Source: Desulfomonilia bacterium
GTDB taxonomy: Bacteria; Desulfobacterota; Desulfomonilia; UBA1062
NCBI GenBank assembly: GCA_036567785.1
Contig: DATCTV010000062.1
Location: 310,001-374,000, forward strand
Direction of reading: 5' to 3'
Length of the DNA: 64,000 nucleotides
In this document: one piece after another, positions 1 to 64,000 of the stretch
Layout of the letters: each line of letters opens with the position of its first letter
Numbering within the stretch: the first letter of the stretch is position 1
Translations under genes and position numbers: made by a program
The notes under the pieces: generated by a model
The model's database searches: none
Told to the model about the DNA's origin: nothing
What the model saw: only the letters and a program-made list of their open reading frames with translations

Positions 1-37
1 CTCAGATTATTCAGCTTTCGCGATAACCATAAAACGG

Positions 38-1819
38 TTGCCCTCAATTGTTTTTTTATTGATTTTTTCATGCCTTCTTTCGATAAATTGCAGTTCCCTG
101 CATCCGGATCGACCTGCCTTCAACAATGGAGATCCTGAAGGCGCGATAAGCGCACTTGACGAAAATATCAGAGTTAACCTGGAGAAGCAACGGATCCCCG
201 GTGCGGCCGTCGCTTTGGTACATGATGGCCGCGTTATATTTTCGCAATGCTACGGGTATGCAGATACCAGAAAGAAAGTTCCCATAACAGAAGACACTTA
301 TTTCATGATCGGCTCGCTCACAAAATCCTTTACTGCACTGGCGATACTTAAACTCATAGAACAGGGTAAAATCGATCTCAATGCCGATATAAGGAAATAT
401 ATCCCCGATTTTTCCATCAAAAACCTTGATGGTGGTGAAACCACGATCACGGTGAATCATCTTCTCACACATACGTCCGGGCTTATGATTGACTATTACC
501 TGCGTGATAACGGCAAGGAAATTCAATCCGATACCGAACTTCTCTCTCAAATAAAGGATGAATACCTCTGTTTCAAGCCGGGCTCCGCCTCAAAGTATTC
601 GAATGTCGGATACCGGCTCCTTGGAATCATGATCGAGAGGGTTACCGGTGAACGATTTGAAAAATATATCGAAAAAGAGGTTTTTAAACCGCTTGGTCTG
701 CGCCAGACCTCTTTTCTTTATACTGATGAAATCGCTGCTCATATGTCCAAGGGGCATAATGGAAATACGGAGATATCGAGGATTGACAACGAAGACAAGC
801 CTGCGAGCGGTCTGTACAGCACACTCAGGGATCTTACTGTGTTCTTGAGGTTTTTGTCCTCAAGTTCCAATGCTTCAAATGCAGAATTTAACAGCAGCCG
901 CATAGTGGGTTCAATCATGAAGAATGCTGATCTCACCATCGACACGTTTTATGATAACACGAACATATACTCTTCCGGATGGTATTTGAATTCCTATCAG
1001 TTCAAAGGCATACGTACGACAATATCCGGAAGTGGCAATATCAACGGTTTTTCCTCTGCGATGACTTACATTCCAGAAGAAAGACTCGGAATAGTGATCC
1101 TCACGAATTCGTCTGTCGGATGGAAAGCGAACATGGAAATCATCGCAAGGGGACTTGGTGGCATCATTGATTTATACAGGGTCACCGACACCCAATATCC
1201 TGTTTGTGAAAATAAAGAGATAAAATTCACAGAGGATTATGAATCCTTGTGCGGGCGATATGAGGGTTTTGGCCCTATTGTCGATATTTTTCTGAAGAAA
1301 AATGGATTATACGCGAAATTTAAAGGCCCTGCGGCCCTTCTTATTCCGGAAGGTGATGGCGTTTTCAAACCGGTACTTCGAATTCTCTTCATGGATTTGG
1401 ATGTCGCACGGTTTACCGAATATGAAAGTATACGGTTCAGGTTCGCGAACAACCGCAATGGGGATAAATTCCTGTATATGGAAGCACAGGAAGGCGAATC
1501 TACATTTTCCATTCCACTCCATCATTACCGGAAAAACCTTATTCCCAAGTCTTACAACCGCTATTATGGCATATGGGCACTTGACGGGAATGAGACTTAT
1601 CCGGATATACTGAAACTTTATCTGCCGTCGAATAGGCTGTCTTTTTTCGAAAAGGACGGATGGCCCATGATCAAGATAAATACCTGGATCGGGGAAGGAC
1701 AACTGCTGCTTGTCCCTCTCTCGGAGAATCTGGCTCGTATTGCCGGATCCGGGGAAATTGTCAAAATTAATGAAGATACCATGAGCTATATCGGGCTTTC
1801 ATTTAAAAAGGTACAGTGA
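38..1819 (+). CDS. Serine hydrolase, beta-lactamase/penicillin-binding fold (5' end uncertain)
   Basis: Class C beta-lactamase-type serine hydrolase, probably acting on D-amino-acid peptides or esters outside the cytoplasm. Counting from the TTG at 38, the nucleophile motif SLTK is at residues 93-96 and the YSN motif at 187-189, as in the AmpC/EstB/DD-peptidase superfamily. A hydrophobic N-terminus ending in Cys18 could be a weak lipoprotein signal. The roughly 200 residues after the catalytic domain suit the extra C-terminal domain of many such proteins. The frame stays open to base 2 with no stop, and Lys-Arg codons lie just before the TTG, so the true start may be upstream of the window. 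Substrate cannot be told from sequence. Confidence 0.85.
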   Translation: MPSIVFLLIFSCLLSINCSSLHPDRPAFNNGDPEGAISALDENIRVNLEKQRIPGAAVALVHDGRVIFSQCYGYADTRKKVPITEDTYFMIGSLTKSFTALAILKLIEQGKIDLNADIRKYIPDFSIKNLDGGETTITVNHLLTHTSGLMIDYYLRDNGKEIQSDTELLSQIKDEYLCFKPGSASKYSNVGYRLLGIMIERVTGERFEKYIEKEVFKPLGLRQTSFLYTDEIAAHMSKGHNGNTEISRIDNEDKPASGLYSTLRDLTVFLRFLSSSSNASNAEFNSSRIVGSIMKNADLTIDTFYDNTNIYSSGWYLNSYQFKGIRTTISGSGNINGFSSAMTYIPEERLGIVILTNSSVGWKANMEIIARGLGGIIDLYRVTDTQYPVCENKEIKFTEDYESLCGRYEGFGPIVDIFLKKNGLYAKFKGPAALLIPEGDGVFKPVLRILFMDLDVARFTEYESIRFRFANNRNGDKFLYMEAQEGESTFSIPLHHYRKNLIPKSYNRYYGIWALDGNETYPDILKLYLPSNRLSFFEKDGWPMIKINTWIGEGQLLLVPLSENLARIAGSGEIVKINEDTMSYIGLSFKKVQ

Positions 1820-1861
1820 AGCAAACTAAATGGATAAGTGTCATGTGGTGTCATGTAGAGT

Positions 1862-1912
1862 ACGCTGATGATAATATGACAACAAATTTAATATTCATAT
1901 TATCATCAGCGT
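1862..1912. repeat. Perfect 18-bp inverted repeat
   Basis: Arms at 1862-1879 (ACGCTGATGATAATATGA) and 1895-1912 are exact reverse complements, with a 15-nt AT-rich loop. The hairpin lies 42 bp after the hydrolase stop and has no T-run on either side, so it is not a typical intrinsic terminator. It sits at the left edge of the AT-rich accessory patch. Confidence 0.85.
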
Positions 1913-1997
1913 CCCTCGGTTTGACCATGATAGATACGACCTGATATTTAGATGGTCACCATTTGAAGAATTCAATTCAATGATTCAGAAATAGAAC

Positions 1998-2034
1998 TTG
2001 ACTGAACAATATATGATAATTATAAATTAATTAT
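1998..2034 (+). promoter_or_regulatory. Promoter and putative operator of brnTA
   Basis: A -35 TTGACT (1998-2003), a 17-nt spacer and a -10 TATAAA (2021-2026) end only 6 bases before the brnT ATG at 2033. Transcription would therefore begin at or next to the start codon, and no Shine-Dalgarno is present. A 7-bp inverted repeat ATAATTA-n5-TAATTAT (2016-2022 and 2028-2034) overlaps the -10 and the start codon. It would be a natural site for autorepression by BrnA; that role is inferred. Confidence 0.55.
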
Positions 2035-2320
2035 GACAGAATTTTCATGGGACCCTAAAAAGAACCTGTCTAACATGAAGAAGCATGATGTCTCCTTTGA
2101 AGAAGCGGAAACAGTTTTTCTGGATGATTATGCAATCAGATATTTTGATCCAGACCATTCAGATAAAGAAGATAGATTCATAATGCTGGGGATAAGTGCA
2201 ACACTGAGGATTCTGGTAGTATGTCATTGTTATTTGAAGGATGACTCGGTCATAAGAATTATTTCAGCCAGAAAGGCCACAAAGAATGAAGAAGATGCCT
2301 ACTGGAAGGAGCGCGTATGA
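2033..2320 (+). CDS. brnT: BrnT-family toxin (type II toxin-antitoxin)
   Basis: 95-residue protein of the BrnT (DUF497) family, small RelE-like ribonucleases that block translation. The family pattern is clear: an N-terminal F-x-W-D-P-x-K-x2-x-N-x2-K-H stretch (residues 4-19), then V-S-F-E-E-A, a central ED-R-F-I-M-L-G motif and the C-terminal I-R-I-I-S-A-R-K-A-T segment. Length is normal. The stop overlaps the next start by 4 bases (ATGA), the usual toxin-first order of brnTA. There is no ribosome binding site before the ATG, and the -10 box sits right against it, so the transcript may be leaderless. Confidence 0.9.
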   Translation: MTEFSWDPKKNLSNMKKHDVSFEEAETVFLDDYAIRYFDPDHSDKEDRFIMLGISATLRILVVCHCYLKDDSVIRIISARKATKNEEDAYWKERV

Positions 2321-2553
2321 GAAAAGAGTATGATTTCAGTAAAATGAAAGGTGAAAGGAATCCTTATATTAAGGACCTTAAATCCCAGGTTACTATAAGG
2401 CTAGAAAAAACCACTATTGAATATTTTAAGCAGCTCTCCAAAAAAACAGGTATGCCTTATCAGAATCTTATTAACTTGTATCTTAAAGAATGCGTTGAGA
2501 TGAAGAAGGAACCTTTAATCAGTTGGAATCAATCCGGACAAGCAACGGTTTAG
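2317..2553 (+). CDS. brnA: BrnA-family antitoxin
   Basis: 78-residue partner of the preceding BrnT toxin. The N-terminus has the D-F-S-K-M-K-G-x-R-N-P-Y pattern of BrnA antitoxins. A ribbon-helix-helix segment follows (about residues 26-62: V-T-I-R-L, then a helix, then G-M-P-Y-Q-N-L-I-N-L-Y-L). By family knowledge the N-terminal part wraps the toxin and the ribbon-helix-helix dimer binds the operon promoter. Its start overlaps the toxin stop by 4 bases, which suggests translational coupling. An inverted repeat over the brnT start is the likely operator. Confidence 0.85.
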   Translation: MRKEYDFSKMKGERNPYIKDLKSQVTIRLEKTTIEYFKQLSKKTGMPYQNLINLYLKECVEMKKEPLISWNQSGQATV

Positions 2554-2837
2554 GAATATCTCTGTGTCTGGCCGCGAAATGGAACAACTGATTAATTTTT
2601 TCAAGAATAAAGACCAGGCACCCTTTGTTTTCCGCTGATATGAGATTGAAGTTTTTCAAAATAAATTAAACCCTATCATTTCGATAAGTTCCACAGCCAA
2701 CCAAAAGATTAGAAAAAAATAATTATTTTAATGGTACAAGCCTTTCACTCCTCAAGGTCTTATATATAAGAATTTAAAAAATGACTTCGGAGAAAGTATG
2801 GCAATGGAAAGTATGAAACGCTTAGGCGAGGTGAAAC

Positions 2838-3134
2838 ATGACTGAAGAAATGTCCGGCTTATCTGAAAAGAGTTCTTGCATGTTGAAAGATCAGAAACGA
2901 GCAGTGAGAAGACATCATCGCCGCCGTCTAATGAAAAAGCGTGGTGAATACTGGTGGGGGCATAAACTTGAAGATCCTGAATTGGGAAAGGTGGCAAGAA
3001 CCCCAACACCATGCTCATGCTGGACATGCGGAAACCCGAGGCGACATTTCAAAGAGGCATCCATTCAGGAACGAAGGCTTGCAATGTCGGTAAGGAAGTC
3101 TGTCAATGCCCTTAGAAATTCCGAGACAGCTTAA
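2838..3134 (+). CDS. Conserved hypothetical small basic protein with C-x-C-x2-C-G-N-P-R-R motif
   Basis: 98 residues. The N-terminal third is very basic (a cluster of Arg, His and Lys around residues 20-37). It is followed by a W-W-G segment and then T-P-C-S-C-W-T-C-G-N-P-R-R near residues 57-69. The three closely spaced cysteines plus nearby histidines suggest a small metal-binding or nucleic-acid-binding fold, but this is inference. The start is chosen by GAGGTG five bases upstream of the ATG. The stop overlaps the next gene's start (TAATG), so the two are probably co-translated. I know of similar small proteins in scattered bacteria but of no assigned function. Confidence 0.65.
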   Translation: MTEEMSGLSEKSSCMLKDQKRAVRRHHRRRLMKKRGEYWWGHKLEDPELGKVARTPTPCSCWTCGNPRRHFKEASIQERRLAMSVRKSVNALRNSETA

Positions 3135-3553
3135 TGAAAAATGAAGCCTACTGGATCGATCCTGAAGGTGCAATCCTGCCTGTCGGGAGGACGCACATTC
3201 AGGAGATTATAGATATGCCCGAAAGATTCGAGCTTACGACAGATGAGGTAAAATTGGAATTCCTCAAAGAGAGTGAACCCGTGGGTCATGAAGGTAAGGC
3301 AAGAAACAGGATAATGCTGGCGCTTATAAAAAAAGGATGGATAAGAATCAGGCATGGTAAAAAGCCTGACGGCTGGAAGATACAATGCTGGCAGCTTGAT
3401 GAAAACACTAGAGCAAGGATCGAAGCATGGATTTCAGGGATGCAGGACGGGACCTGTGACAGGACCTCAGGACAATCGGAGGTGTTCATCAACCAGCTGA
3501 GTATTTCAGATGTTAAATGTGACAGAGTAACCTTAATGAAATTTACCCGATGA
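3134..3553 (+). CDS. Conserved hypothetical protein (Y-W-I-D-P-x-G type)
   Basis: 139 residues, soluble, no signal peptide. It opens with Y-W-I-D-P-E-G, then a T-H-I-Q-E-I segment, an E-G-K-A-R-N stretch (written H-E-G-K-A-R-N here) near residues 51-57 and G-W-I-R-I-R near 68-73. I associate this pattern with a scattered family found in bacteria and phages, with no known role. It is translationally coupled to the C-x-C-x2-C gene by a one-base stop/start overlap, so the two probably act together. The last 40 residues look less conserved in character and may be local extension. Confidence 0.6.
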   Translation: MKNEAYWIDPEGAILPVGRTHIQEIIDMPERFELTTDEVKLEFLKESEPVGHEGKARNRIMLALIKKGWIRIRHGKKPDGWKIQCWQLDENTRARIEAWISGMQDGTCDRTSGQSEVFINQLSISDVKCDRVTLMKFTR

Positions 3554-3681
3554 AAAAAGGGGCCCTAGGTAATGGCTCAAAAGTGTAATAATGATCGATG
3601 CCAATCGAACTCTCGCTTGATTATACCAGAAAATGAAGAGACATCTTAGAGTATCCGGGGTGCTGAAGAGCTTGTCGCATA

Positions 3682-4389
3682 ATGTTCAACGATGAATATC
3701 AGGAGAAGCGATATATGGAATTTTTAAGAAGGTATGGTAACCGGGAAGCAAACACAAATGTAATACATGATATCGTTGCATACATTCAGAAAATTGATGA
3801 CTTGAGCCTCGAAAGAGCTTTCGAGGTAGCTGGCAGTGAAGATTATGTTTTTGCAATAATTCCCCTTTTTAAGGATCAGTCTGACGAAGCATTTTCAAGA
3901 CTGGAATCTGCAAGAAAGGATATTTTGTTTGAAAACAAATTGTGCGACTGGCGCAACCGAAGATATTTCCCGTGGGGATTTTATTCCCTTGATGGTGGAT
4001 ATTGCAAAATAAATGAAGAACTTGAACACATATCAGTAAAGCTTGTGTATGCTTTAAAAAATGAAAAGATAGGTGATTTTTTCAGCTTCCTGTCAAATGA
4101 AATTAGCAAGAACGGCAGAGATTTCCTAATCAAGGATATAGACGGATTTGTTAAAATTATTCATCATGACGGTTCGATTACAGACATGGGAGTTTATTCC
4201 GATGAAGAAATCGATGGTTTTGTTGGGAGATTTCTAGGTAAGGGTGATTTTAGATTTTATTCATCATCCTTCAACTATTCCAGCGGGGGTGATGCAATGT
4301 GTCATTCACCCATGGTGACAAAGAGAGACAGGTACAGAAAGCTGTTTGACGATTTGATGAGTAATGGACTGGTATTTAAGAAAGACTAA
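3682..4389 (+). CDS. Hypothetical protein, 235 aa
   Basis: No family recognised. The product is predicted to be soluble, mixed alpha/beta and acidic to neutral, with no signal peptide or membrane segment. It holds a D-G-F-V-K-I-I-H-H-D-G-S-I-T-D-M-G stretch around residues 154-170, then an aromatic and Ser-rich loop near 193-203. The start has only a weak GAAGAG about 12 bases upstream. A 128-base gap separates it from the gene before. The next gene begins 32 bases after its stop and has a strong ribosome binding site. It lies in the AT-rich accessory patch. Confidence 0.55.
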   Translation: MFNDEYQEKRYMEFLRRYGNREANTNVIHDIVAYIQKIDDLSLERAFEVAGSEDYVFAIIPLFKDQSDEAFSRLESARKDILFENKLCDWRNRRYFPWGFYSLDGGYCKINEELEHISVKLVYALKNEKIGDFFSFLSNEISKNGRDFLIKDIDGFVKIIHHDGSITDMGVYSDEEIDGFVGRFLGKGDFRFYSSSFNYSSGGDAMCHSPMVTKRDRYRKLFDDLMSNGLVFKKD

Positions 4390-4421
4390 GTTCAAAATCT
4401 ACAATATGAAAAGGAGAAAGC

Positions 4422-5012
4422 ATGAAGATCATTCCAGGACAAAAAAAAGATATCAAAGAGATTGAATTATGGTTTTCCATAGATATGGGCTTTTCAACTA
4501 AGAATAAAACCTGTGGAATTTTTTATCCAGAAGGTAAAAAAGAAAATATTATTTATGGTAACTTATTTGATGAATTTAAATCATTCGCCAAGGAAGAGAA
4601 AAATAAAATAGGCTTAATAATCGAAGCACCATTATCATATTATCTAGATGAAAAAGGAAATCCAAAAGGGCGTGAAAAACCAAAAGAAAAAGATGGGGAA
4701 AAAACAAGATATTGGTACACTGGATCAGGTAGCTCTGTCTTGATAGCTGCTTTGATGTTACTCAAAAAAATACATGATCATAAAGATGATAAAAAAATAG
4801 TATATCTTTATGAAGGTTTTTTATCATTTAAAGGAAGACCTGATAACGAAAAAAAATCAAATCATTATGATGATGCTGAAAAACTATATGAACAGAGAGG
4901 TGAGGTTATTGAACCTGCGAGTGACTATATTGGAATAATGTCACTTCTTAGTAATGATGAAAATGCTAAAAAAGCACCAAGTATAATTGTGAGTTCAGAG
5001 AGCCAAATATAG
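4422..5012 (+). CDS. Hypothetical protein, possible RNase H-like (DUF429-like) fold
   Basis: 196 residues, start set by AAGGAG upstream of the ATG. Early strands read S-I-D-M-G-F-S-T (residues 19-26). A second motif, I-I-E-A-P-L-S near 66-72, recalls the acidic I-D-x-P-L of DUF429 predicted nucleases, and a G-S-G-S-S-V helix start follows near 104-109. That would suit an RNase H-like fold with Asp21 and Glu68 as acidic residues; this is inference from pattern only. The gene is strikingly A-rich with lysine- and asparagine-rich coding and many AAA runs, unlike the flanking chromosome, which suggests recent transfer. No neighbour reveals its role. Confidence 0.55.
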   Translation: MKIIPGQKKDIKEIELWFSIDMGFSTKNKTCGIFYPEGKKENIIYGNLFDEFKSFAKEEKNKIGLIIEAPLSYYLDEKGNPKGREKPKEKDGEKTRYWYTGSGSSVLIAALMLLKKIHDHKDDKKIVYLYEGFLSFKGRPDNEKKSNHYDDAEKLYEQRGEVIEPASDYIGIMSLLSNDENAKKAPSIIVSSESQI

Positions 5013-5021
5013 TTGATCAAT

Positions 5022-5432
5022 ATGAACAAAACTAAAGAAGACAAACCAAAAGTCGGCATTATATTTTCAGTTGAGGGCCAGGTACTCATTGACAGCACTT
5101 CTGTTAACGAAGCAGAAAAAACTTCAGATTATATTGACCATCCGCGTGCCCACAGCGAATTCTGGGAAGCGCTTCAGGAGGTATGCCTTTCAGAAGGGAT
5201 TAGACATACAATCACAGAAACAGATTATGACTATTACCCGCGTGGAAGGGTGGTTTACTCTATAAAAGATCGGATGTTCTTCGTATATCTTGACAGGTGC
5301 ATAATAGACAATCATGAACTGGTGGACGAAATTATAAGCAGGATGAACCTTTCAAAAAAAAGATGCAGGGTGACCACTGACTTTCATTATCAGTGCGCTT
5401 TCTGCAACAGAAACTATGTTCTCAGCCGGTAA
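5022..5432 (+). CDS. Conserved hypothetical protein (Y-Y-P-R-G-R-V-V-Y motif)
   Basis: 136 residues from the ATG at 5022; an in-frame TTG at 5013 directly follows the previous stop and is less likely to be used. The centre has D-Y-Y-P-R-G-R-V-V-Y, followed by F-F-V-Y-L-D-R-C-I. The C-terminal part has T-T-D-F-H-Y-Q-C-A-F-C, with a His and two Cys that could bind metal. I recognise this as a scattered family of small proteins in mobile or accessory regions, with no function I can name. It follows the A-rich gene by 9 bases and is probably co-transcribed with it. Confidence 0.55.
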   Translation: MNKTKEDKPKVGIIFSVEGQVLIDSTSVNEAEKTSDYIDHPRAHSEFWEALQEVCLSEGIRHTITETDYDYYPRGRVVYSIKDRMFFVYLDRCIIDNHELVDEIISRMNLSKKRCRVTTDFHYQCAFCNRNYVLSR

Positions 5433-5477
5433 AGGAAAGTCCACTGTGGCAAATAGCAATAAAATTATAACAAATGA

Positions 5478-5510
5478 TTTCCCTTTAATTATGAATTAGG
5501 GAAAGGAGGT
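5478..5510 (+). promoter_or_regulatory. Hairpin against a strong Shine-Dalgarno
   Basis: TTTCCCT (5478-5484) and AGGGAAA (5498-5504) form a perfect 7-bp stem. Its right arm runs into AAAGGAGGT (5502-5510), a near-ideal ribosome binding site 6 bases before the ATG at 5517. The fold could mask part of the site. Whether it matters depends on whether the following reading frame is functional. Confidence 0.35.
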
Positions 5511-5516
5511 CTTCTA

Positions 5517-5843
5517 ATGTTGGAATATGATGTCAAAATTAAGCCGTGTCAGACCTTTATCCTTGCAAATATTAAAAAAATAACATCTTCCATGAAACAT
5601 CTCAAACTGCTCATATCTGCGATTGATTATCAGTTTAATAAAACCACGGAAACTTATCATATCCTGCTGAAATCTACGCATTTATCCAGGTGCCGAAGGC
5701 TTTGTTTCAGAGAATGTCATAATCAGTATTGTCTATCTGTCAGATCAGATTGCAAACAATGTAAAATAAGCTGTCAAGCAAAGCCTTTTTTGATTCTGCT
5801 CAACAGCTCATCAGTTTACAAACTATTATTATTTCGCTCCTAA
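5517..5843 (+). pseudogene. Small reading frame, possible decayed GyrI-like effector-binding protein
   Basis: The frame has an excellent ribosome binding site. Its first 20 or so residues (M-L-E-Y-D-V-K-I-K, then A-N-I-K-K) look like the start of the AraC/GyrI-type small-molecule effector-binding domain, which normally runs about 150 residues. The rest is rich in Cys, Ser and Leu, does not resemble that domain, and runs 15 bases into the 3' end of the convergent SDR gene. I read it as the stub of a gene whose body was lost or replaced. It could instead be a short orphan gene. Confidence 0.3.
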
Positions 5844-6614
5844 TCCTCCATCGACCGGGAATATGCCGCCGGTGATATAGTTCGAGGCATTGGATGCCAG
5901 GAAAACCGCCAGGCCTTTGATTTCGTCCTCGTCGCCCCACATCCTGAGCGGAATTTCATTTACTATTGCGTCAAGTATTGGCTTCATTTCAGGCTTGAAG
6001 ACATAGGCCATCATGTCGGTCTTGAAGAAGCCTGGCGCCATGCAGTTGACATATATCTTGTAGCGGGCAAGTTTAACGGCAAGATTCTTCGTAAGGACTT
6101 CGACTGCTGCCTTTGAAGGGTTGTAGGCGACTGCAGGATGCGCCTCTTCCATGGAGCCGCGTGAGCCGTAAATGGACGACACGTTTATCATCTTGCCGCC
6201 TCCCTGATCCTTCATGATCCTCGCAACCTTCTGGCAGATTATCCATACGCCTCTCGTGTTCACGCTGAATATCTTGTCCCAGGCGTCCAGCGGAAAATCA
6301 AGCGTCGGCGCGCCCCAGGTCACACCGGCATTGTTTACGAGAACATCAATGCGTCCGAATTCCTTCATCGTCGTGTCAACCAGCGCTGTTATATCAGCTT
6401 CAGATCCCATGTCGCATTTGACGGCAAGCGATTTCACGCCAAGGGCCGACAGTTCGGCTGCCTCTTTTTCACAATTCGCAAGTTTGCGCGAGGCAATGAC
6501 AACATTACTGCCCGCTTCCGCAAGCCCTTTGGCGATGAACGAGCCTATGCCCCTGCCGCCGCCTGTTACTATGGAAACCTTGTCTTTAAGGTCGAATAAA
6601 TCTTTTACGTTCAT
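5829..6614 (-). CDS. Short-chain dehydrogenase/reductase
   Basis: 261-residue classical SDR, an NAD(P)-dependent alcohol/ketone oxidoreductase. The cofactor motif T-G-G-G-R-G-I-G is at residues 17-24, N-N-A-G near 93-96, and the catalytic triad appears as Ser in N-V-S-S-I-Y-G and Tyr-x3-Lys in Y-N-P-S-K. The closing segment F-P-V-D-G-G is typical of the family. The sequence is of the gluconate 5-dehydrogenase/RhlG type, but the substrate is not determined. It lies 12 bases after the fumarase beta gene and is probably in the same transcript. Confidence 0.88.
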   Translation of the reverse strand: MNVKDLFDLKDKVSIVTGGGRGIGSFIAKGLAEAGSNVVIASRKLANCEKEAAELSALGVKSLAVKCDMGSEADITALVDTTMKEFGRIDVLVNNAGVTWGAPTLDFPLDAWDKIFSVNTRGVWIICQKVARIMKDQGGGKMINVSSIYGSRGSMEEAHPAVAYNPSKAAVEVLTKNLAVKLARYKIYVNCMAPGFFKTDMMAYVFKPEMKPILDAIVNEIPLRMWGDEDEIKGLAVFLASNASNYITGGIFPVDGGLGAK

Positions 6615-6626
6615 GGTATTTCCTCC

Positions 6627-7220
6627 TCAATCGTGTTTTGTTTTGCTGTTTAAAAGCTTTTCCAGGTTTTTTCTGGAAACGGTTTCTATTTCATCGTGAA
6701 GCGATTTTCCGAAAGAATCCATTGTTACTATGGCAGGGAAGCCGGTTACATCCATAACCCACATGGCTTCAGGCTGTCCGAACTCGTCAAGAAAAAAGAC
6801 ATCCTTCACGGATTTTATGCATCCTGCAAGATATGCCGCAGCGCCGCCTGTGGCGTTGAGGTAGACGCAGCCCGACTTTCTCATGGCCTCGAGCGTATGC
6901 CTGCCCATGCCGCCTTTTCCCATAATGGCGGCCGGCCTGAATTTTTCGATGATATCGGCTTCATAGGGCTCTTCTCGTATGGATGTGGTAGGGCCTGCGG
7001 CCATGACATTCCATGAGTCCCCTGTTTGGACAGTTACAGGGCCGCAATGATAGATAACCATGCCTTTAATGCTTAGAGGCGAAGCTCCCGTCGATGCAAG
7101 ATGCTTGTGCACGGCATCCCTGGCCGTGACGATTGTCCCGCTCAAGAGCACGCCGTCGCCTATGTGCAGCGACCTGACAGTGAATTCACTGAAAGGGGAT
7201 GTTATGTGTTTTATATCCAT
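6627..7220 (-). CDS. fumB': Fumarate hydratase class I, beta (C-terminal) subunit
   Basis: 197-residue beta subunit of the two-part, iron-sulfur, oxygen-sensitive fumarase, which interconverts fumarate and L-malate. Recognisable segments are G-T-I-V-T-A-R-D-A-V-H-K early on, the H-C-G-P-V stretch, A-A-G-P-T-T-S-I-R, and I-M-G-K-G-G-M-G, all typical of the Fumerase_C domain. Its start overlaps the alpha subunit gene by 10 bases, so translation is probably coupled. Two-subunit class I enzymes are usual in anaerobes and archaea; the related tartrate dehydratase cannot be fully excluded. Confidence 0.9.
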   Translation of the reverse strand: MDIKHITSPFSEFTVRSLHIGDGVLLSGTIVTARDAVHKHLASTGASPLSIKGMVIYHCGPVTVQTGDSWNVMAAGPTTSIREEPYEADIIEKFRPAAIMGKGGMGRHTLEAMRKSGCVYLNATGGAAAYLAGCIKSVKDVFFLDEFGQPEAMWVMDVTGFPAIVTMDSFGKSLHDEIETVSRKNLEKLLNSKTKHD

Positions 7221-8098
7221 TTAACGATACCCCCGGTCTCGTTGAGTACCACAGTGTATCTTCTTGTTGCCCAGCACGAATAGCTTATTGTCACGAAATA
7301 GCTTGCAGGATGTCTGCATATCCCGGCAATCTTTACGCCCAGCAGCGTTGTCTTTCCGCCAAGCCCCATAGGGCCTATCCCCAGATTATTCGCCTCTTCA
7401 AGCAGAAGCTTTTCAAGCCCTGCAAGCACTTCATCTGGATTTGTATCATCGAGCCTTCTGAAAAGCTGCTCCTTTGCGACATGATAACCGGATGCCCGGT
7501 CACCTCCGATGCAGACTCCGAGAATACCAGGCGCACAGCCTTTGCCCTGGGCCCTGAACACGGCATCGAGCACGCATCGCCTTACGCCTTCAAGGTCTCT
7601 GCCTGCATTAAGCGTTACATCCGGCAGGCTGTATTGTGTGCTGACATTTTCCGATCCGCCGCCCTTGAGCATCAGACTCACCTGTGTCTGTCCGCCGTAT
7701 GGTTCGAAATGGATTTGAGGGACATGCTCGCCTGTATTGTCGCCCGTGTTTTTACCAGTCAGCGAATTTACGCAGTTCTGCCTTAGGATACCGTCACGGG
7801 TAAGTTCTCTTATGGCCTTGATCAAAGACTTCCTTATTTTTGTTGCGACAGCCGCGTCGGAGCGAATCACTGCGAATATGGAACCGGTATCCTGGCAGAT
7901 CGGCAGGTTTTTATTTTCAGAAAGCCCGGCGCTTTTGATGATTGTATCCAGAGTCTCATATGCAAGCGAAGACATGCTTTCATTCTGAAGGGCATTTTCA
8001 AGCGATGAGAGAACATCATCGGAAATAACGATGCTGGCCTTTTTTACAAGCTCAAGCATGTTGGGATAAAGATTCTCCATAGACGTTATGATTATCAC
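7211..8098 (-). CDS. fumA': Fumarate hydratase class I, alpha (N-terminal) subunit
   Basis: Alpha subunit of the same enzyme, 295 residues from a GTG at 8098, or 289 from the ATG at 8080; neither has a clear ribosome binding site. It carries the cluster-binding C-Q-D-T-G motif (Cys68), the R-Q-N-C-V-N-S cysteine and the G-K-G-C-A-P-G-I-L-G-V-C-I-G-G-D-R stretch diagnostic of the Fumerase domain. The cluster is a catalytic [4Fe-4S] with one open iron site. It is first in a minus-strand operon with the beta subunit and an SDR. A long inverted repeat lies just upstream. Confidence 0.92.
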   Translation of the reverse strand: MIIITSMENLYPNMLELVKKASIVISDDVLSSLENALQNESMSSLAYETLDTIIKSAGLSENKNLPICQDTGSIFAVIRSDAAVATKIRKSLIKAIRELTRDGILRQNCVNSLTGKNTGDNTGEHVPQIHFEPYGGQTQVSLMLKGGGSENVSTQYSLPDVTLNAGRDLEGVRRCVLDAVFRAQGKGCAPGILGVCIGGDRASGYHVAKEQLFRRLDDTNPDEVLAGLEKLLLEEANNLGIGPMGLGGKTTLLGVKIAGICRHPASYFVTISYSCWATRRYTVVLNETGGIVKWI

Positions 8099-8133
8099 AA
8101 AGGTGCTAATTTTACTATGTTAATAGTAGAGAT

Positions 8134-8195
8134 AGCTGATAAGCTGTTAAGCAAAATCTGAAAATTTTATAAATCTGCTTAACAGCTAATCAGCT
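8134..8195. repeat. 20-bp inverted repeat upstream of fumarase
   Basis: Arms at 8134-8153 (AGCTGATAAGCTGTTAAGCA) and 8176-8195 match as reverse complements in 19 of 20 positions, with a 22-nt AT-rich loop. The hairpin lies between the fumarase start and the divergent tRNA-Val promoter. Further AGCTG/CAGCT words continue to 8218. It may be a dispersed repeat or a regulatory structure in the fumarase leader. Confidence 0.8.
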
Positions 8196-8227
8196 CAACA
8201 GCTGCAAGCTCATAAGCTAAAATCTCC

Positions 8228-8256
8228 TTGACATAAAAAAGCTGTACTGATTAAAC
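8228..8256 (+). promoter_or_regulatory. Sigma-70-type promoter of tRNA-Val(CAC)
   Basis: A perfect -35 TTGACA at 8228-8233 and a -10 TTAAAC at 8251-8256 are separated by 17 bases. Transcription would start about 10 bases before the tRNA. Confidence 0.5.
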
Positions 8257-8272
8257 ACGAAGAATCGTAAAC

Positions 8273-8347
8273 GGGTCGTTAGCTCAGCGGGAGAGCGCTA
8301 CCTTCACACGGTAGAAGTCACTGGTTCAATCCCAGTACGACCCACCA
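8273..8347 (+). tRNA. tRNA-Val (anticodon CAC)
   Basis: Full cloverleaf: acceptor GGGTCGT (8273-8279) pairs with ACGACCC (8337-8343). The anticodon stem CTACC/GGTAG encloses the loop TTCACAC, giving anticodon CAC for GUG codons. A T-loop TTCAATC is present. The 3' CCA is encoded in the DNA. The gene stands alone, divergent from the fumarase operon. Confidence 0.95.
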
Positions 8348-8368
8348 GCCTTTCAAAATGTACATATC

Positions 8369-11300
8369 CTACTTTGCAGCATCGTTACCGGCATCCTTCA
8401 TGATCCCGTAATTGACTCCGTAGCATATGGCAAAAGTTACGATGTTGTTTTCCTTCATGAAATCAGAGCTCCAGGGCAGGTCGGCTGCAGTAGCACCTTC
8501 TTTAGGAAGGAAAAGGTAGATCGTGTCGGTTATCTGCTTCGGGTTGCCGATATCCTTGTACTTTATCATCTGATAATCCCAGATCCATTCGTTCCTGTCT
8601 GAAAGTGTTGTGCTTGTGGCGTTCGTAACATTGACAAAGCGCTCTTTTACGAACGGGAGCTTCAGTCTTACTTTCTTGCTTTTACTCTCGATATTCCTCT
8701 TCGTGTCCGTAATCGTAAACCTGTCGGTTTCGCTGGTGGCCGTGTTTACCTTGATGACTTTCACATCGTATTTCTTATTGGACAGAGAGTTCTGATACCA
8801 GAGATCGCCCCTGTCGTCCTTTACCCATTTTTCGATGTCGTCATTCGCATAAAACGCAGGCAGGCCCTTGACGACTTCATTCCAGCTTGCATCAAGCCCG
8901 CCGAAAACAGCATCCGCTGAATCCGGATTGCTGATGTCATAGCACAGATAGGAATACTTGCTGGTGTCAGCCGGAAGCACGACAGGCAGTACCGTTTGGC
9001 TGATAAAATCAACGGCGCCTTTGGGAGACATTATCTTTAAAGGCTCTTTGCCGTCCTTGTTTCTGGTTTCATAGAGGTAATAGTTTATATATGTGGGCGC
9101 TCCAATGATCCATGCGCTGTTTTTCCCGTAGGATTCTATTGAGACGGTCTGTGAAGCATAGAGATCAATCTGTTTTGTCGTGCTGTCGATTACGCTTTTT
9201 GAAAGCATGCTTGACCTCATGAAACTCATATTCGCAGACTTCCACTCCTTGTTCGTTGTCGATGCGGTGCCGAATGTGGATGCATAAATCATGCTGCTTA
9301 CATCACTCGAAGTAGTTGCAAGCGTGAATCTGCTGGCATTTGCCGTCTTGTCGTCATACCTTGGCGGAACACCGAAAACAACTCCTACAGGCCTGAACCT
9401 GCCGAGACTGAAGGTTTTATAATTCTTGTCTTCTTCTTCGGATGATATGAATTTCAGCCCTGAATCCGTGATTGCCCTCCAGTCCGGGCCATGGCCGTAC
9501 CAGTATCTGTCCAGATAACGCAGCTCGTCGGCAAATCCTTCTTCCATTTTCTTAGATGGTGTGAAACCGATGTTATGGTACATGAGAGATGGAAGCCTTT
9601 CGAAATTAAACATTTTTTTGACGCTCACGATTGAATCGCCGCTGAAATAAAAATTTTCCAGAGCTTCGTCAGAAGTGTAAACGGGTATGAAAAAAATATC
9701 GTATCTTGGAGAAAGTTTTGTTTCATTGAAACAGAAGCCGGTTACAAAACCCACTTTTCCGTCAACGGTTGCATAGCATACATCGCTCATCCATTTGTCA
9801 TTATAGGGAGCACGATCTATCAACACATCGTCTTTGCGCACAGGTGTGCTGTTCTTCATGGTGTCCAGGTTGACGGCATAGCAATTCAGCGCGACATGCT
9901 GATTATTGTCTTTATCAGTTCTGGAAGTCCTTATGAAAACGCCTATGCTGTTCGTATCCGGGATCCTTCTTATCCTTACTTCATAATTGCTGTCATCTAC
10001 CGTAATTTCGTTGCCGGAAATCGATTCTGCTCGTGGATCTGTACGTGAATATTTCCAGAGCCTGTATGACTTAGAAGTTTTGCCGTCTTTTACAGACAGT
10101 ACATAGAAGTAATCATCGTCAACCACAGGACAGACTTTGAGACTGTTTTCAGTATCGCTGTCAGAAAAGACCGTTACTTTAGAGCTTTTGAAATCATCCA
10201 GGTTTGAATATTCTTTTAAAACAAGCTTTCCGGGCTCACTGCTGTCCAGCACGAACATTGAACTGCCGTACTGGCATGTCATTTCTCCGCCCGGAACCCG
10301 CACCAGTTTTGTAACAACACTGCACGCTCCCGGCCAGCCGTTGTCATCAAGGCCGCACTTGAGGAGTTCGCTGAACTCTTCTTCATAAAACAGGTAATTG
10401 TCAATTCTGGCGGCGTTGTTTCCGCTGCCGAAACCATTGCCTGCGGATGGTTTCTGTGGCGGATTCTGCGTCGAACGGACAGCTTCAGCCTCAAGCGCTG
10501 CCGCTGTTGCTGTTTTAACTGTTACATCGAGCGTCTTTACACCTTCGGTATCAATATAAAATGCCATGCCGTCTTTCTGGACAAGTGCGAAACCGTCCGA
10601 GAAATCAGCCGCCTCGTCAAACTGATGGGTGATTACATCCCGGCCCTTTGGATTAATATAACCCCATTTGCCGTTTTCTTTTACTGCAGCGAGCTTTTCA
10701 CTGAACTGTTTTGCATCCTCATATTGGGGGTTGATCTTGTATCTGCCTTTCTTATCAACAAATCCCCACTTACTCTCAACCCTCACCGGGGCGAGGCCTT
10801 CGCTGAACTCTCCGGCCTCGTCGAACTGTGCTTCAATGTATAACTCCCCGTTGGTGTCAATAAAACCCCACTGGTTTTCGAGGTTCTTTACCGGAGCCAG
10901 ACCCTCCTGAAATTCACCTGCATCCAGCCAGAGCCTTTCCAGGACAAACTTGTTTTTCTTGTTTATGAATCCCCATTTGCCAACGCGTTTCGCCGGAGCC
11001 AGGCCCGAATTGAAACCCTTGAGATCCTGGTACGAATAGTCGATGACCAGCCTGCCCTTCTTGTCTATCATTCCCCATGCATTTCCCTTTTTGACAGGAG
11101 CGTAGCCGCCCCTGAATGGCCTGGCGCCGTCATATTTCGGATTTATGACATAAAGCCCTTTTTTGTTTATGTATCCCCATTTTTCCTTATCGACCCTTGC
11201 AGGGGCAAGGTCGGTATCGAACGATCCGATTTCCTTGAAGATGAATTTGATTACAACCTTGCCCGCAGTATTGATGAATCCCCACTGACCGCCCGAGCTT

Positions 11301-11464
11301 ACGCCCGCAAGCCCGCCAGCGAAGCTGAGCAGCTTCTCGACTGTGCTTACTGTTTCTGGCTTGCCTGCAGGTTCAGCTGCATGGACGGAAAGCGATGAAA
11401 CAAGAAGAAGTATAATGAGAAGGCTTATCTTCCATGAGGAAATTCCTTTGGTTGTATGGTTCAT
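8369..11464 (-). CDS. Secreted WG-repeat protein
   Basis: 1031 residues with a signal peptide ending near A-V-H-A-A (written V-H-A-A, about residues 27-30). The N-terminal 300 residues hold about seven to eight copies of the 'WG repeat' (W-G-x-I-N-x-x-G-x-x-V-I, then a F-x-x-A-x-x-F-x-x-G-L-A-P segment). This beta-rich repeat is common in secreted or surface proteins of bacteria. The remaining 700 residues match no family I know. They are Asp-, Tyr- and Ser-rich, with alternating strand-like segments that could be a propeller or extended beta structure. Start set by AGGAGG before the ATG. No enzymatic motif is visible. It stands alone between a tRNA and etfA; role unknown. Confidence 0.85.
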   Translation of the reverse strand: MNHTTKGISSWKISLLIILLLVSSLSVHAAEPAGKPETVSTVEKLLSFAGGLAGVSSGGQWGFINTAGKVVIKFIFKEIGSFDTDLAPARVDKEKWGYINKKGLYVINPKYDGARPFRGGYAPVKKGNAWGMIDKKGRLVIDYSYQDLKGFNSGLAPAKRVGKWGFINKKNKFVLERLWLDAGEFQEGLAPVKNLENQWGFIDTNGELYIEAQFDEAGEFSEGLAPVRVESKWGFVDKKGRYKINPQYEDAKQFSEKLAAVKENGKWGYINPKGRDVITHQFDEAADFSDGFALVQKDGMAFYIDTEGVKTLDVTVKTATAAALEAEAVRSTQNPPQKPSAGNGFGSGNNAARIDNYLFYEEEFSELLKCGLDDNGWPGACSVVTKLVRVPGGEMTCQYGSSMFVLDSSEPGKLVLKEYSNLDDFKSSKVTVFSDSDTENSLKVCPVVDDDYFYVLSVKDGKTSKSYRLWKYSRTDPRAESISGNEITVDDSNYEVRIRRIPDTNSIGVFIRTSRTDKDNNQHVALNCYAVNLDTMKNSTPVRKDDVLIDRAPYNDKWMSDVCYATVDGKVGFVTGFCFNETKLSPRYDIFFIPVYTSDEALENFYFSGDSIVSVKKMFNFERLPSLMYHNIGFTPSKKMEEGFADELRYLDRYWYGHGPDWRAITDSGLKFISSEEEDKNYKTFSLGRFRPVGVVFGVPPRYDDKTANASRFTLATTSSDVSSMIYASTFGTASTTNKEWKSANMSFMRSSMLSKSVIDSTTKQIDLYASQTVSIESYGKNSAWIIGAPTYINYYLYETRNKDGKEPLKIMSPKGAVDFISQTVLPVVLPADTSKYSYLCYDISNPDSADAVFGGLDASWNEVVKGLPAFYANDDIEKWVKDDRGDLWYQNSLSNKKYDVKVIKVNTATSETDRFTITDTKRNIESKSKKVRLKLPFVKERFVNVTNATSTTLSDRNEWIWDYQMIKYKDIGNPKQITDTIYLFLPKEGATAADLPWSSDFMKENNIVTFAICYGVNYGIMKDAGNDAAK

Positions 11465-11573
11465 CTTTTCCTCCTGAAATATCGGGTTATAATGCTTTTC
11501 GTCAGGAGATGCTTATTTCTTTATTATATGTCCTGGCAGATATATCACTGATATGGAAGGGGCCGACTGGAAA

Positions 11574-12461
11574 CTATGACACCCTGCTCAATTCCTCTAT
11601 AAGGACAGGAAGGAACTTTTCCAGGTCTTCCACAATGCAGTAATGGGAATAATTGAATATTGCCGCATGAGGGTCTTTGTTGATTGATACTATCAGGGAC
11701 GAATCTTTCATCCCGGCAATGTGCTGGGGCGAACCCGATATGCCGCATGCGATGTAGAGCTTTGGTCTGACGGTTTTTCCCGTGAGGCCGACCTGGTTTC
11801 TGTACGGCAGCCAGCCCGCATCTATGACGAGCCTTGAGCCCGCAACTGCAGAGCGGGAAAACAGCCCGGCCAGCGTCCTTATAAGCTCCAGGTTTTCAGG
11901 CTTTCCGATGCCGCGGCCTGCCGATACTATGACATCAGCTTCTGTTATGGGCAAACCCGTTTCCGATGAGTCCTTATTGAATATTTCCAGACTTTTTATT
12001 CCGTACTCAAGGGTAATTTCCCCCAATGAAGGATAAGGCAAGTCTGATGCCGGGGGCAGGGGAGTGGTATCAGCTGTTTTGAATACTCCCTGCATTATGG
12101 ATATGATTGCGGGATATTTCGGGATTACCTCAATTACAGCCTTTCCGCCAAGGAAAGGCCGCAGAAGCCTTGGTGAACCGCTCTTCATGTTAATTCCCGT
12201 CACTGTTGTAAAGCATGAAGCGCCGAGCTTTGCCGCAAGAAACGCTGCCATGCCCGAACTGCTCGATGTTTCATGGAATATTATGGCATCCGGTCCCAGT
12301 TCTTTAAACAGTATCACCGCATTGTTCATTAAGGCTTCGGGATTGCATTCAAAATCATCAGGGAGGCTCAATAGCATGGTCATGTCAGCACCCAGAAGCG
12401 AAGCGAGTGCTGCAGGTTCACGTGAATCACATCCCGATTCCGTAAGGATTACAGCAAACAT
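11574..12461 (-). CDS. etfA: Electron transfer flavoprotein, alpha subunit
   Basis: 295 residues, slightly short for the family. The C-terminal FAD-binding half is clear: S-A-G-R-G-I-G near 184-190, V-G-L-T-G-K-T-V-R-P-K-L-Y-I-A-C-G-I-S-G with A-G-M a few residues on, and I-N-K-D-P-H-A-A-I-F. The N-terminal half is more divergent. With EtfB it carries electrons from acyl-CoA dehydrogenases to the membrane quinone pool or to other acceptors. The start overlaps etfB by 13 bases. The neighbouring divergent cluster encodes an acyl-CoA dehydrogenase, its likely electron donor. Confidence 0.92.
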   Translation of the reverse strand: MFAVILTESGCDSREPAALASLLGADMTMLLSLPDDFECNPEALMNNAVILFKELGPDAIIFHETSSSSGMAAFLAAKLGASCFTTVTGINMKSGSPRLLRPFLGGKAVIEVIPKYPAIISIMQGVFKTADTTPLPPASDLPYPSLGEITLEYGIKSLEIFNKDSSETGLPITEADVIVSAGRGIGKPENLELIRTLAGLFSRSAVAGSRLVIDAGWLPYRNQVGLTGKTVRPKLYIACGISGSPQHIAGMKDSSLIVSINKDPHAAIFNYSHYCIVEDLEKFLPVLIEELSRVS

Positions 12462-13231
12462 GGTCTCACCTTGACAAGAGAATGCTCATTCAGGATCTGC
12501 ACCAGACGACCGGCCTTGACCTCGGGTGTTCCTTCTATGAAGGTGCCTTTTGAGGATACGTCAGGATAATGAAGGGTGAAGCTGTCATCTTGTTTAAGGT
12601 CAAGATCCGGTTTGAACGTATTTAAAGGCTGCTTCCTTGCCCTTAATACATTGCTCAGTGACGGGTACCTGGGCCGGTTAATGCCAGTCTGGACGGTAAT
12701 AAGGCACGGCAGTTTTATCCTGAGCATCTGTCTTCTTGAACCGCTCAGTTCGCGTTCGACTGTGGCATGACTGATCTCTGGATCAATTTTTATTGAAACG
12801 GCCTGTACTGTGAACGGTACATCAATCATCGCCGCAATCATGGGCCCGACCTGAGACTGCATACTGTCTTCGGACATTACACCGCAGAGAATCAAATCGT
12901 ATGAATGCGCTTTTGCATGAGCTGATATGGCCGCCGAAGTGGATGGTGCATCTGCAAAACCTTCAGGAGAGAGAACATGAAAACCCTCATCCGCTCCTGT
13001 CTCAAGGGCCCTTCTAACGGTACGGGCGGCTCTTGCCGGGCCGAAGGTCAGCGCATGCACCGCAGTGTCAGGCAGGATGTCCTTTATCTTGAGCGCTTCT
13101 TCCAGTGCATGCTCGTCATAGCGGTTCATCCTGAAGGAAGCCTTCGATTCATCTATCCATTTGCCTCTTTCATCCAGCGTTATCTGTGAGCCGGTGTCAG
13201 GGACTTCCTTTATGCAGACGAGTATATTCAT
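12449..13231 (-). CDS. etfB: Electron transfer flavoprotein, beta subunit
   Basis: 260 residues beginning with the family signature (I-L-V-C-I-K-E-V-P-D-T near residues 3-13) and M-N-R-Y-D-E-H-A-L-E-E-A-L. A G-A-D-E-G-F segment and the V-E-R-E-L-S-G-S-R-R-Q recognition-loop region also fit. EtfB holds AMP in ordinary ETFs or NAD/FAD in bifurcating ones; the sequence alone does not settle which. First gene of a two-gene minus-strand operon, divergent from the acyl-CoA dehydrogenase cluster with 89 bases between them. Confidence 0.93.
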   Translation of the reverse strand: MNILVCIKEVPDTGSQITLDERGKWIDESKASFRMNRYDEHALEEALKIKDILPDTAVHALTFGPARAARTVRRALETGADEGFHVLSPEGFADAPSTSAAISAHAKAHSYDLILCGVMSEDSMQSQVGPMIAAMIDVPFTVQAVSIKIDPEISHATVERELSGSRRQMLRIKLPCLITVQTGINRPRYPSLSNVLRARKQPLNTFKPDLDLKQDDSFTLHYPDVSSKGTFIEGTPEVKAGRLVQILNEHSLVKVRPCLL

Positions 13232-13320
13232 GAGTTAATGTTCGCATTCTCATTATTAAAAGGCAAGCCTTTATGGGCTGCTGCTTGACATGACCATGAC
13301 TTTACCGCATGAATCATTAA

Positions 13321-14028
13321 ATGAGCATGATATACCTTGTAAGGCACGGACAGGCGTCATTCGGAAAGGCAAATTATGATGTGCTTTCGGATGTAGGCAT
13401 AAAACAGTCGGGAATTCTCGCGCGATATTTCATAAAGACCGGGGTAACATTCGACGCTGTTTATTCGGGCAGTATGGACAGGCAGTTACGGACTGCCGAA
13501 ATCATCATTAATGAATTCGCCTTAAGCGGCATAAGCCTGCCTGAGCTTGATGTCATGCCGGAATTCAACGAGTATGACTCGAAATCCATCATAACGGCTC
13601 TGGCCCCTGAACTGATTGAAGAAGACCCGGCGATAAAAAGCTCATTTGATAAGATCTTTACAGACCGCAAGGCGTTTCAGAAAATATTTGAGCGTTCCAT
13701 GTTGAAGTGGGTGTCAAAGGGGGACGCATGTGAGGGCATTGAAAGCTGGAATTCTGTTAAGACTCGTGTTTCTCTCGCAGTTTCCAGAATAACTTCCGTT
13801 TATGGCGGCGGTAAGACTATTCTCATTGTTGCATCCGGCGGCACGATTTCGGCCTGCATAGAGGATGTGACAGGCATCGGTGATGAGGCGGCCCAGCATC
13901 TCTGCTGGCAGATCGCAAATACTTCGGTTTCGAAGCTTGTCTATAATGAGGAGCGCATCACCCTCAGAACATTCAATGCCTGGCCGCATCTCGAAGACGG
14001 ATACAGGGAAATGATTACTTTCAGATGA
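13321..14028 (+). CDS. Histidine phosphatase family protein
   Basis: 235 residues of the phosphoglycerate-mutase-like superfamily. The catalytic R-H-G-Q motif is at residues 8-11, and a second conserved region has I-V-A-S-G-G-T-I near 174-181. There Ser replaces the second histidine of the usual V-x-H-G-G, which is notable, so activity may be altered. It is the first gene of a run with acyl-CoA dehydrogenase, an APH-like kinase and an SDR. In a pathway that phosphorylates an acyl-CoA intermediate, a phosphatase could have a repair or recycling role; that is speculation. Confidence 0.85.
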   Translation: MSMIYLVRHGQASFGKANYDVLSDVGIKQSGILARYFIKTGVTFDAVYSGSMDRQLRTAEIIINEFALSGISLPELDVMPEFNEYDSKSIITALAPELIEEDPAIKSSFDKIFTDRKAFQKIFERSMLKWVSKGDACEGIESWNSVKTRVSLAVSRITSVYGGGKTILIVASGGTISACIEDVTGIGDEAAQHLCWQIANTSVSKLVYNEERITLRTFNAWPHLEDGYREMITFR

Positions 14029-14117
14029 GTTTGAAAAATATTGAGTTTGATGCAGCAGTGCTTGCGCAAAAAATAACATAGGCATATCATTTCTTAATCA
14101 AGCCGATGGAGGTCAGA

Positions 14118-15311
14118 ATGGATTTTACCGTGACAGAAAAAATGCAGGCCATCCTTTCCATGATCCGTGAATTCGTCGACAATGAACTGATCCCCCTTGA
14201 ACCTGAATTTGTAAACAAGGAGTTCAGGGACATGCTTCCGGTCCTGGAAGAGAAACGCAGGGCGGTCAAGCAGATGGAGCTCTGGGCGCCCAATCACCCA
14301 AAGGAATACGGCGGCATGGGGCTTGACCTGATGGAGCATGCGCTTGTGTCCGAAGAACTGGGCCGCACACCTCTCGGGCATTATGTCTTCAACTGCCAGG
14401 CTCCCGATGCCGGCAATATAGAGATACTGCACAAATACGGCACCGAAAAGCAAAAGGAGGAATACCTGAAGCCCCTTATCGAGGGCAAGATCAGGAGCTG
14501 CTTCTCGATGACCGAGGTGGAGCTTCCCGGCTCGAACCCTGTAATGATGGATACGACCGCTGTAAAGGATGGCGGTGATTATGTGATAAACGGCCAGAAA
14601 TGGTACACGAGTTCGGCGGACGGTGCGAAGTTCGCAATAGTCATGGCAGTTACCAACCCTGAACAGTCACCGTACATGCGGGCCAGCATGATAATCGTGC
14701 CTACCGATACTCCCGGCTTCAACCTCGTGCGCAACATCCCGGTAATGGGTCATGAAGGCAGCGATTACGCGAGCCACGCGGAGATCCTGTACCAGTCGTG
14801 CAGGGTGCCGCAGGAGAACCTGCTCGGGCCTGAAGGGTGGGGCTTCGTGATCGCGCAGGAAAGGCTCGGACCGGGCAGGATCCATCACTGCATGAGATGG
14901 CTGGGCATATGTGCAAGGTCTTATGACCTCATGTGCAGCCGTGCAGCCAAGAGGCTTATATCACCTGACGGGAAAACTCTGGCCTCGAAGCAGATCATCC
15001 AGACATGGGTAGCCGAAAGCGCCGCCGACATACAGGCGGCAAGACTCATGACCCTTCATGCGGCATGGAAAATAGAGACCGAAGGTGCAAAGGCCGCCAG
15101 AGACGATATAGCGCTCATAAAATTCGTTGTCGCGAACGCCATGCAGCGCGTCATCGATCGCGCACTGCAGGTGCACGGGGGGCTCGGCATGACCGATGAC
15201 ACCATACTGGCATATTTCTACCGCCATGAACGGGCGGCCAGGATATATGACGGAGCAGATGAGGTTCACAAGGTCTCCTTCGGCAGAAGGGCCTTGAAAA
15301 ACTACGCATGA
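14118..15311 (+). CDS. Acyl-CoA dehydrogenase, ACAD10/11-like
   Basis: 397-residue FAD enzyme with the full three-domain acyl-CoA dehydrogenase layout: N-terminal helices, the C-F-S-M-T-E-V-E and W-Y-T-S-S-A middle region, and a C-terminal helical domain with Q-V-H-G-G-L-G. The start at 14118 is preferred over 14106 because GGAGGT lies between them. The site that holds the catalytic Glu in medium-chain enzymes (Y-E-G-T) here reads Y-D-G-A-D-E-V-H (Asp378), as in ACAD10/ACAD11-type proteins (A-D-G-P-D-E-V-H). An APH-like kinase follows 13 bases later. In the human proteins these two domains are fused. Confidence 0.92.
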   Translation: MDFTVTEKMQAILSMIREFVDNELIPLEPEFVNKEFRDMLPVLEEKRRAVKQMELWAPNHPKEYGGMGLDLMEHALVSEELGRTPLGHYVFNCQAPDAGNIEILHKYGTEKQKEEYLKPLIEGKIRSCFSMTEVELPGSNPVMMDTTAVKDGGDYVINGQKWYTSSADGAKFAIVMAVTNPEQSPYMRASMIIVPTDTPGFNLVRNIPVMGHEGSDYASHAEILYQSCRVPQENLLGPEGWGFVIAQERLGPGRIHHCMRWLGICARSYDLMCSRAAKRLISPDGKTLASKQIIQTWVAESAADIQAARLMTLHAAWKIETEGAKAARDDIALIKFVVANAMQRVIDRALQVHGGLGMTDDTILAYFYRHERAARIYDGADEVHKVSFGRRALKNYA

Positions 15312-15324
15312 AAAGGGATAAGAA

Positions 15325-16398
15325 ATGAGCGATGACTATATCGACAAGCCGAAGGATATCAGGCAGGGCGAGGAGATAGACCTTAAAAAGGTGGGCGCTT
15401 TTCTGAGGGACTCGATCCCGGGACTTGCCGGAGAGCTTGAGATCAAACAGTTCCCCAGCGGGTTTTCAAACCTTACATATCTTGTCACTTCAGGCGATAA
15501 GGAAATGATTCTGAGAAGGCCTCCATTCGGAACAAAGGCAAAATCGGCGCATGACATGGGGAGGGAGTTCAGGATGCTGAAGGCGCTCAAACCCGTGTTC
15601 CCGTATTGTCCGGAGGCCATACTTTATTCTGAAGATGAAAGCGTGATGGGCTGCCCCTTTTATGTAATGGAACGGCTCAAGGGAATTATCCTGAGAAAAG
15701 ACCTGCCCAGGGGCATGAACCTGTCAGCATCTCAGGCAAGAATGCTCTCGGAAAACCTCATCGATATCCAGCTCGACCTGCACTCTATCGATTATCATGC
15801 CATCGGCCTTGATTCTTATGGAAAGCCCGAGGGCTATGTAAAAAGACAGATTGAAGGATGGAGTGAAAGGTACAGGAAGGCAAGGACGCCGGATGTGCCC
15901 GATTTCGAACAGGTAATGGCATGGCTTGCCGAAAAAATGCCGCCGGACAGTTCTAAGCCGGGCATAATCCACAATGACTACAAGTTTGACAATGTTGTGC
16001 TTGACAAGGATGATCCTCTAAAAATCGTAGGCGTGCTCGACTGGGAGATGGCGACCATAGGCGACCCGCTCATGGACCTTGGAAGTTCGCTCGCCTACTG
16101 GGTTGAGAAGAACGATTCGCCCAACATGCTCATGATAAGGCTTATGCCTACCAATATCGACGGCATGATGACCCGTGAAGAGATTGTTCAAAGGTATTCG
16201 GAACGCTCGGGCATCAAAATAAGGAACTTCGATTATTATTATATCTTCGGTCTCTTCAGGCTCGCAGTGATCGCCCAGCAGATTTATTACCGCTTCTACA
16301 ACGGCCAGACAAAAGATGAACGCTTCGGCATGCTCAAATTCGCGGTTCAGATACTTGATGAAACGGCAAAAGCTGTTATCGAAAAATCAAAACTATAA
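15325..16398 (+). CDS. Phosphotransferase, aminoglycoside-phosphotransferase fold (ACAD10/LvaA-like kinase)
   Basis: 357 residues of the APH/choline kinase fold. Visible motifs are M-I-L-R-R-P-P-F-G near residues 56-64 (ATP-lysine region replaced by Arg as in this subfamily), the Brenner motif H-N-D-Y-K-F-D-N and the metal motif L-D-W-E-M-A-T-I-G-D-P. The closest named families are the N-terminal kinase domain of ACAD10/11 and LvaA of levulinate catabolism, which phosphorylate the 4-hydroxyl of 4-hydroxyacyl-CoA. True aminoglycoside resistance is unlikely given its place between an acyl-CoA dehydrogenase and an SDR. Confidence 0.88.
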   Translation: MSDDYIDKPKDIRQGEEIDLKKVGAFLRDSIPGLAGELEIKQFPSGFSNLTYLVTSGDKEMILRRPPFGTKAKSAHDMGREFRMLKALKPVFPYCPEAILYSEDESVMGCPFYVMERLKGIILRKDLPRGMNLSASQARMLSENLIDIQLDLHSIDYHAIGLDSYGKPEGYVKRQIEGWSERYRKARTPDVPDFEQVMAWLAEKMPPDSSKPGIIHNDYKFDNVVLDKDDPLKIVGVLDWEMATIGDPLMDLGSSLAYWVEKNDSPNMLMIRLMPTNIDGMMTREEIVQRYSERSGIKIRNFDYYYIFGLFRLAVIAQQIYYRFYNGQTKDERFGMLKFAVQILDETAKAVIEKSKL

Positions 16399-16408
16399 AG
16401 GTGGAATG

Positions 16409-17161
16409 ATGAAACTTGCAGGTGTCAAAGCAGTCATAACAGGCGCAGCATCAGGCATAGGCAAAGCTATTGCAGTAAGGTTCGCTTCCGAAGGTGCATC
16501 CGTGTTCATCTCTGATATTAATAAAGAGAAGCTGGAAAATACCGTGGCTGAGATAAATGCATCAGGCGGTAAAGCCTCCGGTACAATAGCAGACGTCTCA
16601 AAAGAGGATGATGTGAGGCGTCTTGCAGCAGAGGCCGCAGAATTGATGGGCGGAATAGATGTCCTTGTGAACAACGCGGGAACAGGTACCATAGGCTATA
16701 TGGAGCAGATATCCGATGCCGAGATAGACCGCGCCTTCGGTGTCAATCTGACAGGGGTCATGCGTGTGACGAGGGCGTGCGTTCCTTATCTTAAGAAGAG
16801 CGGCAGAGGCAGGATCATAAACATATCTTCAGTCGAGGGCATACGCGGATCAGCCTTCCTCCCTGTCTATTGCGTGACAAAGTCCGGGGTCATAGGCCTC
16901 ACAATGGCCAATGCCATGGAGCTTGCGAGGTTCTCGGTCACGGTAAACGCAATTTGTCCGGGGCCCATCGAGACCGACATGCTGGCTCCGCTTATAAGCT
17001 CGGATGAATACAGGCAGAAGATGATAAAGGCTGTGCCTCTCAAACGAATCGGAAAGCCTGAAGACATTGCAGGCGCGGCACTCTTCCTTGCCTCTGAAGA
17101 TTCATCATTTATTACAGGTCACTCGCTGGTGGTTGACGGAGGGATGACGGTAAGAAACTAG
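16409..17161 (+). CDS. Short-chain dehydrogenase/reductase (FabG-like)
   Basis: About 250 residues from the second of two adjacent ATGs (16406 and 16409), which leaves a usable gap from AAAGGTGG. The cofactor motif is T-G-A-A-S-G-I-G, followed by N-N-A-G, I-N-I-S-S and Y-C-V-T-K, and the protein ends with V-V-D-G-G. It is of the 3-oxoacyl-ACP reductase/3-hydroxyacyl dehydrogenase type. Coming after the ACAD and kinase genes, it could reduce or oxidise a hydroxyacyl or ketoacyl group as LvaD does; this is inference. The frame extends upstream into the kinase gene, but that start lacks a ribosome site. Confidence 0.88.
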   Translation: MKLAGVKAVITGAASGIGKAIAVRFASEGASVFISDINKEKLENTVAEINASGGKASGTIADVSKEDDVRRLAAEAAELMGGIDVLVNNAGTGTIGYMEQISDAEIDRAFGVNLTGVMRVTRACVPYLKKSGRGRIINISSVEGIRGSAFLPVYCVTKSGVIGLTMANAMELARFSVTVNAICPGPIETDMLAPLISSDEYRQKMIKAVPLKRIGKPEDIAGAALFLASEDSSFITGHSLVVDGGMTVRN

Positions 17162-17250
17162 TGGTGAGTGGTGAGATAACATACTAATCCGGACTCATAT
17201 TTGATCCAGGATTAACGAACTCTATGTTCAATTTCTTAAATGATTTTTTT

Positions 17251-17354
17251 CCACGAAGAGCACGAAGGTCACGAAGAAAAGCTTCTAAGGACTTATAGAA
17301 AACCGATTATACTCTCAATATTTATTATCTTCGAACTCTTCGTGTCCTTCGTGG
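17251..17354. repeat. Inverted pair of CACGAAG tandem-unit repeats
   Basis: The left block (17251-17276) is made of three 7-9-base CACGAAG-type units in a row. The right block (17329-17354) carries the same kind of units on the other strand (CTTCGTGTCCTTCGTGG). They form an imperfect 26-bp inverted repeat with a 52-base AT-rich centre, in the 296-bp gap between two convergent genes. The rest of that gap (17162-17250 and 17355-17457) shows nothing further. Confidence 0.75.
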
Positions 17355-17457
17355 TGAATATGATTTCTTCTGAATATGTTCATACCTGTTAATACCAGCT
17401 GTGCTGTAAGGCATGACAAGTTATCCATACAAAAGGCTAAAAAAGAATATGGTTTTT

Positions 17458-18549
17458 CTACTCGATTATCAGCCGGGCGGAATCGTCTTTTATCTGAATA
17501 TCGATGCCCGGGAGGTTTTTGTTTTTGAAACTGAGCATTATATCTTCGAGCGTACCCTTGATCTTGGCGGTGTGGCATATTGAATGTCCGTAAATGCTGC
17601 TTATTTGAATCTCCATTATGCCATCAGTTGAGGCAAGTGCGTCATAAACCCTCTGGTATGACTCATGATTTCTAATGTTATCAATACAGATAGCGGTTAC
17701 GAATGCAGGGGTTGAGACGGCTGTTATCTTCTGGTCGATCTTCTGCCTGAGATCGTCCAGGATGGATGAAATTACAAGACCGTACATGTCATTTACCGGC
17801 ATTTCCGCCTTTTTTGAAAGGTTCCACGAACCGATCACCGATTTGCTCGAGACATTGACCAGGTTCAGCTTCAGAATGCACTGATTCATTGAACCGCCCA
17901 GGGACTGTATCCTTATACTGCCCGAAACAAGAAGGTCGGCCTTGAACAATGACGCAATCATTATCGGGTCTGCCCCTGCCGCCCTTGATTCCGGCGCTTC
18001 CATGAACACGTTTTCTCCCCACTGGGAAAGCTCCGTTGCAAGTCTTGATTCAAAGACCGAATATTTCTTATTTCCTGTAGAGTTCCACCATTCACGGTTT
18101 TTTTCACTTGGGGAATTTGTTGTAACAGCAAGGATTATCCTGGGCCTGAACTCGGCGGGTATGTCGAATCTGTTTGCTGAAATCCACTGTTTCAGAAAGT
18201 CGTCTTTCATCGTGAATTCATAGGTTGCATAGACTACATTTGCCTGCCGGTTTTTTGAAACAAGCCTTATCACTGTGGCATCCTGCATACCGCGCTCGGT
18301 TATAAGTCCGGGAAGCTTGTTCAAAACGGCATAGACGGAACTTTGAGGGACAAGCTTGAGGGCATGCTTGGTTATAGCCTTGGAATAGGCGTCCTGTTTC
18401 GCCGCCTCCTCCGCCTTCTGTATACTTGGGCTGTTGATTATTCCCGTTCCTTGAGATGTAAGAATTATTTCGGCAGAGTATGAAGGTAAGGCTGTTAAGA
18501 GGCAGGCGGCCAGAATGACGGCCGCCTTTAGACTCTTTGTTGGGGTCAT
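17458..18549 (-). CDS. Secreted/periplasmic protein of unknown function
   Basis: 363 residues with a signal peptide (cleavage near P-S-Y-S-A, residue 25). A helical segment at about 33-60 (A-E-E-A-A-K-Q-D-A-Y-S-K-A) recalls the N-terminal domain seen in FlgT- and LPP20-like periplasmic proteins. A central part (about 140-260) reads like a domain that gathers outer-membrane or periplasmic partners, with V-S-G-S-I-R-I near 212-218. Fold and role are not certain. Its ATG overlaps the stop of hfq by 4 bases, so the two are co-translated, which is unusual for hfq. Confidence 0.7.
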   Translation of the reverse strand: MTPTKSLKAAVILAACLLTALPSYSAEIILTSQGTGIINSPSIQKAEEAAKQDAYSKAITKHALKLVPQSSVYAVLNKLPGLITERGMQDATVIRLVSKNRQANVVYATYEFTMKDDFLKQWISANRFDIPAEFRPRIILAVTTNSPSEKNREWWNSTGNKKYSVFESRLATELSQWGENVFMEAPESRAAGADPIMIASLFKADLLVSGSIRIQSLGGSMNQCILKLNLVNVSSKSVIGSWNLSKKAEMPVNDMYGLVISSILDDLRQKIDQKITAVSTPAFVTAICIDNIRNHESYQRVYDALASTDGIMEIQISSIYGHSICHTAKIKGTLEDIMLSFKNKNLPGIDIQIKDDSARLIIE

Positions 18550-18782
18550 CCTGCGAGGAAATCCTTCAGTTTGGAGTTTACCTCCAGAGGTTCGATGCTT
18601 GCCACTGCATGTTTGTAAATCAGGACTGGCTTGTCGGTCTGCAGAAGTATGCAGAACGGGTCGAAGCTTTTGACATGCCCTTCCATTTTTACATTATCAA
18701 GAAGCGTTATCACGATTGAAACTCTTTCTTTCCTGGCCTGATTTAAAAACTGGTCCTGAACATTGAATACAACTTTTGCCAT
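18546..18782 (-). CDS. hfq: RNA chaperone Hfq
   Basis: 78 residues, the normal core length without the long C-tail of enterobacterial Hfq. The Sm1 region N-V-Q-D-Q-F-L-N and V-S-I-V-I-T-L-L-D-N-V-K-M-E-G-H-V, then F-D-P-F-C-I-L-L-Q, lead to Sm2 Y-K-H-A-V-A-S-I (family Y-K-H-A-I-S-T). The ring-shaped hexamer pairs small RNAs with mRNAs. It is followed by a co-translated periplasmic protein and lies divergent from ligA across a 184-bp gap. The usual partners miaA and hflX are not nearby. Confidence 0.95.
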   Translation of the reverse strand: MAKVVFNVQDQFLNQARKERVSIVITLLDNVKMEGHVKSFDPFCILLQTDKPVLIYKHAVASIEPLEVNSKLKDFLAG

Positions 18783-18957
18783 AACAATCTCCTTGTCTTA
18801 ATAGATTGTATTAAACGCCTTACTTCTATTTATCAAGCGCCCAACAAAATCAAGCTGTTTTATTTAATTTATGAAACAATATTTCGGCGAGTGTTGATAT
18901 TTTCTTTAAATGAAAATTATTTTTTATCAGGTTTACATGTTCTGACAAGATTTATAA

Positions 18958-21230
<2,273 letters not shown>

Positions 21231-21236
21231 AAGGTA

Positions 21237-21578
21237 TCAGGAATCAAACAGGATATTAAGAAAAAATCCCACGATGGACATTAGTATGGCCGCTAGAAAA
21301 GCTGTCCAGAAGTCGACAACCTGAAAACCGTCTACCAGTTTGGATGCCAGGATAATCATAACGGCATTAATTACAAAGGTAAAAAGTCCCAGTGTGAGAA
21401 TGTTTATAGGCAGCGTAAGGATGATCAGAAACCATCTCAGTGTCGCGTTCAGGAGGCCTATTACCAGTGCGGCTACAAGAAGCGTCCAGCCGCTGTCAAT
21501 ATTGATGCCTTTTATCAGTTTTGCAGCAACTGCAAGCGAGATTGCGGACACAGCCCATTTGATAAGAAAATTTGTCAT
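21237..21578 (-). CDS. Small four-helix membrane protein (phage-holin IV-like family)
   Basis: 113 residues that are almost wholly hydrophobic, with four predicted membrane segments and the I-N-I-D-S-G-W-T-L-L-V-A-A and L-N-A-T-L-R-W-F-L-I motifs of the PF04020 family. The family name ('phage holin, 4 superfamily') is historical; chromosomal copies like this one are common and not tied to a prophage. Convergent with acyP, 6 bases apart. The 203 bp upstream to the next gene show no other feature. Confidence 0.85.
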   Translation of the reverse strand: MTNFLIKWAVSAISLAVAAKLIKGINIDSGWTLLVAALVIGLLNATLRWFLIILTLPINILTLGLFTFVINAVMIILASKLVDGFQVVDFWTAFLAAILMSIVGFFLNILFDS

Positions 21579-21781
21579 GAAAACAACTTTATATCAAATC
21601 ATCATCAGCGTAAATACATATTAAATATGTCTTTACAAATGCATTTTGATGGTTAATATTGATTAGTTAAGAAAGCAGATTTCAGACAAGTATGAAAGGC
21701 AGGCAACGAGAATCTGTATGGCATCCGATAAGAACAATGCAATGCAGGTTTATTTATTAATTTTTATCGGAAGGAGGCATC

Positions 21782-24700
21782 ATGAAAAGAATTACTGTCT
21801 GTTTACTTTCTGTAACGTTGATTTTCGGAAGCATCGCCCTGGCATATGTTCCTAACGATCCAGGGTTCAAGAAGCAAATCGAGTTGTTCGGTCCCGGAAG
21901 CACTGAAACTTATATTAATTATTCTTTAAAATATAATGACAACGATCCCAGGAACCCCAAACATAAGAAAGGTGACTCTCAGCCTTCCGGCTCGTCAGTT
22001 GATCTTGCATGGGATATAGAAAAAGGGGATCCATCCGTAGTGATAGCAATTCTCGATACCGGTGCGACATGGAGTAATGAAGACCTCCGTTATAAATGGA
22101 ATCTCAACAAGGGAGAACTGATCAATTATGCCCCTGACTGGGATCCCGTGTCATTTGCGCCCATATGGGATGTCCAAAGGATTATGGTGAAAAACGGAAA
22201 TGGGAAGCTTGTGTGGGTTGACAAAATCGATAATCATAAAATTGCCGACGGTATCTTCAATGTAAAGGATTATGAATATGCCGTAATGAGTCTTAATCCG
22301 GATAAACCTGCACATATACGGCTGCTTGCAAAATATATGGCTGAAAATGATATATCCCGGCTGACACCCCAGGATCTCATCAGGGTTTTTTCAGACGGTA
22401 TAGATGACGACAACAACGGTTTTGTAGACGATATATGCGGATGGGACTTCTTTGAAGACGACAACGACCCTGAGGATGTATCCAGTTATTCAGCTGCCGA
22501 AAAACATGGGAACGGCCAGGCTGAGGGCGCCGGTGCCGAACAGGACAATGGCACGGGCGGTTCGGGGGTTTGCCCGGGCTGCATGATCATGCCTTTGAAG
22601 ACATGGGATTCCTTTGTCCAGGATACGAACTATTTTGGAATAGGCTCACTGTATGCCGCCAGAAACGGGGCGAATGTCCTGGAAGGCGCACTGGGAGGAC
22701 TCAATAACTCGGGGATATGCAAGGCCGCCTTCAAGGAGGCCTATGACAAATGGGGGCTTGTCCTGTTTATGGTCTCGTCCGATATAAACAGCGCCAACCA
22801 TAATTTCCCGACTTACCTCAATGAACCCGTATATTGCTCAGGTACGGTATCTGATGCCTATCCTTTACCTGAGAATATCCTGAAACCCACTACATATTTC
22901 AGAAATTCAAACCTCTGCCAGTTCGGCAGCAAAAACCAGATCAACTTCGAAGTACCGTCAGGATCTCAATCAACCTCATTGTCATCAGGAGCAGGCGGCC
23001 TGCTGATATCGCATGCAAAGAGGATGAGGGCCACTGTTGAGGGCAGGGAAAAGCTCGGTATCATTCGTGACTATAAAAACGGCATGCCGCTTCATCCCGA
23101 TCAGATCAAACAGCTCATAACTCTTACATGCGAGGATGTTCTGCCTGAAAACGGTGGTTCAATAGGCTCGCCAGATGCTTCCCAGTTTGGATGGGATCAG
23201 CATTTCGGTTATGGCAGAGTGAATCTTTATCATGCCATCAAGGCCCTTGATGAAGGACTGATCCCCCCTGTAGTCAGGATAACATCACCATCCTGGAACC
23301 ATTACCTTGATCCGCGCAAGGACAGGCTTGTAATCAGGGGCGATGTGCTGCCGGGGGTAAACGGCAATTCAGGCTGGATTATCGAGGCTGCCCAGGGAAT
23401 CGAACCTCTTGAAGATAAATTTGTCGTGATAGCAAGAGGCAATTCGACAGGTACTGACATCGAGCTTGCAAATATTGATCTGAGCGTTATCAAGAAAATA
23501 TTCAATCCGGGAATGGATTTTTCGTATTACCCGAATACACCTGACGAAAAGCAGCCGACCGATGCCAACATCCAGGCAAACAGGCACATGTTCACGATAA
23601 GGATAAGGGCCAATGAACAGATGGATTCAAGCTATTATTATCCTTACCTTTATCCAGAGGACAGAAGGACAATGTTCATCCATGAAGATAAAAAACTTCA
23701 CGAGGGATGGCCGAAATATATAGGCGTCGGCGGAGATGCATCGCCGAGATTTGAAGACCTTGACGGTGACAATCTGAAAGAGGTCATCATTGCCACATCC
23801 GACGGGAGAATTCTGATATTCAGACATGACGGCACGCCATATACCGTCAATGGCAAGGCCATTGAATTTGCAGCCGATGAGTTCTCAATATCAGCCAGAC
23901 ATAATATGAGAATAGAAGGTACTCCATTCAGACAGACATTCGTAACGCCCTCTATCGCCGATATCGATAATGACGGGATCAAGGAAATCGTAGCTGTTGC
24001 CGGGGAAAAATTATACTGCTTCAAGGCGACAGGAGAGAGACAATTCGAACCGAAGGATTTTAGCGCCAATTTCTATAAGGATGTGGCGGACGGGAAGATC
24101 AATAAGGATAATCCTCTCGGCGCAGGTTCAATGGCAGCGCCCGTTCTGTTTGATCTTGATGGTGATGGAAAGAAAGAGATCATTGTCGGAAGTGGCGACC
24201 AGAGGCTTTATGCATGGCATTCGGATGGCTCAAAGGTAAGGGGCTGGCCGGTTTATGCCAAGGGCAGTTCTGTCGGGGGCAAGATTATTTATTCGCCCTG
24301 TGTGGCCGATATAAACGGCGACGGAAAACCCGAACTGATAGTAGCAACTAATGAGGCGGTGCCGCGAAACGGCAAAAAATCATCACTTGACCTGAGCAAT
24401 GTCCCGTCAGCTTTCTTCCCGTTTGTGCTGGATGTTGTCAGCAGCTTTATTTCCAAGAACTGCATGATCTATGCAATAAGGAACACCGGCGCATTGAACG
24501 GCATGGATGGACAGAGGGCCGACAGCACGGCATTCGTATCCGGCTGGCCGGTGGCAGTGGAATCACTCATGCCAGACATCCTGCCGCAGCTGGGACCATC
24601 CTCAAAACCGGTCGCATATGACTATGACAATGACGGTTCCGACGAAGTTGTCGCTTCATTTACCGCAGCAAAAACAACAATTATTGACGGGGATGGTAAA

Positions 24701-25678
24701 ATTCTAAAGGAAATGGATCAGGGGCCGATGGGCAAGAATGCGGTTGGAATCCGCGACAAGACGCTGGCCCTTAATTTTTTTGACAGTATCGCACTTGGAG
24801 ATATCAACGGTGATGGCAAGCCAGAGATCATAAAAGGCGGCGTCACACTTCTTGCCGCTGCTAACCTTGGTCTGGCAGGCATGAATCTTCCATATAACCA
24901 GATCATACAGGTATGGGATCCCAAGACAGGGAAGTTCCTTGACGCGTTCCCGCGTACAATCGACGACTATGTGATGTATTCGGAGCCTGCAGCAGCTGAT
25001 GTGGACGGAGACGCCATACCTGATATAATTTCTGGCTCGGGTCTTTATCTGATCCACGCATTCGGAGAAGATGGCATGGATAAACCCGGATTTCCCAAAC
25101 TTTCAGCCGGCTGGGTAATGACGACTCCCGCAGTAGATGATATTGATAATGACGGTCTTAATGAGCTTGCCGTCGTAACGAGGGAAGGATGGATATTTGT
25201 CTGGGACACTGACGGTAAATACAGCGAAAAACCTTCATGGCCGACATACGGGCATGACAACATGACGACATCCAACCTTAAACATGACGGGATTGCTCCG
25301 GCAGCTGTAACCTCATATAAATGGGAAGACGGTGAGATGCAGTTCAAATGCCCGGGGGATGACGGGTATAACGGAAAGGCCAAGTCGATAAGCATTTACG
25401 GCTATTCGGAGCCTATCAACCTGGGCAACATTTCCAGAGCGGTCCTTGTCAAACAGATTACACCTATCACAGGCGGAAAAACCGTCTATGTGAAGATGTC
25501 CGATGATTATGCATATTATGCCGTTATTACAAAAGATGAGGCTGGAAACACTTCACAGCTGCCGATATCGGGTGGAATTGGCGGTGACGGCAAACTTGTT
25601 CTGGATGAAAGCGCATCCGGTGATGATGGAGGCGGCGGAGGAGGATTGTGCTTCATCAGTTCAGCTATAAACCTGTAA
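21782..25678 (+). CDS. Secreted subtilisin-like (S8) peptidase with FG-GAP/VCBS repeats and CFI-box tail
   Basis: 1298 residues. Signal peptide ends near residue 21. An S8 domain spans about 75-490: catalytic Asp92 in I-L-D-T-G, His242 in K-H-G-N-G and Ser399 in S-T-S-L-S-S-G-A-G. The oxyanion region that usually reads A-G-N is S-S-D-I-N here, a departure that may reduce activity. From about 640 to 1160 come eight calcium-loop FG-GAP/VCBS-type motifs (D-x-D-G-D-G/N-D-G-x-x-E-I), which would form a beta-propeller. The tail is G-rich, then L-C-F-I-S-S-A-I. AAGGAGG precedes the start. Confidence 0.9.
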   Translation: MKRITVCLLSVTLIFGSIALAYVPNDPGFKKQIELFGPGSTETYINYSLKYNDNDPRNPKHKKGDSQPSGSSVDLAWDIEKGDPSVVIAILDTGATWSNEDLRYKWNLNKGELINYAPDWDPVSFAPIWDVQRIMVKNGNGKLVWVDKIDNHKIADGIFNVKDYEYAVMSLNPDKPAHIRLLAKYMAENDISRLTPQDLIRVFSDGIDDDNNGFVDDICGWDFFEDDNDPEDVSSYSAAEKHGNGQAEGAGAEQDNGTGGSGVCPGCMIMPLKTWDSFVQDTNYFGIGSLYAARNGANVLEGALGGLNNSGICKAAFKEAYDKWGLVLFMVSSDINSANHNFPTYLNEPVYCSGTVSDAYPLPENILKPTTYFRNSNLCQFGSKNQINFEVPSGSQSTSLSSGAGGLLISHAKRMRATVEGREKLGIIRDYKNGMPLHPDQIKQLITLTCEDVLPENGGSIGSPDASQFGWDQHFGYGRVNLYHAIKALDEGLIPPVVRITSPSWNHYLDPRKDRLVIRGDVLPGVNGNSGWIIEAAQGIEPLEDKFVVIARGNSTGTDIELANIDLSVIKKIFNPGMDFSYYPNTPDEKQPTDANIQANRHMFTIRIRANEQMDSSYYYPYLYPEDRRTMFIHEDKKLHEGWPKYIGVGGDASPRFEDLDGDNLKEVIIATSDGRILIFRHDGTPYTVNGKAIEFAADEFSISARHNMRIEGTPFRQTFVTPSIADIDNDGIKEIVAVAGEKLYCFKATGERQFEPKDFSANFYKDVADGKINKDNPLGAGSMAAPVLFDLDGDGKKEIIVGSGDQRLYAWHSDGSKVRGWPVYAKGSSVGGKIIYSPCVADINGDGKPELIVATNEAVPRNGKKSSLDLSNVPSAFFPFVLDVVSSFISKNCMIYAIRNTGALNGMDGQRADSTAFVSGWPVAVESLMPDILPQLGPSSKPVAYDYDNDGSDEVVASFTAAKTTIIDGDGKILKEMDQGPMGKNAVGIRDKTLALNFFDSIALGDINGDGKPEIIKGGVTLLAAANLGLAGMNLPYNQIIQVWDPKTGKFLDAFPRTIDDYVMYSEPAAADVDGDAIPDIISGSGLYLIHAFGEDGMDKPGFPKLSAGWVMTTPAVDDIDNDGLNELAVVTREGWIFVWDTDGKYSEKPSWPTYGHDNMTTSNLKHDGIAPAAVTSYKWEDGEMQFKCPGDDGYNGKAKSISIYGYSEPINLGNISRAVLVKQITPITGGKTVYVKMSDDYAYYAVITKDEAGNTSQLPISGGIGGDGKLVLDESASGDDGGGGGGLCFISSAINL

Positions 25679-25683
25679 AGATG

Positions 25684-25710
25684 AAGGGGGGAATAAAATC
25701 CCCCCTTTCT
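25684..25710 (+). terminator. Intrinsic terminator after the subtilase gene
   Basis: AAGGGGGGA (25684-25692) pairs with TCCCCCCTT (25699-25707) across a 6-base loop and is followed by a T-rich run. Confidence 0.9.
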
Positions 25711-25719
25711 TGTTAAGTT

Positions 25720-26403
25720 ATGGAATCTGAAAAGATAGCACAGGGAATATACATGGTCGGAGGGGCTGATATTTCAAACCCCGAAGATGCCTCTGTATTT
25801 ATAATAGACTGCGGTGATGAACTCTGCATGATCGACTGCGGAGCCGGAAAAAGCGCTGAATTAATTATCGAAAATATTGAAGAAACCGGTCTTGACCCGT
25901 ACAGATTATCAAGTTTGTTGCTTACGCACTGCCATGTTGACCATATAGGGGCCCTCGCATTCTTCAAGGAAAAGTATAAGCTCAATGTATATTCCCATGA
26001 ACTTGATTCAGATGCGATAGAATCCGGAGACCCGAAGAAGACAGCATCAACATGGTATGGCGTAAGACTTCCAAAAACCAGGGTCGATTTCAGGCTCAAG
26101 GGGGCTGAAGGTGTAATTGATATCGGAAACAAAAAAATCAGCTGGCTTCATACCCCGGGCCACACACCGGGCTCGGTTGTATTTTATATTGACGATTACG
26201 GGCAGAGAATTCTCTTCGGCCAGGATATTCACGGCCCATTCCATGCCGATTTCGATTCCGACATCGCGATGTGGAGAGAATCCATGGAGAAAGTAATCGG
26301 TCTTGAATCGGACATACTATGCGAGGGTCATTTCGGAATAATCAAACCCGGGGAAAGGGTAAAAAGCTACATTCAGCGTTATCTCGATACTTATGCCGGA
26401 TAA
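25720..26403 (+). CDS. Metallo-beta-lactamase-fold hydrolase
   Basis: 227 residues with the metal motif T-H-C-H-V-D-H (residues 69-75), a second histidine in H-T-P-G-H-T-P-G-S, Asp in F-G-Q-D-I-H and a last His in E-G-H-F-G. This is the glyoxalase II/hydroxyacylglutathione hydrolase-like branch; the substrate could be a thioester. There is no signal peptide. The start is the first ATG after the terminator and has no strong ribosome site. The gene stands alone, 94 bases before the dehydrogenase gene. Confidence 0.88.
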   Translation: MESEKIAQGIYMVGGADISNPEDASVFIIDCGDELCMIDCGAGKSAELIIENIEETGLDPYRLSSLLLTHCHVDHIGALAFFKEKYKLNVYSHELDSDAIESGDPKKTASTWYGVRLPKTRVDFRLKGAEGVIDIGNKKISWLHTPGHTPGSVVFYIDDYGQRILFGQDIHGPFHADFDSDIAMWRESMEKVIGLESDILCEGHFGIIKPGERVKSYIQRYLDTYAG

Positions 26404-26497
26404 AAAAGCATTTCTTTAAAAGTAATTTCGACTGGATTTCAAACAGATTAATTAATAGTATCTTCTCACTGCAGGACTGTGCAGAGAAGGAGAAATT

Positions 26498-27565
26498 ATG
26501 ATCAGGTCGTATAATATCGCTGTGTTTCCGGGTGACGGCACAGGCCCCGAGGTTGTCGCTGAGGGTGTCAAGGTGCTTGATGCAGTTGCAGCTGCCGAAG
26601 GTTTTAAAATCAATTTTACGAATTATGATTTCGGAGGTGAAAGGTTTATAAGAACCGGCGAAATACTTGCCGATGGGGTTATCGACGAGCTCAGAAAATT
26701 CGATGCAATCTATCTTGGAGCGATCGGTCATCCCGATGTCAAGCCGGGGATTCTTGAAAAAGGGATATTATTGAGATTGAGGTTTGAACTGGATCAGTAC
26801 ATCAATCTGAGGCCTGTGAAACTGTATCCGAATGTTGAAACGCCGCTCAAAAATAAAGGCCCTGCAGACATTGATTACACCGTTATAAGGGAGAATTCCG
26901 GCGGTCTCTATTCGGGGATGGGCGGCGTTTCCATGAAGGGGACTGTTCATGAAGCAGCTGTTGAACAGATGTTTTACAGCTACTTCCAGGTTGAAAGATG
27001 CCTGAGATATGCATTTGAATATACGAGAAAACACTCGAAACGCAAAACACTCGCGCTCGTAGGAAAAACCAATGTCCTTACAAATGTGTTCGGCCTCTGG
27101 GACAGGGTGTTCAATGAAATGGGCGACAGAGAGTACCCGGATATAAAACGTGAATATTACCATGTAGATGCGACATGCCTTTATATGGTTTCCAACCCCG
27201 AGATGTTTGATGTGATCGTCACGGAAAACATGTTCGGGGACATAATTACAGATCTGGCAGCCATTACACAGGGCGGTCTGGGAATTGCCGCAGGCGGAAA
27301 CATTAATCCGGAGGGCGTGAGCCTGTTCGAACCGATAGGCGGAACGGCCCCGATGTGGACGGGCAGAAACGCAATCAACCCCCTTGCTGCAATAGGGGCC
27401 GCTCAGATGATGATAAAATTTCTAGGAGAGGACAGGGCTGCTTCCAGAATAGAAAAGGCTGTCATGAAGGTTATCGCGAAGGATATGAAGTCTCAGTATG
27501 CGGGCCAGATGGGCATAACGACAAGCGAGGTCGGGGACAGGGTTGCCGCTTATGTCTCGGAATAA
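26498..27565 (+). CDS. leuB-like: 3-Isopropylmalate/isocitrate/tartrate dehydrogenase family
   Basis: 355-residue decarboxylating beta-hydroxyacid dehydrogenase. The start is [10 protein letters not shown]. The substrate region [16 protein letters not shown] follows, then [17 protein letters not shown], and the metal-binding acids in [13 protein letters not shown]. The NAD site contains G-G-T-A-P. It fits LeuB best among named enzymes, but no leuA, leuC or leuD is nearby, so a tartrate/malate or homoisocitrate-type role is possible. AGAAGGAGA precedes the start. Confidence 0.88.
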
Positions 27566-27580
27566 AAAAGGTGGTGCAGA

Positions 27581-28486
27581 ATGAAAAGAAAAGAAATTAT
27601 TTGTCTGATTTTATGTGCAGTGATGATTTCGGCTTCGGCATGTTCGTTGATCAGGACACCTCCAAAAACACCGGTAGTGGAGGTTATTCCGCCAAAGCCT
27701 GCTAAAATTGCCCTTGTCCTCGGCGCAGGCGCTGCAAAGGGATTTGCGCACATCGGAGTGCTCAAGGTCCTGGAGGCCAATAAAGTGCCTATAGATTTCA
27801 TAATAGGTACAAGTGCGGGCAGTGTCGTGGGGGCTTTTTACGCCTACGGCTACAAGGCATATGACCTTCAGGCCCTGTCAATGAAAATTGAAAAGAGCGA
27901 TGTGGTTGACCTGACAATTCCTAAAAACGGATTTATCAAAGGTGAAAAGCTGGAAAATTTTATCAATAAAAGCCTCGGCAATACGCCTATCGAGAAATTC
28001 AAGATCAAATTTTATACAGTCAGCACTGACCTTGCTTCAGGCAAGGAAGTGGTTTTTGCATCAGGAAATGCGGGGAAGGCGGTAAGGGCAAGTTCATCGA
28101 TTCCCGGAATTTTTCAGCCCGTATCGATTTCAGGCAGGACTTATGTGGACGGGGGCGTTGTCAGCCCTGTTGCGGTCGATGCAGCCAGAAGGATGGGCGC
28201 GGATGTGGTGATTGCAGTGGATATTTCTGGGGGAGTAGGTGAGGCGGTGCCGGAGGGAATTATGGATACGATACTTCAGGCGATAGACATTATGTATGCA
28301 AAGATATCCATGTACCAGCTCAATAATGCAGATGTCGTCATCAGACCAAGGGTTGGCCATATAGGTTCGGCCGAACTGGAAAAAAGGAACGAGGCGATCC
28401 TTGAAGGGGAAAAGGCGGCTATGGCTGCCATTCCTCAGATTCAGTCCATCACAGACAAGCTAAGGAGTCAGGGCAGAATACAATAG
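27581..28486 (+). CDS. Patatin-like phospholipase, lipoprotein (RssA type)
   Basis: 301 residues. A lipoprotein signal ends at the lipobox S-A-S-A-C (Cys21). The patatin domain follows with the oxyanion loop G-A-G-A-A-K-G-F-A-H, the nucleophile elbow G-T-S-A-G and the partner Asp in Y-V-D-G-G. It is a Ser-Asp dyad lipid hydrolase of the RssA/YchK group, here tethered to a membrane facing the periplasm. It starts 15 bases after the dehydrogenase stop, so the two may share a transcript. Confidence 0.9.
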   Translation: MKRKEIICLILCAVMISASACSLIRTPPKTPVVEVIPPKPAKIALVLGAGAAKGFAHIGVLKVLEANKVPIDFIIGTSAGSVVGAFYAYGYKAYDLQALSMKIEKSDVVDLTIPKNGFIKGEKLENFINKSLGNTPIEKFKIKFYTVSTDLASGKEVVFASGNAGKAVRASSSIPGIFQPVSISGRTYVDGGVVSPVAVDAARRMGADVVIAVDISGGVGEAVPEGIMDTILQAIDIMYAKISMYQLNNADVVIRPRVGHIGSAELEKRNEAILEGEKAAMAAIPQIQSITDKLRSQGRIQ

Positions 28487-28547
28487 ATTGTAAAGATATG
28501 ATATTTGTTTTAAAAAACGGCAGATATCCAACCGAGGAGGAATCCAT

Positions 28548-29342
28548 ATGAAGAAAAAGCTTATATTTGCGATCCTGTGCATTTCAGCTCTTATGAGTGT
28601 TTCAGGAAGCATTCAGGCCGCGGATGATTCATGGAACAAGGTTAAGGCAAAGGGGGAAATTTTAATAGGGATTGATGATGCATTTCCGCCGATGGAATTC
28701 CGCAATGAAAAAAACGAACTTGTAGGATTTGATATCGACGCATCGAAAGAAGTAGCCAGACGCCTTGGCATAAAGGTCAAGCATGTTCCTACGGCATGGG
28801 AAGGCGTTATAATGTCGCTCAAGGTCGGCAAGTTCGACATGATATGGTCGGCGCTGTCGGTTACCCCTGAAAGGGAAAAAGAGATCTTGTTTTCAAATCC
28901 TTATATACTCGAAAAGCAGATCATGGTCGTAAAGGCCGGCAACAAAAAAATAAAGAGCGTCAAGGACCTCAATGTTAAGAATGTCGTGGGTGTCCAGCTG
29001 GGAAGCACATCGGAAGAGGCGCTCAAGAAGCTAAATATAAAGTTCAGAGAAGTAAAGCGCTATGACAAGAATACATCCGCATTTATGGATTTGAAAATAG
29101 GCAGGATAGATGCCCTTGCCGTTGATGAGCTTGTAGGGCGGTATTATCTTTCTCAGCGTCCTGGAGAATATGCGGTTCTGCCTGAGCCTCTAACATCGGA
29201 GCCTATCGGCATCGGCTTCAGAAAATCGGATGCGGCGTTGAGGGACAAGGTTCAGATGACGCTTGATTCCATGTTTGCAGACGGGACTATGAAGAGGATA
29301 TCAATAAAATGGTTCGGGGATGATATCACGACAAATAAGTAA
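28548..29342 (+). CDS. Amino-acid ABC transporter, periplasmic binding protein
   Basis: 264 residues: signal peptide ending near I-Q-A-A (residue 25), then a family 3 solute-binding fold. It has the conserved I-G-I-D-D-A-F-P-P-M-E-F start, G-F-D-I-D-A-S-K-E-V-A-R-R-L and a Trp-rich W-E-G-V-I-M-S-L motif, as in glutamine, arginine and histidine binding proteins. Preceded by CGAGGAGG. The permease gene starts 23 bases inside it and the ATPase gene follows, making a complete polar amino-acid importer. Confidence 0.93.
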   Translation: MKKKLIFAILCISALMSVSGSIQAADDSWNKVKAKGEILIGIDDAFPPMEFRNEKNELVGFDIDASKEVARRLGIKVKHVPTAWEGVIMSLKVGKFDMIWSALSVTPEREKEILFSNPYILEKQIMVVKAGNKKIKSVKDLNVKNVVGVQLGSTSEEALKKLNIKFREVKRYDKNTSAFMDLKIGRIDALAVDELVGRYYLSQRPGEYAVLPEPLTSEPIGIGFRKSDAALRDKVQMTLDSMFADGTMKRISIKWFGDDITTNK

Positions 29343-30357
29343 ATATAATAGCGCGGTCTTTTTCGCGTCCTCTGTTCTATTGATATTTATTTGCCTTTTA
29401 TCATTAAGGGCTGATGCGGCTCCGTCAGCAGTCGAACTGCTCTCGGAAGGCACGAAGGCTCAGCAGGAAGGCAGGCTTGACGATGCGCTCGGATTTTTCG
29501 AGGCTGTCCCGGCCCCTCATGACAGTAATGACCCCGGCGCCTTCGTGCGTGCAAGGATTGAGGCCGCCAGGATATACTACAGCCGTGGTGAATATTCGAA
29601 AGCATCAGGCATCTGTGCCGAAGTGCTCGGTCTTTATCCGGACAACCTCGAGGCAAAAAATCTCATGTCTCAGGCTGATGCGGCTATGACACCCGGATGG
29701 CTCAGATTCATCAAGGACATGAATACCTATCTGCCGACCCTTATGAAGGCCTCTGCCATGACCCTCATCCTTGTTTTTGTAACCATGCTTGTGTCCCCGA
29801 TCGGAGGGCTTTTTGCAGCCCTGGGGAGGATAAGCAGGGTAAGGTTTCTTTCTTATATCTGCTGGCTGTATATCTGGATATTCAGGGGGACACCCCTTCT
29901 GCTTCAACTGTTTTTCATCTATTACGGACTGCCGCAGCTGGGAATCACGCTTAAACCTTTTACGGCAGCTGTGCTTGGGCTCGGGATAAACTATTCCGCC
30001 TATCTGGCTGAAATAATAAGAGGTGCGATAGAAAGCATCGAATCCGGACAGATGGAGGCGGCCAAGTCCTTAGGCATGACATACGCTCAGGCGATGAGAA
30101 GAATCATAATCCCGCAGACATACAAACGGCTTGTCCCGCCAGTTGGAAACGAATTCATAGCACTCATCAAGGATACCGCCCTTGTCTCGACCATTGCCAT
30201 GGTTGAGCTGATGCGTTCGGCAGACCAGATATTCAATGCGACATTCAACATATTCATTCTGGTTCAGGCTGCGATCATTTATCTTATCATGACCAGCATC
30301 TTCACACTGGTTTTTAAACGGATCGAGGACAGACTGGGGGTCTATGAAAACCGATGA
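29320..30357 (+). CDS. Amino-acid ABC permease with N-terminal signal peptide and TPR domain (fusion)
   Basis: 345 residues, about 120 longer than GlnP/HisM permeases. Residues 1-34 form a signal sequence (hydrophobic, ending A-D-A-A). Residues 36-120 hold two TPR-like helical hairpins ([16 protein letters not shown], then [10 protein letters not shown]). From about 128 on comes the HisM-type permease with membrane helices and the E-A-A-K-S-L-G-M loop that contacts the ATPase. HisM-type permeases start in the periplasm, so a periplasmic TPR domain is topologically sensible. It overlaps the binding-protein gene (23 bases) and the ATPase gene (4 bases). Confidence 0.9.
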
Positions 30358-31112
30358 TTGAACTTAAGAATGTCATCAAGCGATTCGGCGATCTCATAGC
30401 CGTTGATAATGTGAGCCTCAATATCGAAAAGGGCGAGAAGATCGTAATCATAGGACCTTCGGGGTCAGGGAAATCGACTCTTCTAAGGATGATTAATTTT
30501 CTGGAAAAAATCGATGAAGGGCAGATACTCCTGGGCGGAAAAGAAGCCGGATATAAAAGAGACAAGCACGGAAGACTCGTTTTCGACAAACAGGAGAATA
30601 TCTGCAGACTGCGATCGGAAGTGGGCATGGTTTTTCAGCACTTTCACCTGTTCCCTCATATGACGGTAATCGAGAATGTCATGGAAGGCCCTGTGACCGT
30701 CAAGAAGATTAAGAAGACGGATGCAAGAGAGATCGCACTGTCTCTGCTGGAAAAGGTAGGGCTCCTTGACAAGGAGAATACATATCCGGCCTTCCTGTCA
30801 GGGGGACAGAAGCAGAGGGTGGCGATCGCAAGGGCTCTCGCGATGCAGCCCATGATAATGCTCTTTGACGAACCGACTTCGGCGCTCGACCCGGAGCTTG
30901 TCGGCGAGGTGCTGAACACAATACACGCTCTTGCGGAAGAGGGTATGACCATGCTGATCGTGACGCATCAGATGGGGTTCGCAAGGGAGCTTGCCGACAG
31001 GGTGATATTCATGGATAACGGCCGCTTCATATTTGAGGGTCATCCGGATGATCTTTTCTCGGATACGATGGAGCATCCCCGCATCAAGGCGTTTCTTGCA
31101 AAGGTAATTTGA
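30354..31112 (+). CDS. Amino-acid ABC transporter ATPase (GlnQ/HisP type)
   Basis: 252 residues with Walker [10 protein letters not shown], the Q-loop in [12 protein letters not shown], the signature L-S-G-G-Q-K-Q-R-V, Walker [13 protein letters not shown] and switch histidine in V-T-H-Q-M. An insertion of about 15 residues after the first helix (around [10 protein letters not shown], residues 63-72) is longer than in E. coli GlnQ. Last of three overlapping transporter genes. An M20 peptidase lipoprotein follows after 33 bases. Confidence 0.95.
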
Positions 31113-31145
31113 TAGGGTTTTTTAAAAAAATTCAAGGAGTTTACA

Positions 31146-32612
31146 ATGAAGCATGCAATTGGAAGGATATTCATTTTATTACTTGTTACCATGCTCATAG
31201 CCGCCTGTGCGCATGCGGGCAAGGTGGAGCAGTATCCGAAGGTCGATCCCGTAAAAGTAGACAGAGACCTCGCATTAAAGCACCTGAGCGAAGCCGTGCA
31301 GTTCAAGACTGTATCTCCGGAAGAAGGAAAGCCGTTCGACGACAAGCCTTTCCTTGATATGCAGAACTGGATGAAAACCGCGTTTCCGATGGTAAATAAA
31401 AACCTGAATCTCGAGGTCATAAACAAATATGCGCTTTTGTTCAAGTGGCAGGGAAGCAATCCATCATTGAAGCCAGTCATATTCATAGCACATATGGACG
31501 TCGTGCCTGTTGAACCGGGTACGGAAAACACCTGGAAATATCCGCCCTACAGCGGGGCGATTGCTGAAGGTTTTGTATGGGGCAGGGGATCTCAGGATGA
31601 CAAGGCATCTGTTACGGCTCTGCTGGAAACGATTGAAATACTTCTGAATCAGGGGGTAAAACCCGATCGTACGATATATCTCGCGTTTGGTTTCGATGAA
31701 GAGACCAGCGGCTATGCCGGGGCTGCAAAGATTGCTGAACGGCTCAAGGCGGAGGGCGTCACACCCGAATTCGTACTCGACGAGGGCGGGGCGGTCAAGA
31801 CGGACGGATTTCCCGATATAGGCGTCAACTGCCCCATTGCAGGCATCGCCATAGGAGAGAAAGGATATCTGACCCTGGACTTGATAGTCGAGGATAAAGG
31901 CGGCCATTCGTCAGCGCCCGGGCAGCATGGACCGGCAGGCATCCTGGCAAGGGCCATCACAAGACTTGAAAACAACCAGTTCCCGGCCGACCTGAAGCTC
32001 GTAAAGACGATGATTATCCCGCTTACTCCACAGATGCCGACATATCTCAGTTTCGTGCTGAAAAACACATGGCTGACAGGACCTCTTGTTAAATCCATAC
32101 TTTCGGAGGATCCTTTCATGGATTCCTTGCAGAGGACGACTATTGCGGTGACGATGATTGAAGGAGGCGTTGCCGAAAATATCATCCCACAGAGGATGAG
32201 TGCAAAGGTTAATTTCAGGATAAGGTCGGGCGATACGGTTGAGTCGGTTATTGCGAGGACAAAGAAAGTCATTGATGATCCCCGGGTCAAGATCGTCGCC
32301 GGGCCCGTAAAAAACGATCCCACACCGGTTTCAAGTGTTACATCTCCTGCTTACAAACTACTTATGAAAACGACATGCCAGATACTCAAGGATGACCGAA
32401 CACTGCTGTTTTCTCCTTACATCAACAATGGAGCTTCGGATTCGAGGTTCTATAAGGTGCTTACACCGGATGTATATGGCTTCCTGCCGCTCTATCTGAC
32501 AGATGATGAGATTGATTCAGAACACTCTTCGAACGAGCGTACCCCTGTCGATGCCTATATAAAAATGATCCAATTCTATGCTCAGATAATGAAGGAGGTT
32601 CAGAAGAATTAA
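31146..32612 (+). CDS. M20 family metallopeptidase, lipoprotein
   Basis: 488 residues. Lipoprotein signal ending M-L-I-A-A-C (Cys21). The M20 catalytic domain shows I-A-H-M-D-V-V-P (metal His and Asp), G-R-G-S-Q-D-D-K-A, F-D-E-E-T-S-G (base and metal Glu), L-D-E-G-G and a last His in S-E-H-S-S-N-E-R. A dimerisation domain is inserted in the middle. Size and pattern match the carboxypeptidase S/PM20D1-type branch. Just downstream of an amino-acid importer, it could release amino acids in the periplasm for uptake. Confidence 0.9.
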   Translation: MKHAIGRIFILLLVTMLIAACAHAGKVEQYPKVDPVKVDRDLALKHLSEAVQFKTVSPEEGKPFDDKPFLDMQNWMKTAFPMVNKNLNLEVINKYALLFKWQGSNPSLKPVIFIAHMDVVPVEPGTENTWKYPPYSGAIAEGFVWGRGSQDDKASVTALLETIEILLNQGVKPDRTIYLAFGFDEETSGYAGAAKIAERLKAEGVTPEFVLDEGGAVKTDGFPDIGVNCPIAGIAIGEKGYLTLDLIVEDKGGHSSAPGQHGPAGILARAITRLENNQFPADLKLVKTMIIPLTPQMPTYLSFVLKNTWLTGPLVKSILSEDPFMDSLQRTTIAVTMIEGGVAENIIPQRMSAKVNFRIRSGDTVESVIARTKKVIDDPRVKIVAGPVKNDPTPVSSVTSPAYKLLMKTTCQILKDDRTLLFSPYINNGASDSRFYKVLTPDVYGFLPLYLTDDEIDSEHSSNERTPVDAYIKMIQFYAQIMKEVQKN

Positions 32613-32707
32613 TACTATAAAAATTGCATATCAAAAAACCATGTGCTAGAATTATACTATCAATTTGCATCCGTGCACGTGCTCAATCACTTTTCTGGGA
32701 GGGTCAT

Positions 32708-33019
32708 ATGAAAAAAATCGTTCTGATAGCACTGTTTCTCTCGATGTTGATTCTTGGCGGCTGCATAGTTTCATCATCACCTTCAGACTCTTTAATAACC
32801 ATGGACAGGGGAGATACCCTGGAATTCAGTGCGGTTGTGTTTCCGTCAACATGCCATGCTCAATGGACTCTTCAATATTTCGACAAAGTTCAAGATATAG
32901 CAACCGGGCTTGCTTATTCGTTTACACCCGACAAAGAGGGGATATTCCAGATGACATTGGAAGTGACTGGGCCTCGTGGCAGCACCGAGAACCGGATATG
33001 GTTAATCAATGTCCAGTAA
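32708..33019 (+). CDS. Small lipoprotein with Ig/PKD-like fold
   Basis: 103 residues from the ATG at 32708, chosen because GGGAGGG lies 6 bases upstream and a clean lipoprotein signal follows (L-I-L-G-G-C, Cys18). An in-frame upstream start at 32624 would bury the signal. The mature part has F-T-P-D-K-E-G-I-F-Q-M-T-L-E-V, a strand pattern like PKD or Ig-like domains. No function known. It comes just before a second lipoprotein gene of similar size and style. Confidence 0.65.
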   Translation: MKKIVLIALFLSMLILGGCIVSSSPSDSLITMDRGDTLEFSAVVFPSTCHAQWTLQYFDKVQDIATGLAYSFTPDKEGIFQMTLEVTGPRGSTENRIWLINVQ

Positions 33020-33044
33020 ACCTCACAATTTAAGGGAGCAAATC

Positions 33045-33407
33045 ATGAGAAAATTATATTTAATCACTATTCCGGTTATTCTGTGTACTGTTCTCTCAGG
33101 CTGCTACTTTCCTTTTCCCACAAACTTCGAACCTACAAAAATGGTCGCCACCAATACCGTAACTGGATTCGGCATAGTGGGAGAGAACCTCTCGGGATTT
33201 GAATGGTATCTTGACGGGGAACTTTTGGCTTCTCAGACAAAAAACATTTTCTTCTACTCGCCGAAGATGGATGATATCGGCATGCATGAGTTGACCGTGA
33301 ATTTTTATCAGAAGGGCAAGAGTCATTCTTATTCATGGGACATATCGGTATCTGCACCCCCCTTATCTTCTTCTGAAAGCGAAACAGAACAGCAGAATGA
33401 GGATTAA
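33045..33407 (+). CDS. Small lipoprotein, probable paralogue of the preceding one
   Basis: 120 residues from the ATG at 33045 (GGGAG upstream); an upstream start at 33009 would put 12 extra residues before the signal. The lipobox is V-L-S-G-C (Cys20). The mature region has G-F-E-W-Y-L-D-G-E-L-L and M-H-E-L-T-V-N-F-Y, again an Ig/PKD-like strand pattern, then a Ser/Glu-rich tail. The similarity to the 32708 gene is in layout, not close sequence, so common ancestry is only suggested. Role unknown. Confidence 0.65.
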   Translation: MRKLYLITIPVILCTVLSGCYFPFPTNFEPTKMVATNTVTGFGIVGENLSGFEWYLDGELLASQTKNIFFYSPKMDDIGMHELTVNFYQKGKSHSYSWDISVSAPPLSSSESETEQQNED

Positions 33408-33457
33408 CAGTCAAAAATTGCTTGATATTGAATAATATTTTCCTGTAGGGTTTCCGG

Positions 33458-34381
33458 GTGTTAGATCAGATGAGTATTCCGACTTTGACTGTTGTGCTTT
33501 ATATAATAGAGCTGTTCTCACTCGTTTATTACCTGATACTCTGGAAGAACACGGATTCAAAGGCGGCTCTTTTTTTTACTTTCGCCACGATTTATATGAT
33601 TCTGGTGAACATTGCCGGTTTCTCGTATTCAGGCTCCCGCAATCCTATGATATGGAAATTGTATATCTGCCTTTTGAGCTTTTTATGGCCTTTCTTTGCC
33701 TTCAGCATAAGTGTTTTCAGCAATCCTCGTACAAAGGTAGGTATGTTTGCATTATCAGCTGCCGTATTCTTTATAATAGCCCTTTTCGGTGTATTGATTC
33801 TGAAAAAAAATATTATTGCCCTTCAAAGCAGTGCGGCCTCTATGGTTTTCGGGCTTGGGTACGGCGCCTTTATTATGTACGGGCTTGACAGAAAAATATA
33901 CAGTTCAGGAAGATTAGTGGGAATGATAGTGTTTGCAGGCTATGCCCTCACCGGACTGATGAGGGCGGTAACGGATTCTTTCGATTCGGCCTGGGAAGAG
34001 CATTTTTATTTCAATCAGTCACCCGAACAGACTCTTTATTTTCTTGCAAGCGTCATTTTTGCAAGCCTCATGCCTATAACCGTTTATGTGCTTCATACTG
34101 AAAAGAATACCGATGCCCTTAAAAAGAACGCACAGCAGCTTGAAGAGGAAAAGCAGAAACTTCAGATTTCTCTGGAAGAGGTCAAGACCCTTCGAGGTAT
34201 CATACCGATATGTATGCATTGTAAAAAAATACGTAACGATGAAGGCTTCTGGGAGGATGTCGCCGTGTACATCCAGAATCATTCATATGCAGACATGTCC
34301 CATGGCCTGTGTCCCGATTGCATGGGGAAACTCTATCCTGATGTATATGATAAGCTGAAAAGTTCGAGGCGCTTAAAATAA
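33458..34381 (+). CDS. Seven-helix membrane protein with Cys4 C-terminal signalling domain
   Basis: 307 residues from a GTG at 33458, with an alternative ATG at 33470. The first 215 residues contain about seven membrane helices, similar in layout to the 7TM N-terminal domains of some histidine kinases. A short coiled coil (about 220-245, Glu/Lys/Gln-rich) leads to a C-terminal domain with P-I-C-M-H-C-K-K-I-R, then H-G-L-C-P-D-C. Four Cys in two C-x2-C pairs suggest metal binding. This domain ends many deltaproteobacterial response regulators and PAS proteins, but its function is unknown to me. No kinase domain is present. Confidence 0.75.
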   Translation: MLDQMSIPTLTVVLYIIELFSLVYYLILWKNTDSKAALFFTFATIYMILVNIAGFSYSGSRNPMIWKLYICLLSFLWPFFAFSISVFSNPRTKVGMFALSAAVFFIIALFGVLILKKNIIALQSSAASMVFGLGYGAFIMYGLDRKIYSSGRLVGMIVFAGYALTGLMRAVTDSFDSAWEEHFYFNQSPEQTLYFLASVIFASLMPITVYVLHTEKNTDALKKNAQQLEEEKQKLQISLEEVKTLRGIIPICMHCKKIRNDEGFWEDVAVYIQNHSYADMSHGLCPDCMGKLYPDVYDKLKSSRRLK

Positions 34382-34565
34382 TATCAGGGTTTCGGACTTT
34401 CTTTTTTTGAAAATAGTATTATCTTTAATAAGGTCTTATTGTTCAAGCATCTTTGACAGGATTATAATATCAACAAATCTAGAAGCTATGTTGATTTGCT
34501 TACCGGGCAGTATGGCGTTAACAGCAAAAAAAATAAAAATATTTTTATATACGGGAGGTAACAAA

Positions 34566-36356
34566 ATGTACGAACTGGATAAACCGGATAATTTAGTTGA
34601 GATTCTCGAGGAAAGCGTAAAGAAGTACCCGAACAATAAGCTCTTCGGCACAAAAAACTCCAGCGGCCAGTATGAATGGATAACCTATTCTGAGTTTAAC
34701 CATATGGTTGACGGGATAAGGAGTGGTCTTGCCGGTCTGGGAATCAAGAAAGGTGACGCCGTGGGCATCATTGCAAACAACCGTACGGAATGGGCTGTAT
34801 GCTGCTACGGATCCTATGGTGTAGGCGCAAGATATGTCCCCATGTATGAGGCCGAGCTCGATTCCATGTGGAAATACATCATCAAGGACAGCGAGGTGAA
34901 AGTGCTGTTTGTTTCCAAGAGGGATATATATGAGAAGGCCCTTACATGGAAAAATGAGATAGATACCCTCAAACATGTATTCATAATCAACGAAACAGGT
35001 CCCGGAAGCTATAAGGAGCTTATGGAAAACGGGTTCAAAAACATTGTCCCGTCGTTTAAACCTACCGCGGAAGATATCGCGGGTCTGATATACACCTCAG
35101 GTACAACAGGCAATCCCAAGGGTGTTCTGCTCTCCCACGGCAATTTCTCAAGTCAGGTCCATGCCCTTCGCAAGGCATTCCATATGCTGAGTGACAAGAC
35201 ACGTACACTGTCATTCCTGCCCTGGGCCCATTCATACGGGCAGACTGCGGAACTCAATACCCTTCTGATGCTTGGCGGCTCGACCGGATTCGCCGAGAGC
35301 CCGGCAACTATCGTTGGCGATCTTCAGCTGGTCAAACCTACAATGCTTGTCGCCGTGCCTAGGATATTCAACAGGGTATATGACGGCATCCAGCAGAAAA
35401 TCAGGGATAAGGGCGGCCTTGCACAGAAGCTGTTCGACATGGGAACGGAAGAGAACAAAAAGAAGCGTGAACTCGCAAAGCAGGGAAAGTCAAGCCTTAT
35501 TAACGCGCTTAAGATCAAGCTGGTCGATAAGATCGTTTACAGCAAATTAAGAGAACTCTTCGGCGGAAATTTAGAGCTTTCCATCAGCTCGAGTGCAGCG
35601 CTGAGCGCCAATATCGCGCAGTTCATGTTCGATATTGGCGCGCCTGTTTACGAGGCATGGGGAATGACTGAGATCTCGCCTGCCGGAACGGTCAATACAC
35701 CAGCCGATTTTAAGGTGGGCAGCTGCGGCAAGGCCATTGACAAGGTCAAGCTTGTCATAGACAAGACCGGCATGGATCCCGATGCCACGGACGGTGAGCT
35801 GATTGTCTACGGTCCGAATGTCATGAAGGGATATCACAACAAGCCCGAAGAGACGAAGGCCACAATGACTGAGGACGGCGGTCTTAGAACAGGTGACAGG
35901 GCCTATGTTGACAAGGACGGATTCCTGTATATTACAGGCCGCATTAAAGAGCAGTTCAAGCTCGAGAACGGCAAATTCGTGTACCCTTCGGCAATGGAAG
36001 AGGAAATAAAGCTGCTTGGAAGCGTTGAGCAGGCAATGATATTCGGGTTGAACAAACCCTATACCGTCTGCGTTGTAGTCCCTGATTTCGCTGTCATGAA
36101 AAAGGTGGCGAAGGAAAAAGGCCTGCCGGAAGATAAAGAGGCGTTTGTTAAAGACCCGAAGGTTATAAAAATGTACGAAGATGAAATCACCGAACATCTC
36201 AAAAAGACTTTTGCAAGCTATGAACTGCCGAAAAGGGTACTTCTTCTCTCGGAAGGTTTCACGGTCGAGAACGGAATGCTCACGCCTACCCTGAAGCTCA
36301 AGCGCCGCGAGGTGCTGAAAAAGTATCAGGATATGATAGATTCGCTGTACGCATAA
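34566..36356 (+). CDS. fadD-like: Long-chain acyl-CoA synthetase (AMP-forming)
   Basis: 596 residues from the ATG at 34566, set by GGGAGGT; the frame extends 159 bases further upstream but without support. The ANL-family motifs are Y-T-S-G-T-T-G-N-P-K-G (P-loop), a central A-W-G-M-T-E-I-S, the D-R-A-Y-V-D hinge (family G-D) and the C-terminal G-R-I-K-E-Q-F-K. The FAA1/FadD15-like form of the last motif points to long-chain fatty acids. It activates fatty acid with ATP and CoA. It could feed the acyl-CoA dehydrogenase/ETF system at 11.6-17 kb. Confidence 0.92.
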   Translation: MYELDKPDNLVEILEESVKKYPNNKLFGTKNSSGQYEWITYSEFNHMVDGIRSGLAGLGIKKGDAVGIIANNRTEWAVCCYGSYGVGARYVPMYEAELDSMWKYIIKDSEVKVLFVSKRDIYEKALTWKNEIDTLKHVFIINETGPGSYKELMENGFKNIVPSFKPTAEDIAGLIYTSGTTGNPKGVLLSHGNFSSQVHALRKAFHMLSDKTRTLSFLPWAHSYGQTAELNTLLMLGGSTGFAESPATIVGDLQLVKPTMLVAVPRIFNRVYDGIQQKIRDKGGLAQKLFDMGTEENKKKRELAKQGKSSLINALKIKLVDKIVYSKLRELFGGNLELSISSSAALSANIAQFMFDIGAPVYEAWGMTEISPAGTVNTPADFKVGSCGKAIDKVKLVIDKTGMDPDATDGELIVYGPNVMKGYHNKPEETKATMTEDGGLRTGDRAYVDKDGFLYITGRIKEQFKLENGKFVYPSAMEEEIKLLGSVEQAMIFGLNKPYTVCVVVPDFAVMKKVAKEKGLPEDKEAFVKDPKVIKMYEDEITEHLKKTFASYELPKRVLLLSEGFTVENGMLTPTLKLKRREVLKKYQDMIDSLYA

Positions 36357-36381
36357 ACCAGCTGGGATCTGATTAAGAAAT

Positions 36382-36414
36382 AAAAAATAGTGCGGTTATG
36401 CCGCACTATTTTTT
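36382..36414. terminator. Bidirectional terminator
   Basis: A 14-bp perfect stem (36382-36395 and 36401-36414) with a 5-base loop has A-runs on the left and T-runs on the right. It can stop transcription from both the acyl-CoA synthetase gene and the convergent hcp gene. Confidence 0.92.
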
Positions 36415-36420
36415 ATTTTA

Positions 36421-38046
36421 TTACTTTCCGAGTATTGCTTTCAGGTCTTCATCCGGAGTTGAAACCGGCATTATATTGAAGTTTTCCACCAGGAATTTAA
36501 GCACGTTCGGAGAAACGAAGGCGGGGAGGCTTGGCCCCAGCCTGATGTTCTTAATACCCAGATAAAAGAGCGAAAGCAGTATCGCAACCGCCTTCTGTTC
36601 ATACCACGAGAGGATGAATGAAAGCGGCAGGTCGTTAACACCGCAATTGAAAGCGCCCGCCAGGGCAGTTGCGATCTGGACCGCGGAGTAGGCGTCGTTG
36701 CACTGTCCGACGTCGAGCAGTCTCGGAAGGCCTCCTATATCGCCGAATTCCAGCTTGTTGAACCGGTATTTCCCGCAGGCGAGAGTAAGTATCATGCAGT
36801 CTTCAGGGACCTTCTCGGCAAATTCAGTATAATAGTTGCGTCCAGGTTTGGCGCCGTCGCAGCCGCCGACAAGGAAAAAGTGCTTTATGCCGCCAGATTT
36901 GACCGCTTCTATGACCTTATCGGCAACTCCAAGCACGGCGTCATGTCCGAACCCGACCATGATATCCTTGCCAGGCTGTTCGGGAAATCCCGGCAATTCA
37001 AGGGCGCGCTTTATCACAGCCGAGAAATCGTTCCTTGTGACGTGCTTTACACCAGGCCATGCGACAAGGCCTGTAGTGAAGATATTGTTCATATAGCTTT
37101 CAGCCGGTTTCTGGATGCAGTTGGTCGTCATGAGGATTGCGCCCGGAAACTCAGGGAATTCCTTCTGCTGGTTCTGCCAGGCGCTGCCGTAGTTGCCAGC
37201 CAGGTGGGGATATTTTTTCAGCTCCGGATACCCGTGAGCTGGAAGCATCTCACCGTGCGTGTATATGAAAATGCCTTTGCCTTCGGTTTGCCTGAGCAGA
37301 TATTCAAGGTCAAGCAGATCGTGGCCCGAGACAAGGATTGCCTTGCCGGCCTTTGTCCCGAAGCTGACCGGTGTGGGGACCGGAGTACCGAAATGTTCTT
37401 TATGTCCGCTATTAAGAATTTCCATGGCCCTTATATTTACTTTTCCGCATTCGAGGATAAGCCCCACATAGTCATTCAGCGAAAGCGAACTGTCTGTCAT
37501 TGCGGCCAGAGCCTTATGAATGAATCCGAATATCGAATCATCCTTTTTCCCGAGTATGAACGCATGGTCTGTATAGGCGGCGATTCCCTTTATTCCGAAT
37601 AGCAGCACTTCTATTGCCGAGAGTATATCCGGATCGGCATTCCAGGTGGTTATTCCATGAGCGTTGCCTTTCTCGATCATTTCAACCATGTCATTGCCGG
37701 GTGTCCAGGTTGTGTATTCATTCTGGGGGACTTTTACGCCTTCATTATCACAGAGGCCCTTTGTTGAGACGATCAGAGTCTGGCAGTCTTTCAGAAGTTT
37801 GACTAGTCTTTCAGGGTCGAAGTTTACATTCGTTATCGTACTGAACAGGGCTTCGACCGTGTAACGGTTGACAATGTCGTCTACGATCCCTGCCTCCCGT
37901 CTTAATAGGTTCGCGTAAACCGACAAACCTTTCAGTCCGAAGATGAGGTTGTCCATGAGGGCTGATACCTCGGGCTTTTTCCCGCATACTCCGGATATGT
38001 TACATCCGGTCCCTTTGGCCGTTTGTTCACACTGGTTACAGAACAT
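36421..38046 (-). CDS. hcp: Hybrid cluster protein (hydroxylamine reductase)
   Basis: 541 residues. The N-terminal cluster cysteines are at 3, 6, 15 and 21, the spacing of anaerobe-type (class I) Hcp. Downstream are cysteine-containing stretches such as G-G-C-D-G-A-K and L-A-C-G-K-Y-R-F that carry the hybrid 4Fe-2S-2O cluster, and G-Q-C-N-D. Hcp removes NO and hydroxylamine under anaerobic nitrosative stress; HcpR controls it in Desulfobacterota. The gene is second in an operon, 23 bases after a cupin gene, whose promoter region contains a good HcpR-type site. Confidence 0.97.
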   Translation of the reverse strand: MFCNQCEQTAKGTGCNISGVCGKKPEVSALMDNLIFGLKGLSVYANLLRREAGIVDDIVNRYTVEALFSTITNVNFDPERLVKLLKDCQTLIVSTKGLCDNEGVKVPQNEYTTWTPGNDMVEMIEKGNAHGITTWNADPDILSAIEVLLFGIKGIAAYTDHAFILGKKDDSIFGFIHKALAAMTDSSLSLNDYVGLILECGKVNIRAMEILNSGHKEHFGTPVPTPVSFGTKAGKAILVSGHDLLDLEYLLRQTEGKGIFIYTHGEMLPAHGYPELKKYPHLAGNYGSAWQNQQKEFPEFPGAILMTTNCIQKPAESYMNNIFTTGLVAWPGVKHVTRNDFSAVIKRALELPGFPEQPGKDIMVGFGHDAVLGVADKVIEAVKSGGIKHFFLVGGCDGAKPGRNYYTEFAEKVPEDCMILTLACGKYRFNKLEFGDIGGLPRLLDVGQCNDAYSAVQIATALAGAFNCGVNDLPLSFILSWYEQKAVAILLSLFYLGIKNIRLGPSLPAFVSPNVLKFLVENFNIMPVSTPDEDLKAILGK

Positions 38047-38069
38047 GATATTCCTCCTTGTCTGATATT

Positions 38070-38396
38070 TTACATCTGAAGTCTGGTTCCGGATTTCGGC
38101 GTCTTTATAATAAGGAATGTCGCGTTACCGGCTGATTCGTTTTTCACCTGCATCTGCGTGTCTGCAGGGATGCTTGTCATGTCCCCTTCCTTTGCGGTGT
38201 GTTTATTGTCCGTCACATGGATGTCAAGCTCTCCCCTTAGAACAATGATATTGACATTGCCGTCCGTCTTATGTGCCGGTACGGACTGACCTGGCTTGAG
38301 GGCCACCTGGACGATTCTGATATCTTCCCTGTTAACAAGAAGCCTTTTTCCCAATCCTTCAGCTTCATACGGAATGTCTTCATAAAGGTTTATCAT
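38070..38396 (-). CDS. Cupin-domain protein upstream of hcp
   Basis: 108 residues, one small beta-barrel cupin. The first motif region is L-K-P-G-Q-S-V-P-A-H-K-T-D-G-N-V-N-I-I-V-L-x-G-E, with one His and no full H-x-H, and the second is G-D-M-T-S-I-P-A, so any metal site is reduced. It precedes hcp by 23 bases and shares its promoter. Cupins often accompany hcp in anaerobes; a role in sensing or scavenging reactive nitrogen is inference. Confidence 0.85.
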   Translation of the reverse strand: MINLYEDIPYEAEGLGKRLLVNREDIRIVQVALKPGQSVPAHKTDGNVNIIVLRGELDIHVTDNKHTAKEGDMTSIPADTQMQVKNESAGNATFLIIKTPKSGTRLQM

Positions 38397-38451
38397 CTTT
38401 CACTCCTTCATTTTTGTTGCCATCTGATAACATGAAAGAATCATGAAGGGT

Positions 38452-38465
38452 TTGACCTGGGTCAA
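38452..38465. promoter_or_regulatory. Putative HcpR operator
   Basis: TTGACCTGGGTCAA is a perfect 6-bp palindrome around a 2-base centre (38452-38457 and 38460-38465). It fits the TTGAC-n4-GTCAA pattern reported for HcpR, the CRP/FNR-family regulator of hcp in deltaproteobacteria. It is 55 bases upstream of the cupin ATG. Confidence 0.75.
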
Positions 38466-38629
38466 GCCGGGATTAAAAAAATCAATTAACAAAGAAAAAT
38501 AAAACCTAAATCTTGCTTTGATATTCAGTTCTGATAAAGTTATTGAAATTCTATTCCGGAACGGCAGCACACGATATCCCCTTCATATCACAATTCCGGG
38601 GGAAAATATACTTTTCAGGAGAACCTGAA

Positions 38630-39160
38630 GTGAAGAGACCTACATGGGATGAATATTTCATGATGCTTGCGAAGCTCGCCGCTTCGCGTTCGACATGCGT
38701 TTCACGGCCTACCGGCTCGGTGATAGTAAAGGACAGGCAGATACTTGCAACAGGGTACAACGGCGCCCTTCCCGGACAGGGCCATTGTGTTGACGACGGG
38801 GTATGCTTCAGGAGGTCGGTCGAGTGGCCCGAGGCCACCAAATACGACATGTGCCGCTCGGCGCACGCAGAGGCGAATGCCATAGCGCTGGGGGCAAAAA
38901 AAGGTGTTTCACTCGAAGGCGCTACTATCTACTGCACGCTTGAGCCCTGCATCACCTGCGCAAAACTCATCGTCATGTCAGGCATAAGCCGTGTAGTTTA
39001 CGAGCATGCGTACGAATCGCCCATACCGGAAAGGGACAAATACTGGAAAGAGGTCCTTGCCTCAAGCAATACGACGGTCGAGAGGCTTGTCATAATTGCG
39101 GACAAGATAGAATACGCCGCCGATTTCCTGAACCCCGACACATCAAGGAGGAGAGTCTAA
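38630..39160 (+). CDS. comEB: Deoxycytidylate (dCMP) deaminase
   Basis: 176 residues from GTG at 38630, chosen because AGGAGA lies 7 bases upstream and the protein begins right at the conserved R-P-T-W-D-E-Y-F. A TTG at 38543 would add 29 atypical residues. Zinc and catalytic motifs are H-A-E-A-N-A-I and C-T-L-E-P-C-I-T-C-A-K. It converts dCMP to dUMP for thymidylate synthesis. The stop overlaps the next start (TAATG), so it is coupled to the dCTP deaminase-type gene. Confidence 0.92.
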   Translation: MKRPTWDEYFMMLAKLAASRSTCVSRPTGSVIVKDRQILATGYNGALPGQGHCVDDGVCFRRSVEWPEATKYDMCRSAHAEANAIALGAKKGVSLEGATIYCTLEPCITCAKLIVMSGISRVVYEHAYESPIPERDKYWKEVLASSNTTVERLVIIADKIEYAADFLNPDTSRRRV

Positions 39161-39744
39161 TGGTTCTGGGCGCGGACAGGATACTTGAGCTGCTGAAAAT
39201 CGGCGTCGAAGTTGAAGATCATGAAACCAGCAAAATGATTTCTAAGCCGCTTGTCGAAAATCTTGCTTCGGATCAGACCGAAGGCATCGAAGGCACGACA
39301 CTGGATTTGAGGCTCGGTGCAATATACAAGCCCGCCGGCGGGGCAGAACTGATGCGCGGTTCAAGAGTAACACCTGAAATAGAGAAACTCATGGACATAA
39401 ATGATTCACCTGACGGTGTGTTCAGAATAAGACCCGGGGATTACCTGCTGTTTCAGACGATAGAGCAGGTGAATCTGCCTGCCTGGCTTTTTGCATACAT
39501 CAGGCCCCGCACCACCATGATACGCTCCGGCATACCTCTTGAAACGGCGTTTGTTTCACCGAACTATCAGGGAAAACTCACTGTAGGTATGAAGCATCAG
39601 GGCCATTTCGACGTGGATATCCAGATGGGCTTCAGGATTTTATGCATAGCCTTCATGCCAATAGACGGTGTTGCAGTCCCTTACCGCGGCGTCTGGCAGG
39701 GCGACAGGGTCTCAACCAACGGCCAGGTCGAAAGGCCTTATTAG
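39160..39744 (+). CDS. dcd: dCTP deaminase/dUTPase-family protein
   Basis: 194 residues of the trimeric dUTPase/dCTP deaminase family. It shows G-T-T-L-D-L-R-L-G near residues 46-54, a R-P-R-T-T-M-I-R-S-G stretch (family R-S-S-x-x-R) and a glutamate-bearing P-L-E-T-A-F-V-S-P-N-Y-Q-G (family A-x-x-x-x-P-G-x-x-G). The usual R-S-S motif is altered to R-T-T, which leaves open whether it deaminates dCTP or hydrolyses dUTP. It follows the dCMP deaminase gene with a one-base overlap. Both supply dUMP. Confidence 0.85.
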   Translation: MVLGADRILELLKIGVEVEDHETSKMISKPLVENLASDQTEGIEGTTLDLRLGAIYKPAGGAELMRGSRVTPEIEKLMDINDSPDGVFRIRPGDYLLFQTIEQVNLPAWLFAYIRPRTTMIRSGIPLETAFVSPNYQGKLTVGMKHQGHFDVDIQMGFRILCIAFMPIDGVAVPYRGVWQGDRVSTNGQVERPY

Positions 39745-39833
39745 ATTATAAGGATATGGCTTCTTGACATAAGAAGCATTCTGCATATAAGTGCGGGAAA
39801 AAGTAATATAAACCAACAATCAAGGAGAGCTGC

Positions 39834-40583
39834 ATGCCGCTAAAAGACCTCGAACAGACACTGGTGCTCATAAAGCCTGATGCCATGAAAAATTCACTGA
39901 CAGGTTATATCCTGTCAATGCTTTCGGAATTCCATACGGGCCTGAGATTTGCCGCAACAAAGATAGTAAGCGTCAACAGGATGCTCGCTGAAGAGCATTA
40001 TGCCGAACACAGGGGCAAGGCGTTCTTCCCTTCGCTGCTTGAATACATAACGGGTCAGATTCACTATCCCGAAGACCAGTGGAAAAGAAGGGTCATGGCG
40101 TTTGTGTACCAGGGAGAGGATGCAATCCAGAAGATCAGGAAGATTGCAGGCAACACCAATCCCCATATAGCAAGGGACGAAAGGCCCGGTTGCATAAGGT
40201 CGCTCGGAACCATAGTGCCTATCAAGGATGCTGCGGGAAATGTCATCAGCGACAGGATGGACAATCTCATCCACGCATCCGCCAACAAGGAAGATGCCGA
40301 AAGGGAAATCAAACTCTGGTTCAAGCCGAATGATATTCCGCCGCTAATGCAGCCATATCCGGTAATAGTAAGCAAGGAGCATTACTATTTTAAAGACGGA
40401 AAGCTTTTCCTTACATATGAGCCGGATAGCCTCTGTTTTATCGCGCCCGGCGATATCGTCTGGAAGAGCGATTATGAATCGCTTGCAAGCCTCAGCAAGG
40501 GAAAGCCCGGCAAAACACCTTTTGAATCCATTGTTGCGAAATATCTCATCAACAAGGAAGTTAAAAATACAAGCGAGGCGTGA
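39834..40583 (+). CDS. NDK-domain protein with C-terminal extension
   Basis: 249 residues, about 100 more than a normal nucleoside-diphosphate kinase. The N-terminal domain starts with L-V-L-I-K-P-D-A (family), has a stretch with R-D-E-R-P-G-C-I-R-S-L-G and ends with the active-site region D-N-L-I-H-A-S-A-N (catalytic His kept; the family Gly-Ser-Asp becomes Ala-Ser-Ala). An extra loop lies in the middle (Y-E-T-type region around residues 65-85). The C-terminal 70 residues match nothing I know. A standard ndk follows directly with a one-base overlap, so the two NDK-type subunits are probably made together. Confidence 0.8.
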   Translation: MPLKDLEQTLVLIKPDAMKNSLTGYILSMLSEFHTGLRFAATKIVSVNRMLAEEHYAEHRGKAFFPSLLEYITGQIHYPEDQWKRRVMAFVYQGEDAIQKIRKIAGNTNPHIARDERPGCIRSLGTIVPIKDAAGNVISDRMDNLIHASANKEDAEREIKLWFKPNDIPPLMQPYPVIVSKEHYYFKDGKLFLTYEPDSLCFIAPGDIVWKSDYESLASLSKGKPGKTPFESIVAKYLINKEVKNTSEA

Positions 40584-41044
40584 TGGAAAGAACTCTTCTG
40601 CTGATAAAACCTGATGCGATTGAAAGGGGCCTGATAGGAAGGATCATCTCAAGGTTCGAGGACAAGGGCCTTAGAATAACCGGCATGAAGATGCTGAGGC
40701 TGGACCTTCCCCTGCTTGAAGAGCACTATTCACACCTAAGGGACAAGCCGTATTTCCAGAGGATTGCCGAGTTCATGATGTCCGCCCCGATAATCGCCGT
40801 ATGCATAGAGGGCATCGATTCTGTGAGGATCACAAGGTCGATGTGCGGGGTTACGAATGCGAGGGAGGCTTCCCCCGGTACGATAAGGGGCGACATGTCC
40901 ATGAGCATCCGCTCAAACCTGGTGCATGCATCGGACAGCATCGAGTCTGCAGAAATAGAGTTGAAGCGTTTTTTCATGGATGCCGAATTATTTTCTTATA
41001 ACAGAAAGCTGGATGAAGTAATCTTTATCGATGCAAAACCCTGA
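40583..41044 (+). CDS. ndk: Nucleoside-diphosphate kinase
   Basis: 153 residues from the ATG at 40583; the stop of the preceding gene overlaps by one base. It has L-L-L-I-K-P-D-A near the start, the K-P-Y-F, and the catalytic N-L-V-H-A-S-D-S. The usual N-P-x-x-x-x-P-G-T-I-R is present as N-A-R-E-A-S-P-G-T-I-R-G-D. It exchanges phosphate among NTPs and NDPs. The tail of about 15 residues beyond the His motif is slightly long. The next gene overlaps by 14 bases. Confidence 0.9.
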   Translation: MERTLLLIKPDAIERGLIGRIISRFEDKGLRITGMKMLRLDLPLLEEHYSHLRDKPYFQRIAEFMMSAPIIAVCIEGIDSVRITRSMCGVTNAREASPGTIRGDMSMSIRSNLVHASDSIESAEIELKRFFMDAELFSYNRKLDEVIFIDAKP

Positions 41045-41774
41045 AGTAAAACCCGACGAGACCGCCGGGAAACTCACAGTCGGCGGCCTCACAATAATCC
41101 AGAAGAAAAAAGGCTACCGTTTTTCCATTGATTCATATCTTCTTGCAGCATTTGTTGATGAAACAGAAGGAACATCGGTTGTCGAAATTGGTTCCGGTTC
41201 GGGCGTTGTATCAATACTGCTGGCAGGGGTCAAAAATATGAATATGACGGGTGTCGAGATACAACCAGCTCTTGCAGAGATGTCGAAGCGCTCGGTCGCA
41301 ATGAACGGTCTTGAAAAAAAAGTGAAGATCAGCAGATGCGATATAAACGATTATTCAGGCGGGCCGTATGATGCGGTTGTCGTGAATCCGCCTTACCGGC
41401 CGATGGGAAGCGGCAGAGTTAATCCGCATGACGAAAAGGCGTTGGCCAGGCACGAGATAAAGCTGACTCTCGAGCAGATGCTTGCCTGCGCAGGCCGCAT
41501 GATCGATGACGGCGGGAGGTTTTATGCGATATATCCTGTCTGGCGCATGCCTGATATGATCTGCACGATGCGAAAAAATAATATCGAGCCCAAGAAAATC
41601 ATAATGATACACTCGCATCCTCAAAGCCGCGCAAGCCTGTTTCTTGTCAAGGGAATCAAGGGAGCAGGGGCCGAATTGCATATAGAAAAACCATTTTATA
41701 TTTATACCAACGGTAAGAATTACACCGGAGAAACACGGGGTGTATTTGCGGCTTTGTTATTCTCAGAAAAATGA
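41031..41774 (+). CDS. tRNA1(Val) adenine-N6-methyltransferase-like protein
   Basis: 247-residue SAM-dependent methyltransferase with the SAM motif V-V-E-I-G-S-G-S-G-V and the N-P-P-Y catalytic motif of N6-adenine enzymes. Size and layout, with the opening G-L-T-I-I-Q-K-K-K-G-Y-R-F-S-I-D, match the TrmN6/YfiC group that modifies A37 of tRNA1(Val). The substrate has not been shown here. It overlaps ndk by 14 bases. Confidence 0.85.
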   Translation: MQNPEVKPDETAGKLTVGGLTIIQKKKGYRFSIDSYLLAAFVDETEGTSVVEIGSGSGVVSILLAGVKNMNMTGVEIQPALAEMSKRSVAMNGLEKKVKISRCDINDYSGGPYDAVVVNPPYRPMGSGRVNPHDEKALARHEIKLTLEQMLACAGRMIDDGGRFYAIYPVWRMPDMICTMRKNNIEPKKIIMIHSHPQSRASLFLVKGIKGAGAELHIEKPFYIYTNGKNYTGETRGVFAALLFSEK

Positions 41775-41805
41775 ATCCAAATTTTTGAGGGTTGCCGAAA
41801 AAACC

Positions 41806-41834
41806 TTGACCTTGTCGGCAAATGTAAATAGTAG
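41806..41834 (+). promoter_or_regulatory. Possible promoter of tig-clpP-clpX
   Basis: A good -35 TTGACC (41806-41811) is followed 17 bases later by a poor -10 TAGTAG (41829-41834). The region overlaps a 7-bp inverted repeat TTGCCGA/TCGGCAA (41792-41798 and 41815-41821). Confidence 0.35.
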
Positions 41835-41881
41835 GTGTAAAACTCAGTCTGTTTGAAAAGAAAAAGTGGAAAGGATGCAAA

Positions 41882-43216
41882 ATGAAAGTAGAAATCAAAG
41901 AAATTTCCGGCACCAAGAAAGAAATGACCGTGACGGTCCCGAAGGAAGAAGTTCAGAAAGTAAAAAATGATATCTACAGGGAAGTTGCCCAGGAAGTGGT
42001 TATAAAGGGATTCAGAAAAGGCAAGGCCCCGAAGAATATTATTGATACATATTACGGCGGCTATATAAAAGGCGAACTCACGAAAAAGCTCGTTTCGGAA
42101 AACTATGACAATGCCGTCAGGGAGCAGGAGCTGTTTGTCGTATCCATGCCTGAGATCGATAACGAAGACCCTAAAGATGACGAGGACTTCACCTTCACTG
42201 CAAAGTTCGACGTCAAGCCTGAAATCAACCCTGAAAAATATACAGGATTCGATCTGAAAAAGCCCGTTTTCGAAGTGAAGGACGAGGATGTGGATACGGC
42301 CATAACATCACTCATGGAATCATACTCTACAATGGAAGATGTTACGGATGAGAATTATGAAGTCCAAAAGGGCGACTATGTAATATCAGATATATCATCG
42401 GCAGATCATGAAAAGCTGAACTGGACAAAAGTTACCGTGGATGCCGGTAACAGAAGCTTTGTTCCGGGCGCACAGGATATGGTTCTCGGAATGAAGACGG
42501 GCGCGGAGAAGACATACGAAACGAAAATAACGGATAATCATTATATCGAAGAGCTTAGGGGAAAGGACGTAAGCCTCACCCTGAAGGTGGTTTCCATAAA
42601 ACACAGGGTAATGCCTGAACTTAATGATGATTTCGCGAAAAAGGTAAGGGAAGATACCCCGACCGTGGAAGATCTTAAAAAAATGATAAGGACCGAGCTT
42701 GAGAAAAGGGCGGCTGAAAAACTGAAGGGCATAGTCTATTCAAGGGTCGCTGCAAAGCTTGTCGAGGAGAATAAAGTGGAAGTGCCCGAATCCATGATTA
42801 AACTTCAGGCCACCATGATGGTTCAGGGAATGGCGAAAAGGTTTGCGTCCCAGGGAGTAAAGCTTCAGGATGTCTATCCTGATACGAATGCCCTAAGAGA
42901 GGAGACCCTTTCTTCGGCCGAGCAGATTTTAAAGCAATCGCTTCTTGTTGAAGCCATTGCGAAAAAACTTGATATTAAGGTTGACGAAGAGGATGTCGAT
43001 AAAGAACTACAGGAGATGGCGAATACTTACAATATGCCGCTTGAGGATATAAGAAAAGGCCTCGAAGAAAGCGGCAGACTCGATGAGATACGGTTCCAGC
43101 TCCTGGAGGGGAAGGTATTCGACTACGTTATCGAAAATTCCAATGTAACAGAAGACACTGCTGCTTCGGCAGAAGGAGAAGGTGATGCTGGTTCCGATAG
43201 TAGTGGAACAAACTAA
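41882..43216 (+). CDS. tig: Trigger factor
   Basis: 444 residues in the expected three parts: an N-terminal ribosome-binding domain with the signature G-F-R-K-G-K-A-P (residues 40-47), a middle FKBP-type peptidyl-prolyl isomerase domain (about 150-240) and a long helical C-terminal chaperone domain, ending in an acidic, Ser/Gly-rich tail. It binds nascent chains at the ribosome exit. The 3' end overlaps clpP by 32 bases, which suggests tight coupling in the tig-clpP-clpX operon. Confidence 0.96.
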
Positions 43217-43805
43217 CAGGGGAGAAAGGTCATACGATATATACTCAAGGCTTCTGAAGGACAGGATTGTTCTTCTCGGAAGCGAGATAAACGATGACAT
43301 AGCAAACTTGCTGGTTGCGCAGCTGCTTTTTCTCGAGTCGGAAGACCCCGACAAGGACATTTACTTCTATATCAATTCGCCGGGCGGCTCTGTGACGGCC
43401 GGAATGGCAGTCTATGACACCATGCAGTTCATAAAGTCCAAGGTGTCGACAATATGCATAGGCCAGGCCGCATCCATGGCGGCGGTGCTTCTGGCTGCCG
43501 GCGAGGCGGGCATGAGGTATGCCCTGCCGCATTCCCGCATTCTGATTCACCAGCCGCTGGGAGGAGTGCAGGGGCAGGTGACCGATGTGGCCATACAGGC
43601 GAAAGAGATGCAGCGGATGAAGGACGAGTTGAACAGCATAATCTCCCATCATACCGGACAGCCGATTGAAAAGGTTGTACTGGATACTGACAGGGATTAT
43701 TTCATGACTCCCCAGGATGCCAAAGAATATGGTATACTGGACAGCGTGATTGCCAAGAGACAGCTGGCAACAGAAGGAGGCAAGGCAGATGCCAAAGATA
43801 AATGA
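43185..43805 (+). CDS. clpP: ATP-dependent Clp protease proteolytic subunit
   Basis: 206 residues. The start at ATG 43185 is preferred over the adjacent GTG, with AGAAGGAG just upstream and inside tig. The mature enzyme begins near P-I-V-V-E-Q-T. Catalytic Ser97 is in Q-A-A-S-M-A-A and His122 in H-Q-P-L-G-G, with Asp in the L-D-T-D-R-D-Y-F region. It forms the tetradecameric barrel that works with ClpX, encoded next. Its stop overlaps clpX by 17 bases. Confidence 0.97.
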
Positions 43806-45042
43806 CCATTTCAGGCCGGGCCTGAGATGCTCTTTCTGCGGCAAGTCACAGGAAGAAGTCAGAAAGCTGATTGCAGGCCCTGATGTTTATATCTGCGATG
43901 AGTGCATATCTCTGTGCAACGAGATACTGACCGAAGAGGAGGGTGAATACACACATTTTTCATCCTCGTCCCAGATTCCGAAACCTTCGGAAATAAAGAA
44001 CGTGCTTGATGAATATGTGATAGGTCAGGAGTCTGCAAAGAAGATACTTTCCGTTGCCGTATACAACCATTACAAGAGGATAGAAGCAGGTACTAATATC
44101 GGCGGAATCGAGATCAACAAGAGCAACATAATGCTGATCGGACCCACCGGCTCTGGCAAAACGCTTCTTGCTCAGACACTTGCGAAAATACTCGACGTTC
44201 CTTTTACCATCGCCGACGCAACGACATTGACAGAGGCGGGTTACGTCGGAGAGGATGTCGAGAATATAATCGTCAACCTTCTTCAGAACGCCGATTACGA
44301 TATTGACCGTGCGCAGAGGGGCATCGTCTATATAGATGAAATAGACAAGATAGCATCGAAAAGCGACAACCCTTCCATCACGCGTGATGTGTCAGGAGAG
44401 GGTGTCCAGCAGGCCCTTTTGAAACTTATCGAGGGAACTCTGGCTTCAATTCCGCCAAAAGGCGGGAGAAAACATCCGCAGCAGGAATTCATAAGGGTTG
44501 ACACCTCGAACATACTGTTCATCTGCGGCGGCGCTTTTATAGGGCTCGACAAGATAATATCACAGCGGATGGACCAGAAAACAATCGGTTTTGTCGCCGA
44601 GGTCAAGGGCAGAAAAGATAAAAACATCGGTGACATATTGAAAAATATACAGCCTGAAGACCTCATCAAATTCGGTATGATTCCCGAATTCGTCGGCAGG
44701 GTGCCTGTCATTTCCACACTACACGAGCTTGACCAGGAAGCCCTTATAGCCATACTCACCGAACCCAAGAGCGCACTGGTGAAGCAGTATCAGGCGCTGA
44801 TGAAAATGGAAGGAGTCGAACTCACTTTCAGCAAGGATGCGCTTAAGACTATCGCTGAACAGGCGATGAAACGCAAGTCAGGCGCAAGAGGTCTCAGGTC
44901 GATCATGGAAAGCGTAATGCTGAACATAATGTACGATATTCCGGATATGAACGGCGTCAAGGAATGCCATATATCGCAGGAAGTTATATTAAAAGGCATA
45001 CAGCCTTTAATTGTTTTCGAGAGAAACACGAAGCAGGCATAA
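43789..45042 (+). CDS. clpX: ATP-dependent Clp protease ATP-binding subunit ClpX
   Basis: 417 residues from the ATG at 43789 (AGGAGGC upstream). The N-terminal zinc domain has Cys14, Cys17, Cys36 and Cys39. The AAA+ module shows Walker A G-P-T-G-S-G-K-T, Walker B V-Y-I-D-E-I-D-K, the pore loop G-Y-V-G-E-D-V and the ClpP-binding I-G-F loop (T-I-G-F-V). It unfolds tagged proteins and feeds ClpP. No lon gene follows, unlike the usual proteobacterial clpX-lon-hup order; HU comes next. Confidence 0.97.
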
Positions 45043-45198
45043 GAGTTGCATGGACAGGGCAAGATAATATTAAATCATTTTGCCTGTAAAATGTGATAAA
45101 CAGAGCATTTAAGGTATTGACACCACCTGCAATAGCTGTTAGGTACTGACGCGGGTGAACGCAATAATAAAAAACATTATTTCCACAGGAGGTATGCC

Positions 45199-45477
45199 TT
45201 GACTAAAACTGAATTGATAGCGGTTGTTGCAGGTAAAGCCGGGTTGCCCAAGGCTGCGGCGGAAAAAGCGATAAATGCAGCCACGGAGGCGATCACGGAA
45301 GCCCTTGCCAGAGGCAATAAGGTAACACTGGTCGGCTTTGGCACGTTCGAAATTGTGAAAAGGGCAGAGCGTCAGGGCGTAAATCCAAGGACAAGAAAGG
45401 TTATAAAAATTAAAGCATCCAAATCTCCTCGCTTCAGAGCCGGGAAATCTTTCAAGGAAGCTGTTAACAAGAAGTAG
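45199..45477 (+). CDS. hup: HU family DNA-binding protein
   Basis: 92 residues from a TTG start; AGGAGGT at 45187-45193 fixes it, and no nearer ATG fits. The bacterial histone-like signature G-F-G-T-F-E and R-x-G-x-N-P-x-T (here R-Q-G-V-N-P-R-T) are both present. HU bends DNA and compacts the nucleoid. It lies downstream of clpX in a 156-base gap without a terminator. The next genes are two tRNAs. Confidence 0.95.
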   Translation: MTKTELIAVVAGKAGLPKAAAEKAINAATEAITEALARGNKVTLVGFGTFEIVKRAERQGVNPRTRKVIKIKASKSPRFRAGKSFKEAVNKK

Positions 45478-45490
45478 CATATTAGATTCA

Positions 45491-45565
45491 GGGCGGGTAG
45501 CTCAGCGGGAGAGCATCGGCCTTACAAGCCGAGGGTCACAGGTTCAAACCCTGTTCCGCCTACCA
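45491..45565 (+). tRNA. tRNA-Val (anticodon TAC)
   Basis: The acceptor GGGCGGG (45491-45497) pairs with TCCGCCT (45555-45561) with two G-U pairs. The anticodon stem TCGGC/GCCGA holds the loop CTTACAA, anticodon TAC. T-loop TTCAAAC; 3' CCA encoded. It lies 13 bases after the HU gene and 21 bases before tRNA-Asp, so the two tRNAs are probably cut from one transcript. Confidence 0.96.
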
Positions 45566-45586
45566 GTAAAATAGATATAGATACGC

Positions 45587-45663
45587 GGGGGCGTAGTTAA
45601 GATGGTTATAACGTCGGCCTGTCACGCCGAAGGTCGCGGGTTCGAGTCCCGTCGCTCCCGCCA
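45587..45663 (+). tRNA. tRNA-Asp (anticodon GTC)
   Basis: The acceptor GGGGGCG (45587-45593) pairs with CGCTCCC (45653-45659). The anticodon loop CTGTCAC gives GTC. T-loop TTCGAGT; 3' CCA encoded. The G34 of this tRNA is a standard queuosine site, and the queA-tgt genes lie about 1.3 kb downstream. Confidence 0.96.
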
Positions 45664-45670
45664 GATTCCG

Positions 45671-45704
45671 GATCCATACCGCAAAAGCGGTATGGATCTT
45701 TTTT
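45671..45704 (+). terminator. Intrinsic terminator of the tRNA pair
   Basis: A 12-bp perfect stem (45671-45682 and 45687-45698), a 4-base AAAA loop and six T's follow tRNA-Asp directly. Confidence 0.95.
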
Positions 45705-45745
45705 ATGTCCGTGAAAACCGATGACAGAAGAAAAGGGGTTCACCT

Positions 45746-46762
45746 ATGTACAGGCGCTGTTTGGCGCTATATTCAGGCGGGCTTGACAGCATAATATGCG
45801 TCAGATTGATAAATGACCTTGGAATAGAGGTTGTGCCTCTTTATTTTGCCACGCCTTTTTTCGGGTTCAGCGCATTGCTGGCCCCATCGGAATTCAAGCA
45901 GAAACATTCAAGCAGATTCGGCGTCATGCCGGAGATAATCGATTATACGGAAAATTTTATCAAGATACTTGCTTCCCCTGAACACGGATACGGCAAGCAT
46001 ATGAATCCTTGTATTGACTGCAAAATCGGAATGTTGAAGATGGCCGGTGGGCTTATGGACGAATATTCCGCATCCTTTGTCATAACCGGCGAGGTGCTCG
46101 GACAGAGGCCGATGTCACAGAGAAAAGATGCGATGAATGTCATAGAAAGGGATTCGGGATTGAAAGGACTGCTTGTAAGGCCGCTCTGTGCGAGGCATAT
46201 GCCAGAATCAATTCCTGAGAAAGAAGGCATAATAAACAAGGAAGACATGCTCGATATAACGGGCAGGGGCCGAAGAAAACAGGAAGCAATTGCCCTTTCC
46301 TACGGCGTTTTAAAAGAGAATATTCCGTCGCCTGCCGGCGGTTGCCTCCTTACATATGCCCAGATTGCAGACAAGGTCAGGCGGACACTTGAAAGATTCA
46401 GCCCGGAAATACCATCAGGAGCGGATTTTGCCATGGACGTCATCGGAAGAAAATTCATTCTTGACAGCGATACCGTAATGATTGTTCCCAGAGACGAACA
46501 GGAAAATCTGCTTGCTGAAAAGCTCAAATTCCCGGGTAATGTTTTTGTTAAGATTGACAATGTGCCTGGACCAACCGGTGTTATCAGGGGAACAGTGAAC
46601 ACAGTAAATCTTGAAATGGCCGCATCCATCTGCCTCAGATATACAAAGGCCAGGGGTACCGGAGGAAACACCGCTTCATGGGGAAAGTCGCCTGAAACCC
46701 TTAAGAATCACATCAGTGCCGACATCATCGATGACGGTTTGATAGAGGCATTACATTCATGA
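45746..46762 (+). CDS. PP-loop ATPase, tRNA thiolation-like (MnmA/ThiI superfamily)
   Basis: 338 residues. The ATP-pyrophosphatase P-loop is S-G-G-L-D-S (residues 10-15). A central N-P-C-I-D-C-K motif (about 89-95) and later P-S-P-A-G-G-C provide conserved cysteines typical of tRNA-thiouridine enzymes. The C-terminal third (about 220-338) is a separate domain; it resembles those often labelled 'thiouridylase' in anaerobes. The exact tRNA position is not known. It follows two tRNA genes and precedes the queuosine genes, which suits a tRNA-modifying role. Confidence 0.78.
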   Translation: MYRRCLALYSGGLDSIICVRLINDLGIEVVPLYFATPFFGFSALLAPSEFKQKHSSRFGVMPEIIDYTENFIKILASPEHGYGKHMNPCIDCKIGMLKMAGGLMDEYSASFVITGEVLGQRPMSQRKDAMNVIERDSGLKGLLVRPLCARHMPESIPEKEGIINKEDMLDITGRGRRKQEAIALSYGVLKENIPSPAGGCLLTYAQIADKVRRTLERFSPEIPSGADFAMDVIGRKFILDSDTVMIVPRDEQENLLAEKLKFPGNVFVKIDNVPGPTGVIRGTVNTVNLEMAASICLRYTKARGTGGNTASWGKSPETLKNHISADIIDDGLIEALHS

Positions 46763-46775
46763 TAGGGATTCTTTC

Positions 46776-46976
46776 ATGAAATTCGATTTCCGATATTTCC
46801 TGTGTGTAATCGGCATGGTTTTTATAATCGAGGCCGTTCCTTACATGCTCTTTCCCAGGGGTTTGAAACTTGCGGCCAGGCATATAGAAAAGATACCTGA
46901 AAAATGGATTCAGATAGCAGGGCTTCTCTGCGCGCTGTCCGGGCTGGCGATTGTTTATTTCGGAAGGAATCTCTAG
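46776..46976 (+). CDS. DUF2065 small membrane protein
   Basis: 66 residues with two membrane helices (about 7-23 and 44-60) and the E-A-V-P-Y-M-L-F-P and Q-I-A-G-L-L segments typical of DUF2065 (YjeT-like). The function is unknown. It sits between the PP-loop gene (13 bases) and queA (6 bases), probably in one transcript. Confidence 0.8.
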   Translation: MKFDFRYFLCVIGMVFIIEAVPYMLFPRGLKLAARHIEKIPEKWIQIAGLLCALSGLAIVYFGRNL

Positions 46977-46982
46977 TATCAG

Positions 46983-47990
46983 ATGAAACTCAGCGATTTT
47001 CATTACGACCTTTCTGAAGGACTTATAGCGCAATACCCGCTTCCAAGGGGAACTGAAAGGCTCATGATCGTTGACAGGGCAAAGTCCAAGATCTCTCATG
47101 GACATATAAATGATTTCAAAGATTATCTGTTGCCTGATGATACACTTGTCCTTAACAACAGCAAGGTCATACCTGCAAGACTGACAGGAAAAAAGGCGAC
47201 AGGCGGCAATGTCGAGATATTCCTGCTGAAGGAACTTGAAAGAGGGATGTGGGAATGCCTTGTCAGGTCTTCAAAACCTTCAAGGCCGGGAACGGCCGTG
47301 TATTTCGAAAGCGGGCTCAGGGCCGAAATCGTTGAAAGAGAACTCGAGAAAGGCATTGTACGTTTTGACAGACCCGAACTGATCTTCAAAACCGGTAAAA
47401 TGCCGCTTCCTCCTTACATATCCCGGGATGCGGAGAACCGTGACAGGGAATATTATCAGACCGTTTATGCAAAAGATGATGGCTCTGTTGCGGCGCCTAC
47501 TGCAGGACTTCATTTTACGAATGAGATGCTTACAGATATTTCACGAAAAGGGATCGAGCAGGTCTATATAACCCTTCATGTGGGACTGGGAACATTCAAG
47601 CCGGTAAGGGTGGAAAATATTGAAAACCACATAATGCATGAAGAAGAATATTTTATCGGAATAGAAGAATCAAAGAAAATTAATATGGCAATGAATAACA
47701 AAACAAGGATAGTATCGGTCGGAACAACCACAACACGGGTTCTTGAACACCTGATGTGTGAAAAGGGAAGGATAGAGTCAGGCCGGGGCAGTACCGGAAT
47801 ATTTATCAGACCCGGTTTTGAATTCAGATGTGTGAATGCGCTGCTGACAAATTTCCATCTTCCGTGTTCGACGCTTATCATGCTGGTTTGCGCATTCGGC
47901 GGGTATGATTTGATAATGAAGGCATACAGTGAAGCGGTAAAAGAAAGGTACAGGTTTTTCAGTTATGGGGACGCAATGCTCATCATTTAG
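46983..47990 (+). CDS. queA: S-adenosylmethionine:tRNA ribosyltransferase-isomerase
   Basis: 335 residues with family motifs: F-H-Y-D-L-S-E-G-L-I-A-Q-Y-P at the start, L-V-L-N-N-S-K-V-I-P-A-R-L (D-T-L-V-L-N-N region), A-A-P-T-A-G-L-H-F-T, and the last R-P-G-F-E-F. QueA moves the ribosyl part of SAM to preQ1 in tRNA to give epoxyqueuosine. The tgt start is inside it (26-base overlap). Confidence 0.96.
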   Translation: MKLSDFHYDLSEGLIAQYPLPRGTERLMIVDRAKSKISHGHINDFKDYLLPDDTLVLNNSKVIPARLTGKKATGGNVEIFLLKELERGMWECLVRSSKPSRPGTAVYFESGLRAEIVERELEKGIVRFDRPELIFKTGKMPLPPYISRDAENRDREYYQTVYAKDDGSVAAPTAGLHFTNEMLTDISRKGIEQVYITLHVGLGTFKPVRVENIENHIMHEEEYFIGIEESKKINMAMNNKTRIVSVGTTTTRVLEHLMCEKGRIESGRGSTGIFIRPGFEFRCVNALLTNFHLPCSTLIMLVCAFGGYDLIMKAYSEAVKERYRFFSYGDAMLII

Positions 47991-49080
47991 ATTCGAGGTG
48001 CTGGCACGGTGCGGCAATGCAAGGAGGGGCAGGTTATACACTCAAAGGGGCCCTGTCGATACCCCTGCATTCATGCCTGTCGGCACACAGGGCACTGTCA
48101 AGGCAATGACCCCCGGGAACCTGAGAAAAGCCGGTGCGCAGATCATTCTTTCAAACACATATCATCTCCATCTGCGTCCAGGTGAAGACCTTATAGAAAC
48201 GATCGGAGGTCTGCATGAATTCATGGCATGGGACGGTCCGATACTTACCGACAGCGGCGGGTATCAGGTCTTCAGCCTGGCGAAATTGAGGGAGCTTACT
48301 GATAACGGCATCGTGTTCCAGTCGCATATAGACGGGAGCAGGAGGAGTCTTACGCCTGAAAAGGCAATCGATATACAGGAAAAACTGGGCTCGGATATAA
48401 TGATGGCCCTTGACGAATGCGTGCCTTACCCATCGAGCGAGAAAGAGGCGTTTGATGCAGTCAGAAGGACGACGTCATGGGCAGGACGATGCATCGATGC
48501 AAGAAGTACTGATAATGCAATGTTCGGAATTGTTCAGGGTGGAGTTTATAAGAACCTCAGGGAAATGAGCGCGGCTCAGATATGCGGTATCCCGTTTGAC
48601 GGCTTCGCCATAGGAGGACTGTCAGTCGGTGAAGGACATGAGATCATGATGGATGTGCTTGACTATACCGCACCTCTTCTGCCTGAGGAAAAACCCCGTT
48701 ATCTGATGGGTGTGGGAACCCCTCTTGATATTGTCGAGGCCGTCGCCCGCGGCATCGACATGTTCGACTGCGTGCTTCCCACAAGAAACGCAAGGAACGG
48801 CCAGCTTTTTACATTAAACGGCAAGATTACACTCAAACAGGCGAAATACAGGCTGGAAAAGAGTCCGCCCGATGAAAACTGCACCTGCTATACGTGCAGA
48901 AATTTCTCGCTTGCGTATTTGAGACATCTGTTCATTTCAGGTGAAATACTGTCTTCTGTTCTTGCAACCATACATAACCTTCATTTCTATCTTGAATTAA
49001 TGTATAAGATGCGGCATGCCGTAGAGAACCAGTATCTGGATAAACTGAGATCAAGTATAAAGGAGATGTACAATGTTTAG
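47965..49080 (+). CDS. tgt: tRNA-guanine transglycosylase
   Basis: 371 residues. The N-terminal G-R-L-Y-T-Q-R-G, T-P-A-F-M-P-V-G-T-Q-G-T-V-K-A, the active Asp in D-S-G-G-Y-Q-V-F, the second catalytic Asp in F-D-C-V-L-P-T-R and the zinc cysteines C-T-C-Y-T-C near the end all fit bacterial Tgt. It replaces G34 by preQ1 in tRNAs Asp, Asn, His and Tyr. Coupled to queA by overlap and to yajC by 8 bases. Confidence 0.97.
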   Translation: MGTQCSSFRFEVLARCGNARRGRLYTQRGPVDTPAFMPVGTQGTVKAMTPGNLRKAGAQIILSNTYHLHLRPGEDLIETIGGLHEFMAWDGPILTDSGGYQVFSLAKLRELTDNGIVFQSHIDGSRRSLTPEKAIDIQEKLGSDIMMALDECVPYPSSEKEAFDAVRRTTSWAGRCIDARSTDNAMFGIVQGGVYKNLREMSAAQICGIPFDGFAIGGLSVGEGHEIMMDVLDYTAPLLPEEKPRYLMGVGTPLDIVEAVARGIDMFDCVLPTRNARNGQLFTLNGKITLKQAKYRLEKSPPDENCTCYTCRNFSLAYLRHLFISGEILSSVLATIHNLHFYLELMYKMRHAVENQYLDKLRSSIKEMYNV

Positions 49081-49405
49081 TGTTGCTTATGCCGCGGATG
49101 CGGCGTCGGGAGGAACAATGGGCATGCTTATGAGTGTCGCCCCGCTTATTCTTATCTTTGTTATTTTCTACTTCCTGCTTATAATGCCGCAGCAGAAAAA
49201 GGCGAAACAGCACCGTGAGATGCTTTCCAAGATAGACAAGGGCGACGAAGTCGTCACAACCGGCGGGATTCACGGCAAGGTTGTGGGTGTTGCTGAGAAT
49301 GTCCTCACAATTGAGATTGCACAAAACGTTAAAATAAAGGTATCAAGAGAATTTGTAGCGTTCAAAAAAGGCTCTGAGGACAGTAAAGCTGTAACCAAAG
49401 CTTAA
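49073..49405 (+). CDS. yajC: Preprotein translocase subunit YajC
   Basis: 110 residues, one membrane helix (about 18-40, rich in L-I-F-V) followed by the conserved R/K-P-Q-Q-K-K-A-K (M-P-Q-Q-K-K-A-K here) and G-D-E-V-V-T-T-G-G-I-H-G-K-V. The cytoplasmic tail is short. It belongs to the SecDF-YajC complex, whose other subunits follow. Confidence 0.95.
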   Translation: MFSVAYAADAASGGTMGMLMSVAPLILIFVIFYFLLIMPQQKKAKQHREMLSKIDKGDEVVTTGGIHGKVVGVAENVLTIEIAQNVKIKVSREFVAFKKGSEDSKAVTKA

Positions 49406-49421
49406 TAAAGGGGGAAGTTAA

Positions 49422-51008
49422 ATGAACAATTTTAAATTACGGGGGATCATAATAGCAGTTGTTATGATAGCAGGCCTCATACTCTCGTTGCCCACGATGG
49501 TCTCTCTGCTGACTCCGTATCAACTGGCCGACAACTGGCTTGGACCTCTCGGAAAACACATAAAACAGGTCAAGCTCGGGCTGGATCTTCAGGGCGGCAT
49601 GCACCTGATTCTTAAAGTGGATACGGACAAGGCGGTAACTGGAAAGCTGAATATCATCGCGTCAACAGTGAAATCGGAGATGCAGCAGAAAAGGATACAT
49701 TATACTAAAATCGAAGTTGTAGCGCCTGACAGCATTGCCGTAACATTGAGGGATCCCGCGGATCAGGATAAGCTTACTGCAATATTGAACGAGCAGACAT
49801 CTTTTGCCGATCCTTCAACGGAAACAATCGGCGGTGTGACCGTATTTAGATATTCAGTAAAAAGAGACGAGATTCAAAAAATCAAGGATTCTTCCATAAG
49901 TCAGGCCCTCGAAACCATAAGAAACAGAATAGACCAGCTTGGAGTGAGCGAACCTTCGATTATTACGGAAGGCAAGGACCGCATAAACGTGCAGTTACCG
50001 GGCATAACGGATCCTGAAAGGGCGAAAAGAATTATAGGAGAGACTGCTGTTCTGGAATTCAAGCTGGTTGACGAAGATCATTCTCTCTCCAATGCGCTGG
50101 CCGGCGATATACCTCAGGACAGCTACATCGCATACATGAAAGAGACGAACGAACCGATACTCCTGAAGAAGCAGGTCGAACTTACGGGTGATACTCTCAA
50201 TGACGCCAGGGTGAAGATCGACCGAGCCAGTCCTTATATCTCCCTTGACTTCAATGCCCAGGGGGCAAGAGATTTTGAGCGCATTACGGGAGAGAATATA
50301 AACAAGAGGCTTGCCATTCTGCTTGACAAAAAAGTCTATTCGGCACCCGTCATAAAGGACAGGATAGCCGGTGGCAAGGCCTCGATAACAGGCAGATTCA
50401 CCGATCAGGAGGCAAAGAACCTGGCCATTGTCCTCAGGTCCGGGTCGTTGCTTGCGCCTGTCGAGATACTTGAAGAAAGAACAGTTGGACCATCTCTAGG
50501 TAAGGATTCGATCCATCAGGGACTGGTAGCCTGTGCGATAGGCGGTGTTCTGGTAATAATCTTCATGATTATCTATTACAGGGCTTCCGGTATGCTGGCC
50601 AATATTGCGGTTATCCTGAACATCATGCTGATAGCCGCATTCATGTCCCTGGTGGGAGCTGTGCTCACGCTGCCCGGTATTGCAGGTATTGTTCTTACCA
50701 TCGGTATGGCCGTCGATGCCAACATTCTGATATTCGAACGAATGCGGGAGGAGATAAGGCTCGGCCGGACTCCCAAAATGGTGGTCGAGGCCGGATACAA
50801 GCATGCGATATCAACCGTTGTGGACGCGAATGTGACGACGCTGATTGCAGGTCTTGTACTGTTCCAGTTCGGCACCGGACCGATAAAGGGTTTTGCAGTA
50901 ACCTTGTGCGTAGGTATTCTGACCACTCTGTTTACCGTGCTCGTCGGCTGCAAATGGGTTATGGAATGGTTCGTCAACAGCAAGAATGTTTCACGCATAA
51001 GCATTTAG
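49422..51008 (+). CDS. secD: Protein translocase subunit SecD
   Basis: 528 residues, the typical size. A first membrane helix, the G-L-D-L-Q-G-G-M-H motif, a large periplasmic part with P1-type domain, and then five more helices including the G-x-V-L-T-I-G-M-A-V-D-A-N-I-L-I-F-E-R motif that forms the proton path. It helps drive the last step of Sec export. secF follows 12 bases later; the whole queA-tgt-yajC-secDF order is standard. Confidence 0.97.
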   Translation: MNNFKLRGIIIAVVMIAGLILSLPTMVSLLTPYQLADNWLGPLGKHIKQVKLGLDLQGGMHLILKVDTDKAVTGKLNIIASTVKSEMQQKRIHYTKIEVVAPDSIAVTLRDPADQDKLTAILNEQTSFADPSTETIGGVTVFRYSVKRDEIQKIKDSSISQALETIRNRIDQLGVSEPSIITEGKDRINVQLPGITDPERAKRIIGETAVLEFKLVDEDHSLSNALAGDIPQDSYIAYMKETNEPILLKKQVELTGDTLNDARVKIDRASPYISLDFNAQGARDFERITGENINKRLAILLDKKVYSAPVIKDRIAGGKASITGRFTDQEAKNLAIVLRSGSLLAPVEILEERTVGPSLGKDSIHQGLVACAIGGVLVIIFMIIYYRASGMLANIAVILNIMLIAAFMSLVGAVLTLPGIAGIVLTIGMAVDANILIFERMREEIRLGRTPKMVVEAGYKHAISTVVDANVTTLIAGLVLFQFGTGPIKGFAVTLCVGILTTLFTVLVGCKWVMEWFVNSKNVSRISI

Positions 51009-51020
51009 GGGAGGCAGTTC

Positions 51021-51935
51021 ATGTTAGAATTCATTAAACCCGGAACCTATATAGATTTCATGAAGTACAAATGGTACTTCATAGGATTTTCTCTGATTAC
51101 CTCGCTGATAGCCATCGGGAGCATAGCTGTGCAGGGCTTTTCCTACGGAATCGACTTTGCCGGAGGTTCGGTAATTCAGGTGCAGTTCAAAAATCCGACC
51201 ACCGCAGATGATATCCGCAAAGCTCTCAAACCCATGGGTATGCAGGACGAGAGAATTCAGAGTGTAGGCGCGGTATCGGACAATGACTTTCTGATCAGAA
51301 CATCTCAGACAGAGGATACGAATAAAGGCTTCGGCGGAAAGTTCAGTTCGGAACTCGAAAAATCCTTCGGAAAGGGCAACTTTGAAATAAGACGCATAGA
51401 AATGGTGGGAGGCGCGGTCAGTAAGGATATAAAAACGAAGGGCTTCCTGTCACTCATATGGGCCGCTATCGGCATACTGATCTATGTGTGGTGGAGATTC
51501 GAATTCAAATTCTCTGTGGGAGCAATCGTAGCAACCCTGCATGATGTGATCATAGTGCTCGGAATGTTTTCGATACTGAGAAGAGAGATGGATCTCACGG
51601 TTGTCGCTGCGCTGCTGACATTGATAGGTTATTCTCTCAATGATACGGTAGTTGTGTTTGACAGGATCAGGGAAAACATAAAGAAGCAGCAGTCTCCGAA
51701 TTATGACCTTGCCCATGTCATGAGCATGAGCATAAGTCAGACATTGAGCAGGACCATACTGACTGCTCTAACCGTCTTCCTCGTCGTCATTGCGCTGTTT
51801 TTCCTGGGAGGGGAGGTTATGCACGGTTTTGCGATGGTTATGCTGATAGGTGTAATCATAGGTTGCTACTCCTCCATATTTGTCGCAAGCACGATAGTGT
51901 TGTTCATGAGCAAATCGGGTAAAAGCTCCTCGTAA
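51021..51935 (+). CDS. secF: Protein translocase subunit SecF
   Basis: 304 residues with six membrane helices, the Y-G-I-D-F-A-G-G and the Y-S-L-N-D-T-V-V-V-F-D-R-I-R-E-N motifs in the SecF family pattern. It pairs with SecD. Last gene of the operon, followed closely by a strong terminator. Confidence 0.96.
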   Translation: MLEFIKPGTYIDFMKYKWYFIGFSLITSLIAIGSIAVQGFSYGIDFAGGSVIQVQFKNPTTADDIRKALKPMGMQDERIQSVGAVSDNDFLIRTSQTEDTNKGFGGKFSSELEKSFGKGNFEIRRIEMVGGAVSKDIKTKGFLSLIWAAIGILIYVWWRFEFKFSVGAIVATLHDVIIVLGMFSILRREMDLTVVAALLTLIGYSLNDTVVVFDRIRENIKKQQSPNYDLAHVMSMSISQTLSRTILTALTVFLVVIALFFLGGEVMHGFAMVMLIGVIIGCYSSIFVASTIVLFMSKSGKSSS

Positions 51936-51942
51936 CTAATTG

Positions 51943-51978
51943 AAAACACCCTGCATAGTTTGATGCAGGGTGTTTTCT
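51943..51978 (+). terminator. Intrinsic terminator after secF
   Basis: A 15-bp perfect stem (51943-51957 and 51964-51978) with a 6-base loop and a following T-rich run (TTTTCTTTTCT). Confidence 0.93.
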
Positions 51979-52104
51979 TTTCTGTATAAGTACACTATTG
52001 TAACAACAATGTTCGCAATTGTAATTCAAGAAGACCGCCTGTATAGCTAACATATTGAAATATAACAAATATTACCTTGGCATGGCATTTGATATATACA
52101 TGTC

Positions 52105-53295
52105 ATGAGATTTTTTAGGATAGGTTTATACTGCACATTGTTAATGGTTTCATGCAGCATATTATTTGAAGAAAAGGCATTTGCCGCAGGTGTCCAGATA
52201 TCATGGTCAGCCAATCCGTCATCTGACGAAGTTGCGGGTTACAGGGTCTATTACGGAACGGCATCAAGAAGATATATCAATGTCAAGATTGCAGGACAGA
52301 ACACGTGTTATGACATAGAAGGCCTTCAGGAAGGTGTGACGTATTATTTTGCCGTTACCGCATATGATGCCTCGTTGAACGAGAGTGAATATTCTGACGA
52401 GGTATCTATTTCAATACCGAAATCAAATATCGAAATGGATACCGATTCGGACGGCATACCGGATGCTGTCGAGAGTTCCATGGGCCTCGATCCTTTAAAC
52501 CCGTTCGACTCCATATATGACAATGACTTGGACGGATTCAGCAACTTTACCGAATATATTTCAAATACCGATATGAATGATTTTCTGAGCTTCCCCGGAA
52601 GTGACCCTTACATGATTTACATGATAGCAGAGAAGGGGTCAACGGTTGCGCTCGATGGAATCATGCCCGACAAGTCGCTTAATGCAGTACCCTTTTACAA
52701 CGGATATCCCGTGCCTGTTGGTCTGATTCTCAATCTTCAGACAGAAGGTCTTTTTTATTATAACCTTATCAATTCGTCAGGTACGGTTAAATACAAGCTG
52801 AGCATATCTGTTACCGGAAGCATACTCCTAGCTGCACAGGCCAGTTCCGGTCAGTCCCTCTCGGTCACTGACAGTTCAATCGGCATTGAATTGAATATTC
52901 CTGAAGGCTCATCATCCGGGGGATTTGAAGTGGGCATCGGCGTCAGTCTTGGACAGGGTGGTCAGATGAGTGTCTCCGGATCATCACCTGGATATACATT
53001 CGATATCCTCCCGTATGGAAAGACTTTAAAGCAGCCGGCAAGGGTTGCCGTACCTTATTCGGGTGAAAGACCGTATATAGAACTTTATGATTTTACAACA
53101 GAGAAATGGGCGGGAATCAATTCTGAAGTAAGCATGGATAACGGCAAGGCCGTATTTACCACAAAGACCCTGGGCAGATTCAGGATTACGGAGGCCCCCG
53201 TGCAGGCAACCAGGGATACTGCAACGTTAAGCGATGATGATTCGGGCTCATCCAGCTCGGGCGGCTGTTTCATATCTTCAGCCATATCAGGATAA
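52105..53295 (+). CDS. Secreted fibronectin type III/thrombospondin-3-like protein with CFI-box tail
   Basis: 396 residues. A signal peptide ends near A-F-A-A (about residue 28). A fibronectin type III domain (about 30-105; S-D-E-V-A-G-Y-R-V-Y-Y-G, then Y-Y-F-A-V-T-A-Y-D) is followed by a calcium-binding, thrombospondin type 3-like stretch (D-T-D-S-D-G-I-P-D, D-N-D-L-D-G-F). A beta-rich middle leads to a Ser/Gly-rich linker and the C-terminal G-G-C-F-I-S-S-A-I. The same C-F-I-S-S-A-I tail ends the subtilase at 21782-25678. Confidence 0.85.
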   Translation: MRFFRIGLYCTLLMVSCSILFEEKAFAAGVQISWSANPSSDEVAGYRVYYGTASRRYINVKIAGQNTCYDIEGLQEGVTYYFAVTAYDASLNESEYSDEVSISIPKSNIEMDTDSDGIPDAVESSMGLDPLNPFDSIYDNDLDGFSNFTEYISNTDMNDFLSFPGSDPYMIYMIAEKGSTVALDGIMPDKSLNAVPFYNGYPVPVGLILNLQTEGLFYYNLINSSGTVKYKLSISVTGSILLAAQASSGQSLSVTDSSIGIELNIPEGSSSGGFEVGIGVSLGQGGQMSVSGSSPGYTFDILPYGKTLKQPARVAVPYSGERPYIELYDFTTEKWAGINSEVSMDNGKAVFTTKTLGRFRITEAPVQATRDTATLSDDDSGSSSSGGCFISSAISG

Positions 53296-53441
53296 CACAC
53301 TGAATGATATGCCGCAGTGCAATGCCTGCGGTTAAGCTTTAGATTAATGGATATTTTCCTAAATAATCATTCACAGAAAACCGATTAGATTAATGAAGTT
53401 TTACCATTATAACTGTCTCGAGGATTGTTTTGGAGGTGTAT

Positions 53442-54482
53442 ATGAAGAAAGCAATGTGTTTAATGCTGCTCTTTTCGATAATCATTTCCGTTTCATGCGG
53501 CGGGGGTGAAGACAGTGGTGGCGGTCCCGGGCCGGTTCCCGAACCGCCAAGGTTTACCGACAACGGAGACGGAACCGTAACCGATAACTATACCACCCTG
53601 ATATGGCTCAAAGACCCTCAGAATCCTGAAGTTACAGGCCTGTACGGGTTAAAGAGCTGGGAGGTCGCCATGAACCTGGGATATACGAATTATATGAAAA
53701 ACGAGCAGCTTGCCTGGCATATGCCGAACATAAGGGAAATGATGAGCCTCATGGATTACACGAAATACGGCCCGGCCCTTGCCAGCGGCTATCCCTTTTT
53801 ACATATCCTGACAGCAAAAGGAAGTTACTACTGGACATCTACGACCGATGAGAGTGCGGTACAGAACGCCTGGTGCGTAGATATGTACGACGGCACGAAA
53901 AAATCGGTTAGCAAATCCGGCATTGCTGCAAGTATGCTGCTGGTGAGGATTCCTGGCGGCGGTACGAACACTGTTATAAAAACAGGCCAGAATATGGTCT
54001 ATAACCCGCTTGAAGCCCCTCCCTCGGCTTGTACGCCGGGCAACACCTGCAGGCATCAGGACGGATATCTGAGGCTGGGAAAGACATGGGCCAGTCCGAG
54101 ATTCACCGATTTTAACGACGGCATGATGGTTGAAGACAACCTGACCAGACTTGTATGGTTCAAAACGCCACCCGACGTACCCAAAACATGGGGCGATGCG
54201 AATTCATACTGCAAAAGCCTTACCGACGGCCAGTGGAGACTGCCGACTATGGAGGAACTGGAGACTTTACTTGACGCATCGGAGTTTGCCCCTGCGATAG
54301 TGTCATCGATTGCAACATATTTTACCGGTTACGGGAATTACAAATACTGGACATCGACATCTTATGCAGCCAATTCGTCATATGCATGGTTTGTGGATTT
54401 CAATGACGGCACGGTGAGCACGCAATCCAAAGCATCTTTATCATATGTATGGCCTGTCAGGGGTCCCATCATAGGTGATTAA
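53442..54482 (+). CDS. Lipoprotein with two DUF1566 (Lcl C-terminal) domains
   Basis: 346 residues from the ATG at 53442 (GGAGGTG just before); a TTG at 53430 is disfavoured. Lipobox V-S-C (Cys19), then a Gly-rich linker. Two repeats begin R-F-T-D-N-G-D-G and R-F-T-D-F-N-D-G. Each has L-I/V-W and W-T-S-T plus A-W-x-V-D-x-x-D-G-T, the DUF1566/Lcl pattern of surface proteins. The stop abuts the next ATG with no gap. Confidence 0.85.
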   Translation: MKKAMCLMLLFSIIISVSCGGGEDSGGGPGPVPEPPRFTDNGDGTVTDNYTTLIWLKDPQNPEVTGLYGLKSWEVAMNLGYTNYMKNEQLAWHMPNIREMMSLMDYTKYGPALASGYPFLHILTAKGSYYWTSTTDESAVQNAWCVDMYDGTKKSVSKSGIAASMLLVRIPGGGTNTVIKTGQNMVYNPLEAPPSACTPGNTCRHQDGYLRLGKTWASPRFTDFNDGMMVEDNLTRLVWFKTPPDVPKTWGDANSYCKSLTDGQWRLPTMEELETLLDASEFAPAIVSSIATYFTGYGNYKYWTSTSYAANSSYAWFVDFNDGTVSTQSKASLSYVWPVRGPIIGD

Positions 54483-55544
54483 ATGAAGCACCTGTCCGTT
54501 ATGGAAAGAATATATGTCAGGCTGCTTGACAGGAATTTTCAGGAAGAGATATTCGGCGGTCTTTCAGGTTTCGGGAAAAAAGGCGAAGGCTACATAGCAT
54601 GTTGTCCGTTCCATGAAGATACCCTTCCCACGCTGATAATCAATACCGACAGCCCGCGGTATTTCTGTTTTGCATGCGGTGCTCATGGAGACTGGATCGA
54701 TTTCCTGATTAAATACAGGACAATGAGCTTTAACGATGTCCTTGAGTATCTCAACAAAGCCGCTTCCTTGCGAGTGATCCCTTCAGAAAATGAGTGGAAA
54801 AATGAATTAACCCGCTCATGCATGCTCGAATCGGCAATGAGCATATACTCTGCGATGCTCTTTTCGGAGACGGGAAAAGATGGGCTGACTTATCTCAACA
54901 GCCGTGGATACATGGGCGAGGAGATCGAGCATATGGGACTCGGGCTCTTCCCGGGTTATGAGGAAACTCTCAGTATCCTTGAAAAAGATTATTCCCGGGC
55001 GGAAATTTCGGGCGTGTTTTCTTATTGCAATGAAAACACCCTGATGATTGCAATACCCTACAGGGACTTATGCGGCAGGCTTATGGGCCTATATGGCATG
55101 TCACCTGATAATGAGCATAATTCATATGTGCCGCTTACCAATATGGAATATCTCAAAGGCACGCCCTTGCTTATGTATAAATCAAGAAAACAGGATAAGC
55201 TTGTTGCTGTTGAAGGTTTTTTCGATGCAATGCTTTCGGACTGCATAGGCATCAAGGGCGTCATCGGTGTGGGAAGGGAAGGCCTTACGGCTTCGATGCT
55301 CAAGACCGCCGCCGGTTTCGGGGCGAAAACAATAATACTGGCGCTGTCAGGTGCGGACAAGACGAAAAAGGCAATTGATCTGATAAGAAAAAAAGGGCTC
55401 GAAGCCCGTGTTGTAATGCTGCCTGAGAAGTATGACGATGTTGACGCCTTTATCCGCGACACATGCATAAACAAATTCGGCAAGCTCGTTGACAAAGCCG
55501 TTTCACATGAAGAATGGCTGAAAATACGTACCGGCACAGAATAA
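54483..55544 (+). CDS. Primase-like protein: CHC2 zinc finger plus degenerate Toprim
   Basis: 353 residues, shorter than DnaG (about 580). The CHC2 zinc site is intact: Cys41-x2-His44, Cys62 and Cys65. A DnaG-like catalytic core follows, with the Toprim glutamate in V-E-G-F-F-D. The metal-binding segment that should read like F-D-G-D-E-A-G is L-S-G-A-D-K-T here, so both expected Asp residues are replaced. The third acidic motif D-D-V-D-A-F-I is kept. The DnaB-binding domain is missing. Phage-, plasmid- or defence-related primases are possible, but no such genes are adjacent. Overlaps the following gene by 31 bases. Confidence 0.78.
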   Translation: MKHLSVMERIYVRLLDRNFQEEIFGGLSGFGKKGEGYIACCPFHEDTLPTLIINTDSPRYFCFACGAHGDWIDFLIKYRTMSFNDVLEYLNKAASLRVIPSENEWKNELTRSCMLESAMSIYSAMLFSETGKDGLTYLNSRGYMGEEIEHMGLGLFPGYEETLSILEKDYSRAEISGVFSYCNENTLMIAIPYRDLCGRLMGLYGMSPDNEHNSYVPLTNMEYLKGTPLLMYKSRKQDKLVAVEGFFDAMLSDCIGIKGVIGVGREGLTASMLKTAAGFGAKTIILALSGADKTKKAIDLIRKKGLEARVVMLPEKYDDVDAFIRDTCINKFGKLVDKAVSHEEWLKIRTGTE

Positions 55545-56545
55545 AAGAACGTTACCGCCTGTTTTCATTTCTTTCGGATATCGGCGGAATGAAAAATGCC
55601 CTGGGAGAGATGCGCGGGCTTTTCCTGCCTGAACAGCCTGTTCTGAACAGAGAAGCGTTCATCAGCGATATAAGGGATGCGTACGATGAAGAGTGGTTCA
55701 TACGCACCATCAAGGAAAAGGTCTCAACCCATCCTGAAAATGCAATGGAATACCCGTATTACGGTGAGCCGGTTTTTGTGGAGCCCCTCATCGGGTTTGT
55801 CCGGGGAGATGATCCGATATTTGAAAAATTCAGGGAGGTTATCGGACCGCACCATTTCACCCCCTGGGAAATCATGAAATGGCAGGCCGGAAAAAACGGT
55901 GTAGAACCTCCTGAGCCCTGTGATATCAGCGTGGTTTCTTTTGCCATGCCGTTTACCAGCATGACCAGAAGGGACAATGCATCTGCAAAGGAATGGACCT
56001 CGGAACGGTGGGCACAGAGCCGTCTGCTGGGTGAGATATTCAGCCAGACTTTTGTCCGCGAGATCGTGACACATCTAATGAGTCAAGGCATCCTTGCAGT
56101 TTCGCCGGACGTGACTCCAATGTTCAATAAGAAGCGTTATCCTAAAGTGGGATGGGCTTCCCCCTGGTCCCACAGGCATATCGCCTATGCAGCAGGACTC
56201 GGCACTTTCGGCATGAATGACTTCCTTATCACGGAGAAGGGAGCTGCACATCGTGTGGGCAGCTTTGTGGTCAACCTTAAGCTGAAGCCGAACCGTGAGC
56301 GCCCGGATGATATCCATGCCAACTGTCTTCACTATCAGGGAATAGACTGTCTGAAATGTGCGGCAAGGTGTCCTGTAAATGCCATAACCAGAGAGAATGC
56401 GCACGACAAGGAGGTCTGCTACAGGAAGGTCGCCGCTTCCTTGAAGCACTGCAACAGGAAATATCATATATTCATCTACGGGTGCGGACTTTGTTCCACG
56501 GGTGTCCCGTGTGAATCAGGCATTCCTGAACTGCTGCGACGGTAG
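55514..56545 (+). CDS. Double [4Fe-4S] ferredoxin-type protein (QueG/COG1600-like)
   Basis: 343 residues. The C-terminal 70 residues carry two Cys clusters: C-x2-C-x3-C-P-V-N-A-I, and C-G-L-C-S-T-G-V-P-C. The middle has G-L-G-T-F-G-M-N-D as in epoxyqueuosine reductases. QueG itself is cobalamin-dependent and reduces epoxyqueuosine; this member is divergent in its N-terminal 150 residues. It could be a QueG relative with other substrate. Its start lies 31 bases inside the Toprim gene. Confidence 0.8.
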   Translation: MAENTYRHRIKERYRLFSFLSDIGGMKNALGEMRGLFLPEQPVLNREAFISDIRDAYDEEWFIRTIKEKVSTHPENAMEYPYYGEPVFVEPLIGFVRGDDPIFEKFREVIGPHHFTPWEIMKWQAGKNGVEPPEPCDISVVSFAMPFTSMTRRDNASAKEWTSERWAQSRLLGEIFSQTFVREIVTHLMSQGILAVSPDVTPMFNKKRYPKVGWASPWSHRHIAYAAGLGTFGMNDFLITEKGAAHRVGSFVVNLKLKPNRERPDDIHANCLHYQGIDCLKCAARCPVNAITRENAHDKEVCYRKVAASLKHCNRKYHIFIYGCGLCSTGVPCESGIPELLRR

Positions 56546-56562
56546 GAAAAGTATCCGGCAAA

Positions 56563-57417
56563 TCACACAGAGCATGAGAACGCACGTCCTGCGAGCAGAG
56601 CTTTTCTCAAAGGTCGTATCTCAAGCCGTGAACGGTCGATGCCTTCGGCTATATCACATAGCTTTCTGATATTGTATCCAAGGGCAGCAGCCTTATCAAG
56701 TATACGTTCAAAGTCGGCTTTGAAGGCGCCGCCCTCTATCTCTGTATGTACTGGAAGAACCTGAGGCACACTGCTGCCGGCATTTTTTTCAAGTGCTGTG
56801 AGGACGCCGTCAGTTCCGACTTCTTCTATGCATGGAATGTTCGAGGGTATTTCAAGCAGGCCGTTTTCTTCAAAAATGAAAGGGACCTGCGCCCGTGTGC
56901 AACTGAGATATTTAAAGCCCCAGGCAGCGGCCTCTTTCAAGGCGGATGTGTTCATCATCCACCCGGGTGCTCCGAATGCACCTGGTGCGGTTCCGGTTGC
57001 GTCCATATAAGCGCCCACCATTTTTCTGAACCACTCGTGAATGCCTTTTCTGCCCATGATGCCGAGCCAGTCCTGCCACAGCCTGTGATCCCATGCATGG
57101 CAGGCGGTCTCATGGCCGAGTTCTGCTATCTGGCGTACTGCTTCGGGATTTGCGGATGCAATCATCGGGGCCTTGAGCAGCGTCCCGTAAAGGGCAGTTT
57201 CAATGCCGTATGTGCCTGGTGCGTTCGACTTGAGCATTTTCATGAAAAAACGCGGTCTGAACATCTGGATTATCGCAAGACCTGAACGGTCCGGCCCGAA
57301 GGTTACGAAAAAGCTCGCCTTGAGATTACGTTCTCCCAGTGTTTTAAGAAGAGACGGGAGACCGTCCCTGAAACCCCGGTAGGTATCTATATCTACTTTG
57401 AGAGCAAGTTCGGGCAT
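56563..57417 (-). CDS. arnD: 4-deoxy-4-formamido-L-arabinose-phosphoundecaprenol deformylase
   Basis: 284 residues of the polysaccharide deacetylase fold, with the D-I-D-T motif near residues 9-12, the metal histidines in H-E-T-A-C-H-A-W-D-H and the active-site region F-G-A-P-G-W. The overall pattern, including V-L-P-V-H-T-E-I-E-G near the end, fits ArnD. It removes the formyl group from undecaprenyl-phosphate-L-Ara4FN before transfer to lipid A. Last gene of the minus-strand arn operon, 121 bases after the ArnA decarboxylase gene. Only 17 bases separate it from the convergent Fe-S gene. Confidence 0.92.
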   Translation of the reverse strand: MPELALKVDIDTYRGFRDGLPSLLKTLGERNLKASFFVTFGPDRSGLAIIQMFRPRFFMKMLKSNAPGTYGIETALYGTLLKAPMIASANPEAVRQIAELGHETACHAWDHRLWQDWLGIMGRKGIHEWFRKMVGAYMDATGTAPGAFGAPGWMMNTSALKEAAAWGFKYLSCTRAQVPFIFEENGLLEIPSNIPCIEEVGTDGVLTALEKNAGSSVPQVLPVHTEIEGGAFKADFERILDKAAALGYNIRKLCDIAEGIDRSRLEIRPLRKALLAGRAFSCSV

Positions 57418-57538
57418 TTAAAATTCCTGAATATGAATCTGCAGATCGTCAGACTGCATGTAAACCGGTATCATCATATTTAAGTTATATCCGGTTTTCA
57501 TGCAGTCCCAATGCATCATGCCTTCTTTTTGTCGGATT

Positions 57539-58561
57539 CTAAAGTTCATCAAGAAACGCGTTCAAAGTGCGTTTGAGCGCATCATCAAGTTTGATCTTGG
57601 GGGACCAGCCCAGGATCTCCTTTGCCTTTTTGATTGAAGGCACCCTTGTCTGTATGTCCTGGTAGCTTTCTCCGTAGAATTTCTTTGCATCCTGTATGAC
57701 AATCTTGGAGAACTTCTTGTCTTTTTTGTGTGCCGGATGCTCCTTGAACATGACGAGCAGCTTTTCCGCCAGGTCTTTTATAGAGCAGTTGTTTGCGGGG
57801 TTTCCGATATTGAATATCTGGCCGGAAGCCTTGCCGCCTTCATTCCTGATAATTCGCATAAGGCAGTCTATGCCGTCGTCGATGTATGTGAAGGACCTGC
57901 TCTGTTTGCCGCCGTCCACCAGCACGATGGGTTCCTTATATACGAGAGATGCGATGAACTGTGTGACAACGCGAGAAGAGCCTTCCTTGGCTGTTTCTAA
58001 AGAATCAAGTCTCGGGCCGATCCAGTTGAAAGGCCTGAAGAGTGTGAAATCAAGCAGTCCCTTTTCGCCGTATGCCCAGATGACCCTGTCCATCAGCTGC
58101 TTTGAACATGAATAAATCCAGCGCTGCTTGTTGATCGGGCCGAGAATGAAATTGGATTCGTCCTCCTTGAATTCCTTGTCCGTGCACATGGCGTAGACCT
58201 CGGATGTTGAAGGGAATATCACGCGCTTTTTGTACTGTACGCACTGGCGTACTATCCTAAGATTCTCTTCGAAATCAAGCTGGAACACACCCAGCGGATT
58301 TTCCACATAAGTTTTCGGGGTGGCGATGGCGACCAGCGGAAGAACGGCATCGCACTTTTTTATGTGGTATTCTATCCATTCCTTGTTAATGGCTATGTCG
58401 CCCTCGACGAAATGGAAGCGGTTGTTGTCCAGTATGCCGGTCATTGCAAGCTTGTCGTCCCTCAAGTCCATTCCGTATACTTCCCAGTCCGTATCGCGCA
58501 TGATTGTCGCGCTTAAATGTGAACCGATGAAACCGTTTACGCCGATAATAAGTACTCTCAT
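57539..58561 (-). CDS. arnA_C: UDP-glucuronate decarboxylase (ArnA C-terminal half)
   Basis: 340-residue NAD-dependent epimerase-fold enzyme matching the C-terminal domain of enterobacterial ArnA. It shows G-V-N-G-F-I-G-S-H near residues 8-16, P-S-T-S-E-V-Y (Ser-Glu catalytic residues), Y-S-C-S-K (Tyr and Lys) and R-S-F-T-Y-I-D-D-G. It oxidises and decarboxylates UDP-glucuronate to the UDP-4-keto-pentose. In E. coli this domain is fused to the formyltransferase; here the two are separate genes overlapping by 4 bases. Confidence 0.92.
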
Positions 58562-59481
58562 GTCAATTTTTCTCCTTCATGATTTTTAAAGAACCGGTGG
58601 AGATCGTCTCCTGCCAGTGTTTTTCCGCCGATTTCTATCTCTATCGGAACTATCGAGCCTTTTCCTGAGCCGATAAGGAGGTTCTCTCCATATTCTATCC
58701 GGCCGGGCTCGGAAAAGGAGTTTTCAAGAATTGAGACCTTCCAGAATATGATTTTATCTTCACCGAGCATGGAATAGGCCCCGGGGTAGGGACGGGTTAC
58801 ACCTCTCACCAGATTGTATATCTGTAAGGCTTCCACGTTCCAGTCGATGCGGCCGTCTTCAGGTTTCCTTCCTCCGAAATATGAGCCTTTGCTAAGGTCC
58901 TGAGGAGTCTTCTTCACAACGCCTCGGGCCATATCGGGCAGGCATTCATCAAGCATGAGCGCTGCCTCGTTCTGTAGTTTTCCGAAGAGCGAATGGGCAG
59001 TATCGTCATGGGAGATTTCAACGCGCCTCTGCGCGACAATCGCCCCTGCGTCGGGTTTGACCTCCATTTCATGCAAAGTTACACCTGTCTCGGTTTCGCC
59101 CTTTATAATTACCCAGTTGACCGGGCAGCGGCCACGGAATTTCGGGAGCAGCGAGCCGTGCAGGTTATATGCACCGTATTTGGGAATAGAAAGGATATCG
59201 CCGGAAATCATATACCTGTAATAGAAGCTGAATATGTAATCCGGTTTCATGCCGATGATTTCGCTGATCCATTCCGGAGTGTTCGGACTTGTTGGTGTTA
59301 CAAAAGGTATGCCCTTATCGCGGCACAGTGACTTGACCGAAGAAAACCATACGTTCTCGTCAGGATTGTCCTCATGTGTGAATACCAGAGGGATTGAGAA
59401 GCCGTGCTCGATCAGCTTCGATATCCCTGTGACTCCCATGTTGTGGTAGGCAAAGACTATCGCCTTCATTCCGCTACGCAT
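58558..59481 (-). CDS. arnA_N: UDP-4-amino-4-deoxy-L-arabinose formyltransferase (ArnA N-terminal half)
   Basis: 307 residues (or 303 from the second Met at 59469) of the methionyl-tRNA formyltransferase fold. The catalytic [12 protein letters not shown] and the D-A-G-A-I motif are intact, matching the Asn-His-Asp triad of the ArnA N-terminal domain. It formylates UDP-L-Ara4N with 10-formyl-tetrahydrofolate. Split from its decarboxylase partner but in the same order as the fused protein. The intergenic stretch before the next gene, 59482-59634, is repeat-like. Confidence 0.92.
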
Positions 59482-59634
59482 TCAAGCGCCTCCATTGTCT
59501 TCTGTGTCGTTAGCTCCTCAAAAACGGGATCATGAGCATCCTGTTTCGCTCCTCGAGCCAAGCGTAGCGAAGGCGAAGAGACATACATGACTGTATGCCT
59601 GCGCAGCTCCCTCCCTGACTCCTCGGATTGATCT
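59482..59634. repeat. Repeat-like intergenic element inside the arn operon
   Basis: 153 bp between arnC and the formyltransferase gene in an otherwise tightly packed operon. It contains a small hairpin (CATACA at 59582-59587 and TGTATG at 59592-59597), GAGGAG/CTCCTC words at both sides and a string of GCGAAG-like words. This resembles the mobile intergenic repeats of some deltaproteobacteria. A short open frame across it (59466-59654) is not credible as a gene. Confidence 0.45.
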
Positions 59635-60570
59635 TTAATGCAAAGCGGAATCATGTATTCTCCTTATCGTATATGGAGGACGTTTCTTGACCTCCTTATA
59701 TATCCTGCCCACATATTCCCCCATGATGCCGAATGCAAGGAATTGTGCTCCTATGAAGAAGAACAGTACGGCAAACAGTGTGAATACGCCCTGCGCCGCC
59801 CAGTCTGCACCGAAATAAAACCTGGCCACAGCCAGCACTATACCCAGCGATGTACCTGCTATTGCCAGAATCAGGCCTGTATAAAGCAGGAGTTTAAGGG
59901 GAAAATCGGAAAATGAAGTAACAAGGTCGAACTGAAGCGATATGAGTTTTGCTATCGAATATTTGGATTCTCCTGCGAACCTCTCTTCATGCCCTACCTC
60001 GATCTCGGTCACCTTTTTTGCAAACGTCGTGGCAAGCGCAGGAATAAAGGTTGAATGCTCCTGGCTCTTTACCATCAGATCAACCACCTCGCGTCTGTAA
60101 GCCCTTAGCATGCATCCCCAGTCGCTAAGGTTCACGCCTGTGATTTTCCTTGCCCAGCCGTTTACTATCCTGCTCGGAAGCTTTCTGAATATCGAATCCT
60201 TGCGCGCATGTCTCACAGTGCCTACGACCTCAAACCCGCCTTCCTCCATGGTTGATACAAGCCTGGGGATTTCTTCGGGCGGGTTCTGCAGGTCTGCATC
60301 CATCGTTATGATTATCTCGCCCGTACAGCTTTCAAATCCTGCAAACACTGCAGAATGCTGACCGTAATTTCTCATGAGTTCGACTATCCTGATCTTTTCG
60401 CTGGCCCGGGCTTTTAGAATTTCAAGCGAATTGTCCGAACTGCCATCATCGACAAGCACGATCTCGTAATCCCTGTGCATGCCTTCCATTACCGGCACGA
60501 GCCTTTCAAAGAGCCTGTCAAGCCCCTTTTCCTCGTTGTAGACCGGAATAACCACAGATATCTTGTCCAC
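59635..60570 (-). CDS. arnC: Undecaprenyl-phosphate 4-deoxy-4-formamido-L-arabinose transferase
   Basis: 311-residue family 2 glycosyltransferase. The N-terminal domain has V-V-I-P-V-Y-N-E-E, L-V-D-D-G-S-S-D-N and D-A-D-L-Q-N-P-P; two C-terminal membrane helices follow (about 232-295). That build is shared by ArnC, DPM-like and GtrB enzymes. The arn neighbours make ArnC the best call. It moves L-Ara4FN from UDP to undecaprenyl phosphate at the inner membrane. It lies 1 base after the UPF0104 gene's stop. Confidence 0.9.
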   Translation of the reverse strand: MDKISVVIPVYNEEKGLDRLFERLVPVMEGMHRDYEIVLVDDGSSDNSLEILKARASEKIRIVELMRNYGQHSAVFAGFESCTGEIIITMDADLQNPPEEIPRLVSTMEEGGFEVVGTVRHARKDSIFRKLPSRIVNGWARKITGVNLSDWGCMLRAYRREVVDLMVKSQEHSTFIPALATTFAKKVTEIEVGHEERFAGESKYSIAKLISLQFDLVTSFSDFPLKLLLYTGLILAIAGTSLGIVLAVARFYFGADWAAQGVFTLFAVLFFFIGAQFLAFGIMGEYVGRIYKEVKKRPPYTIRRIHDSALH

Positions 60571-60571
60571 T

Positions 60572-61501
60572 TCAGCTGACCTCCCGGATATTTCCGTATA
60601 TATATTTCCTGTTTATGAAAAGCACAATACTGCCTATTCCTACCGCCAGCCACAGGGTAAATACCCTGGCCATGATGGTAGCTAACCCCGCCGCCTGCGC
60701 CGGCACCCCTTCATGCACGATAAGTCCCATGAGACCGGCATCCGTAACTATAAGCCCGCCTGGCAGCATGGAAATAACGCCTATCAGTGTGGAAAAACCG
60801 AATATGGCGGTAGATTTTATTATTCCCATATCGAAACCCAGTCCATTGAGGATTAGAGTAAGCGCCACGCCCTCGCTTGTCCATGCGATAAGCGTTATTG
60901 CAAATGAAGCGATAAGCGTTCTGAAACCGAAAAGGCCGAACATGTCATCGACAGCCTTTCTAAGGTCATCGGCCCTGTGTTTGAGAGATGGTATCTTTGC
61001 GAGAATATCTATGCAGAAACCGGAAAATTTCTGGTTCAGCGCCAGAAGCGGCAGCACACAGAGTATGAGAGCGGCCCACATCCCCTTTGCAAAGAGGCCT
61101 ACGGCAAGAAGAGATATTACACTCAGGCCTATCATGTCCATGTAAAGCTCAGCTGCGATAACCGGGGTCGATGAAATGAACGACCGGCCGGATAATTTCT
61201 TGAGCATCTGACTTTTTATCAGGAGGCCGATCTTGCCCGGCGTTGCGCTCATTGAAAGGCCTGAAACAAATATCACAAGGCTTTCTTTCAGGGTTGTCTC
61301 ATAACCCATTTTTTTAAGGTATATATGCCATCGTCCGAATTTGATCATGTCATTCATGAAACCGAAAAAGGCGATGAGCGGTATAAGATACCACGGGAAA
61401 TTCCTGAGCTCATTGCCCGCCTTCAACACATCACCCCACATGCCTATGCTTGTAAATGCGATTGCGGCAAGAATAATCGTGAAGATAAGGCCTTTCTTCA
61501 A
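60572..61501 (-). CDS. UPF0104/LPG-synthase-TM membrane protein, flippase-like
   Basis: 309 residues with about eight membrane helices. The S-M-S-A-T-P-G-K-I-G stretch near residues 87-96 and the P-G-G-L-I-V-T-D-A-G motif in a late helix are typical of the lysylphosphatidylglycerol synthase transmembrane (UPF0104) family. It sits between arnB and arnC, overlapping arnB by 4 bases. ArnE and ArnF, the small flippase subunits of enterobacteria, are not seen, so this protein may move undecaprenyl-phosphate-L-Ara4N across the membrane. That role is inferred. Confidence 0.85.
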   Translation of the reverse strand: MKKGLIFTIILAAIAFTSIGMWGDVLKAGNELRNFPWYLIPLIAFFGFMNDMIKFGRWHIYLKKMGYETTLKESLVIFVSGLSMSATPGKIGLLIKSQMLKKLSGRSFISSTPVIAAELYMDMIGLSVISLLAVGLFAKGMWAALILCVLPLLALNQKFSGFCIDILAKIPSLKHRADDLRKAVDDMFGLFGFRTLIASFAITLIAWTSEGVALTLILNGLGFDMGIIKSTAIFGFSTLIGVISMLPGGLIVTDAGLMGLIVHEGVPAQAAGLATIMARVFTLWLAVGIGSIVLFINRKYIYGNIREVS

Positions 61502-62619
61502 GCAAGAATCCTTTTTACCGCCCTGACAACGCTTATAACCTCTTCCTCGGTCATGGAAGGATATATCGGCAGGCTCAAAATTTTTTCTGAGGTATTTTCA
61601 GTAACGGGAAGGCTCGTTTCGCCGAACATGTCTTTGACGTATTTGAGGGTATGGCATGCTGGAAAATGAATGCCGTAGCCGATGTTCTCTTCGGCGAGGG
61701 CGGCCATGAATTCTCCGCGGCTCATGCTGGTGACCTTTACAACGAAAAGGTGCCAGGAGTGTTTGTGATCGTAGGAGGGGATACCGGGCAGGTCAATGCC
61801 CTTTATGTCTTTCATGCCTGCAAGGTAGGCATTTGCAATCTCGCTGCGTTTTTTTGTTATTATGCCGAGTTTTTTCATCTGGGCGATGCCTATTGCCGCC
61901 TGAACGTCGGTCATGTTGTATTTATAGCCCGGTTCCGTGATGTCATAGCTCGGGTCGGAACCTTTGCCGTAGCGTTTCCATGCGTCACGCTCTATGCCGT
62001 GGAACCTCAATATCCTGATACGCTTCATGAGTATTTCATCGCTTCCGGTTATCATGCCGCCTTCGGTTGTCGTTATGTTCTTGATAGGGTGGAATGAAAA
62101 GATCGCCAGATTTTTCGAACCTATATGTTTGCCCTTGTAATGTGTGTCTATGGCGTGCGCCGCATCTTCTATGATCGGGATATTTCCCGCAGCCGCCTCG
62201 ATTGCATCCATATCTGCCGGGGCACCTGCAAAATGTACTGGGATGATCGCTTTAGTCTTTTTTGTTATGAGACGTGCGATATCTTCTGGTTTCACCATAA
62301 GCGTGTCATAGTCGCAATCGGCAAAAACCGGCCTGGCTCCAGCAAGCGCTATCTGGTTTACGGTGGAAGCGAATGTCATGGAAGGGGTGATGACCTCGTC
62401 TCCGGCGCCTATTCCGAGCGCTTTGAGCGTAAGGTGCATGCCTGCAGTCGCCGAGACAAGGGCTATTCCTTCCCTGGCGCCGGTGAGAGAGGCGTATATT
62501 TCCTCGAATTCCTTGCATTTCGGGCCTGTAGTGATCCATCCGCTTCTAAGAACCTTCGTTACTTCCTCGATTTCTTCTTCGCCTATGAAAGGCCTGCTCA
62601 TGGGAATGAATTCGTTCAT
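61498..62619 (-). CDS. arnB: UDP-4-amino-4-deoxy-L-arabinose aminotransferase
   Basis: 373-residue PLP enzyme of the DegT/DnrJ/EryC1 family. It opens P-M-S-R-P-F-I-G-E-E-E, has S-A-T-A-G-M-H-L-T, E-D-A-A-H-A-I-D, and the PLP lysine in S-F-H-P-I-K-N-I-T-T-E-G-G (family). All fit ArnB. It gives UDP-L-Ara4N from UDP-4-keto-pentose with glutamate. Overlaps the arnT stop by 4 bases. Confidence 0.93.
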   Translation of the reverse strand: MNEFIPMSRPFIGEEEIEEVTKVLRSGWITTGPKCKEFEEIYASLTGAREGIALVSATAGMHLTLKALGIGAGDEVITPSMTFASTVNQIALAGARPVFADCDYDTLMVKPEDIARLITKKTKAIIPVHFAGAPADMDAIEAAAGNIPIIEDAAHAIDTHYKGKHIGSKNLAIFSFHPIKNITTTEGGMITGSDEILMKRIRILRFHGIERDAWKRYGKGSDPSYDITEPGYKYNMTDVQAAIGIAQMKKLGIITKKRSEIANAYLAGMKDIKGIDLPGIPSYDHKHSWHLFVVKVTSMSRGEFMAALAEENIGYGIHFPACHTLKYVKDMFGETSLPVTENTSEKILSLPIYPSMTEEEVISVVRAVKRILA

Positions 62620-64000
62620 TTTTCATCTCCTATTTCGTAGGCTATGCATTTGCCCACTTCATACAATTTATTCCAGCCGGGCTCTTTTACCTCATCATGG
62701 GCCAGGATAATCCCGTGAGTATTAAGTGCCCATCTTTTAGCCGGACCCTTTTCTGTAAACACAGTGTAAGGCTTATCCAGATAAAAGATTATCTTTGCGT
62801 CGTCAGATGAGAGGTATGAAACCTCCCTGTCCGTGCTCTTCAGCATATTGACCTCGGACCGTAGGTTTCCGGGCAGTTTCGAGACAAAGGGTACTATTCC
62901 TGCCGAATAGATAAGCCACACCGAAAGCAGACCGGCCATTACCGGAACCGGCTTTGTCCTTATGGAATAAAAGCCCGTGTATATACCGATAACAAGCAGC
63001 ATTGCGGCAACGGGCATGAGGTCCTTAACATTAGCCACAGGTATGAGACCGGGTTTTATTGTGAGGATGAAGACCGGTGCAATCAGACATAACGAGAACA
63101 GCAGGCCGGATATGCTGAAGAAAAGCCGGTATCCACTGGATGTGCCGGCGCTTTCAATCTCCGAAAGGAAAAAGCCAACAGTCATCGCTGCAAATGGAAG
63201 TGCAGGCAGTATGTAATATGACCTGCGCGAGCCGGATAAGGTGAAGAAAAGAAATATGCCTGCAAAGTAGAGCAGAACGGTTTTCATACCCTGATTAGTG
63301 AACCTTTTCTGGCGGAAGATATACACGAACACTGCGGGAAGGAGAATGGACCACGGAGCGAACAGGTCGAATATCCTGATGAAATATACATAGAAAGCGT
63401 CTTTATGATCAAAGGGCGAAAAGAACCTCACCACGTTTTCTTTCCATACAAGATCAAGCGGTTCCATTGAACCCGTTACGGCAGAAGCCAGTGCAGGGAT
63501 GGAAATAAATATCAGGAATCCGAATACTACTGCAGAAATGAAGATATGAGGCTTCGGAAACCATTTCCAGTCTTTCAGGACGAGCGATGCCAGAATTATG
63601 GCGAGTGCCGGTGCTCCCACTGCGGGCAGGCCTTTCAGGTTTGCACCCAGGCCTGTAATTGCCGCGAGAATAAAGAGCCATGCCTTGCCGGAATCATCCT
63701 TGTGTCTCAGAAAATACCATATGGCCAGCATGATGATGGCGGCATTTGACATCTCCACCTGAGCGTTCCTGCCCCAGAACATGAATCCGTAACTGCTCGC
63801 AAGCGCCATTATCGAAAGTATTCCCGCCTTTTTCCCGGCAAGTCTCGATGCGGTCGAATATGTGAGGATAAGCCAGATAACCGCCCAGATTACCGAGGGC
63901 ATGCGGGATGCCGCCTCTGTTACACCGTCCGTGATGTATCCGAAAGGTATGACCTGCCAGTATGATAAAATTGGTTTGTCCCAGTAGGGGTAGTTGCCTA
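62616..64000 (-). CDS. arnT: Lipid A aminoarabinose transferase-like (ArnT/GT39), N-terminus cut by window edge
   Basis: The frame is open from 62616 through the right edge; the visible part is about 461 residues, with a start codon beyond the window. At the edge it reads Y-P-Y-W-D-K-P-I-L-S-Y-W, the donor/lipid motif of the GT39 family (D-K-P-x-L-x-Y-W). A Met at 63902 is internal. About ten membrane helices are predicted, then a periplasmic tail. The family moves lipid-linked sugars to lipid A or proteins. The arn context supports ArnT. Confidence 0.88.
   Translation of the reverse strand, partial: GNYPYWDKPILSYWQVIPFGYITDGVTEAASRMPSVIWAVIWLILTYSTASRLAGKKAGILSIMALASSYGFMFWGRNAQVEMSNAAIIMLAIWYFLRHKDDSGKAWLFILAAITGLGANLKGLPAVGAPALAIILASLVLKDWKWFPKPHIFISAVVFGFLIFISIPALASAVTGSMEPLDLVWKENVVRFFSPFDHKDAFYVYFIRIFDLFAPWSILLPAVFVYIFRQKRFTNQGMKTVLLYFAGIFLFFTLSGSRRSYYILPALPFAAMTVGFFLSEIESAGTSSGYRLFFSISGLLFSLCLIAPVFILTIKPGLIPVANVKDLMPVAAMLLVIGIYTGFYSIRTKPVPVMAGLLSVWLIYSAGIVPFVSKLPGNLRSEVNMLKSTDREVSYLSSDDAKIIFYLDKPYTVFTEKGPAKRWALNTHGIILAHDEVKEPGWNKLYEVGKCIAYEIGDEK

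Follow-up and report, generated by a model that had tools for sequence, protein, structure and literature searches.

To the question of how the free solute-binding proteins (SBPs) of ABC importers find and engage the permease, and whether permeases actively recruit them, the known answers are lipid anchoring and direct fusion. In GlnPQ, the substrate-binding domains (SBDs) are located N-terminal to the transmembrane domain, outside, and are joined to it by a linker (PMC8025302). In the TPAT (TPR-protein-associated TRAP) system (TatT/TatP/TatQM), the SBP of the TRAP transporter is bound by TatT, a TPR protein of the periplasm (PMC5812351). TatT is a lipoprotein in its own right (PF16811) that forms four TPR-like hairpins and has a hydrophobic pore (PMC10942540, PMC5812351). 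Here, we report the analysis of an amino-acid ABC permease with an N-terminal TPR domain, encoded within a stretch of 64,000 nucleotides (the window, to which all coordinates refer unless another locus is named).

This permease resembles GlnPQ (Lactococcus GlnP and its relatives) in combining a HisM-type permease, N-terminal extracytoplasmic domains, a single ATPase and a homodimeric organization (PMC8025302), the latter being presumed here. However, GlnPQ fuses SBDs on a flexible linker of 19 aa, whereas the present protein has a TPR domain on a short conserved link, contains no SBP_bac_3 match, and is served by a separate soluble SBP. With TPAT it shares a periplasmic TPR module within an SBP-dependent importer. 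In contrast to TPAT, which comprises the TRAP subunits DctQM and a separate TatT lipoprotein, the operon encodes an ABC permease and an ATPase, and two canonical TPRs are fused to the permease. Residues 138–345 constitute, both by sequence and by fold, a full member of the group including Art(QN)2, HisQMP, TcyL, and EhuCD (solved structure 4yms), but the members of this group lack an N-terminal TPR and begin at about residue 130–138 of the present protein. In the open-access papers searched (subscription journals and database annotations being outside the search), neither a TPR-bearing ABC permease for amino acids nor an equivalent transporter was found described; the sequence-only reading of this DNA likewise knew of none. 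Each of the parts is known, but there appears to be no description of their combination, or of its having arisen once and persisted in three classes.

Operon structure and gene content

The operon consists of three genes:
28548–29342, + strand: family 3 SBP, secreted and soluble, the first gene (SBP_bac_3, 4e-42).
29320–30357, + strand: TPR-permease fusion of 345 aa, a single uninterrupted frame whose start codon overlaps the SBP stop.
30354–31112, + strand: ABC ATPase, the third gene (ABC_tran, 3.6e-37; EhuA/TcyN/GlnQ-like).

The frames are adjacent and overlapping. The frame of the fused permease shares 23 nt with the end of the SBP frame and 4 nt with the beginning of the ATPase frame, so that the three genes look like one translationally coupled unit. 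The SBP matches SBP_bac_3 with 143 bits and the ATPase matches ABC_tran with 128 bits; a family 3 SBP and a GlnQ/HisP-like ATPase within one operon are characteristic of polar amino-acid importers. Judging by its gene content, the operon probably encodes a type I ABC importer of a polar amino acid, composed of an SBP, one permease, and one ATPase.

The best named profiles for the SBP, TIGR01096 and PRK11260, both score under their cut-offs, the SBP profiles being mixed, and no equivalog cut-off that would name the substrate was reached in the profile search. The SBP retains Arg (in TPER) and Asp (in AVDE), aligned with those of AncQR; these residues we take to be ligand contacts. Near the expected ligand site, it departs from most relatives at D44 (in IDDAFPPM), W100 (in IWSG/IWNG), and G197-R198, and such departures at conserved positions suggest an unusual substrate. 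Directly downstream of the operon (31146–32612), there is a gene for an M20 peptidase with a lipoprotein-like signal (LIAAC); among the examined genomes, this arrangement was observed only here.

Domain architecture of the fused permease

The following parts of the protein were delineated:
29320–29421, + strand: signal sequence, residues 1–34, with a hydropathy maximum at 11–29 and a probable signal peptidase I site ADA|A at 31–34; the N-terminus of relatives is signal-like and fast-evolving.
29425–29688, + strand: predicted periplasmic TPR domain, residues 36–123, comprising TPR1 (37–62), TPR2 (73–105), and a cap helix (110–123).
29509–29568, + strand: residues 64–83, a conserved loop together with the first part of helix A of TPR2 (consensus PAPxxGEDGGxFVRSRMxxA), better conserved than any other part of the domain outside the scaffold.
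29689–29730, + strand: short conserved link, residues 124–137 (P125, W127, F130, D133), which continues directly as the helix of TM1 and has an identity of 0.74 within family f1.
29731–30354, + strand: complete HisM/GlnP/TcyL-type transmembrane domain with the EAA loop, residues 138–345.

Thus, the part in excess of an ordinary permease is the first 137 residues, while the remaining 208 form a typical ABC permease of the polar amino-acid type. The latter contains a BPD_transp_1 domain (5e-24, residues 162–339, above the Pfam cut-off) and a HEQRo_perm_3TM domain (101.2 bits against the cut-off of 42.2, residues 138–235), which, together with the EAA loop, are the attributes of HEQRo 3-TM type polar amino-acid permeases. 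Its best solved relative is 4yms, which covers profile positions 135–341 (Foldseek E-value 3e-11).

The N-terminal part matches TPR_19 with 26.9 bits at the Pfam gathering score of 25, and with 31.1 bits when residues 35–124 are scanned alone. Only 8/18 family members match TPR_19 at the E-value of 0.01, hence the repeats are divergent. In the AlphaFold2 model, helices 37–49/53–62 and 73–88/92–105, followed by helix 110–123, are predicted with pLDDT of about 84–96 and correspond to two TPR hairpins and a cap; the model is weakest in the C-terminal third of the permease, not in the TPR domain. The small residues expected at positions 8 and 20 and the proline expected at position 32 of the 34-residue helix-turn-helix repeat are in register (A56, A83, A95/S95, P107). 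One continuous helix, 126–171, joins the TPR domain to TM1 in the model.

The signal-like segment has a hydropathy maximum of 2.51 and a basic n-region with no acidic residue. The signal-peptidase motif varies among relatives, a strict AxA being present in 10 of the 41, and therefore cleavage of the signal peptide is only putative.

The EAA loop of ABC importers is cytoplasmic, and it is there that the ATPase is met. Since three transmembrane segments (TM1–TM3) separate the TPR domain from this loop in the AlphaFold2 model, the domain is predicted to be on the periplasmic side, and therefore needs a signal sequence to get there. The loop after TM1, which is K/R-rich with three basic residues and no acid, and the arrangement of hydrophobic segments also fit a periplasmic TPR.

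The sequence-only reading had proposed a signal sequence (1–34) and two TPR-like hairpins preceding a complete HisM-type permease, in a topology coherent with a periplasmic TPR. Its coordinates and domain limits proved right within a few residues, the TPR assignment is borne out by a TPR_19 score above the gathering threshold, and the proposed topology agrees with the three segments preceding the EAA loop.

Distribution of the fusion and conservation of the operon

Of the 24 genomes of the window's family, 18 carry the full-length fusion (in two of them truncated where the contig ends); it was seen in none of the 18 genomes of the sister family from the same class. A phylum-wide sample yielded six further genomes with the fusion, belonging to four other families. 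Sampling the classes of two of these revealed the fusion in 45/195 genomes of a second class and 6/192 genomes of a third class of the same phylum; every match in these samples begins near the profile start. Overall, the fusion occurs in three classes and about ten families of one phylum. None was seen in 39 individually chosen genomes, mostly from other phyla and including a few deltaproteobacterial ones; coverage here is thin, and the distribution in other phyla rests on these genomes and a pattern scan of limited sensitivity.

The order of SBP, TPR-permease, and ATPase genes is retained wherever the contig reaches, both in the window's family and in the loci read in other classes, with the SBP gene always upstream and the ATPase gene always downstream of the fused permease. 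The overlap of the start codon with the SBP stop is common to most members of the window's family. With the same operon found in all three classes, the fused permease has no constant neighbors other than the SBP and ATPase genes. The sequence-only reading had pointed to other genomes as the place to look for the same fusion beside a family 3 SBP, and it is indeed found there in dozens of species from three classes; such recurrence of the whole architecture is beyond chance. On the other hand, its suggestion that the TPR might dock the M20 peptidase is unsupported, as the peptidase gene adjoins the operon in this window only, being absent beside it in 17/17 same-family relatives (three of them on short contigs) and in more distant loci. 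The patatin and isocitrate-dehydrogenase-like neighbors were ruled out as TPR partners for the same reason, not being conserved beside the operon in relatives.

Several groups of matches were rejected as fusions. Long matches in Burkholderiales, judging by their extent, appear to cover two neighboring permease genes, and matches on plasmids are below 35% identity throughout; no fusion was identified in either group. Standalone TPR matches in family f2 (L035, L037), considered as a possible split fusion, are secreted TPR proteins of the ordinary kind, and no transporter gene was evident next to them.

Origin of the fusion

A maximum-likelihood tree was constructed for permease domains only, with TPR columns excluded, from 46 fused and 47 unfused sequences. 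All 46 fused permeases fall into one clade with support of 100/100, implying one change of state; a smaller tree likewise has a single fused clade. Hence the tree indicates one fusion event in one phylum. No loss of TPR was seen within this clade, and no member of it starts near residue 120, as would homologues lacking the extra part.

The nearest unfused relative found is a permease of Peptococcaceae UBA5318 (L044/L201), 52% identical, although its placing in the tree is unsure and its branch is long. Its operon has the same order of SBP, permease, and ATPase genes, but the permease, encoded by a frame of just 226 aa, lacks both the signal and the TPR.

Selection and conserved surfaces of the TPR domain

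In twelve close pairs, dN/dS of the TPR domain is 0.03–0.30, compared to 0.02–0.07 for the permease, values that clearly point to purifying selection on the TPR. Within family f1, identity is 0.55 for the TPR and 0.85 for the permease; between clades it is 35% for the TPR, 72% for the permease, and 51% for the SBP. Given that the TPR diverges between clades much faster than the permease, its contact surface, if any, should be small or drifting. Positions A56, A83, L103, P107, and A112 are near-invariant, and in a set of 41 sequences the scaffold positions are conserved as expected. In the same set, five predicted concave positions of TPR2, assigned by the repeat register and not from model coordinates, are better conserved, with a mean entropy of 1.25 bits, than the other exposed positions of TPR2, with 1.85 and 2.21 bits. 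The basic region of TPR2 is formed by R77, R79, and R/K84.

Distance covariation (mirror-distance) between the TPR and the SBP is 0.53 within family f1 and 0.25 outside it, where covariation of the TPR with the ATPase is higher (0.49); thus, this measure did not single out the SBP as the TPR partner.

The C-terminal tail of the SBP (29316–29339; also the SBPs of L104–L118, L158–L163, and L184–L203) is nearly fixed within each clade, as WFGDDITxWK in family f1 and WFAEDITNPKK(F/W), i.e., WFAEDITNPKKF/W, elsewhere, in some cases with an added K. It is a possible ligand of the TPR; a part of the tail motif is present also in TPR-less SBPs.

Possible function of the TPR domain

We tentatively favor, as the best of the readings considered, that the TPRs are a module for docking a partner in the periplasm, with the cognate SBP as the likeliest candidate, and act via the conserved basic face of TPR2 and the preceding loop. 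The operon has a single permease gene; by analogy with known type I importers, the transmembrane core would therefore be a homodimer and carry two TPR domains. These would be situated at the periplasmic mouth, where the SBP docks, on short helical stalks continuous with TM1, and could capture and orient the partner by the basic side of TPR2 (R77, R79, and R/K84 with M80 and S88) and the loop before it. The SBP would then be held close to the permease by a protein contact, as GlnPQ holds it by covalent fusion of binding domains. The SBP is the leading candidate for two reasons. Firstly, it is the only periplasmic protein always co-encoded with the fusion. Secondly, a periplasmic TPR protein binds the SBP in TPAT TRAP transporters, an analogy that makes such docking plausible.

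A broader proposal, that this is a new architecture of ABC importers and the ABC counterpart of TPAT, is possible but on the doubtful side: a permease-borne TPR pair would recruit a free SBP, so that Gram-negative cells would capture it as efficiently as with a fused SBP while keeping the SBP exchangeable, with possibly several SBPs per permease. If the permease does have a built-in protein-docking module, this would be a third answer to the recruitment question beside lipid anchoring and direct fusion. The fusion occurs also in complete genomes and hence is testable in tractable hosts, with TPR-less relatives as a natural control.

Instead of the SBP, the TPR could dock another periplasmic or envelope protein, e.g., an outer-membrane or peptidoglycan-bound protein or a substrate-supplying enzyme, encoded elsewhere, and so place the importer. 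Proteins are the usual ligands of TPR domains, the surface of the TPR changes more from clade to clade than the SBP does, as might fit differing partners, and no neighbor gene besides those of the SBP and ATPase is constant. Yet no candidate is co-encoded, the M20 peptidase being confined to the window, and a partner conserved over three classes but never linked would be hypothetical; we regard this explanation as rather doubtful. Were it correct, the TPR domain would hint at a hitherto unrecognized complex in the envelope of these bacteria.

It is unlikely, in our estimate, that the TPR is purely structural, for example packing on its own copy or on periplasmic loops and thereby stabilizing the homodimer or limiting entry to the translocation path. 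In favor of such a role, the link to TM1 is short, conserved, and apparently rigid, and TPR proteins can self-associate, e.g., the TatT trimer (PMC5812351); however, the basic residues conserved on what is predicted to be the concave face go beyond the needs of a scaffold, and the nearest TPR-less homologue (L201) has the same gene set. That the TPR is recently acquired baggage of little or no function is very improbable: its identity is indeed below that of the permease, but it is found in every known clade member, across about ten families and three classes, with the low dN/dS and near-invariant positions noted above. Finally, an artifact, i.e., a frameshift, a wrong start, or a chimeric assembly in which a TPR gene abuts a permease gene, against which the sequence-only reading had cautioned, has practically no chance of explaining the data: nothing was found in its favor, and all 46 fused products are homologous and the same full-length open frame recurs in many independent assemblies, including the single-contig genomes G318, G470, G517, G446, and G686.

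Other atypical amino-acid permeases

The genome that contains the window has a second amino-acid ABC operon (contig C30, L167:5412–6218), whose permease is extended at the N-terminus in another way, by a stretch that adds a hydrophobic segment and contains no TPR. A 600-aa protein (L204:1894–3696, G009:C60) consists of two HisM-type permeases head to tail, and its operon also encodes an ATPase and a family 3 SBP; similar frames of 597–633 aa are widespread in other genomes of family f1. In family f47 of the same phylum, two loci (L165, L166) encode GlnP-like SBP-permease fusions of 513–516 aa.

Follow-up and report, generated by a model that had tools for sequence, protein, structure and literature searches.

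A probable lineage-specific pseudo-primase with an altered Toprim metal site in Desulfomonilia bacteria

The bacterial primase DnaG (TIGR01391; PDB 2au3, 4edg) combines a zinc-binding domain with an RNA-polymerase/Toprim fold, and the short primase-like protein described here has both of these parts in common with it, as well as the Toprim glutamate and the last D-x-D motif. Unlike DnaG, it lacks the DxD pair, two lysines, a Phe-Arg pair, the end of the RNA-polymerase domain (RPD), and the helicase-binding domain. A known case of lost primase catalysis is the mitochondrial protein Twinkle, whose inactive domain is joined to a helicase: this DnaG/T7-gp4-type primase domain has lost primase activity, and truncation of the N-terminal domain impairs single-stranded DNA binding, according to excerpts of the source (PMC7231222). 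Three of the four zinc-site cysteines are gone from Twinkle, whereas the short protein has an intact zinc site and no helicase. Archaeal DnaG, an exosome subunit, is a primase-family Toprim protein that binds RNA through its N-terminal and Toprim domains, a function for which the Toprim Glu is important (PMC4227792, in excerpt). Its own N- and C-terminal domains replace the zinc-finger and helicase-binding parts, and the short protein has no known exosome link. Phage primases (PHROG 6444 and 47, matching over residues 32–346 and 22–325) also have CHC2 and Toprim in common with it but, at ∼23–29% identity in the best 15 of 162 records, are no closer than cellular DnaG. Among the papers listed in a search of the open PMC literature, there was no account of such a short primase-like protein.

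The gene lies in a 64,000-nucleotide stretch of a Desulfomonilia genome (G000), referred to here as the window, and its features are given in window coordinates.

54483..55544, plus strand: probable pseudo-primase gene, 353 aa plus stop; zinc-binding domain and truncated DnaG RNA-polymerase/Toprim domain; orthologues in 16 other genomes of family f1
54570..54776, plus strand: CHC2 zinc-binding domain, residues 30–98 (C41, H44, C62, C65); PF01807, E 3.9e-18; ligands in 15/15 full-length members
55212..55214, plus strand: retained Toprim Glu, E244; Glu in 14/15 full-length members (Gln in G008) and in the G015 and G020 fragments
55338..55364, plus strand: LALSGADKT replacing FDGDxAG of DnaG, both metal-binding Asp lost; DxD pair in 0/17 family members vs. 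28/28 DnaGs
55437..55445, plus strand: retained last Toprim D-x-D (D319, D321); in 15/15 full-length members and the two fragments
55514..55544, plus strand: overlap of two ORFs, 31 bases including the stop; found in the window genome only
55514..56545, plus strand: QueG/reductive-dehalogenase-superfamily protein, 343 aa, eight conserved Cys (two [4Fe-4S] sites likely), from profiles, fold, and Cys alignment

A preliminary description of this locus had reported a kept CHC2 zinc site and Toprim glutamate, the loss of both expected Asp residues in an LSGADKT motif, a missing helicase-binding domain, and a 31-base overlap with the following gene. All of these observations hold. The 353-aa protein matches the CHC2 zinc-finger model PF01807 over its cut-off, the model also matches 15/15 members, and the zinc ligands and E244 are all there. 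Toprim Pfam models match it below cut-off only (Toprim_2, E 0.0018), and the DnaG model TIGR01391 covers residues 32–346 (E 1.1e-39) with 136.5 bits against a cut-off of 283.6. S289 and A291 align with the positions that are Asp in 28/28 DnaGs. Structure comparison places the end of the protein inside the RPD, at about DnaG residue 360–380, with the C-terminal helicase-binding region absent. The description's broader statement that the metal-site Asp residues are lost fits the DxD pair but not the last D-x-D; given the retained D319 and D321, the metal site is, to judge from the alignment, not wholly lost.

An AlphaFold2 model of the 353-aa protein (15-row alignment; pLDDT 91, pTM 0.88) has the predicted fold of the DnaG RNA-polymerase domain. 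The best solved matches are DnaG RPDs (5guj, Z 24.3 over 246 residues with an rmsd of 2.9; 4edg, Z 24.2), and RPD matches as a group have rmsds of 2.2–2.9 across 245–246 residues. Aquifex primase is matched with Z 23.4 over 338 residues but an rmsd of 7.1, which implies a different placement of the two domains. Other matches are the Bacillus zinc domain (Z 11.3), T7 primase (Z 16.5), and human Twinkle (Z 14.9). A profile search concurs (2au3 at 1.7e-29), and phage primases appear in a viral fold search only as low-TM matches. The window genome encodes two CHC2 proteins, the second being a 584-aa DnaG with the motif FDGDAAG on another contig (G000:C27). Because this normal DnaG is present, the short protein probably does not serve as the replicative primase of the cell.

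Orthologues (39–48% identity) were found in 16 of 60 related genomes, all belonging to f1, a family of uncultured bacteria; with the window genome, 17 of 24 f1 genomes carry the gene. Fifteen of these members are full length, and two (G015 and G020) are clipped by contig ends. The f1 genomes without it are G001, G002, G011, and G022 (77–82% complete), G021 (93%), G004 (97%), and G005 (100%), and its absence from the near-complete G004 and G005 indicates that it is dispensable in the family. The sister family f2 of the same class gave no match at 1e-25 among 18 genomes. In a phylum sample of 395 genomes, with at most five candidates scored per genome, four matches fell outside f1 at 1e-34, all in frames of 598–630 aa, the size of full-length DnaG. 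Scanning named genomes with short peptide patterns recovered only four distant relatives, 22–30% identical.

For residue counts, the 15 full-length members were aligned with 28 DnaGs, three duplicate DnaG loci having been removed beforehand. The Asp loss is general: the short protein lacks the DxD pair in all 17 f1 genomes with the gene, including the two with fragments, and no close homologue among the 17 members has a normal Toprim motif. A change common to 17 genomes rules out a sequencing error or a mutation confined to one genome. The first Asp of the pair survives in one of 15 full-length members (G008) and the second in none, both being present in 28/28 DnaGs; the loop that replaces them is mostly Gly-rich (LALGNG, LCLGSG). 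Two lysines are likewise present in 28/28 DnaGs and 0/15 short proteins. In the DnaG of the window genome these are K226 and K238, which we equate, by motif, with E. coli K229 and K241 and take to be part of the ridge holding the initiating nucleotide. A Phe-Arg pair (F197 and R198 of the same DnaG) has no counterpart in any of the 15, where the alignment has a gap. The zinc ligands (15/15), the Toprim Glu (16/17, the exception being G008), the last D-x-D (17/17), and the Asp following the Toprim Glu (D248; 15/15 full-length proteins) are retained. The Arg matching R218 of the window genome's DnaG is found in 13/15 and is absent from the window protein itself. Six residues (W71, R194, R199, M201, W105, and Y143) are invariant in the short proteins only, which therefore form a group of their own.

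The retained Glu and last D-x-D would be compatible with an active but altered primase, in which they coordinate a single metal and the enzyme is slow, or uses another nucleotide or metal, perhaps as a back-up or stress primase. Excerpts of one report (PMC7367122) describe continued primer synthesis by the D309A mutant of E. coli DnaG in the presence of DnaB, which means that a missing first Asp is not by itself proof of inactivity; in the short family, the second Asp and the two lysines are gone too. With the Glu and last D-x-D kept, loss of catalysis appears probable but is not certain. An altered primase must nevertheless accommodate the joint absence of the DxD pair, both lysines, and the Phe-Arg pair, a member (G008) that lacks the Toprim Glu as well, the missing helicase-binding domain, and the normal DnaG in the same genome, and we consider it unlikely.

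Six pairs within genus g4 gave dN/dS ratios of 0.14–0.20, which indicates purifying selection on the gene. Outside this set, dS was usable in three pairs, with ratios of 0.09, 0.21, and 0.31, and two further pairs were saturated. In a maximum-likelihood tree, the 15 short proteins form one clade (100/100) on a long stem, away from the 28 DnaGs; the DnaGs of family f1 form a single clade too (100/100). In this midpoint-rooted tree, the separate, long-stemmed clade leads us to reject a recent duplication of f1's own DnaG with respect to the 28 DnaGs sampled, and the low identity of the best 15 of 162 phage records leads us to reject capture from a close phage relative. A set of 23 IMG/VR loci showed 24–43% identity to the short protein, mostly across short stretches, and a defense-system search with PADLOC returned matches just to the primase-like part (residues 32–170) of two DRT models. 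The same data bear on whether the protein is a functionless relic, left either by the decay of a DnaG copy or by the capture of part of a phage primase. Its reduced length and lost catalytic residues would suit a relic. The dN/dS values well below 1, the single clade whose members are truncated alike and mostly carry a similar Gly-rich loop, and the weak phage matches all speak against decay or capture, which we regard as very improbable.

The preliminary description had coupled the primase-like protein to the overlapping "QueG-like" protein with two [4Fe-4S] sites. Eight Cys of this Fe-S protein are invariant in 16/16 sequences and its predicted fold resembles that of the superfamily, but it is not QueG: it scores 31 bits with TIGR00276 (cut-off 200) and 23 bits with TIGR02486, again below cut-off, and the true QueG of the genome (271 bits against the cut-off of 200) is encoded elsewhere (G000:C4). 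The name QueG/reductive-dehalogenase (RdhA) superfamily is therefore preferable. Profile matches favor RdhA (9e-9) and QueG (6e-5), and the predicted fold (pLDDT 82) resembles both (Z 14.7 and 13.4, respectively), which makes a cobalamin-dependent reductase the likeliest guess at its function. Close homologues, 61–74% identical, occur in G006, G009, G022, G013, G052, and G008. Together with the window protein they make a group of seven at 61–100% identity with an N-terminal extension of its own, distinct from QueG and from shorter relatives at 37–42%. Their contexts are unrelated to one another, and none was seen adjoining the primase-like gene; G009 has both genes on one contig, 131 kb apart.

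The pair occurs in none of the 16 other genomes with the primase-like gene (one of these, G012, has just 229 bases downstream), and the Fe-S protein is thus a chance neighbor rather than a conserved partner. This result bears on the redox-linked nucleic-acid sensor, made up of the primase-like protein and the Fe-S protein, that had been thought conceivable. The 31-base same-strand overlap does make co-expression in the window genome likely. Given a pair confined to one genome, Fe-S homologues in unrelated contexts, and an RdhA/QueG fold that suggests cobalamin chemistry, such a sensor finds no support and is, in our estimate, the least probable of the readings considered.

Other neighbors vary as well. 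In the window, a gene for an Lcl_C-domain protein lies directly upstream with no gap, and past the Fe-S gene, on the opposite strand, come genes for a polysaccharide deacetylase, an epimerase, a formyltransferase, and a glycosyltransferase. With a likely membrane protein, these stand in a row at 56563–61501 (minus strand) that we take to resemble an aminoarabinose lipid A (Arn) type cluster. The G008 orthologue adjoins the same four genes, with another small gene between and no Fe-S gene. An Rfam search of the window returned three tRNAs only.

Most other relatives have the primase-like gene at another locus. Of the 15 relatives whose contigs extend upstream, 7 have a GuaA-like gene immediately before the primase-like gene (gaps of 6–82 bases). 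A gene for an FAD-dependent oxidoreductase, with a below-cut-off match to the geranylgeranyl reductase superfamily, lies downstream in 12/16, followed by an ABC-F ATPase gene in 12/16; the G012 and G016 contigs end before ABC-F. The ∼321-aa GuaA-like protein, which lacks a glutaminase domain and scores 300.6 bits with TIGR00884 (cut-off 338.75), is often present in f1 genomes besides a full-length GMP synthase. It is encoded at L069:8383–9348 in G006, with counterparts in L158, L159, L160, and L161, several of which adjoin an FAD oxidoreductase gene. A 467-aa ORF, by eye putatively DNA photolyase-like, comes after the GuaA-like gene on the minus strand of L160 (G001).

This arrangement would be consistent with a functional unit formed with the GuaA-like and FAD-oxidoreductase genes, for instance in nucleotide sensing or modification, the window copy being a relocated stand-alone gene. 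The frequency of both neighbors among relatives is in its favor. However, the window genome and G008 carry the primase-like gene elsewhere, G000 has no GuaA-like gene, and G008 has neither gene at the cut-offs used; conversely, in G002 and G004 the GuaA-like and FAD genes are adjacent and the primase-like gene is missing. Since each is found without the other, the primase-like gene and the pair are inherited apart, and we judge a unit slightly less probable even than an altered primase. The variable neighbors and the pair that persists without the gene indicate instead that the primase-like gene is gained and lost as a single unit with no obligatory neighbor, and its surroundings point to no replication partner.

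We therefore favor, with a probability of roughly 60%, a pseudo-primase specific to this lineage, which would bind nucleic acid but not synthesize primers. The protein would be an old DnaG paralogue that retains only its zinc-binding domain and the larger part of the RNA-polymerase (Toprim) domain, having lost the DxD metal ligands, the two conserved lysines, and the helicase-binding domain. It would make no primers, but its zinc domain and Toprim cleft may bind single-stranded DNA or RNA and perhaps also a nucleotide. The proposed role has precedents in the Twinkle N-terminal domain and archaeal DnaG, as far as the excerpts of those sources go. Of the nucleic-acid binding or sensing role suggested earlier, binding probably remains and the redox link finds no support. 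As a non-catalytic binder or regulator, the pseudo-primase could, for example, lend its zinc domain to DnaG or withhold it; alternatively, it might bind RNA as archaeal DnaG does. The more specific proposal, a stand-alone chromosomal pseudo-primase that gave up catalysis and is kept by most of one family as a regulatory nucleic-acid binder, is tentative and falls somewhat short of even odds.

Labeling every CHC2/Toprim protein "DNA primase" can mislead. If the reading as a pseudo-primase is true, then an inactive primase that is a protein of its own, is kept by selection, retains its zinc site, and coexists in bacteria with a normal DnaG would provide a natural test of the non-catalytic functions of the zinc and Toprim domains.
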